Both the position numbers and the translations under genes were made by a program. This document shows, one piece after another, positions 1 to 35,423 of a stretch of 35,423 bases of DNA. Each line of letters starts with the position of its first letter. Position 1 is the first letter of the stretch. This stretch comes from Paracoccaceae bacterium. GTDB taxonomy: Bacteria; Pseudomonadota; Alphaproteobacteria; Rhodobacterales; Rhodobacteraceae. The notes below the pieces were generated by a model. That model did no database searches, was not told the DNA's origin, and saw nothing but the letters and a program-made list of their open reading frames with translations. The stretch spans positions 1 through 35,423 of the forward strand of contig JAQWKM010000186.1 of assembly GCA_029247845.1 (NCBI GenBank), in the 5' to 3' direction.

Positions 1-186
1 ACCGTTCAAAGACAACGAACCGCTCGATTGCGTGAGCAAACCTGAAATCAGATTTACCAATGTACTCTTTCCAGCGCCATTTGGACCAATAAGGCCTCGA
101 ACCTCTCTAGGTTGTATAGAAAATGAGACATTTTGGACGGCCTTCACGCCACCAAATGTTTTGCTTATTCCGGAGAGATCAAGCAT
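1..186 (-). CDS. ABC transporter ATP-binding protein, LivG-like (N-terminal part, cut by window edge)
   Basis: Only the first 62 codons lie in the window. The start ATG is at 186. The Walker A motif GPNGAGKST is visible at residues 34-42. The opening (a short beta strand, then KTFGGVKAVQNVSF) resembles the LivG-type ATPases of branched-chain amino acid or amide uptake systems. It would energise import at the inner face of the cytoplasmic membrane. The start overlaps the stop of the upstream cysteine hydrolase by 8 bases, so the two are probably translationally coupled, which ties the transporter to that hydrolase and the amidohydrolase before it. The specific substrate cannot be told from this fragment, and the LivG assignment rests on the N-terminal motif only. 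Confidence 0.85.
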   Translation of the reverse strand, partial: MLDLSGISKTFGGVKAVQNVSFSIQPREVRGLIGPNGAGKSTLVNLISGLLTQSSGSLSLNG

Positions 187-820
187 TGGCCACCTCTTCG
201 ATAAGTTCACGGGATGTCACTTGACGGCAATAACCCTTTATTGTTCTCAGTGAATTCTCATGGCGTTCCTGACTATAGGTAAGGGTCGCATCCGTTACTT
301 CTGTCACAAGATAACCCAAATCGCATGCATCCCGAATAGCACTTTCAACGCATTGATCTGTAATAAGCCCGGAAATAACCAATTGTTTTACTCCAAGGTT
401 CCTCAAAATATAATCGATATGGGTTGAAACAAACACAGATGATGAAGTTTTGGGAAGCACAATTTCGTCCTCATATGGCTCAAGCTGACCTATAACTTTA
501 CCATCCCAAGAGCCCTTTGGCACGTTGAAGCCAGTTATTTTATAATCAAGTGACCTATCCCGCCCATCAAGCGTTAGACTTTCAATTGTTGTGTACATCA
601 CCTCGATATTAGCGTTTCTGCAAGCAGATTGAATGGCTTGCATATTTGGGATTACGCGCGTATTTAGTTCGTTGAAAAACCAGCCATATTTATTAGTGAA
701 TTCATCGCTGGGTAAGCTGGAAAATTCAGATCCATTTGGATGCGCCGCGAAGTTCTGCACATCGATGAACAAAAGCGCGCTTTGCTCAGGTTTGAGTGAA
801 ATGTTTCGACTCAATGTCAT
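179..820 (-). CDS. isochorismatase-family cysteine hydrolase
   Basis: 213 aa, within the usual length of the family. The expected catalytic triad is visible: Asp20 in LFIDVQNF, Lys124 in VLPKTSSSVF and Cys157 in GLITDQCVESA. The GLITDQC and AIRDACDLGY segments are typical of amidohydrolases related to N-carbamoylsarcosine amidase and nicotinamidase, so hydrolysis of a C-N bond (amide, carbamoyl or ureido) is more likely than true isochorismatase action. No signal peptide, so cytoplasmic. The start shares one base with the stop of the N-formylglutamate amidohydrolase homologue upstream (TAATG), and its stop overlaps the ABC ATPase start: a compact three-gene operon. The substrate is not recognisable from sequence. 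Confidence 0.88.
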   Translation of the reverse strand: MTLSRNISLKPEQSALLFIDVQNFAAHPNGSEFSSLPSDEFTNKYGWFFNELNTRVIPNMQAIQSACRNANIEVMYTTIESLTLDGRDRSLDYKITGFNVPKGSWDGKVIGQLEPYEDEIVLPKTSSSVFVSTHIDYILRNLGVKQLVISGLITDQCVESAIRDACDLGYLVTEVTDATLTYSQERHENSLRTIKGYCRQVTSRELIEEVANA

Positions 821-1560
821 TATAGCCCTTTCAAAAAATCATTGAGTGCTTTAGTGAGAAGTTTTGACCATTGGGAGACTCCAATCTGATGGTTGATTTG
901 ATCATTTCGTACTTCAATCAAGCAATGTGGTAGCTGCCTTGCCTCGGCATGTTGCGGAATAAACCAGTCCGTTTTATCGTCAATTTGGTAAGGTTGATTA
1001 ATTGCTAGATTTAAATCTGGTCTAATTTGCGCAATGGAATTAATCAAAGCTTCGGCAGTTGACAGACTTTTACGAGACAAGAACCCAGCGTTCCATGCCC
1101 GTGCATGACCGCCAAAAACTGGCGTGTAAGAGTGAATTGAAAAGGCTGCTTTTCGTTCACTAGAATCAAATGCGGCCTTGATGGCCTGATCCATTGGCTC
1201 AAAAATCGCATGCCTGCGTGCCTCTTTCTCATTGAAGTCCAGATTTTTGTTTGCAGCAATTTCAATATCATCACTGATTTCCGGTATTGACTCACTGCTT
1301 CCCGGCGGCCGGTTAGAGTCTATAACCAGTCGACTGTAGCGCTGAAGTATCAAAGGCGCCTGTATGCTTTGCGCCAGTTCGCGCGCAAGAGTTTCCGCGC
1401 CAATATCCCAACCGCGGTGACTAGAAAGCGTAGCATTATCAAGTCCCAGATTTTTAAGCGATTTGGGAATGGCGCGTCCGGCATGTTCACAGAGCAACAA
1501 TAAAGGCACCTTACTAGAAGGATTGACCAGCTCGACGGGATTAGGATCTAGCTCGGTCAT
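820..1560 (-). CDS. N-formylglutamate amidohydrolase family protein
   Basis: About 246 aa from the ATG at 1560; the frame stays open to 1659 with alternative starts at 1587 and 1659, none with a clear ribosome site. I chose 1560 because family homology begins soon after it. Family (FGase) features are LLCEHAGRAIP near the N-terminus, GWDIGAETLARELA, an Arg-rich YSRLVIDSNRPPGSSES and SIHSYTPVF. Known members hydrolyse N-formyl-L-glutamate to formate and glutamate in histidine degradation (HutG type), but no hut gene is in view. The neighbours are an amidase-like cysteine hydrolase, a GS-like ligase, an RpiR regulator and an ABC ATPase, so the enzyme may act on another N-acyl or amide compound. 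First gene of the leftward operon. Confidence 0.85.
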   Translation of the reverse strand: MTELDPNPVELVNPSSKVPLLLLCEHAGRAIPKSLKNLGLDNATLSSHRGWDIGAETLARELAQSIQAPLILQRYSRLVIDSNRPPGSSESIPEISDDIEIAANKNLDFNEKEARRHAIFEPMDQAIKAAFDSSERKAAFSIHSYTPVFGGHARAWNAGFLSRKSLSTAEALINSIAQIRPDLNLAINQPYQIDDKTDWFIPQHAEARQLPHCLIEVRNDQINHQIGVSQWSKLLTKALNDFLKGL

Positions 1561-1669
1561 CAATTTGAAGTGAGTGGCATACGTCATATCGCAAGGTAAT
1601 GAAAATAAAATTCCACTGTCAAATAAAATTTTGTTGACTGAAATTTTTTTTACTATCATTTGTGCTTTT

Positions 1670-2518
1670 ATGTTGATCCGCGATCAAATAGAAAAGAACT
1701 CTGGGACACTGACGCAATCCGAGCGTAAACTCGCGTCTGCTTTATTGTCCGATTATCCCTATGCCGGTTTAGTCACTATACAAGAGTTGGCTGAAAGAGC
1801 CGAAGTTTCACCCCCGTCGATTTCCCGTTTTGTTACAAAGATAGGTCTATCAGGCTATCAAGAGATGCAACGCCGACTGATTAGAGAATTAAAAGGTGGT
1901 GATAATTCCCCACTAGAGCTTCATGAAACAGGACGGCGAATAGAGGGCAGATATCTTGCGGAATTTACGCTTCGTGCAGCGGAACAGATGCGAGTGGCGG
2001 CAAAAGCGGTCACAGAAGGGCAATTTGAGCGCATTGTTGACTTAATTAGCGATCCGAAACGAGACATATATGCTCTTGGTGGGCGAATTAGCGATACCTT
2101 GGCAACGCATTTGTCATTTCACCTGCGTCAAGCGCGCAAAGGAGTATATCATATTCCACGCGACCCCGAGAGCTGGCCAGAATATCTTTTGCGGATGAAA
2201 TCAGGTGATATTTTCTTTTTAGCGGACTTTCGCAGATATCAGCCCAACCTGACGCACCTGGCGAAACAAGCGTCTGTTGACTACAAAGCTCAGGTCATTT
2301 TGATGACAGATAAATGGCTGTCGCCAGCCAACCGCCATGCATCAGAAGTTTTAGCGGTGCCCATCGATACAGGAACGATCTGGGATAGCTATAGTGCAGC
2401 GCTTGCCGTAACCGAAGCGCTGGTTACGCGCGTGGCAGAGAAAAAGTGGGATAGCACGCGGCAGCGTATAGAGTCATGGGACAGAGCCCGAAAAAATCAA
2501 TTGGAGGACGATAAATGA
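1670..2518 (+). CDS. RpiR-family transcriptional regulator (HTH + SIS domain)
   Basis: 282 aa from the ATG at 1670 (MLIRDQIEKN). The same frame opens earlier at 1574, but that would overlap the divergent operon, and homology starts only after 1670. The N-terminal HTH_6 domain spans about residues 10-75, with the recognition region LAERAEVSPPSISRFVTKIG. A SIS (sugar/phospho-ligand binding) domain follows at about 120-260. RpiR proteins bind DNA as dimers and respond to a small ligand. It is divergent from the amidohydrolase operon and overlaps the GS-like gene by ATGA, so it probably controls both from the 1561-1669 intergenic region. The ligand is unknown. Confidence 0.88.
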   Translation: MLIRDQIEKNSGTLTQSERKLASALLSDYPYAGLVTIQELAERAEVSPPSISRFVTKIGLSGYQEMQRRLIRELKGGDNSPLELHETGRRIEGRYLAEFTLRAAEQMRVAAKAVTEGQFERIVDLISDPKRDIYALGGRISDTLATHLSFHLRQARKGVYHIPRDPESWPEYLLRMKSGDIFFLADFRRYQPNLTHLAKQASVDYKAQVILMTDKWLSPANRHASEVLAVPIDTGTIWDSYSAALAVTEALVTRVAEKKWDSTRQRIESWDRARKNQLEDDK

Positions 2519-3816
2519 CGCCCTTAATATTCGCAGCCACCTGTGATTTGGCCGGTAAAGTGCGCGGTAAAGCTTTCCCAGCTTCAGATTTGGGTCGACG
2601 GCTTGAAAGAGGCGTGGGTTGGACACCCACAAACGTTCAGATCAACTGCTTTGACGGCATAGCAGATAGTCCGTTTGGGGCTCTGGGTGATCTACTTTTG
2701 GTCCCAGATGAAGGCACAAGAGTTGACCTAGAATTTGCGACTAGGCGCGAAAGTTTTATACTGGGAGATATAATTACTCTAGAAGGTCAATACTGGGATT
2801 TCTGCACGCGCTCCCTACTTCGCTCAGCCCTCAATCGGCTACAAGAGGTTGCTGGTGTTAAGCTCTTGGCAGCTTTTGAACACGAATTCCAAATGAAATC
2901 AAAAAGCGGCCTTACAGGAGAAGGATTTGGCCGTTCAGGTTTTGAACACCAGCGCGATCTGTGCGAGTCAATTATAGCTCAGATAAGTGCTGCAGGTTTA
3001 AAGCCCGAGAGTATCATGAAAGAATATGGACCTGAGCAATATGAAGTTGTTATCGGCCCAGAGATAGGCATTCGCGCAGCAGATGCCGCAGTTATCGTAA
3101 GGGAAATCACGCGATCCACAGCACGTTTTCTGAATGAGGAAGCAACATTTACCCCAATCCGTGATCCAAAAAGCGTTGGAAACGGAGTTCATATTCATAT
3201 GAGCTTTCTAGATCTGGAGGGCAACCCGCAAACTTATGATCCATCAGGCGACTGTGGGATGTCTAAGATTACAAGTGCATTCTCAGCAGGTATTTTGAAA
3301 TATCTCGAAAGCATCCTTGCATTAACAGCGCCATCCGTCATTTCCTATCTTCGATTAACGCCTCACCGCTGGTCGGCTGCTTACAACAATTTGGGCTTTC
3401 ATGACCGCGAGGCATCGCTTCGAATATGCCCAACGACTGTAAAAGATCCATTAGAAATAGAACGCCAGTTCAATATAGAATATCGCGCAGCAGACGCCTC
3501 AGCCTGTCCTCACCTTGCGCTGGCTGCAATTGTTCATGCAGGAGTCCAGGGAATTGAAGATGGCCTGACAGCGCCTAAGCCCTCAGAGGAAGATTTGTCG
3601 TTGCTGTCAGCAGATGAGCTTGGCAAGCGCGGATTTGTTCGCCTTCCAGAGACGCTTGAAGATGCTCTTGAACGAATGCGCAATAACCCAATACTGTCAA
3701 AATGGTTTCCAGACGGGTTTTTACCTGTCTATCTATCTCACAAGACGTCCGAAATTTCTCATCTCGCAAATATGGATGATGGAGATCGATGTAAATTATA
3801 TGAAACAACCTACTAA
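2515..3816 (+). CDS. glutamine synthetase family protein (GS-like gamma-glutamyl ligase)
   Basis: 433 aa. Members of this family join glutamate to ammonia or an amine using ATP. Visible GS landmarks are the metal-binding FEHEF near residue 122, EQYEVVI, ATFTPIR, the GNGVHIHMS loop, the substrate/ATP region SYLRLTPHRWSAAY, and EYRAADAS. Several positions differ from housekeeping GlnA: the usual NR before the aaxRxP motif is DR (HDREASLRI), and the usual NPYL is CPHL. It is therefore a GS-like enzyme, perhaps a gamma-glutamylamide synthetase of the PuuA/GlnA3 kind, rather than the ammonia-assimilating GlnA. Its ATG overlaps the regulator's stop by four bases. Cytoplasmic. Confidence 0.85.
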   Translation: MTPLIFAATCDLAGKVRGKAFPASDLGRRLERGVGWTPTNVQINCFDGIADSPFGALGDLLLVPDEGTRVDLEFATRRESFILGDIITLEGQYWDFCTRSLLRSALNRLQEVAGVKLLAAFEHEFQMKSKSGLTGEGFGRSGFEHQRDLCESIIAQISAAGLKPESIMKEYGPEQYEVVIGPEIGIRAADAAVIVREITRSTARFLNEEATFTPIRDPKSVGNGVHIHMSFLDLEGNPQTYDPSGDCGMSKITSAFSAGILKYLESILALTAPSVISYLRLTPHRWSAAYNNLGFHDREASLRICPTTVKDPLEIERQFNIEYRAADASACPHLALAAIVHAGVQGIEDGLTAPKPSEEDLSLLSADELGKRGFVRLPETLEDALERMRNNPILSKWFPDGFLPVYLSHKTSEISHLANMDDGDRCKLYETTY

Positions 3817-3825
3817 AACGGTAGG
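3809..3825 (+). terminator. weak stem-loop at the end of the GS-like gene
   Basis: CCTAC and GTAGG can pair across a 7-base loop (3809-3813 with 3821-3825), overlapping the stop codon of the GS-like gene. There is no strong T-run directly after it, so termination is only a possibility. Confidence 0.25.
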
Positions 3826-3917
3826 CAATAATCGAAGCTTTTTGCTAACTGTGAGCCTGTAACGCATTATAATGGAAAGCTTGAATACGATTTGAGAGGG
3901 GAATATTACTATTTTAA

Positions 3918-4862
3918 TTATTTTTTATGTTTTTCGTACGAGGCACCAAGTTCTTTTTTTAAAAATTCGCCGAAGTTTATAGCGTTAAATTTAGGCTCTC
4001 CAGTTCCTCTCAACGGTTTTACATTTAGACTAACATGAGGATCATAAAAAAATGGGCACGAATACCTCTCCTGACCAGATTTATTGATGACGCGATGCGG
4101 CGTTGAACGTAAACGTCCGTTCGTCATTCTATGAAGCATATCCCCAACATTAACCACAAAACTATTTTCCAGTTTTGGGACATCTAGCCAAACTCCATCG
4201 GGCGATTGAACCTGCAATCCCCCAATATCATCTTGTGCCAAAATTGTAAGACATCCAAAGTCTGTATGTGGTGCTGAACTATAGAGATCTTGCGAACTGC
4301 TTGTTGCAAGCGGTGGATAATATAACAAGCGAAGCCAAGTGGTTGGCGGCACAAACTTGGCCATTACAGATAAGTCTTGTACACCTGCCGATAAAAGTGC
4401 AAGCCGCATTAGTTTATATGCAAGTTTTTCAAGTTCAGAATTATATTTTTCCAAATTCGTGCGAAAGCCAGCGAGTTCCGGCCACTGATTAGGCCCTGAA
4501 AGATAAACGTCCTCACTTTCCACTTTATCTTCACGCATCATCATAAAGCTTGCCGATTGATTAGGTTTTTTGACCTTCGCAAGTTGGGCTTTCACATCCA
4601 TGGAGGTGTTGACCGCAATATAACCGCGATGCTTGTGATCAAGATTGACCTTTATTTTGTCCTTTAGATGATGGCCATGGAACCTGATTGACGCTTCAAA
4701 AATACTCTCTACCAAGGTAGGGTCGATCCCGTGATTGACAATATAGCTAAAACCCAATTTGTTATATGCTTGGTAAAAAGAGTAAGTTAACTCAGATGAT
4801 GGAATTTCCTCATTAATCGACCTAACATCGATAATTGGGATAGCGCTATGTTCGGCAGTCAT
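3918..4862 (-). CDS. 2-oxoglutarate/Fe(II)-dependent oxygenase, isopenicillin N synthase-like
   Basis: 314 aa. The N-terminal DIOX_N-type segment (IPIIDVRSI... LGFSYIVNHGI) is followed by the double-stranded beta-helix core. The facial triad is visible as H199-x-D201 (PHTDFGCLTIL) and H256 (TPHRVIN). R266 and S268 (RYSCPFF) form the usual 2-oxoglutarate carboxylate clamp. Such enzymes hydroxylate or desaturate small molecules using O2 and 2-oxoglutarate; bacterial homologues of this type are widespread and mostly of unknown substrate. It converges on the GS-like gene, with about 100 bases between. No signal peptide. The alternative identity is an IPNS/EFE-like enzyme with a different activity; the substrate cannot be inferred. 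Confidence 0.9.
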   Translation of the reverse strand: MTAEHSAIPIIDVRSINEEIPSSELTYSFYQAYNKLGFSYIVNHGIDPTLVESIFEASIRFHGHHLKDKIKVNLDHKHRGYIAVNTSMDVKAQLAKVKKPNQSASFMMMREDKVESEDVYLSGPNQWPELAGFRTNLEKYNSELEKLAYKLMRLALLSAGVQDLSVMAKFVPPTTWLRLLYYPPLATSSSQDLYSSAPHTDFGCLTILAQDDIGGLQVQSPDGVWLDVPKLENSFVVNVGDMLHRMTNGRLRSTPHRVINKSGQERYSCPFFYDPHVSLNVKPLRGTGEPKFNAINFGEFLKKELGASYEKHKK

Positions 4863-5215
4863 CTCACAACTTTCTCAACTGATTTGATACCAAAGCACCC
4901 TAAACTATAAAATCTGCTAACACCATTTTTCTAGTCTGAGTGGTTAGGATCAGTTTTATCAGTATGGTGCGCGTAAGCTTATTGCTAAAAAATTAAAACT
5001 CTTTTCTCCCTAAGACAATAGCCTGATGGACCTGCATCCGTAAAGATACCGTTTTGTTAGAACTGTTTTCTAAGGTCAGGGGTGGGTGACGGAGGAAAAA
5101 ACTGATTTATTTAACGATCCTCAAGGCCAGTTAACAAGGACATCAGTCATAAATTTACCAAGCATTCACACTTCCTAATGGTTACACTTCAGTGCAGATG
5201 GGCTATGAGAAAACA
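4863..5215. other. 353-base intergenic region, no gene recognised
   Basis: AT-rich stretch between the divergent oxygenase and sirtuin genes, so it should hold promoters for both. I see no RNA gene and no convincing hexamer pair. A GTG-started frame of about 30 codons beginning near 5086 follows no recognisable family. Confidence 0.4.
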
Positions 5216-5974
5216 ATGAAAAATAAAACTCTTTACATAACCGGGGCAGGCGTTAGCGCAGAAAGTGGTATTCCTACCTTTCGGGGTAAAGATGGCTTTT
5301 GGACTGTTGGCAGTCAGAACTATACGCCACAGGAAATGGCAACGAGGCAGATGTATTTGTCACATCCAGATGAGTTTCTGCTGTGGTATTTCAAACGATT
5401 TGCGTCATATCGCCATATAAAGCCCAACGCTGTTCATTACTGGCTGACTGATAAACGGCTGGTCACGCAGAACATAGATGGCTTAGACGGCAAGGCTGGC
5501 AACGCTGCATATGTGCCAATCCACGGACGTCTAGACAAGGTGACAGTGCTTCACGAACAGGGGCTGGACGTTCCTCTGATTGACGCCCCTTGGGAAGACG
5601 TGGCAGCAGTCTGCGATGATTTGGACGATAACTCACGCCTTACACCGGTCCTGCTAGACGCTTTCAAAATATCAAAGACAACGCTCAAACCAGAACCTGA
5701 TGTGTCTCTGAAGCCATTCGTTTTGCTATTTGATGAATACTATACCGATCTCTATCGCATGTCAGAGGCAGAAGATTGGATGCACGACGCCCAGCGCATA
5801 GTATTCATGGGAACGTCGTTCAGCGTAAATATAACCAGTATCGCCTTACGCACTGCCCTTTCAAACGAAGCCGCCATTGAGGTCGTTGATCCTCAACCAA
5901 TTGATCTTGGATACGAGAGAATCGAATATCACAAGATGACGGCAGCCGATTACGTTTCAGACAGATCGGGATGA
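5216..5974 (+). CDS. Sir2-family NAD-dependent deacylase lacking zinc-ribbon cysteines
   Basis: 252 aa from the ATG at 5216 (weak GAG ribosome site just upstream); a GTG at 5192 and an ATG at 5198 are in frame. Sirtuin NAD-binding motifs are clear: GAGVSAESGIPTFRG at residues 10-24, TQNIDG at 84-89, catalytic His103 in PIHGRL, and GTSFSVNIT at about 199-207. Sirtuins normally carry four zinc-binding cysteines between the catalytic His and the xRPxVVxFGE segment. Here there is a single Cys (133) and the equivalent segment reads LKPFVLLFDE. The NAD/catalytic core is thus retained while the structural zinc module is missing or remodelled. It stands alone, with no defence partner next to it. Activity could be deacylation, NAD hydrolysis or ADP-ribosylation; the family call is firm, the function not. 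Confidence 0.85.
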   Translation: MKNKTLYITGAGVSAESGIPTFRGKDGFWTVGSQNYTPQEMATRQMYLSHPDEFLLWYFKRFASYRHIKPNAVHYWLTDKRLVTQNIDGLDGKAGNAAYVPIHGRLDKVTVLHEQGLDVPLIDAPWEDVAAVCDDLDDNSRLTPVLLDAFKISKTTLKPEPDVSLKPFVLLFDEYYTDLYRMSEAEDWMHDAQRIVFMGTSFSVNITSIALRTALSNEAAIEVVDPQPIDLGYERIEYHKMTAADYVSDRSG

Positions 5975-6131
5975 TGGTCGGCTTGAGGTCAAGGAATCGT
6001 TGATAAAGGGGAAATAACCAAAAGTGTGAAATCCAGATCAAAACAGAGGCAAGCAACGGTTTTTTGTAACCCATTTGTAAACCAAAAGCTAAATCACTTT
6101 TGCAACAAACCTGCTAAGTCATTGATATCAG

Positions 6132-6207
6132 TGGTGAGCCGTGCAGGATTCGAACCTGCGACCCACTGATTAAAAGTCAGTTGCTCTACCAACTGAGCTA
6201 ACGGCCC
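6132..6207 (-). tRNA. tRNA-Lys (anticodon TTT)
   Basis: A full cloverleaf can be folded on the minus strand. The acceptor stem GGGCCGT pairs with ACGGCTC (one G-T), with D-loop AGCTCAGTTGGTAGAGC and anticodon arm ACTGA-CTTTTAA-TCAGT giving anticodon TTT. The T-arm is GCAGG-TTCGAAT-CCTGC and the discriminator base is A. The 3' CCA is encoded (6132-6134), giving 76 nt; without it the gene spans 6135-6207. Confidence 0.97.
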
Positions 6208-6218
6208 ACTAAATGGCT

Positions 6219-6247
6219 TGTCTAGAAACAGTCTCACAGATGGTCAA
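6219..6247 (-). promoter_or_regulatory. probable promoter of tRNA-Lys
   Basis: On the minus strand a TTGACC hexamer (6247-6242) is followed after exactly 17 bases by TAGACA (6224-6219), which ends 11 bases before the first tRNA base. The spacing and position fit a sigma-70-type promoter with a very short leader. The -10 match is only partial (3 of 6). Confidence 0.5.
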
Positions 6248-6312
6248 CCCCAAATTCAAAAAAAATTCCTCAATCTATGGATTCCTAGGTGCGCCCACGG
6301 TATACGCCGTTC

Positions 6313-7146
6313 ATGACAGATAAGACACGCATAAATCTTCCGTTCATGAAAATGCATGGGCTGGGAAATGACTTCGTCGTCGTAGACGCCAGAGACCAAC
6401 AGTTTCCAGCGTCCGATTCTGTTATAAAATCGATAGCCGATCGCAATCGAGGTGTTGGGTTTGACCAACTCGCCGTGATTGAGGAAAGCGACACGGATGC
6501 TCATTTAGTTTTTTACAATGCCGATGGTTCAACCTCAGCAGTCTGCGGAAATGCGACACGCTGTATCGCGCGCTACCTTATGGATGAAAGCGGTAAAACA
6601 GAATTGTCATTGAGTACCAAACATGGGGTTTTACAGGCCCGCGATGTCGGTGAAGGTTATACTTCTGTGAATATGGGACCGCCTCAAATACTTTGGCATG
6701 ATATCCCACTTTCCGAGGACGTAGATACGCTACACTTGCCAATCCCCGGTGATCCGGTTGCAACAAATATGGGCAATCCGCACTGTACCTTTTTTGTCCA
6801 GGATGCTGAAAGCGTAGATTTGCAAACACGCGCCGCGTCGATTGAACATCATCCGCTCTTTCCGCAACGGACCAACGTGCAATTTGCCTCACTTATAGGA
6901 GGCAATCACATAAGGATGCGCGTCTGGGAAAGGGGTGTTGGCGTAACACTTGCCTCTGGTTCGTCCGCTTGCGCCACAGTCGTCGCGGCAGTTCGTCGTG
7001 GTTTAACTGGCCACAATGTCCGGATTGATCTAGATGGTGGGCGTTTGAAAGTGGACTGGAGCAACGAAGGTGTTTGGCTTTCTGGTCCGACCATGCATGT
7101 TTTTTCAGGCACATTTACAAGCGAATTTTTGGAGAACGATACGTGA
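6313..7146 (+). CDS. dapF: diaminopimelate epimerase
   Basis: 277 aa from the ATG at 6313; a GTG at 6289 and an ATG at 6346 are in frame and also possible. It interconverts LL- and meso-diaminopimelate in the lysine and peptidoglycan pathway, in the cytoplasm. Visible features are the family opening MKMHGLGNDFVVVD, the first catalytic cysteine Cys78 in VCGNATRC, GNPHCTFFV, and WERGVGVTLASGSSACA near residue 205. In the classical enzyme the second acid/base cysteine lies in ACGTGACA; here that residue is Ser215, with Cys220 five residues on. The overall match to DapF is full length and strong. The stop overlaps the GTG start of mtaB. Confidence 0.93.
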   Translation: MTDKTRINLPFMKMHGLGNDFVVVDARDQQFPASDSVIKSIADRNRGVGFDQLAVIEESDTDAHLVFYNADGSTSAVCGNATRCIARYLMDESGKTELSLSTKHGVLQARDVGEGYTSVNMGPPQILWHDIPLSEDVDTLHLPIPGDPVATNMGNPHCTFFVQDAESVDLQTRAASIEHHPLFPQRTNVQFASLIGGNHIRMRVWERGVGVTLASGSSACATVVAAVRRGLTGHNVRIDLDGGRLKVDWSNEGVWLSGPTMHVFSGTFTSEFLENDT

Positions 7147-8408
7147 GCACCACGCCTAAGTTCACGACCCTAGGGTGCCGTTTGAATGCCTATGAGACAG
7201 AGGCAATGAGGGATCTTGCAAAGAAAGCAGGCCTAAGTGATGCCCTTATCGTCAACACCTGTGCTGTAACCGCCGAGGCGGTTCGCAAATCACGGCGCGA
7301 AGTCCGCAGGCTAAGACGGAAAAATCCAACAGCAAACATCATCGTCACAGGATGTGCTGCACAAATTGATCCCGAAAGTTTTGCCCAGATGCCAGAAGTC
7401 AGCACAGTTCTGGGCAATAGTGAAAAGATGCAGGCCGAAAGCTGGCGCAAGCTATCGGCAAATTTCATTGAGGACTCTGAAAAGATACAAGTCAACGACA
7501 TCATGTCCATAACGGAAACTGCCGGGCATTTGATTGACGGGTTTGGGACGCGAAGTCGCGCCTATGTTCAGGTTCAAAATGGCTGTGATCACCGGTGCAC
7601 CTTTTGCATAATCCCTTATGGGCGCGGTAACTCGCGATCTGTCGCTGCTGGTGTGGTCGTTGATCAGATTAAACGTTTGGTAGATCGAGGTTATAACGAA
7701 GTGGTTTTGACCGGTGTTGATCTTACAAGTTGGGGGGCTGATCTCCCCAGCGAGCCTAAACTTGGTGATCTTATTATGCGAATCTTAAAACTGGTTCCCG
7801 ATATACCCCGGCTTAGAATAAGCAGCATCGACAGTATCGAGATTGACGACAACCTGATGCAGGCGATTGCAACTGAACAGAGGCTCATGCCACATTTGCA
7901 CCTCAGCCTGCAACATGGTGATGATCTGATCTTGAAACGGATGAAGCGCCGTCACTTGCGTGATGATGCTATTCAATTTTGCCAAGAGGCCCGCAAGCTA
8001 AGGCCTGAAATAATCTTTGGGGCAGATATAATCGCAGGCTTTCCAACCGAAACCAAAGCCCATTTTGAGAATTCGCTTAAATTGGTGCGGGAATGCGATC
8101 TCACGTGGTTACATGTCTTTCCGTATTCTCCGCGTCAAGGCACTCCTGCCGCCCAGATGCCACAAGTGCATGGTAAAAACATCAAACAGCGCGCAGCGGA
8201 GCTAAGGCGGGCCGGCGAGGAGCAAGTCGAAAAGCATTTGACGGGCCAAATTGGAAAAACCCATAATATTCTGATGGAAAACCCGCTTATGGGTAGAACG
8301 GAACAGTTTACCGAAGTGTGCTTTGAAACACCTCAACAGGAAGGTGCGATCGTGCGATCAAAAATAGCTGCAAGAACCACTACTCAGCTGACAGCATCAC
8401 GAATTTGA
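7143..8408 (+). CDS. mtaB: tRNA (t6A37) methylthiotransferase MtaB
   Basis: 421 aa. The start chosen is the GTG at 7143, which overlaps the dapF stop (GTGA) and has a GGAG ribosome site about 8 bases upstream; an ATG at 7074 in the same frame would overlap dapF by 73 bases and is unlikely. The N-terminal UPF0004 domain carries Cys12 (LGCRLN), Cys40 (NTCAVT) and Cys71 (TGCAAQ) for one Fe-S cluster. The radical-SAM cluster cysteines are Cys148, Cys152 and Cys155 (CDHRCTFC). A short TRAM-like tail closes the protein. It adds a methylthio group to t6A at position 37 of ANN-reading tRNAs. The dapF-mtaB pairing is common in related alphaproteobacteria (from memory). Confidence 0.93.
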   Translation: MSTTPKFTTLGCRLNAYETEAMRDLAKKAGLSDALIVNTCAVTAEAVRKSRREVRRLRRKNPTANIIVTGCAAQIDPESFAQMPEVSTVLGNSEKMQAESWRKLSANFIEDSEKIQVNDIMSITETAGHLIDGFGTRSRAYVQVQNGCDHRCTFCIIPYGRGNSRSVAAGVVVDQIKRLVDRGYNEVVLTGVDLTSWGADLPSEPKLGDLIMRILKLVPDIPRLRISSIDSIEIDDNLMQAIATEQRLMPHLHLSLQHGDDLILKRMKRRHLRDDAIQFCQEARKLRPEIIFGADIIAGFPTETKAHFENSLKLVRECDLTWLHVFPYSPRQGTPAAQMPQVHGKNIKQRAAELRRAGEEQVEKHLTGQIGKTHNILMENPLMGRTEQFTEVCFETPQQEGAIVRSKIAARTTTQLTASRI

Positions 8409-8416
8409 CAAAAGGT

Positions 8417-9064
8417 ATGAGCGTCTCAAACCCTATTCTGTATAGCTTTCGTCGCTGCCCCTATGCAATCCGGGCTAGGCTGGCTATCTGCTATGCGGGG
8501 ATAACAACCCAACATCGTGAAATCCTTTTGCGCGATAAGGCACAAGAATTTCTTCAAGTCTCCCAGTCTAAAACAGTGCCCACTCTGGTGCTTGGCGACA
8601 GAGTGTTAGATGAAAGCTACGACATCATGCTTTGGGCGCTGGAAAAAAACGATCCTGAAAATTGGCGCGCAATGCCCGCCTTGGGCCATGATCTGATTGT
8701 ACAAACAGATGGCCCTTTTAAAGACGCCCTCGATAAGACCAAATATGCCTCGCGTCATCCACAAGAAGATATGATCGCCAATCGCCATACAGCCGCGGAG
8801 TTTCTGGTCACTCTGGACGTGATGCTTAAAAAGGGCTGTTTATTCGGATCAAAACCTACCTTGGCAGATATGGCTATCCTGCCATTCGTACGACAGTACG
8901 CTTTTATAGATAAATTATGGTTTGATGCCCAACCATGGACCAATTTGAAAAGATGGCTGGAAAGCTTCTTGGCGTCAGACCTCTTCGCCGCATCAATGCC
9001 AAAATACCCGCGCTGGTATTCAGGGGATGACATCGCTTATTTTCCAGAAAGAAAGACCGACTAA
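8417..9064 (+). CDS. glutathione S-transferase family protein
   Basis: 215 aa from the ATG at 8417; a TTG at 8405 overlapping the mtaB stop is an alternative. The N-terminal thioredoxin-like domain opens LYSFRRCPYAIRARLAI with a glutaredoxin-like CPYA motif (C14-A17), followed by KTVPTLVLG (cis-Pro site) and DESYDIM (glutathione gamma-glutamyl site). An all-helical C-terminal domain follows, with LADMAILPFVRQYA as the N-capping segment. Likely a cytoplasmic thiol transferase or reductase of unknown substrate, probably co-transcribed with dapF and mtaB. Its last bases overlap the end of the decayed transporter on the other strand. Confidence 0.88.
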   Translation: MSVSNPILYSFRRCPYAIRARLAICYAGITTQHREILLRDKAQEFLQVSQSKTVPTLVLGDRVLDESYDIMLWALEKNDPENWRAMPALGHDLIVQTDGPFKDALDKTKYASRHPQEDMIANRHTAAEFLVTLDVMLKKGCLFGSKPTLADMAILPFVRQYAFIDKLWFDAQPWTNLKRWLESFLASDLFAASMPKYPRWYSGDDIAYFPERKTD

Positions 9065-9843
9065 GTCGCGCTGCTAACTTGCTTTATCGCCAAAGACAAC
9101 GCGGCAAAAACAATAATCAAAGTGCCAAATAGACCGAGATGCGTTGGCTCGAGCCAAAGATCATTACATCAATGGTCAAGGCGCAGATGATAGCACTTTA
9201 ATCAAAGGGCCCAAGCACGGATATATCGCTGCGCCGTATGGCTTTGTTGGCTGTAATATGACCGATCACGCCAATCGCTCAGGCCGGGACTAGCAGCCAA
9301 AAAACTGACCCATCCAAACTGGCCTACCCAGAGGGCAAGCTCACCAAATCGCCAGTCATTACAATGCTTGAAAATGACAGCGCAATCAACTCAGCACTAT
9401 CCTGTTTGACAAACTGTTTTGTAAAAACGCGCGCAATGGCCATCTTGAGTGCAAATCCAAGACCAGCAGTAATTCCAAACAGGCTAGCAGATGGAAAATT
9501 GCTCACTTCAATCTATGAAAAGCTAATCATTAAGACGCTTAGAAACGCTAAAAAGCTAGCTATAATAAGCGCTCTGGTCATCGCTTCTCATAAGAAAACA
9601 GCAGCCAAGGGTAAAACCAGTATCAGAGCTAAAAAGCTCAAAGCGGTAGCACAGGAGACTAACAAATACATCAGAGACACAAACGAAAACCCCATCACCA
9701 AATAACGGGTAGCGAGCATGATGAGCGCTAAAAATGGCCTGCCCCAAAGTGGCTTGCTTTAACGCCTCATAAATAAGTGCAGACATTACGATCAGTAAGA
9801 ATGCTGCAAATAGCCTTAGAAAAATCGCGTTCAGCTGGTCCAT
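9061..9843 (-). pseudogene. decayed EamA/DMT-family transporter (RibN-like position)
   Basis: Translating the minus strand in pieces recovers a DMT permease broken by several stops and frame changes. From the ATG at 9843 the text reads LNAIFLRLFAAFLL, then MSALIYEALKQATLGQAIF, then a frame change to ALSFLALILVLPLAAVFL and a stop. The rest is FGITAGLGFALKMAIARVF and VFWLLVPA, stop, AIGVIGHITANKAIR, DISVLGPFD, stop, SAII. A last frame change gives TLIIVFAALSLAIKQ and TAG at 9061. These fit the order of EamA repeats (LGPFDYTALI-like motif, terminal helix). At least three stops and two frameshifts are present. It lies 39 bases downstream of ribH in the same direction, so it was probably under the FMN riboswitch; a riboflavin importer (RibN) is an inference. 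Confidence 0.75.
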
Positions 9844-9882
9844 GGAAAACTGGTTTTAATAAAATCCATGGACCCAAACTTA

Positions 9883-10326
9883 TCAGGCAGCTTGTTGCTG
9901 TAAAGTCTTGCGCGCTGCCAGAATACCCAGAGCAGCCACTGCCGCCTCGCGACCCTTTTCTACAAAATGTTCGCGATAAATCGCATTGTGGTGGTGGGTC
10001 TCTTGATACTGATGCGGTGTCAAAGAGACAGATAAAACTGGAACCCCAGTATCCAGACCCACGCGCATCAACCCGTCGAGCACACTTTGAGCGACAAAGT
10101 CATGTCGATAAATCCCGCCATCAACAACAAATGCTGCGCATGCAATTGCACTATAAGCGCCTGATTCTGCCAGCTCCTTTGCCATAAGTGGCATTTCAAA
10201 TGCACCGGGAACGTCAAAGACATCCACTTGCTCGGCGGGAATGAGTTTTAAAAAACCTATCAAAGCCTGATCCACTATATCAGCGTGCCAGTTGGCTTTT
10301 ACAAAGGCGTATCGGGTGTGTGTCAT
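9883..10326 (-). CDS. ribH: 6,7-dimethyl-8-ribityllumazine synthase, RibH2 type
   Basis: 147 aa. It condenses 5-amino-6-ribitylaminouracil with dihydroxybutanone phosphate, the penultimate step of riboflavin synthesis. Typical segments are ANWHADIVDQA (Trp13 at the pyrimidine stack), VPGAFEMPLMAKEL, GGIYRHDFVAQ with catalytic-region His75, and VPVLSVSLTPH. The GGIYRHDFV form, rather than GxTxHxxYV, together with the short length, matches the Brucella/Mesorhizobium RibH2 class. A GGAG ribosome site lies 6-7 bases before the ATG. It is preceded by an FMN riboswitch and followed by the broken transporter. No other rib gene is nearby, so it probably responds alone to FMN shortage. Confidence 0.93.
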   Translation of the reverse strand: MTHTRYAFVKANWHADIVDQALIGFLKLIPAEQVDVFDVPGAFEMPLMAKELAESGAYSAIACAAFVVDGGIYRHDFVAQSVLDGLMRVGLDTGVPVLSVSLTPHQYQETHHHNAIYREHFVEKGREAAVAALGILAARKTLQQQAA

Positions 10327-10410
10327 TTTTTTCTCCTTCGGTTCAACAACACGTCACCCAAGGCGCAAGGCAATGACAGAGACGCACCATGTGCGCGCTC
10401 ATCCATCGCT

Positions 10411-10545
10411 CTCTTTCATCCGGACTATGACCGTCGGCTCTGGCATCTCACCAGATCTGCTGACACCCTTTAAAAGGGCCGCTCGTGGGCTCATGGGATA
10501 GATCCATATACCACCGGTGGGGAATTTCGCCCCGCCCTGAGAACG
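10411..10545 (-). promoter_or_regulatory. FMN riboswitch (RFN element) upstream of ribH
   Basis: On the minus strand the conserved blocks occur in order: TCAGGGCGGGGCGAAATTCC, CCACCGGTGGTAT, GAGCCCACGAGC, GCAGATCTGGTGAGATGCC and AGAGCCGACGGTCATAGTCC followed by GGAT. This is the RFN aptamer essentially to consensus. It binds FMN and lowers expression of the gene behind it, here ribH about 85 bases downstream. There is no obvious hairpin plus T-run between aptamer and gene, so control of translation seems more likely than premature termination. A TATTAT hexamer at 10576-10571 may be the -10 box of its promoter. Confidence 0.96.
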
Positions 10546-10964
10546 AATTGACGTTGTCACAGGCATATCAATAATACAAGGTGATTTGCTACATAATTGA
10601 AGAGATTTTCGATGCACCCCAATCCATCTTTCAGAAATACAAAGAATACCCAAAGTCTGGATTTTGCCCGACAGACGGGATTTGGACATCTTATGATGAA
10701 CAGAGGTGACGTACCGCTGGTCAGCCGTATAATTTTTCTGATTTTTTAAGATAGGCAATAGGTTAAACTGCATCTTGTCCGTTCAAAAACCAATTGGTAT
10801 GAGGTAAAGGATCAGGTAGAAATGCATAACGTTGGCTTAGAGACGGCAAAACTCTCAAGGCTAATGCGTGACGTGAAACCATAGAGCGCTTAAATTGGCA
10901 CTGGCCAAATCACGCGATCAACCATTATTATTTCAATAAATTAACATTAAAAGGATAAGCCCCG
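10546..10964. other. 419-base non-coding stretch between the riboswitch and the second GST
   Basis: Divergent intergenic region. Apart from promoter space for the riboswitch transcript (minus) and the downstream glutathione transferase (plus), I see no RNA gene, repeat or protein remnant. The only sizeable frame, on the minus strand, runs straight through the riboswitch and is not coding. Confidence 0.45.
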
Positions 10965-11570
10965 ATGAAACTAATTTTTTCTCCAGCCTCGCCATTTGTG
11001 CGCAAAGTCAATGTAATGCGCCATGAGGGACAGCTTGTTGATATAATTAGTCTCACACCTGTTCAGACAACCGCGCTTTCAACTGATCCAGCCGCGCGTT
11101 CTGCAAATCCACTAGGCAAAATTCCAGCTCTCGTTCTGGATCATGGAAAAACGCTTTTTGATAGCCGTGTAATCTGTCGTTATCTCAATGACCTTTCCGG
11201 CGCGGGCCTTTATCCAAAAGCCACGCTTTGGGATGTCCTTACACTCGAAGCTTTGGCAGATGGCATCATGGAATCTGCTGTTTTGATGGTGTATGAGGCC
11301 CGCTTGCGTCCAGAGGAAAAACAGTTTGAGACTTGGGTCGAGGCCCAATGGAGCAAAATAGCCCATGCGCTTGACGCCTTAGAGCAAAACGAATTCACCA
11401 TACTAGGTGGCGATTTACATTTTGGCCAATTGGCCGTAGCTTGCGCTCTTGGCTATCTGGATTTTCGCCACCCTGACAGAAACTGGCGAGATGGCCGCAC
11501 GTCTTTGGACACTTGGAACAAGATGATGCAGGACCGCGCCTCGATGCAGGCGACATTGCCAGAGGGTTAA
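10965..11570 (+). CDS. glutathione S-transferase family protein
   Basis: 201 aa, with AGGA about ten bases before the ATG. The N-terminal domain reads KLIFSPASPFVRKVNVMRH (SPxS active-site start, catalytic Ser in the SPFVRKV turn), NPLGKIPALVLD with the cis-proline, and FDSRVICRYL. The C-terminal helical domain contains FGQLAVACALGYLDFRHPD, the usual capping motif. This is the YibF/YfcG-like class common in alphaproteobacteria; the substrate is unknown. It differs strongly from the CPYA-type transferase at 8417, so it is not a recent duplicate. It stands alone and converges on carB, with 7 bases between stops. Confidence 0.88.
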   Translation: MKLIFSPASPFVRKVNVMRHEGQLVDIISLTPVQTTALSTDPAARSANPLGKIPALVLDHGKTLFDSRVICRYLNDLSGAGLYPKATLWDVLTLEALADGIMESAVLMVYEARLRPEEKQFETWVEAQWSKIAHALDALEQNEFTILGGDLHFGQLAVACALGYLDFRHPDRNWRDGRTSLDTWNKMMQDRASMQATLPEG

Positions 11571-11577
11571 TCTCTTA

Positions 11578-14500
11578 TCATTGCAGCGCTTTTACAACAA
11601 GTTCGTCTTCGTTGCGCGCTCGCATTGCGAGAGCTGCTGCATGAGCGGCCGCTGCGGTCGTATAATAGGGTATCTTGTCATAAAGCGCTACGGATCTGAT
11701 TTCACGGCTGTCTTCTACCGCTTGAGCGCCTTCAGTCGTGTTCATTACCAATGATATCTCAGAATTTTTCAGCCTATCATAGATGTTTGGCCGGCCCTCA
11801 TACATCTTGTTGATAATCTCACAACCTATGCCATGCTTGTCTAAAAAGGCGCCTGTTCCACGCGTGGCCACAAGATCAAATCCAAGATCAATAAGGATCT
11901 GTGCCGTCTCTACAAGCTGCAAGGTCTTGTCCTTATCTTTGATAGAAAAGAAGACCTGACCCACAGGGCCCACCGTAGGATCAGGCAGATCCATACCCGC
12001 GCCCATCTGCGCCTTTAGGAAGGCCCGCGCAAAGCTTCTGTCCCACCCCATAACCTCGCCCGTTGAGCGCATCTCAGGTCCAAGGATGGTATCAACACCA
12101 GGGAACCGAGCGAACGGCATGACGGCCTCTTTGACGCTGAACCAAGGCATATTGGGATCAGCAAGCTTCATTGGGTCACCGATTGGAATGCTCTCTTCAT
12201 AAGATGCATCCTTATATGGTTCGCGCAATGGAAAATTTGACATCGGTTCGCCAGCCATAAGGCGGGCCGCAATTGATGCAATGGCGCTGTCAGTAGCTTT
12301 GGCAACAAACGGGACTGTCCGGCTGGCTCGTGGATTGACTTCAATGAGATAAATTTCATTGTCTTTGACGGCAAACTGCACATTCATCAAACCAACGACA
12401 TTCAACGCGAGCGCCAATGCTTCGGTCTGTTGCTTCAGTTCTGCGACGATATCCTCAGACAAGGAATACGGCGGCAGAGAACACGCGCTGTCACCAGAAT
12501 GAACACCAGCCTCTTCGATATGCTGCATTATGCCTGCAACATGCACCGTATTTCCGTCCGAAAGCGCATCTACGTCACATTCAACAGCACCAGAGAGGTA
12601 GCTGTCCAAAAGGACCGGACTATCACCAGAAACGACAACCGCCTCTTTTATATACCGCGCAAGCTGAGACATATCGCGCACAATTTCCATTGCGCGGCCA
12701 CCCAAAACATATGACGGCCGGATGACAAGAGGAAATCCAATTTCATATGCAATATCCATGGCTTGAGAGTCCGTACTTGCTATACCATTTTTAGGTTGTT
12801 TGAGGCCAAGTTTATTGACCAAAGCCTGAAACCGCTCGCGATCCTCGGCCAAATCGATTGCATCAGGCGTGGTTCCAAGGATTGGAACGCCTGCCTTTTC
12901 AAGATCGTTGGCGAGTTTGAGTGGGGTCTGGCCACCAAACTGCACGATAACGCCATGCAGAGTACCATTTTCCTGTTCAACGCTCAGGATTTCCATCACA
13001 TGCTCAAATGTGAGCGGTTCAAAATATAGTCGGTCTGAGGTGTCATAATCGGTTGAAACTGTTTCCGGGTTACAATTAATCATGATCGTTTCATAACCCG
13101 CTTCCGTCAGTGCATAGCAAGCATGACAACAGCAATAGTCAAATTCGATGCCCTGCCCGATACGGTTCGGTCCACCACCAAGAATCACAACCTTGTTTTT
13201 ATCGCTTGGTCGGGCTTCGCATTCGACATCCCCCATCATGGGGGCTTCGTAAGTCGAATACATATAAGGTGTTTGTGCTTCGAACTCTGCCGCACAGGTA
13301 TCAATGCGTTTAAAAACCGCTGTCACACCTAAATCTATTCGTTTAGTTCGAATATCCCCCTCGATACCATTGGTCAGAATGGCCAGCCGGGCATCGCTAA
13401 ACCCAAGCATTTTTAGGCTGCGCATGCCCCTAGAATCTTGCGGAAGCCCATTTTCGCGCACTTTCTCTTCAGCTTGAACAATTTCACGAATACGCGCCAG
13501 AAACCAAGGGTCATACATCGTGACACTATGGATTTCATCGTCACTTAGGTCGTGGCGCATCGCTTGTGCGATCGTACGCATGCGATCCGGTGTTTGCAGG
13601 CTGAGTGCTTTGATAACGGCTGCCCTTTCAGGGGCTCCTTCGATATCAACTTCATCAAACCCAGTAAGCCCAGTTTCCATAGAAGCAAGTGCTTTTTGCA
13701 AAGATTCATGAATGGTTCGACCGATCGACATCACCTCACCGACCGATTTCATAGCGGTCGAAAGATATGGTTCTGATCCAGCGAATTTTTCAAAAGCAAA
13801 TCTTGGGATTTTAGTTACAACATAATCGATCGTCGGTTCAAAGCTTGCCGGTGTGACCTTAGTGATATCATTGTCAAGCTCGTCCAATGTGTAACCAACA
13901 GCCAGTTTTGCAGCAATTTTTGCAATTGGGAAACCCGTCGCCTTGGACGCTAGAGCAGATGAGCGCGACACACGCGGGTTCATTTCAATCACCACCATGC
14001 GGCCATCTGCGGGGTTAACCGCCCACTGCACATTGGATCCGCCAGTTTCGACACCAATCTCGCGCAGGACTGCTATCGATCCATTACGCATAATTTGATA
14101 TTCTTTATCCGTCAGCGTCAAAGCAGGCGCAACCGTAATAGAATCGCCTGTATGCACCCCCATTGGATCAATATTCTCTATGGCACAAACGATAATCGCA
14201 TTGTCAGCTTTGTCTCGCACGACCTCCATTTCAAATTCTTTCCAGCCCAAAAGGCTTTCATCGACAAGAATTTGATTGACTGGAGAGGCATCCATTCCCG
14301 TCCGGCAGAAATGTTCGTAATCAGCTCTGTTATAAGCCACACCACCGCCGGTGCCCCCTAGCGTGAATGCAGGCCGAATAATCGCAGGCAAACCAATGTC
14401 GTGCAATTGCTCGAGAGCATTCTTGACCCCTGCATTGAGATCTGTTGTTCCAGCTTCATCTTTAGGAGCAGTGACAATCGTTGCTTTTGGATTTTCAAGA

Positions 14501-14919
14501 CCAATGCGATCCATAGCTTCGCGAAATAGTTTCCGGTCTTCAGCCATTTCGATCGCAGGTCGTTTAGCGCCAATCATCTCAACACCAAATTTTTCGAGGA
14601 CACCCATTTCTTCAAGGGCGAGCGATGTGTTAAGACCCGTCTGCCCGCCCATAGTTGGCAAAAGCGCGTCTGGACGCTCTTTTTCAATGATCTTTGCAAC
14701 AATTTCCGGAGTGATCGGTTCAATGTAGGTCGCATCCGCCAGTTCGGGATCTGTCATAATTGTCGCCGGGTTCGAATTTACTAAGATAACCCGGTACCCT
14801 TCTTCGCGCAAAGCTTTGCAGGCCTGAGCACCAGAATAGTCAAACTCACATGCCTGACCTATAACAATTGGTCCGGCACCTATGATCATGATGGAAGAAA
14901 TATCGGTTCTCTTAGGCAT
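11578..14919 (-). CDS. carB: carbamoyl-phosphate synthase large subunit
   Basis: 1113 aa, full length. The start is the ATG at 14919 with AAAGG nearby; a TTG codon lies directly before it. It makes carbamoyl phosphate from bicarbonate, two ATP and ammonia delivered by CarA, feeding arginine and pyrimidine synthesis. The two ATP-grasp halves are visible: the first with [19 protein letters not shown] and [11 protein letters not shown], the second with [19 protein letters not shown] and [12 protein letters not shown]. The C-terminal MGS-like regulatory domain ([17 protein letters not shown]) follows. carA is not in the window, as is common where the subunits are unlinked. The odd TGP/GPIVIG spelling (usually GPIVIG) is normal for the family. 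Confidence 0.98.
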
Positions 14920-14984
14920 CAAAAGACCTTTGATTTGGCAGCGGAGACGCTTTGCCTCGGCTTAAGAGCAAGCGATTTATATGC

Positions 14985-15012
14985 TTTATAATCAAGCGGT
15001 AAAAAGGTGCAA
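14985..15012 (-). promoter_or_regulatory. candidate carB promoter
   Basis: TATAAA (14990-14985) lies 16 bases downstream of TTGCAC (15012-15007) on the minus strand. It would give a leader of about 60 bases. The -10 is good (5 of 6), the -35 poor (3 of 6). Confidence 0.35.
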
Positions 15013-15156
15013 GGGGCAGAAGACAATATTCGTGACACACCGCATTGAATTCCCACTTTTCGGACAAACGTAATGCTGAAGGTTGAAAACGAAGCAATTA
15101 AACTGCTCAAACGCCAAAATAGGGACCATTGCCTTTATTCTGTGGTGACTCACGAC

Positions 15157-15185
15157 TTGACATCACGCGCACAAACTTGTGTATC
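15157..15185 (+). promoter_or_regulatory. candidate aspS promoter
   Basis: A perfect TTGACA (15157-15162) is followed after 17 bases by TGTATC (15180-15185), about 39 bases before the aspS ATG. The -10 match is weak (3 of 6). Confidence 0.4.
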
Positions 15186-15223
15186 TGCACAGTTAAATCT
15201 CTTGCGCTTGAAAGGCCTTATCC

Positions 15224-16999
15224 ATGCACGCCTACCGTAGCCATACTTGCTCTGATCTAAATAAATCCAATGTTGGTGAAACTGTCCGATTGTCCGGATG
15301 GGTAAACCGGGTTCGCGATCACGGAGGCGTATTGTTTATTGATCTTCGCGATCACTATGGTATTACCCAAGTTATAGCTGATAATGATAGCCCAGTTTTT
15401 GCACAAATCGAAGCATTACGAAGCGAATGGTGCATCCGCATCGATGGTACTGTTTTGGCTCGGGACGAAAGTCTAGTAAATGCTAAACTCCCCACCGGTG
15501 AGATTGAAGTCTTTATTCGAGATATCGATGTCTTGGGCAAATCCGAAGAATTACCTCTGATGGTTTTTGGTGATCAGGAATACCCGGAAGAAACACGACT
15601 AAAATATCGCTATCTCGATCTGCGTCGTGAGAAACTTCAAAATAATATGAAACTTCGCTCGGATGTTGTTGCTTTGATCCGCAAAAGCATGTGGGATCGG
15701 GAGTTCAGAGAATATCAAACGCCGATTATCACAGCCTCTAGTCCAGAGGGTGCACGGGATTTTCTTGTCCCTAGCCGTCTTCATCCAGGAAAATTCTATG
15801 CTCTTCCGCAAGCCCCTCAGCAATTTAAACAGCTAATCATGGTGTCAGGGTTTGATAAGTATTTTCAGGTAGCCCCCTGTTTTCGCGACGAAGACCCGCG
15901 CGCCGACCGTTCACCCACAGATTTCTATCAGCTTGACTTAGAAATGTCGTTCGTGACACAACAAGATGTTTTTGATACAATCCAACCAGTCATAACCGGC
16001 ATTTTCGAGGAATTCGGCGGTGGCCGAAAAGTGGATCAAGACTGGGAACAAATCTCGTATCGCGATGCCGTGCTTTGGTATGGAAGCGACAAACCAGATT
16101 TGCGCAACCCCATCAAAATGCAAATTGTCAGCGACCATTTTCGCGGTTCTGGCTTTGCGATATTTGCCAAACTTATTGAGCAAGACGGCACTCAAATTCG
16201 TGCTATCCCAGCGCCTGGAGGCGGGAGCAGAAAGTTCTGTGATCGAATGAACGCGTTTGCCCAAAAAGAGGGACTTCCTGGCATGGGTTACATATTCTGG
16301 CGCCAGGGCGCTGAGGGTATGGAAGCCGCTGGACCTTTGGCCAAGAACATTGGCCCAGAACGAACTGAAGCCATCCGTCAGCAATTGGACCTAAAAGTCG
16401 GCGATGCCGCATTTTTCCTAGGTGGCAAGCCTAAATCCTTTGAAGCTGTCGCAGGACGGGCGCGCAATGTAATTGGTGAAGAGCTTTCCCTGACAGACAA
16501 AAATCGTTTTGCCTTTGCATGGGTTGTGGATTTCCCAATTTATGAAAAAGACGAAGAAACCGGCAAGATTGATTTTGAGCATAATCCGTTCTCCATGCCT
16601 CAAGGCGGCATGGAGGCATTGGAGGGAAATCCCTTAAATGTCTTGGGATATCAGTATGATCTCGCCTGTAATGGCTACGAGCTTGTTTCCGGAGCTATTA
16701 GGAATCACAAGCCAGAGATCATGTTTAAAGCCTTTGAAATTGCTGGATATGATCAAGACGAAGTGCGCAAGCGCTTCGGCGGCATGGTAAATGCCTTTCA
16801 GTTTGGCGCGCCCCCTCACGGCGGTTGTGCAGCGGGAATTGACCGGATTGTCATGCTCTTGGCCGATGAGGCGAATATTCGCGAAGTAATCATGTTCCCA
16901 ATGAACCAGAGAGCCGAAGACCTGATGATGTCTGCGCCAAGCGAGCCACTGTCAGAACAGCTTATGGACCTCAATCTAAGGTTTATTCCGCAAGACTGA
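15224..16999 (+). CDS. aspS: aspartate--tRNA ligase
   Basis: 591 aa, bacterial type. It charges tRNA-Asp (possibly also tRNA-Asn if the lineage lacks AsnRS; not decidable here). Visible regions are the N-terminal OB-fold anticodon-binding domain ([20 protein letters not shown], residues about 20-105), class II motif 2 ([19 protein letters not shown]), the inserted GAD domain (about 290-410, with IPAPGG), and motif 3 [10 protein letters not shown] near residue 545. The ATG sits at the start of homology ([13 protein letters not shown]). It is a single-gene unit with its own putative promoter, divergent from carB. Confidence 0.98.
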
Positions 17000-17103
17000 C
17001 TGGAAAAGTTCTTTATCTATTTCTGAGCATAAGATTAAAGTTGCATCATCTGGCTATCGTTATAGCTTACGAAAATACTTATGTTTATTTTAGGATAAAG
17101 AAT

Positions 17104-17823
17104 ATGGCTGAGAAGCCTCTTGGAACTTTAGTGAAAAATTGGTCCCCACCAATTCTGCCTGGCCCTAAGATAATGGCCGGTAGATACGTCCGCTTAGAAC
17201 TTTTATCTGCCCAAAAACATGCCGCTGATCTCTATCAAGCCTATCGCAGTCACGATGGCGTTTGGGATTATATGAATGCTGGTCCCTACAGTTCATCTTC
17301 GCAATTTTATCGCTGGGCCAGCGAGGTGACAGCGCAGCAAGATATCCTTTACTATGCCATCAAGCCCCTTGAGACTAAAAAATCAGAAGGTGTAGCAAGC
17401 TATCTGCGGGCCCAACCGGGCGCTGGAAGTATTGAAGTCGGCAATATTACCTATGCGCCCGGCTTGCAGAGAACAAAAGCGGCAACAGAGGCAATGTTCC
17501 TGATGATGCAGTGGGCCTTTGATTCTGGCTATCGGCGGTACGAATGGAAATGCAATGCTCTGAATGAGGCCTCACGCAGAGCGGCACAAAGACTAGGCTT
17601 CAGTTTTGAAGGGGTTTTTCGTCAGGCCATGGTGGTCAAAGGTCGCAACCGTGATACCGCCTGGTTCGCGATGATCGACCATGAATGGCCTGCCCTACAA
17701 GAGGCCTTTGATATCTGGCTTTCTCCACACAACTTTGATGACAACGGCGCTCAAAGCGAACGTCTTGGCAATCTAACCAGTTTGGTCAGGGCCAACTCTG
17801 ATCCGCTTATCAAAGAGTTTTAA
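17104..17823 (+). CDS. GNAT-family N-acetyltransferase, RimJ/RimL-like
   Basis: 239 aa from the ATG at 17104, which has AGGA eight bases upstream; the frame also opens from a TTG at 17041 but that extension shows no family similarity. The acetyltransferase core reads GRYVRLELLSAQKHAADLY, VGNITYAPGLQRTKAATEAMF (acetyl-CoA loop region) and NALNEASRRAAQRLGFSFEG, the N-x-x-S...LGF-x-x-EG signature of the RimJ/RimL group. These enzymes acetylate amino groups of proteins or small molecules; no specific target is indicated. It lies 104 bases after aspS in the same direction and may be transcribed with it. Confidence 0.85.
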   Translation: MAEKPLGTLVKNWSPPILPGPKIMAGRYVRLELLSAQKHAADLYQAYRSHDGVWDYMNAGPYSSSSQFYRWASEVTAQQDILYYAIKPLETKKSEGVASYLRAQPGAGSIEVGNITYAPGLQRTKAATEAMFLMMQWAFDSGYRRYEWKCNALNEASRRAAQRLGFSFEGVFRQAMVVKGRNRDTAWFAMIDHEWPALQEAFDIWLSPHNFDDNGAQSERLGNLTSLVRANSDPLIKEF

Positions 17824-18430
17824 ATTGCGAAATTCCAAGTTCAAGTTCGCCAATAAGAATTGATTTGTTATCCTATTCAAGCACTTTTGAGAGATCAACA
17901 TCCGCAGCATTTTGCGACAGGCTTTGAAAGGGCTTTGACATAAACTGTCAGCGCCAGCTTTGAGAACGCTATGATGCATCATTTCGTTACCGCTGGTGAC
18001 AATGATAGCATCTATTATGGGATGCATTTGATTAAGTTCTCTCACATGGTCGATTCCCAAGCCATCAGGAAGATTCCAAATCGAATAGGATTTCATTTTT
18101 CTGGTCTAGCGTCAAATAGAAACTGGTTGAAGCTATTATCGCCGCACGACGCAACCACACTCGACTATTCAGACACAGAAATCGAGCAGATTTTACACAA
18201 AGCGGCTGTGGTAGACAATCAGCATTTTGACTCCAATCAAGGATTGTGGTTTTACAGCTGGTAATATTAGTTTTAACGTCTCTGTCGAGTTCATTCTGAT
18301 CTCCTTTAAACCTAAAATGATGCTTTATCAAAAGACCTCACAGGTGGGGTAATCCGTCACGTTTAATTTAGCGAAACTTGCCAAAGCCAAAGTGCCTCGC
18401 CATAAGGTGACAAAAATTAAGGAGATTTTC
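17824..18430. other. 607-base region without intact genes
   Basis: Contains the decayed response-regulator remnant on the minus strand (about 17870-18230) and the promoter region of mce. Short frames on both strands here are not convincing as genes. Confidence 0.5.
17870..18230 (-). pseudogene. remnant of a CheY-like receiver domain
   Basis: On the minus strand KMLIVYHSRFV near 18225 resembles the opening of a receiver domain (xILIVDDSRFVR) and is followed by stop codons. Further down, in another frame, come IWNLPDGLGIDHVREL (compare DWNLPDMDGLE), then IIDAIIVTSGN, VLKAGADSLCQSPF (compare GADDYLxKPF) and a final helix RKMLRMLIS. The element order and spacing fit a receiver of about 120 residues. 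The acidic pocket, phospho-acceptor Asp (now Ile) and conserved Lys (now Ser) are all lost, and several stops and a frame change interrupt it. The call depends on pattern reading and needs profile confirmation. Confidence 0.55.
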
Positions 18431-18856
18431 ATGATTGGCCGTTTGAACCATGTTGCTATTGCTGTTCCAGATCTGACAGCAGCAGCAGACCAGTACAGAG
18501 ATATGCTCGGGGCTACAGTAGGGCCCGCACAGGATGAACCTGATCATGGGGTGACAGTCGTTTTTATTGAGCTTGCGAACACCAAAATTGAGCTTTTGTA
18601 TCCGCTGGGTGAAAACAGCCCAATACAGGGATTTTTGGATAAGAACCCATCGGGTGGTATGCATCATATTTGTTATGAGGTAGAAAACATCATACAAGCG
18701 CGCGATCACCTGATATCGATGGGTGCCCGCATTTTGGGTACTGGTGATCCAAAGATAGGCGCACATGGGAAACTAGTTTTATTTTTACACCCAAAAGACT
18801 TTACCGGTACCCTTGTTGAACTAGAACAAGTTTCAATGAGGGCTCAGGAAATTTAA
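18431..18856 (+). CDS. mce: methylmalonyl-CoA epimerase
   Basis: 141 aa from the ATG at 18431, with a strong AAGGAG ribosome site six to seven bases upstream; an in-frame ATG at 18392 lacks this. It converts (S)- to (R)-methylmalonyl-CoA in the propionyl-CoA to succinyl-CoA route. The vicinal-oxygen-chelate fold shows likely metal ligands His7 (NHVAIAVPD), His79 (HHICYEV) and Glu130 (TLVELEQ). The other propionate genes (pcc, mut) are not in view. It overlaps the DUF1467 gene by one base (TAATG). Confidence 0.94.
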   Translation: MIGRLNHVAIAVPDLTAAADQYRDMLGATVGPAQDEPDHGVTVVFIELANTKIELLYPLGENSPIQGFLDKNPSGGMHHICYEVENIIQARDHLISMGARILGTGDPKIGAHGKLVLFLHPKDFTGTLVELEQVSMRAQEI

Positions 18857-19149
18857 TGTCCATTACATCTGCATTTGTACTCTTCTCTGTGATCTGGTTC
18901 ATGGTATTTTTAATAGCAATACCGATCAAACTCCAAACGCAGGGTGATCTGGGGGAAATTGTACCCGGAACTCACGCAGGCGCACCGGAAGTTCATGACC
19001 TCAAAAAGAAAGCATGGATTTCAACAGTTGTGGCTTTTATTTTATGGGCAATGATCTCTAGCATTATTGACTCAGGCATGATCACGATGCGCGACATCGA
19101 TTTTTTCAATCGGATGGATCCTGAGACCAGCGATGAAATAAGTGAGTAA
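18856..19149 (+). CDS. DUF1467 family small membrane protein
   Basis: 97 aa. Two predicted membrane helices are visible: AFVLFSVIWFMVFLIAIPI near the N-terminus and AWISTVVAFILWAMISSII at about residues 50-70, joined by a loop with PGTHAGAPEVHDLKKK. This matches DUF1467, a small alphaproteobacterial family often found directly after mce (from memory). Function unknown. Translation is coupled to mce by the TAATG junction. Its last 44 bases overlap the end of the EI24-like gene on the other strand. Confidence 0.85.
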   Translation: MSITSAFVLFSVIWFMVFLIAIPIKLQTQGDLGEIVPGTHAGAPEVHDLKKKAWISTVVAFILWAMISSIIDSGMITMRDIDFFNRMDPETSDEISE

Positions 19150-19816
19150 ACGCTGCAACCCCGACTAGTGGAACAAATAAATTGAGTATCGGCACTGAAA
19201 GCGGCGCAGCCATAAATATTCCCGCCAACCAAACTCTTCCCGAATAGCGGCGTCTCATCTCTTGTGCATCCTGACGCCTCAAATGGCGCATTGCCACCAT
19301 TTGAAAATATTCCCGCCCAAGTAAAAATCCATTCAACGCCCAGAATATCAAAGGGACAAAAGCCAAAAAGAACATAGACAGAAAAAGAGCCAGAAGGTTC
19401 AGTATAATCAGCACTCCAAGTAAATTAACATTATTTTTAAAGACCTCGACCACTGGTATTTTTATGGGAGCTTGAACATAAGAATAGTGTTTTGCTTCAA
19501 CAGCCGTTGCCACATCTTCCAGAAATAATGATGACACCAGTGTTGCAACCGGAATCATTAGGAAAACAGAGAGTAAAATCAGAATTAAAAAGCTACTCAA
19601 ACTGATCAAAGCCCCAAAAGAGACCTCTGTCCCAAAATAGGGTAAGGTTAGGTTATCTGAAAACAGGTGCCCTAGACCATAAGACAACGCAAAAACCAGC
19701 GCCAGAAAAGTTAAAATCGTCAAACCTAGGCTTTTGATTAAAACTCTGCGAAAGGCGGCGTCTGGTAGCTGCTGACACGATTTGATAATTGCCGATGTGA
19801 CATGGGCTAAAGCCAT
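19106..19816 (-). CDS. EI24-domain (CysZ-like) integral membrane protein
   Basis: 236 aa with about five hydrophobic segments: LGLTILTFLALVFALSYGL, ALISLSSFLILILLSVFLM, LLGVLIILNLLALFLSMFF and following residues, and two near the C-terminus. The central NGFLLGREYFQMVAMRHL is the most conserved family segment. CysZ in enterobacteria imports sulfate, but alphaproteobacterial EI24 proteins are not shown to do so, and no cys gene is nearby. The start overlaps the nitroreductase stop by 10 bases and has no good ribosome site, so translation is probably coupled. It converges on DUF1467 with a 44-base antisense overlap of coding ends. Confidence 0.85.
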   Translation of the reverse strand: MALAHVTSAIIKSCQQLPDAAFRRVLIKSLGLTILTFLALVFALSYGLGHLFSDNLTLPYFGTEVSFGALISLSSFLILILLSVFLMIPVATLVSSLFLEDVATAVEAKHYSYVQAPIKIPVVEVFKNNVNLLGVLIILNLLALFLSMFFLAFVPLIFWALNGFLLGREYFQMVAMRHLRRQDAQEMRRRYSGRVWLAGIFMAAPLSVPILNLFVPLVGVAAFTHLFHRWSQDPSD

Positions 19817-20379
19817 GTCACAATGTCTTGCAAAATTGGCCTTGGTCTTTCTGGAGGACGTGAGGTTTCAGTCCCAATATAAATAAGACCTGCGACACGC
19901 TCATTCTCTGTAAGCCTAAAGGCATTTGTGGCAAACTCGCGATCATGGGACGGCCAGCCTGATAACCAATTTGCACCCCAGCCGTGCGCCAGCGCTGCAT
20001 TCAAGAGTGCTAGACAAACAGCACCAGCAGAATACGTTTGTTCAATAGCAGGAATTTTTTCAGATGGTTTTTGAACCTCCACGACAGCAACAGCCATCGG
20101 ACCAGTATCATAAGACCTTCGCGCCTTTGCGATCTGATCTTCATCACACCCCAATGCGTGTCCGCGCTCTGAGACCTTCTCAGCAAGTTTTGTAAGCGTT
20201 TCTTTATTTAAAACAATAAACCGCCAAGGTTCTAGCTTTCCGTGATCTGGCGTACGCGCAGCGGCCGTTATGAGTATTTCAAGGCTCGCTTTGTCAGGCC
20301 CAGGCGCAACCAGTGTCTTTGCAGGTCTAGATCTACGCTCCAATAAAAACTCCAAAGCTTCTTGATTGCATTCCCCCAT
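19807..20379 (-). CDS. nitroreductase family protein
   Basis: 190 aa, with AGGA about seven bases before the ATG. FMN-dependent oxidoreductase of the YdjA/NfnB-like short type: the N-terminal LLERRSRPAKTLVAPGPD carries the RRS FMN-phosphate-binding motif, ARTPDHGKLEPWRFIVL follows at about residues 40-57, and the C-terminus has GLIYIGTET and RPRP. It would reduce a nitro- or quinone-type substrate with NAD(P)H in the cytoplasm; the physiological substrate of this group is generally unclear. It is the first gene of a two-gene unit with the EI24-like protein. Confidence 0.9.
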   Translation of the reverse strand: MGECNQEALEFLLERRSRPAKTLVAPGPDKASLEILITAAARTPDHGKLEPWRFIVLNKETLTKLAEKVSERGHALGCDEDQIAKARRSYDTGPMAVAVVEVQKPSEKIPAIEQTYSAGAVCLALLNAALAHGWGANWLSGWPSHDREFATNAFRLTENERVAGLIYIGTETSRPPERPRPILQDIVTWL

Positions 20380-20520
20380 ATTATATCCTTTTATAGACCG
20401 TAAATTTGTTGTTTTTTTCTATTGTGCGAGAGCAGAAGCTATTTATAGAAACCCATCAATGTAAGGATTAGCGGGACCGTAAGTTGCACTTTAATGCGAA
20501 GAGCTTACATAACGCAATAT

Positions 20521-20536
20521 CGATGATCAATCATCG
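20521..20536. repeat. short inverted repeat at the 3' end of pip
   Basis: CGATGAT and ATCATCG are separated by two bases and overlap the pip stop region. No T-run follows on either strand, so it is not a typical terminator. Confidence 0.35.
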
Positions 20537-21498
20537 CAAATTTGATCCATAATTTTAATCAGTTCAGACGTGATACCTGGTTCTGACATAGCATGTCCAG
20601 CATTCCTAATGAGGCGTAAATCACACTGAGGCCAGGCCTTCGAGATATCCCAAGCACTTTTGGGTGGACAAATCATGTCATATCGTCCCTGAACGATAAA
20701 ACCTGGTATATGTGAAATCCTATCCATCTGAGAAAGAATTTGACCGTCAAATTCTAAAAACCCATTGTTAGTGAAATAATGGTTCTCAAGCCGTGCAAAT
20801 GTTCGCGAATACTCGCTCGATGCTTCTACGCCATTTCCGTTCGAGTAAATCGATGCAAGAGCATTTTCCCAAGAAGACCATATGCGTCCGAACTGCATTT
20901 CGATCCGTAAGTCACCACAAAACAAACGACGATGATAGGCCGCGATAAGATCATCATGCTCTTCAGTTGGAATTTTTTCAATGAACCGCTTCCAAGCATC
21001 CGGCCAGAATTGTCCAGCACCGCCGCCATAAAACCAATCGAGTTCACGCTTAGTCATTAAAAACACACCACGCAGAACGATATGTGAGGTGCGCTCTGGA
21101 TGTGCCTGAGCATATACCAAAGACAGCGTAGCCCCCCAACTGCCACCAAAAACAATCCAGCGATCTATTGAAAGTCTTTCACGAATCATTTCAACGTCAG
21201 ACACAAGATGCCAAGTCGTGTTATTCTTCGTGCTGGCCCGTGGCCGCGAGCGACCACAACCGCGTTGATCAAATAGAATAACATGATATTTACTAGGATC
21301 AAAATAACGGCGCATAACCGGGCTGCATCCACCGCCCGGTCCACCATGGAGCACCAACACAGGCACTCCGTTTGGGCTGCCGCACTGCTCTACATAAATC
21401 TGATGTCCATCCTCAGTTTGCATGATCTGCTGCGAGAACGGATCAACGGGAGGATAAAAATATTGCGCTGCGCGCTTTTGACCTGAGAATTTGTCCAT
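20527..21498 (-). CDS. pip: prolyl aminopeptidase (proline iminopeptidase)
   Basis: 323 aa, the normal length for this S33 family. It removes N-terminal proline from peptides in the cytoplasm. Motifs: HGGPGGG at residues 51-57 (oxyanion hole), [10 protein letters not shown] at 77-86, nucleophile Ser120 in [10 protein letters not shown], Asp274 in GRYDMICPP and His302 in NAGHAMSEP, completing the alpha/beta-hydrolase triad. The cap domain contains the [10 protein letters not shown]-like segment typical of PIP. It is divergent from ubiG, with 49 bases between the starts. Confidence 0.95.
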
Positions 21499-21547
21499 AA
21501 GTGTCCTATATGTGAGTCGTTATAGAAAAGACCAGACGGAGATGAGA

Positions 21548-22291
21548 ATGCAAGCCTCTCAATTCACTGTTGATATGGAAGAAGTGGCAAAATTTGAAGC
21601 CATGGCAGCAGAATGGTGGGATCCAAATGGAAAATTCAAGCCATTGCATATGCTAAATCCTTGTCGACTGGATTATATAATCAGCCAAATTTGCGCTGAA
21701 TTTGACCGTGATTCTGAAAAAAACCTGCCGTTTTCGGGATTGCGGATCCTTGATATAGGCTGCGGTGGAGGCCTACTTTGCGAGCCAATGGCCCGTTTGG
21801 GAGCGACTGTAATCGGCGTAGATGCTGCTCAACGTAATATCCCGGTAGCAAAGGCGCACGCAAAGCAATCGGATCTGGAGATTGATTATCGGTTTGGGAC
21901 TGCCGAAGAACTGGTATCTCAGTGCGAAATTTTCGATATCGTATTGAATATGGAAGTTGTTGAGCATGTCGCCGAACCTCAGGCGTACACGACAGCCTGC
22001 CAGCAACTTTTGAAGCCAGGCGGTTTAATGATCTGTTCGACGATCAACCGAAATCCTAAGAGTTTTATTTTAGCCATTTTTGGGGCTGAATATGTGATGC
22101 GCTGGCTGCCAAAAGGGACACATGAATGGGCAAAATTCATTACCCCGGATGAGCTTTATGATTTGCTCCGCAACGCGGGCCTTCAACCCGTCGATAGGCA
22201 AGGCTTCGTGTTTAATCCATTGACTTGGCAATGGAGACTATCAGACCGAGACCTAAGTGTGAACTATGTAACTGCTTCTTTAAAGCTTTAA
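21548..22291 (+). CDS. ubiG: ubiquinone biosynthesis O-methyltransferase UbiG
   Basis: 247 aa from the ATG at 21548, which has GGAG six bases upstream; in-frame starts at 21491 and 21542 are less well placed. It methylates both hydroxyls in ubiquinone assembly using S-adenosylmethionine. The N-terminal [26 protein letters not shown] is diagnostic for UbiG. The SAM-binding motif I reads [18 protein letters not shown] (about residues 70-87), with NMEVVEHV and [11 protein letters not shown] further on. The C-terminal [14 protein letters not shown] is also family-like. The stop overlaps the petR stop by four bases (convergent). Confidence 0.97.
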
Positions 22292-22980
22292 TCACTGGCT
22301 AGCATGTAGCCCGAACCGCGCACTGTCTGAAGGTATCTTGGCTCTTTGGGATGGGCTTCAATTTTACGGCGCAATCTGGTGATTTGCACATCAATGGCAC
22401 GATCTCGGGCCTGCCCCTGATCGCGGCCCATTTCCGCCACAAGCTCAGCCCGGCTAATCGGTTGACCGACACTTTTGGCAAAGATGCGCATTAACTGAGC
22501 TTCTGTGCCAGTGAGGCGTATCTGCAAATCTGCATGCCATAGCTCTCCCTTTTTGACATCATATCTTACTTCACCAAGAAGGATTAACTTTGGCAGGCTG
22601 TCTATTTTGGTTTGTTCCGGGACCCGACGTAAAATTGAATGAATGCGCAGCAAAAGCTCTTTGGGCTCAAAAGGTTTGGGTAAATAATCGTCTGCGCCAG
22701 CTTCGAACCCGGAAATGCGATCGTCCGACTCGCTTCGCGCTGTAAGCAATAGGATAGGTACATCTATGCTGTCACGTAATTCGCGTGTCAGAGAAAGACC
22801 ATCTTGGTCCGGCATCATGATATCTAAAACGATGAGATCAAAGCTCAACCCTCGCAACAATCGTTTGGCCTGCGCTGCATCTTGGGCAATCGATACTAAA
22901 AAACCATTGCGGATAAGGTATTTTTGCAGAAGTTCTCGGATCCGCTGATCATCATCTACAATTAAAAGATGCGAGCCCAT
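22288..22980 (-). CDS. petR: OmpR/PhoB-family response regulator PetR
   Basis: 230 aa. Receiver domain at residues 1-120 with acidic pair Asp10/Asp11 (IVDDD), phospho-acceptor Asp53 (VLDIMMP) and Lys102 (LPKPF). The winged-helix DNA-binding domain at 130-228 has the [15 protein letters not shown] recognition region and ends [11 protein letters not shown]. It lies four bases after a MarR-type gene, the arrangement of petP-petR in Rhodobacter capsulatus, where PetR is required for growth and lies upstream of the cytochrome bc1 genes. Here no petABC and no histidine kinase are adjacent, so it is an orphan regulator in this window. The gene name rests on the pairing and overall family match. Confidence 0.88.
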
Positions 22981-22984
22981 ATTG

Positions 22985-23497
22985 CTATATCCCGTCGCGG
23001 CGCAGTTCTTTGAAAATATTTTGCATTTTCTGATCCATCATCGACTCAAGAACTTTTCGAAAGCCAGCAACCGCATCCGGGCCCGCTGTTCTAAAAGCAT
23101 CCCGCATCCGTTTATGCTGTGCTATTGAAAGCTGTTTCTCCAAAGCTCTTCCTGTCTCTGTCAAAAACAGATGCCGTTCCCTGCGATCCTCCTGGCCGAC
23201 ATGACTTTCCACAAGACCATCAGCAATAAGCGTGCGAAGGACGCGATTAAGCGATTGTTTGGTGATGCCCAAAATAGATAAAAGATTATTTACTGTTGAA
23301 CCGGGTGACACTTGGATGAAATGGATAGCCCTATGATGCGCCCGCCCATACCCGAACTGCTCCAATATTTTATCTGGGTCAGCCGTAAATCCACGATATG
23401 CAAAAAACATAGCCTCAGTGCCCTGCCTAAGTTGGGCATCTGTCAGGTAAAGAAGGTTTTCTCCTAGCCAATGTTCGGCTGATGAATTCGATTTCAT
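22985..23497 (-). CDS. petP: MarR-family transcriptional regulator PetP
   Basis: 170 aa, with a GGGGAG ribosome site before the ATG. The winged helix-turn-helix reads NNLLSILGITKQSLNRVLRTLIADGLV, with the wing GQEDRRERHLFLTETG, as in MarR proteins; the DxRxRxxxLT wing signature is present as DRRERHLFLTET. Flanking helices (residues 10-55 and 135-165) form the dimer interface. It precedes petR by four bases, matching the PetP-PetR pair of Rhodobacter. It may regulate its own operon and the divergent aminotransferase from the 23498-23663 interval. Confidence 0.85.
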   Translation of the reverse strand: MKSNSSAEHWLGENLLYLTDAQLRQGTEAMFFAYRGFTADPDKILEQFGYGRAHHRAIHFIQVSPGSTVNNLLSILGITKQSLNRVLRTLIADGLVESHVGQEDRRERHLFLTETGRALEKQLSIAQHKRMRDAFRTAGPDAVAGFRKVLESMMDQKMQNIFKELRRDGI

Positions 23498-23663
23498 TCT
23501 CTGACTCCCCAGAATATTATCATTTCATTTTATGTCAGTCTTGTTGACACTCCAAGTATGAAATGGTAGCGATTATTACTTTTTGAGAAATTTAATGTCC
23601 ACATCGGACATAATTTTGAAACTTTCGCAAAAATGCGCTCAAAAAATTTGGAAAGGTACAGAT

Positions 23664-24533
23664 ATGGGAAGCGGATACGATGATCGTGATGGCAAGATTT
23701 GGCTGGATGGAAAACTAGTTGAGTGGCGCGATGCACAAGTACATGTTCTGACCCATGCGATGCACTATGCAAGCTCTGTTTTTGAGGGTGAGCGCTCTTA
23801 TGATGGTAAAATTTTCAAAAGTCGCGAGCATTCTGAACGACTTATAAACTCTGGAAAACTGATTGACTTTGATGTGCCCTTTTCCGTTGATGAAATAGAA
23901 GCTGCCAAATCCGAAGCTTTGGCCGCAAACGGACTGACTGACGCCTATGTTCGCGCTCTTGCTTGGCGTGGTGCAGGAGAAGATATGGGGGTAGCGTCTG
24001 CCCGTAATCCAGTGCACTTGGCTGTCGCAGTCTGGTCATGGGGCAATTACTACGGTGATGCCAAAATGAAAGGTGCAAGGCTCGATATTGCAAAATGGCG
24101 CCGTCCTGACCCAGCGACTGCTCCGTCTCAGGCCAAAGCTGCAGGCCTTTACATGATAGCAACCATGTCCAAACACAGTGCTGAAGCCAAAGGCTGCAGT
24201 GATGCGATGATGTTTGATTATCGAGGCTATATCGCCGAGGCTACAGGCGCCAATATATTTTTTGTTAAAGACAGAGAAGTGCATACGCCAATAGCAGATG
24301 CCTTTCTCAACGGCCTTACCCGCCAGACAGTCATCGAAATGTTGACTCAAAAAGGTATCAATGTTGTCGAACGTCATATTATGCCAGAAGAATTAGAAAG
24401 CTTCGAGCAATGCTGGCTTACAGGGACTGCTGCAGAAGTTACTCCAGTTGGCCAAATCGGTAATTACTCTTTTGAAGTTGGCGCGTTGACACGTGACGTT
24501 TCGGACAGCTACGAAAAATTGGTACGCCTTTAA
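23664..24533 (+). CDS. ilvE: branched-chain-amino-acid aminotransferase
   Basis: 289 aa from the ATG at 23664, with AAAGG eight bases upstream; the frame opens earlier at 23583 but the extra residues are unlike the family. A PLP enzyme transferring amino groups between 2-oxoglutarate and valine, leucine or isoleucine. Fold-type IV features: HAMHYASSVFEGERSYDG (residues 31-48), FKSREHSERL, the probable PLP lysine K158 in SQAKAAGLYM, EATGANIFF (Glu192) and LTGTAAEVTPV near the C-terminus. It is divergent from petP and convergent with secA. D-amino-acid transaminase activity is a remote alternative. Confidence 0.93.
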   Translation: MGSGYDDRDGKIWLDGKLVEWRDAQVHVLTHAMHYASSVFEGERSYDGKIFKSREHSERLINSGKLIDFDVPFSVDEIEAAKSEALAANGLTDAYVRALAWRGAGEDMGVASARNPVHLAVAVWSWGNYYGDAKMKGARLDIAKWRRPDPATAPSQAKAAGLYMIATMSKHSAEAKGCSDAMMFDYRGYIAEATGANIFFVKDREVHTPIADAFLNGLTRQTVIEMLTQKGINVVERHIMPEELESFEQCWLTGTAAEVTPVGQIGNYSFEVGALTRDVSDSYEKLVRL

Positions 24534-24631
24534 ACTTGAATAGCTTTTGTATCTAGTTGCACTGGATAAAAAACCTCAGTGTTTAACGCAAAAAATCCAC
24601 TGCAGCATGCCATTAAACATGCCAAAGCCGA

Positions 24632-27313
24632 TTATAAGCGGCCATGGCAATGTTTGAATTTTTTTCCTGACCGGCATGGGCAGGGATCATTTCGTCCAGG
24701 GCTTCCCCAGGTAGACCTATCATTTTCATTAAAATTTCTTAGCGCAGGCTCTGCTGAAAGCGTCCGATTATCGTGTTGGATCTCAGATTTCTGGGACATC
24801 ATTTGTTGCATCATCGTCGTCTGTTCTTCGTCCGTAAGCGGCCTCACTTTGGATAGGTGCTGGCTTACGTCAACACGGAGACTTTCTAAAAGACCTTCAA
24901 AAAGCTGAAAAGCCTCAGATTTATATTCATTAAGCGGATCCCGCTGGGCATAACCACGAAACCCAACCACGGAACGCAAATGTTCAAGCGTCATAAGATG
25001 CTCTCGCCATTTGGCGTCAATAGTTTGTAATAAAACTTGCTTTTCGATTTGCCTCATAGATTTTGGTCCAAACGCAACGGCTTTTTCAGCCATCATTTTA
25101 TCTACCGCATCGACGATCCTCTCGCTAATAATCTCGTCGTCAACACCCTCTTCCTCAGCCCAAGCTATAATGGGCAGATCAACGTTAAAGTGCTCTTTAA
25201 TATCAGCGTAGAGAACTTCAGTATTCCATTGTTCTGCATAAGATTTGGGTGGCATATGCTGAGCTGTGAGATCCTCGACAACTTCGCGCCGCATATCCTC
25301 GATCACGTCGGATAAGTCATCCGCTTGTAAAACATCCAACCTTTGACCAAAGATAGCTTTACGCTGGTCATTCATGACATCGTCAAACTTCAAAAGCTGT
25401 TTGCGAACATCAAAATTCCGGCCTTCAACTTTGGCCTGCGCACGCTCAAGTGATTTATTCACCCATGGATGAACAATCGCTTCGCCTTCATCCATTCCCA
25501 GAGTTGAAAGCACCTTTTCCAACCGCTCAGAGCCAAATATCCGCATCAGGTCATCTTCAAGGCTTAGGAAAAACGAAGACCGGCCAGGATCACCCTGACG
25601 CCCCGAGCGACCGCGTAGCTGATTATCAATCCTGCGGCTTTCGTGCCGTTCGGTGGCTAATACATAAAGCCCACCCGCTCCAAGAACTTTTTCCTTTTCT
25701 GAAACATGATCTGCTTCTATCGTCTGCCGTAATTTTTCTGGATCTGCTTGTGGATCTGCGGAAAGCGCATTCAAAACTCTCATCTCAACGTTGCCTCCCA
25801 GCTGTATGTCCGTCCCTCGACCAGCCATGTTTGTAGCGATGGTAACCGCCCCAAACTTACCTGCGTCTCCAACAATCTGGGCTTCCTGCTCATGTTGTCT
25901 GGCATTGAGAACATTATGCTTTATCCCTGCGGATTTGAGCATAGTAGATAACTCTTCTGATTTTTCAATCGACGTGGTTCCCAAAAGAACCGGTTGGCCG
26001 CTGGCATTTGCCTTTTGGATTTCACCCAAAATAGCATCACATTTTTCGCGCACTGTCCTATAAATTTGATCGTGTTCATCTTCCCGGGCGATTGGCATGT
26101 TCGTCGGAACTTCCACAACGCCTAGATTGTAGATTTCTGCAAATTCTTCAGCTTCGGTCAACGCCGTACCCGTCATGCCAGCAAGCTTGTCATAAAGCCG
26201 AAAATAGTTCTGGAAAGTGACACTCGCCATAGTCACGTTTTCAGGCTGAATTGTACAACCTTCCTTGGCTTCAATCGCTTGATGAAGCCCGTTTGATAAC
26301 CGCCGACCCGACATCATTCGACCCGTAAATTCATCGATCAAAACAACTTCGTCCCCACGAACGATATAGTCCTTATCTTTTGAGAATAGCTTATGCGCAC
26401 TTAGTCCCTGATTGATATGGTGGACGATTGTTGTGCTTTCTGGATCGTATAGATACTGGTCTTCAGGAAGCAGACCGCGTGACTGTAATAGGCTTTCAAG
26501 AAATTCGTTGCCTTCATCTGTAAAGGTCGAACCACGCGTTTTTTCATCTATGCTATAATGTTCTTCGGTCAGTTCGGGAATAATTTTATCTATAGCAACA
26601 TAGAGATCAGATCGATCCTCGGCAGGTCCCGAAATGATCAAAGGCGTTCGCGCCTCATCGATCAGGATACTGTCGACTTCATCAACGATCGCAAGATAGT
26701 GGTACTTTTGATACATTTGCGCCGTATCAGTTTTCATATTATCACGCAGATAATCAAACGCTAACTCATTATTAGTCGCATACGTCACATCGCATGCGTA
26801 GGCAGCAGATTTTTCACTATCAGGTTGCTGGGGGTAAACAACACCAGTGGTTAGACCAAGAGCCGTGTAGACCTTGGACATCCACTCGCTATCGCGTTTC
26901 GCTAGATAATCATTCACCGTAACAATATGAACGCCTTTGCCTGTCAGCGCGTTGAGATAAGCTGGGAACGTCGCAACGAGGGTTTTGCCTTCCCCAGTCT
27001 TCATTTCGGAAATATTTCCCTTATGTAGAAAAATGCCTCCCATGAGCTGAACATCAAAGGCCCGCAATCCCAATGAGCGCTTAGCGGCTTCGCGACAATT
27101 TGCAAAAGCCTCTGGCAGAAGTTCATCGAGATTCGAACCTGCTGAGATACGCTGTTTAAGCGCTTCAGTTTTGTCAATCAAACCTTGATCTGACAAATCC
27201 TCAAATTCAGACTCCAGAGAATTGATACGGTCAACAATCGGGCGCATTGACTTGATTTTGCGGTCGTTTGGTGTACCAAACACCTTTTTGGCAAGTTTCT
27301 TCAACCCAAGCAT
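24632..27313 (-). CDS. secA: preprotein translocase subunit SecA
   Basis: 893 aa from the ATG at 27313, with GGAG five bases upstream; the frame continues to 27439 without a convincing start. The ATPase motor drives proteins through SecYEG. Seen in order: N-terminal [18 protein letters not shown], Walker A GEGKT at residues 107-111, the DEAD-type [16 protein letters not shown], preprotein cross-linking region, [25 protein letters not shown], helical scaffold, and the C-terminal zinc/SecB-binding motif [17 protein letters not shown] (Cys-x-Cys-x8-Cys-His). Complete and typical. Confidence 0.98.
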
Positions 27314-27440
27314 GATCACTCCGTATTCAAAAATGCTGCAACAAATAACAACGTGGTCTTGCCCTGCGAGGTTTGTGCCAATAGGTGTTGTAACAAAGCG
27401 TTCGCCTGACTCAGTGGGATGTAAGCAGCTGTTGCACAAC

Positions 27441-27454
27441 TGTCAACGTTGACA
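27441..27454. promoter_or_regulatory. 14-base perfect palindrome containing two opposed TTGACA boxes
   Basis: TGTCAACGTTGACA reads identically on both strands and sits between the divergent secA and parvulin genes. Each half supplies a perfect -35 hexamer. On the minus strand, TACATC follows after 17 bases, suggesting a secA promoter with a leader of about 100 bases. On the plus strand a transcript from this -35 would start almost at the parvulin ribosome site, which is less plausible. It could instead be an operator. Confidence 0.4.
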
Positions 27455-27488
27455 CGCCACTGAAACGGTTAATTTTAAAGGGGAAAAG

Positions 27489-28337
27489 ATGCCCATTCTG
27501 ACCAAATACCTAATGGCTGCAGCCATCACGATAACATCAACGAGTTTATTTGCCCAACAAAATATCACGGCAGACACTGTAATTGCCACCGTGGACGGAT
27601 CAGAAATTACGTTGGGACATATGATAATTGTTCGTGAAAGACTTCCCGAGCAGTATCAATCATTTCCGGATGACCAGCTATTTGAAGGTATACTAGAACA
27701 ACTTATTCAGCAAACTATTCTCGCCACAATTGATGATGGTCCCGATAGCATGAGAACACAGTTTACACTTGAAAACGACCGACGCTTGATGCGTGCATCC
27801 GACGCCGTAGAAGCAATATCGGCCGTAGCCGTGACCGAAGGAGCTGTGCAAGCAGCATATCAAGAACAATATGGCGGTTCAGAATTAGGCAGTGAATTCA
27901 ACGCATCTCACATTCTTGTGGAAACAGAAGAAAGCGCGCTGAATATAATTACCAGAGCAAAAGAAGGGGCAGATTTCGGCGAACTTGCAAAGGAGTTTTC
28001 AACTGGACCCTCCGGACCGGGCGGAGGCCAACTTGGCTGGTTTGGTACCGGTATGATGGTTCCACCCTTTGAAGAAGCCGTCGCTACAATGGAAAAGGGA
28101 CAGGTCTCAGGCCCTGTTAAAACCAATTTTGGCTGGCATGTGATAAAGCTAAATGATCTGCGCAGCCTCTCCACTCCAGACTTGGAGTCTGTGAGGCAAG
28201 AAATCTCTGCCAAATTGCAGCGCGGTGCCGTCGAAGAGAAAGTTGCGGAAATTCAAAGTTCGGCAGACATAACCAGAGTTGATACAACTGAAATCGATCC
28301 TGCCGTTTTAAAAGACCCCACACTTTTGTCGCAATAA
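27489..28337 (+). CDS. periplasmic peptidylprolyl isomerase, parvulin family
   Basis: 282 aa. A signal peptide is visible (MPILTKY, hydrophobic LMAAAITITSTSLF, cleavage likely after Ala22), so the protein is exported. An N-terminal SurA-like helical segment follows (about 30-130). The parvulin PPIase domain at about 137-230 has ASHILVETEESA, FGELAKEFSTGPSGPGGGQLGWF and FGWHVIKLND. It helps fold envelope proteins. The ribosome site AAAGGGG lies about five to six bases before the ATG. The stop shares a base with the argJ start, so folding factor and arginine enzyme are in one operon with the Nudix gene, an arrangement seen in other Rhodobacterales (from memory). Confidence 0.92.
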   Translation: MPILTKYLMAAAITITSTSLFAQQNITADTVIATVDGSEITLGHMIIVRERLPEQYQSFPDDQLFEGILEQLIQQTILATIDDGPDSMRTQFTLENDRRLMRASDAVEAISAVAVTEGAVQAAYQEQYGGSELGSEFNASHILVETEESALNIITRAKEGADFGELAKEFSTGPSGPGGGQLGWFGTGMMVPPFEEAVATMEKGQVSGPVKTNFGWHVIKLNDLRSLSTPDLESVRQEISAKLQRGAVEEKVAEIQSSADITRVDTTEIDPAVLKDPTLLSQ

Positions 28338-29566
28338 TGGGATCGCAACTGGAAAAATCGCCTCTTGCGCCACCTGATTTCCCGTGTATCCCACCGGTTG
28401 GAGGCGTACGCTTTTCAGTGGCCTCTGCCGGCATTAAATACGTTGGTCGCACTGACGTCATGTTGGCAGAGCTCTCTCCAGGCACTACGGTTGCTGGTGT
28501 TTTCACAAAATCGGTAACCCGCGCTGCTCCAGTCTTGGACTGTCAGGAAAAAATAGGGCTAAAGATCACACAAGGCGCGGCTATTATTGTAAATTCAGGC
28601 AATGCTAATGCCTTCACGGGGAAGCAAGGCGATTTATCAGTTAAATCTATCACATCGGCGGTCTCTACTCATTTGTTAATACCCGAAAACCGCGTCTTTT
28701 CCTCTTCCACTGGCGTCATAGGAGAGCCGCTGCCGCACACCAAAATCACGGACTGCATTCATGGGCTTAAGGTCAATCTGGACGCCAGTGGCATCGCTGA
28801 GGCGGCACAGGCGATCATGACGACCGATACCTATGCCAAAGGCACATATTTAAGCATCCAAACAGAGTATGGACCTATCACACTGGCCGGAATAGCCAAA
28901 GGATCGGGGATGATCGCTCCCGATATGGCAACAATGCTTGTTTATCTTTTCACAGACGCCAAAGTTGAACAAACCACTCTACAGAGCCTTCTCAGCGAAG
29001 TGAACGAGTCAACGTTTAATGCCATCACAGTCGACAGCGACACTTCTACATCAGACACTGTCTTGCTCGCGGCGACAGGTGCCTCCAAGATCCAAGTCAA
29101 CGCGGAAAGCAACGAATTTCGCCAAGGCCTTCACAAAGTGATGCTTGATCTGGCCCACCAAGTCGTTCGCGACGGTGAAGGCGCAGGCAAATTCATCGAA
29201 ATATCTGTGCAAGGCGCGATCGATGACACAGACGCAAAAACCCATGCAATGGCTATTGCCAACTCACCTCTTGTCAAAACCGCAATAGCAGGTAGCGATC
29301 CAAACTGGGGTCGTGTTGTCATGGCAATCGGAAAGTCCGGTGCTGCCGCTGATCGCGACCGGCTTAAAATTTGGTTTGGTGATACCCTAGTTGCAACTGA
29401 GGGTTGGGTCGCCCCAAGTTATCGCGAAGAGGATGGCGCGGAGTATATGAAAAAATCTGAAATCAAAATCATGGTCGATCTTGGAATTGGCCCCTCCAAA
29501 TCAACTGTTTGGACCTGCGACTTCACACACCAATATATAACAATAAATGCAGACTATCGGTCATGA
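28337..29566 (+). CDS. argJ: bifunctional ornithine acetyltransferase/N-acetylglutamate synthase
   Basis: 409 aa precursor. It moves the acetyl group from N-acetylornithine to glutamate in the cyclic arginine pathway. The protein cleaves itself into alpha and beta chains before the nucleophilic Thr of the conserved KGSGMIAPDMATML, seen near residue 197. Other family features: TKSVTRAAPVLDC, IIVNSGNANAFTG (oxyanion region), STGVIGEPLP, TTDTYAKG, GSDPNWGRVVMAIGKSG and the C-terminal CDFTHQYITINADYRS. Coupled at both ends: TAATG with the parvulin gene and ATGA with the Nudix gene. Confidence 0.97.
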   Translation: MGSQLEKSPLAPPDFPCIPPVGGVRFSVASAGIKYVGRTDVMLAELSPGTTVAGVFTKSVTRAAPVLDCQEKIGLKITQGAAIIVNSGNANAFTGKQGDLSVKSITSAVSTHLLIPENRVFSSSTGVIGEPLPHTKITDCIHGLKVNLDASGIAEAAQAIMTTDTYAKGTYLSIQTEYGPITLAGIAKGSGMIAPDMATMLVYLFTDAKVEQTTLQSLLSEVNESTFNAITVDSDTSTSDTVLLAATGASKIQVNAESNEFRQGLHKVMLDLAHQVVRDGEGAGKFIEISVQGAIDDTDAKTHAMAIANSPLVKTAIAGSDPNWGRVVMAIGKSGAAADRDRLKIWFGDTLVATEGWVAPSYREEDGAEYMKKSEIKIMVDLGIGPSKSTVWTCDFTHQYITINADYRS

Positions 29567-29961
29567 AGATTGTTCTCGTAAGTGCCGCTGCCCTTATTGA
29601 CAGGGATGGGCGCGTTTTGCTTTCTCAACGTCCAGAAGGTAAATCTATGGCAGGTCTTTGGGAATTCCCCGGCGGAAAAGTCGAGACAGATGAAACACCA
29701 GAGGCCGCTTTAGTCAGAGAATTAAACGAAGAACTTGGAATCGAAACATGGGATAGTTGCCTCGCGCCCCTCACATTTGCCAGCCATGCCTATGATGATT
29801 TTCATCTATTAATGCCACTTTTCGCCTGCCGAAAATGGAATGGAATCGTACAACCTAAAGAAAGCCAAACCTTAAAATGGGTCGAGGCAAAGGCAATTAA
29901 AGAATATCCGATGCCCGCTGCCGACATTCCGCTTGTCTCTATTCTGCGTGACTGGCTTTAG
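29563..29961 (+). CDS. mutT: MutT-type Nudix hydrolase (8-oxo-dGTP diphosphatase)
   Basis: 132 aa from the ATG at 29563, which overlaps the argJ stop (ATGA); an earlier in-frame start at 29509 would lie deep within argJ. The Nudix box is complete: GGKVETDETPEAALVRELNE followed by ELGI, matching GX5EX7REUXEEXGU. The preceding LSQRPEGKSMAGLWEFPGG and the length match MutT, which removes oxidised dGTP from the nucleotide pool. Other Nudix substrates cannot be excluded. Last gene of the parvulin-argJ-mutT operon, ending in a strong stem-loop. Confidence 0.9.
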   Translation: MKIVLVSAAALIDRDGRVLLSQRPEGKSMAGLWEFPGGKVETDETPEAALVRELNEELGIETWDSCLAPLTFASHAYDDFHLLMPLFACRKWNGIVQPKESQTLKWVEAKAIKEYPMPAADIPLVSILRDWL

Positions 29962-29980
29962 TCTTAATCCCTAAAGCCAG
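29952..29980. terminator. 10-bp perfect stem-loop shared by convergent mutT and infB ends
   Basis: CTGGCTTTAG (29952-29961, containing the mutT stop) pairs perfectly with CTAAAGCCAG (29971-29980) over a 9-base loop. It sits 30 bases past the infB stop. There is no T-run on either side, so it may act as an RNA-stabilising 3' end or weak bidirectional terminator rather than a classic intrinsic one. Confidence 0.5.
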
Positions 29981-30010
29981 AAACAGAAATTCAGAAAGTC
30001 AAATGACCGA

Positions 30011-32509
30011 TTACGTAAGTTCGCGTTTAACTTCCTGACGCTCAAATATCTCGATGATGTCGCCAGCACGGATATCTTCATAGTTTTCAAACGCCATACC
30101 GCATTCCTGCCCTGACTGCACTTCAGGCACTTCGTCTTTGAAGCGCTTCAGTGTTTTCAGTGTTCCCTCATGAATAACAACGTTATCACGAAGTAGGCGT
30201 ACTCCTGCACTTCTGCGCGCAACTCCTTCGGTCGTAAGACATCCAGCAACTTTGCCTATTCCAGAAACTTTGAAAACTTCTTTTATTTCAGCGTAGCCAA
30301 TAAATGTTTCACGAATTTCAGCACTTAAAAGACCACTTGCAGCAGCTTTAACATCATCAACTAAATCGTAGATAACTGAATAATACCTAATTTCAACACT
30401 TTTCTGGTTCGCTGAATTACGCGCACTTGCATTTGCGCGCACATTAAAGCCCATTATCGGAGCATTTGAGGCTTCTGCCAGCCCAACATCAGTTTCTGTG
30501 ATCGCTCCAACGCCGGAATGCAACACACGCACTCGGACCTCAGAGTTCCCAATTTTTTCCATTGCCTGAATAATCGCCTCCGCCGAACCTTGAACATCAG
30601 TTTTAACCAAAATAGGAAGTTCAGAGACATTCTCATCTTCTTTTGCTTTTGCCATCAGTTGTTCAAGCGTGGTCGCAGCACCCGCGGCCGCACGCTTTTC
30701 TTTAGCCAAATTGGCGCGGTACGTTGCAATATCGCGCGCTTGCGCTTCTGTCGAGACTACGTTCAAAACGTCGCCAGCCTCTGGCGTACCATTCAAGCCA
30801 AGGACCTCGACTGGAACCGATGGACCAGCGCTTGCAACCCGATCACCCTTGTCGTTGACTAATGCACGCACTTTTCCCCATTGCTCGCCAACAACAAAAA
30901 TGTCGCCTTTATTCAAGGTACCTTTTTGCACCAAGACGGTAGCAACTGGGCCACGCCCTACATCGAGCTGAGCTTCAATTACAGCACCCTGAGCTGCGCG
31001 CTCAGGGTTTGTTTTCAATTCAAGGATTTCTGCCTGCAAAGCAATCGCTTCCAAAAGCTCATCCAAACCCTGACCTGAAATGGCAGAAACTTCTACGTCC
31101 TGTACTTCGCCAGACATAGCCTCAACTACGATTTCGTGCTGAAGCAATTCGGTTCGGACCCGATTGGCATCAGCCGCAGGCCTATCGATCTTGTTTATAG
31201 CAACGATCAATGGCACTTCTGCGGCCTTAGCATGCCTTATGGCTTCGATAGTCTGAGGCATGACAGAGTCGTCTGCTGCAACCACAAGAACCACAATATC
31301 CGTGACCTGAGCGCCTCTTGATCGCATAGATGTAAAGGCAGCGTGGCCGGGTGTGTCCAAGAAAGACAAGACGGCGCCACCGTCAGTTGTCACTTGGTAT
31401 GCGCCAATATGCTGCGTAATACCACCAGCTTCGCCCTGCACGACCTTCGTCTTGCGAATGGCATCAAGAAGCGAGGTTTTACCATGGTCAACATGGCCCA
31501 TGATAGTGATAACTGGAGGCCGCGGTTGAAGATTTTCAGTATCTTCCTCAGTCTCCTTGATAACATCCTCGACATCCGAGTCCGCGACTCGTACAACTTT
31601 GTGACCAAACTCTTCGATTATCAATTCCGCTGTATCAGCATCGATGGTTTCGTTTTGAGTTACCATCATACCCATTTTCATAAGTGACTTGACTACTTCG
31701 GCAGATCTCTCCGCCATACGGTTTGCCAACTCAGACACTGTAATAGCTTCTGGTAGCTGTACTTCGCGAACAATTTTTTCACGTTCTAGGTTTTGACCCA
31801 GAGCTTTCAGGCGTGCACGTTCCTGTTTACGCTTCATCGCAGCCATTGAGCGATGACGACCACCCTCACCCGAAAGTGCCTGAGTGAGCGTCAACTTGCC
31901 CGATCTGCGTTTATCGTCATGGCCCTTATTACTTCTGCGCTCTTGTTCAGTATCACGCTCTTTTTTGCGTGACGCAGGCGCCGGTGCCGATTTTGGAGCC
32001 GATTTAGCTGTCTCATTCTCTTTCTTGGGCGCCGGTGCAGCCTCGGCCGCTTTGCGCAGGGCTTCTTCCCTTTCTTTCTCCTCCGCTTGCTCGCGATCAC
32101 GCTCTTCCGCTTGCGTCTTTTGAAGCGCACGCTCTTCCGCATCGCGTTGTTCTTTTTCTTTTTGCTCCTGATCGGCGCGACGTTTTTCTCGTTCTTCGCT
32201 ACGTACTTTTTCTTCAGCTTCACGTGCAGCGGAGTCTTCACTTTCCCGCGCTCTGGCAGCTTGGACTGCCTTTAACCGGCGCTCCATTTCAACATCTGAA
32301 ACACCAGCCGGTCGCTTGCTGGATTGAGACGATACAGGTACAGGCCCAGCTCCGGGCTTGGAGCTACTTGGTTTGGGAACCATCACTCGCTTGCGTTTTG
32401 TCTCGACAACAACACTTTTGGTTCGGCCGTGGCTAAAGCTTTGCTTGACGTTTGCAGACCGCGGTCCACCACGTAAGCCTAAGGTTTTTTTGCCGTCACT
32501 ATCGCTCAT
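30011..32509 (-). CDS. infB: translation initiation factor IF-2
   Basis: 832 aa. A GTPase that brings initiator tRNA to the 30S subunit and promotes subunit joining. Residues 75-200 are a highly charged, coiled-coil-like Glu/Arg/Lys-rich stretch; residues about 250-305 form the IF2_N domain ([19 protein letters not shown]). The G domain starts near 330 with GHVDHGKT at 338-345, DTPGHAAFT and NKID. The beta-barrel and C-terminal fMet-tRNA-binding domains follow ([35 protein letters not shown]). The start overlaps the stop of the ylxR-like gene by four bases. Confidence 0.98.
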
Positions 32510-33141
32510 ATAGCTGTCTTTTCCTTTTTAAGGGCGCTCTTTTCGCCCTGAACAACGCGTAGACCTTTCAGTCGTTGCGCTTCATGTACTACACGATTCG
32601 TAATTCCGCCAGATGCAAGAGCACAGTGAATTACGGTTTGTCGCCCAAATGCCGCGCCCAGCTCTTCTGAACTAAGCCAACCAATAAAACTTCCATCCCT
32701 CGGCGTGCTCAGCTTTGACTTGCCACGTTCTGATCCATCGCTGGATTGCACCAGCACTTCTGCTACATCTTTCGAGAGCCAATCCTTAACTTTCTCGTAT
32801 CCTGCAACCGAATGACCAGATTTCCTTGCAAGGCTAAGCAACCCTACCACTCGGTTCGAAATCATCTGCTCAACATCTTTAAGCAGCGTATCAGGTACTT
32901 TCACTGCCCTACGCGCTGCCCTGGAAAATAGACCTTTCTCGCTGGCCATTCTTAGGGCGTCTTGGTCACATGACACCCATATACCCTTACCTGGAAGCTT
33001 TTCCAATATATCGGCAAAAATAGATTCACTGGGCCCAACAACAAAACGAACAAGTCCGCTTTTCTCTTTTGTCGTTCCGCTTACTATGCATTTTCTAACT
33101 GTCCCAGTTGGTTCAGTATATATGTCATCTATAGCTGCCAT
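32506..33141 (-). CDS. YlxR (DUF448) / ribosomal L7Ae-like RNA-binding protein
   Basis: 211 aa, a fusion usual in alphaproteobacteria. The YlxR domain occupies about residues 10-90 ([51 protein letters not shown]). An L7Ae-like domain of about 95 residues follows ([21 protein letters not shown], then a diverged C-terminal half with [16 protein letters not shown]). Such proteins lie between nusA and infB and bind RNA; YlxR homologues have been linked to RNase P and to transcription control, but the role here is unknown. It starts 34 bases after nusA, without a clear ribosome site. Confidence 0.9.
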
Positions 33142-33175
33142 AATATCACAGTTTCAACATCAACAGATGTCAAGA

Positions 33176-34789
33176 CTAGCTCTCCTCCGCCGTTTCTGCA
33201 TCGTTTTCTTCAACTTTATCTGAAACAAGATCATCCGGATCAACCCAGCCCAATAAAATGCGGGCTGTCATAACCAGATCTTGCGCCTCTTCTAAAGACA
33301 CCTCAAAGCTCTCAAGCAGTCCATCGTCTTTGACCCGCTCACCATCGACTGTGGTCCATCCACCGGAAAGCTCCCAATCCGCACAGGTCGCGAAATCTTC
33401 GAGTGTCTTGATACCGTCTTCAGCCAAGGCCTGCAACATCTGAGGCGTTAGACCTTCGAAATTGACCAGATTGTCCTCGACACCCATTTCCCTAGCTTTT
33501 TCAAGTGCTTTATTTGCCTGTTCTTCTAAATATTCACGCGCTCGGGTTTGAAGTTCTCCCGCAGTGCTTTCATCGACACCATCAATCTGCAAAAGCTCGT
33601 CTGCTTCAACAAATGCCACTTCTTCGAGATTGGTAAAGCCCTCTGACACCAGAAGCTGAGCAAAGAATTCGTCCAGGTCCAGAGCTGCAATAAATAGATT
33701 TGTCCGCTCTTCGAATTCTTTTTGACGTCTGGCACTTTCCTCCGCCTCGGTCATGATGTCGATGTCTAGACCAGTTAACTGACTTGCAAGCCGAACATTC
33801 TGGCCACGACGCCCAATTGCCAAGCTTAGCTGATCAACAGGCACCACAACTTCGATGCGTTCTGCTTCTTCATCCAAAACAACTTTAGTCACTTCGGCTG
33901 GTTGCAGAGCATTCACGAGAAATGTCGGCTGATCTTCATTCCAAGGTATAATATCGATCTTTTCACCTTGAAGCTCATTCACCACTGCCTGAACTCGGCT
34001 CCCGCGCATACCGACACAAGCTCCAACAGGATCTATTGAATTATCATTGGTTAATACAGCAATCTTAGCGCGTGACCCTGGATCGCGGGCCACAGCTTTT
34101 ATCTCTATAATACCTTCGTAAATTTCGGGCACTTCCATCTTAAATAGCTCGGCCATAAACTGAGGGTCTGTCCGGCTCAGAAATATCTGTGGACCTCGGT
34201 TTTCACGGCGAACTTCTTTAATATAACAGCGAATTCGATCATTGTTTCTATAGCCTTCACGGGCAATTTTTTCATTCCTGCGCAGAACTGCTTCACCGCG
34301 ACCAACGTCAACAATAACATTGCCGTATTCTTCACGTTTCACTTGACCATTGATAATCGTACCAGCGCGGTCTTTGAATTCTTCATATTGACGTTCACGC
34401 TCAGCTTCTCTGACTTTTTGCAGAATGACCTGTTTGGCCGATTGAGCCGCAATCCGACCCATATCGACCGGCGGAATTTCTTCGATAAACTGATCACCAA
34501 CAGACGGATCTTCCAAGTATTGCTTGGCCTGATCTACCGTCATTTCAGCCTGATAGTTTTCAAGCTCTGTTTCCTCGACCACTGTACGGACCCGAGTAAA
34601 TGCAGCACGACCAGTCTTGCGGTCGATTTCAACCCGAATATCCATCTCAGCACCGTAGCGAGATTTCGCTGCCCTTGCCAGGCTCTCCTCCATCGCTTCG
34701 ATAACCAGCACCGGATCTATCATTTTTTCCCGAGCAACGGCCTCGGCTGTTTGCAAAAGTTCAAGTTGGTTTGCAGAGGTGATTGCCAT
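33176..34789 (-). CDS. nusA: transcription termination/antitermination factor NusA
   Basis: 537 aa. RNA polymerase-associated factor affecting pausing, termination and antitermination. Domains in order: N-terminal polymerase-binding domain (1-125), S1 (about 132-200, KREEYGNVIVDVGRGEAVL), KH1 (about 230-300, GACVGMRGSRVQAVVNEL) and KH2 (about 300-370, LAIGRRGQNVRLASQLTG). Then comes an acidic C-terminal pair of helix-hairpin-helix-like repeats (LLVSEGFTNLEEVAFVEADE; LAEDGIKTLEDFATCADWEL). The ATG shares a base with the rimP stop and has a strong AGGAGG ribosome site inside the rimP end. Confidence 0.98.
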   Translation of the reverse strand: MAITSANQLELLQTAEAVAREKMIDPVLVIEAMEESLARAAKSRYGAEMDIRVEIDRKTGRAAFTRVRTVVEETELENYQAEMTVDQAKQYLEDPSVGDQFIEEIPPVDMGRIAAQSAKQVILQKVREAERERQYEEFKDRAGTIINGQVKREEYGNVIVDVGRGEAVLRRNEKIAREGYRNNDRIRCYIKEVRRENRGPQIFLSRTDPQFMAELFKMEVPEIYEGIIEIKAVARDPGSRAKIAVLTNDNSIDPVGACVGMRGSRVQAVVNELQGEKIDIIPWNEDQPTFLVNALQPAEVTKVVLDEEAERIEVVVPVDQLSLAIGRRGQNVRLASQLTGLDIDIMTEAEESARRQKEFEERTNLFIAALDLDEFFAQLLVSEGFTNLEEVAFVEADELLQIDGVDESTAGELQTRAREYLEEQANKALEKAREMGVEDNLVNFEGLTPQMLQALAEDGIKTLEDFATCADWELSGGWTTVDGERVKDDGLLESFEVSLEEAQDLVMTARILLGWVDPDDLVSDKVEENDAETAEES

Positions 34790-35364
34790 TATAAATCCTC
34801 CTCGGACCCTGAGGTCTCGATTTCATCAAAACTGTCTTTTTTTATTGCCCCAAGCGCTTTGCGCTTGCGCAGCATTTCCGCTATCAGATCATCAGTCAAA
34901 ACAAGCTTAGCTTCAGAGAGCCATTCAAATTTGAGACCAATAGTTCCTTCAATAACATTTATAAGCACTTCATGTTTTTCGACTCCAGCCAGAACACCTT
35001 TGAAGCGTCGACGACCATCAATAAGCTCATCTGTCTCCAGTTTAGCTTCGTAGCCCTCGAATGTCTCAAAATCCTTTAAGCGAGTTAAAGGCCTGTCTAT
35101 CCCTGGGCTGGAAACTTCCAAATTATAAGTATCCAAAATTGGATCTTCAACATCAAGCACCGCACTGACTGATGTCGAAATATCAGCCAAGTCATCAACT
35201 TCAATACCACCGGTTGCTCGATCAGCCATAATTTGCAAGGTGGCTTCCTCGCCACTCAACAAACGCACGCGCACGAGTTCAAATCCCATGTTTAAAATCA
35301 CGGGGTCAATTATTTCTGCCAGTCTTTTATCAATGGCAGCTTTTGCGATCAGATCGTTTGACAT
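34789..35364 (-). CDS. rimP: ribosome maturation factor RimP
   Basis: 191 aa from the ATG at 35364, which has GGGA a few bases upstream. An in-frame ATG at 35376 touches the T-run of the terminator and would leave its ribosome site inside the hairpin, so I prefer 35364. It is needed for 30S maturation. The N-terminal alpha/beta domain ([30 protein letters not shown], then [18 protein letters not shown]) and the [20 protein letters not shown] motif are diagnostic; an SH3-like C-terminal domain follows. First gene of the rimP-nusA-ylxR-infB operon. Confidence 0.95.
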
Positions 35365-35376
35365 ATTCCCAAGCAT

Positions 35377-35399
35377 AAAAAAACGGGCCCGCGGCCCGT
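35377..35399 (-). terminator. intrinsic terminator-like hairpin directly before rimP
   Basis: On the minus strand ACGGGCC and GGCCCGT (35399-35393 with 35389-35383) form a 7-bp GC-rich stem with a 3-base loop, followed at once by seven Ts (35383-35377). This is a textbook intrinsic terminator. It either ends the upstream transcription unit or acts as an attenuator in the leader of the rimP-nusA operon; its T-run ends 12 bases before the preferred rimP start. Confidence 0.85.
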
Positions 35400-35423
35400 C
35401 GAACTTCCCGGTGGAGTGATTGT

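Follow-up and report, generated by a model that had tools for sequence, protein, structure and literature searches.

Our analysis of the window (the whole 35,423-nucleotide stretch of DNA presented above) suggests that the protein encoded by a stand-alone gene at positions 5216..5974 of the + strand is a class III (CobB/SIRT5-like) sirtuin that deacylates protein lysines in an NAD-dependent manner; it would have a zinc-independent small domain and would stand in for CobB. Based on sequence comparison and structural modelling, we assign this reading a probability of about 0.7. The carriers are mainly marine Alpha- and Gammaproteobacteria. Translation yields an intact frame of 252 residues followed by a stop codon, without internal stop. 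An alternative GTG start at 5192, 24 bases upstream of the ATG, would add 8 residues; the ATG at 5216 was taken as the start since it agrees with the N-termini of most relatives. Pfam SIR2 (PF02146) covers residues 10–204, and its score of 79.1 bits (cut-off 24) places the protein in the SIR2 superfamily; SIR2 is the sole Pfam family listed for it at E up to 0.1, and neither SIR2_2 nor any defence model matches. The NCBIfam CobB and deacylase models match the protein (P0001) far below their cut-offs (104 versus 243 and 101 versus 320 bits). In the window's own genome, a 2.6-Mb draft of 75.7% completeness, no match to the protein and no PF02146 match other than this gene was found.

The initial annotation had described an intact NAD core along with the absence of the zinc-ribbon cysteines, and both observations are confirmed. 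The NAD-binding segment (residues 7–24, ITGAGVS..SGIPTFRG; 5234..5287, + strand), which comprises GAGVSAESGIPTFRG at residues 10–24, is conserved in the 81 distinct proteins of the family defined below except for residues 7 and 15–16. The catalytic motif TQNIDG (residues 84–89; 5465..5482, + strand) is read from the translation and conserved in the family, and the catalytic His103 (5522..5524, + strand) is His in 56 of 57 alignment rows. Cys133 is the only cysteine of the protein, and residues 165–174 read LKPFVLLFDE.

A scan of genome contigs yielded 184 relatives, the best 80 of which are 59–88% identical across almost their entire length. Judged from their record titles, these best 80 of 184 comprise 53 loci from Alphaproteobacteria, 23 from Gammaproteobacteria, 1 from an unplaced member of the Pseudomonadota, and 3 with Bacteroidota/Spirochaetota labels, which are possibly mis-binned drafts; many carrier titles name marine groups (SAR116, Pseudoalteromonas, Thalassotalea, Rhodobacterales). 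The family set considered here consists of these 80 relatives, the window's own gene and 3 same-genus loci (partly repeats), that is, 84 loci with 81 distinct proteins, and the more divergent relatives beyond the best 80 lie outside the family counts. Each of the 84 loci encodes 0–2 cysteines and none a CxxC...CxxC ribbon, and the cysteine share of any column of the 57-row family alignment is at most 16% of rows. The frame is open at all 84 loci (237–258 residues), and dN/dS amounts to 0.07–0.19 in six family pairs, synonymous sites being saturated in two further pairs; these values indicate that the family is under purifying selection. The concern raised in the initial annotation that this copy might be a recent degenerate allele is thus dispelled, since its close homologues likewise lack the cysteines and dN/dS is low.

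The gene is not universal even in its genus: of 6 other drafts, 3 carry it and 3 have no match. When the family profile was run against 398 genomes of the phylum, the window's own gene scored 450.7 bits and the next best match 73.4 bits, and the remaining 397 genomes contained no member; this sharp gap, together with the 397 empty genomes, indicates that there are no intermediates and that the phylum at large seldom carries the family. Among 100 genomes representing 100 genera of the window's own taxonomic family, 58 carry a PF02146 gene, which scores 130–161 bits in 56 of them and about 80 bits, in zinc-less form, in the remaining 2; the second of these ~80-bit genes (in G063) is a zinc-less family member by sequence. 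Two loci deserve separate mention. In a Cellvibrionales draft (L102:503-1267), the catalytic His103 of a family member is exchanged for Tyr; the protein is possibly inactive, or else this is a sequencing matter. In a same-genus draft (G005:C131:6775-6906), a 44-residue stretch that is 89% identical to the N-terminus is found besides a full-length member, and represents either a fragment or an assembly duplicate.

An AlphaFold2 model of the window protein, obtained with 57 family sequences (pLDDT 91.2, pTM 0.87), ranks close to known sirtuins: VIA-align comparison with Sir2Af1 (1m2g) yields a Z-score of 22.1 (rmsd 2.7, 221 aligned residues), comparison with CobB and SIRT5 yields Z-scores of about 21, and all 50 Foldseek matches listed are sirtuins. 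The model predicts that the CobB/SIRT5 fold, with Rossmann and small domains, is retained and that the place of the Zn(Cys)4 ribbon is taken by a strand-plus-helix module, which bears out the earlier proposal of a remodelled small domain. The module (residues 106–165; 5531..5710, + strand) is associated with a predicted strand at 104–111 and helices at 126–132 and 139–149, and its ten-residue blocks exhibit pLDDT values of 92–97; the blocks of the cofactor loop (21–30 and 31–40) are the weakest, with 53 and 74. Across the family the module varies from 49 to 67 residues. A second AlphaFold2 model, calculated for L061, a member from the Gammaproteobacteria whose module spans 49 residues (pLDDT 90.4), contains module strands at 102–109 and 119–121 and a helix at 129–139, and aligns with the same 1m2g chain with a Z-score of 21.8 (rmsd 2.7, 217 aligned residues). 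Comparison of the two models suggests that the strand and the second helix constitute the module core, while the first helix is optional. From DSSP assignment and conservation, we infer that the module may pack via the conserved residues W126, L146, F150 and I152. Within residues 104–166 of the 57 rows, D107 is the sole fully conserved possible ligand (57/57), and the next columns reach at most 79%. Zinc coordination by alternative His/Asp/Glu ligands, which the initial annotation had named as a way in which its reading could fail, was rejected because no such ligand set is conserved, and the replaced module is apparently metal-free.

Comparison of 19 family rows with 58 other sirtuins reveals which parts of the active site were kept and which were changed. 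The family retains (i) G10-A11-G12, S14, R23, Q85, N86, D88, G199 and S201, as well as H103 in 18 of the 19 rows, that is, the NAD-site motifs and the catalytic His of the SIR2 superfamily, and (ii) the Tyr-x-x-Arg motif Y58-x-x-R61 (5387..5398, + strand), present in all 19 rows and invariant in the family, which we equate with the acyl-pocket pair Tyr102/Arg105 of SIRT5 and its CobB counterpart. Four places are different. The strand PFVLLFDE (residues 167–174; 5714..5737, + strand), which we take to be the substrate strand by the role of that strand in sirtuins, contains D173 in all 19 family rows where all 58 other sirtuins have Gly, so that FGE becomes FDE; the family strand reads LLFDE.YT, whereas mostly VWFGE is found in other sirtuins. 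In D225-P226 (5888..5893, + strand), Asp is present in all 19 family rows in place of the Asn found in all 51 zinc-type rows, an Asn that in zinc-bearing sirtuins contacts the adenosine ribose. Residue 91 is Asp in all 19 family rows and His in 56 of the 58 others. Finally, the cofactor-binding loop (residues 25–45; 5288..5350, + strand), the region of lowest pLDDT in the model, holds a 4-residue insertion with invariant G32 and S33 that is present in 19/19 family rows and 0/58 other sirtuins. In the tree set, position 225 is Asp or Glu in all 26 cysteine-poor rows and Asn in the 51 others.

Loss of the zinc cysteines is, judging from the sequences, not unique to the family. Among 26 other sirtuins from the search for relatives, 25 contain both CxxC pairs and the remaining one, L013, has three of the four cysteines, and all 30 best-scoring loci from the search of the window's own taxonomic family have at least 4 module cysteines, a sample biased to ordinary sirtuins. 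A spread of 40 phylum sirtuins, hand-picked below the top 30 of the 398-genome list and thus not a random draw, contains 35 with at least 4 module cysteines, 2 with three and 3 with at most 2. One cysteine-poor protein outside the tree set (L217) has a single module cysteine and keeps both FGE and Asn; it apparently lost its zinc site independently, and it breaks a strict link between Asp225 and zinc loss. The premise of the initial annotation that canonical Sir2 enzymes always hold Zn(Cys)4 was thus too strong, as other CobB-like sirtuins also lack the cysteines. Such cysteine-poor CobB-like proteins (L141, L165, L166, L168, L183, L192 and L193, and also L218 and L221) are encoded on two plasmid records from Bacteroidales and in some Pseudomonadota. 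The first seven, which are the CobB-like tree rows devoid of the cysteine tetrad, share with the family an acidic residue at the Asn position (Asp in 6/7, Glu in 1/7); unlike the family, they possess a short module of 33–36 residues, FGE, His at position 91 and a short cofactor loop.

In a tree calculated without the module, the family forms one clade (100/100) whose stem is very long, at 4.8 changes per column, so that the zinc-less clade whose existence had been left to a phylogeny does exist, with 0–2 cysteines at each of its 84 loci. The free tree places the family beside other cysteine-poor rows (split 86/65, with a bootstrap that is not fully settled). Holding the seven cysteine-poor rows together is not rejected (p-AU 0.429), nor is placing the family with 33 CobB-like rows (p-AU 0.355). 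The tree tests are compatible with one loss as well as with several, and common descent of the family with the cysteine-poor CobB-like sirtuins is neither shown nor rejected by the sequences. Six loci (L171, L173, L182, L186, L195 and L197) were left out of the tree, having no usable sirtuin by pattern.

The family thus resembles the class III CobB/SIRT5-like sirtuins Sir2Af1, E. coli CobB and SIRT5 in its whole-length predicted fold, NAD residues, catalytic His and Tyr-x-x-Arg, and differs from them in lacking Zn(Cys)4, in its 49–67 residue module, in FDE, in Asp for Asn and in the longer cofactor loop. Class III sirtuins have been described as having a broad, undifferentiated deacylase range (PMC10652111). 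SIR2 sirtuins devoid of a predicted zinc site have been described in silico for some genera of acetic acid bacteria; by description, they share with the window protein the SIR2 domain, a predicted NAD site and the missing zinc cysteines (PMC11820453). Canonical sirtuins are regarded as needing the zinc ribbon for deacetylation in PMC12700824, which likewise describes FAM118, ThsA and other SIR2_2 proteins as lacking the zinc module and processing NAD. Those proteins process NAD as multimers, are kin to antiphage sirtuins and belong to another Pfam family, whereas the window protein matches PF02146. Porphyromonas gingivalis CobB, from the Bacteroidales, deacetylates RprY with NAD according to PMC6032018, and two other Bacteroidales sirtuins (L192 and L193) lack the zinc cysteines; by analogy this offers a hint that cysteine-poor relatives might be active, the P. 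gingivalis sequence itself lying outside the comparison. In a literature search that covered subscription journals thinly and is no proof of absence, PMC11820453 and PMC12700824 came closest to a zinc-less bacterial CobB-like group, and a search on zinc sparing found nothing.

The genomic context suggests that the family member appears to replace CobB in its carriers. Of 24 carrier loci, 22 lie in genomes that could be searched; 20 of these genomes yielded no PF02146 gene besides the family member, and the other two (G137 and G145) have a second sirtuin; many of these genomes are single-cell or metagenome drafts by title, so that some second SIR2 genes may be missed. Acetyl-CoA synthetase, the classical CobB target, is present in the window's own genome (998.6 bits). 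The window gene is located between a gene for a 2OG-Fe(II) oxygenase on the opposite strand and one for diaminopimelate epimerase, and its description as a stand-alone gene is upheld: the family as a whole shares no conserved partner gene and exhibits lineage-specific synteny only, and the window protein and three neighbours have no match in the PADLOC defence library (E up to 0.01). Nine neighbouring proteins, encoded in the window up to about 11.6 kb, contain no defence, effector or macrodomain family by Pfam and NCBIfam. A defence or toxin role was rejected on the lack of a PADLOC match and of a conserved partner. Likewise, a viral origin was rejected: a single-protein query, which is sensitive to close relatives only, found no relative among viral contigs, and the 40 matches listed of 54 in phage records are all at most 38.1% identical, the one of these that was examined (L199) having four module cysteines. 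Elsewhere in the window, positions 179-3816 hold a cluster of genes for an isochorismatase-like hydrolase, an N-formylglutamate amidohydrolase-like protein, an RpiR/SIS regulator and glutamine-synthetase-like proteins, which is suggestive of a locus for the catabolism of amino acids or polyamines. In a plasmid record of Pseudoalteromonas sp. CF6-2 (L198:4979-6717), a family member and a kelch-repeat gene share 4 bases of overlap; both genes lie under the match in 6 of 8 Pseudoalteromonas plasmid hits and possibly constitute a lineage-specific operon in these plasmids.

In the mechanism that we infer, which extends to catalysis, acyl preference, the absence of bound metal, module packing and physiological targets, NAD would bind to the Rossmann fold via GAGVS, FR, QN.D and GTS, and His103 would drive the usual ADP-ribosyl-imidate chemistry. 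Tyr58 and Arg61 would line the acyl pocket and may admit short as well as acidic acyl groups. The small domain would be held by the metal-free module, that is, a long β-strand that extends from HGR into the module, followed by a short returning strand and a helix, with packing presumably provided by the conserved residues L146, F150 and I152. Acetyl-CoA synthetase would be the obvious candidate for a physiological target.

Several features sit uncomfortably with an ordinary deacylase: the changes from FGE to FDE, from Asn to Asp225 and from His to Asp91 and the loop insertion are located in functional places, and the cofactor loop is the weakest part of the model; scores under the NCBIfam cut-offs, Tyr for His103 in 1 of 57 rows, a second SIR2 gene in 2 of 22 genomes and presence in 3 of 6 same-genus drafts also count against it. 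FDE, Asp225 and the cofactor-loop insertion would be the signature of a specialised sirtuin, which performs the same chemistry on a narrowed or new substrate such as one protein, an unusual acyl or lipoyl group, or a small molecule. The fixation of D173, D91 and the insertion in 19/19 family rows, the absence of D173 and the insertion from all 58 other sirtuins, the divergent LLFDE.YT strand and the long stem of 4.8 changes per column fit such a specialisation; the retained Tyr/Arg pocket, the lack of a conserved partner gene and the status as sole sirtuin in most carriers, which argues for a general CobB role, make it unlikely nonetheless, although it is the chief rival reading.

An activity as NADase or ADP-ribosyltransferase, as the initial annotation had entertained, would rest on analogy with zinc-less SIR2_2/ThsA proteins or the SirTM class, and zinc-less FAM118, ThsA and SIR2_2 proteins do process NAD according to PMC12700824. 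Nothing in the family points there: the match is to PF02146 and not to SIR2_2, neither PADLOC nor the nine scanned neighbours provide a defence, effector or macrodomain connection, the catalytic His (56/57 rows) and the invariant Tyr/Arg of the acyl pocket are kept, and the best fold matches are deacylases. We consider this activity improbable. A CobB copy that is in decay or has lost its catalytic activity could account for the lost cysteines, the altered FGE and the scores under the NCBIfam cut-offs, yet it is hard to reconcile with open frames at 84 loci, dN/dS of 0.07–0.19 in six unsaturated pairs and conserved catalytic residues, and is the least credible of the explanations. The combination of a retained His, an invariant Tyr/Arg pair and a sole SIR2 gene in 20 of 22 genomes fits a replaced CobB-type deacylase.

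It is tempting to speculate, albeit with considerable doubt, that the family constitutes a distinct sirtuin class that would be metal-free by design, with a reworked NAD and substrate site conveying a new substrate or acyl specificity, and that would be favoured in the zinc-scarce open ocean. The family provides a natural test of what zinc does in sirtuins, and its enzymes, being compact and poor in cysteine, lend themselves to biochemical work. For the carriers themselves, the replaced module suggests that protein deacylation may resist zinc stripping or cysteine oxidation.
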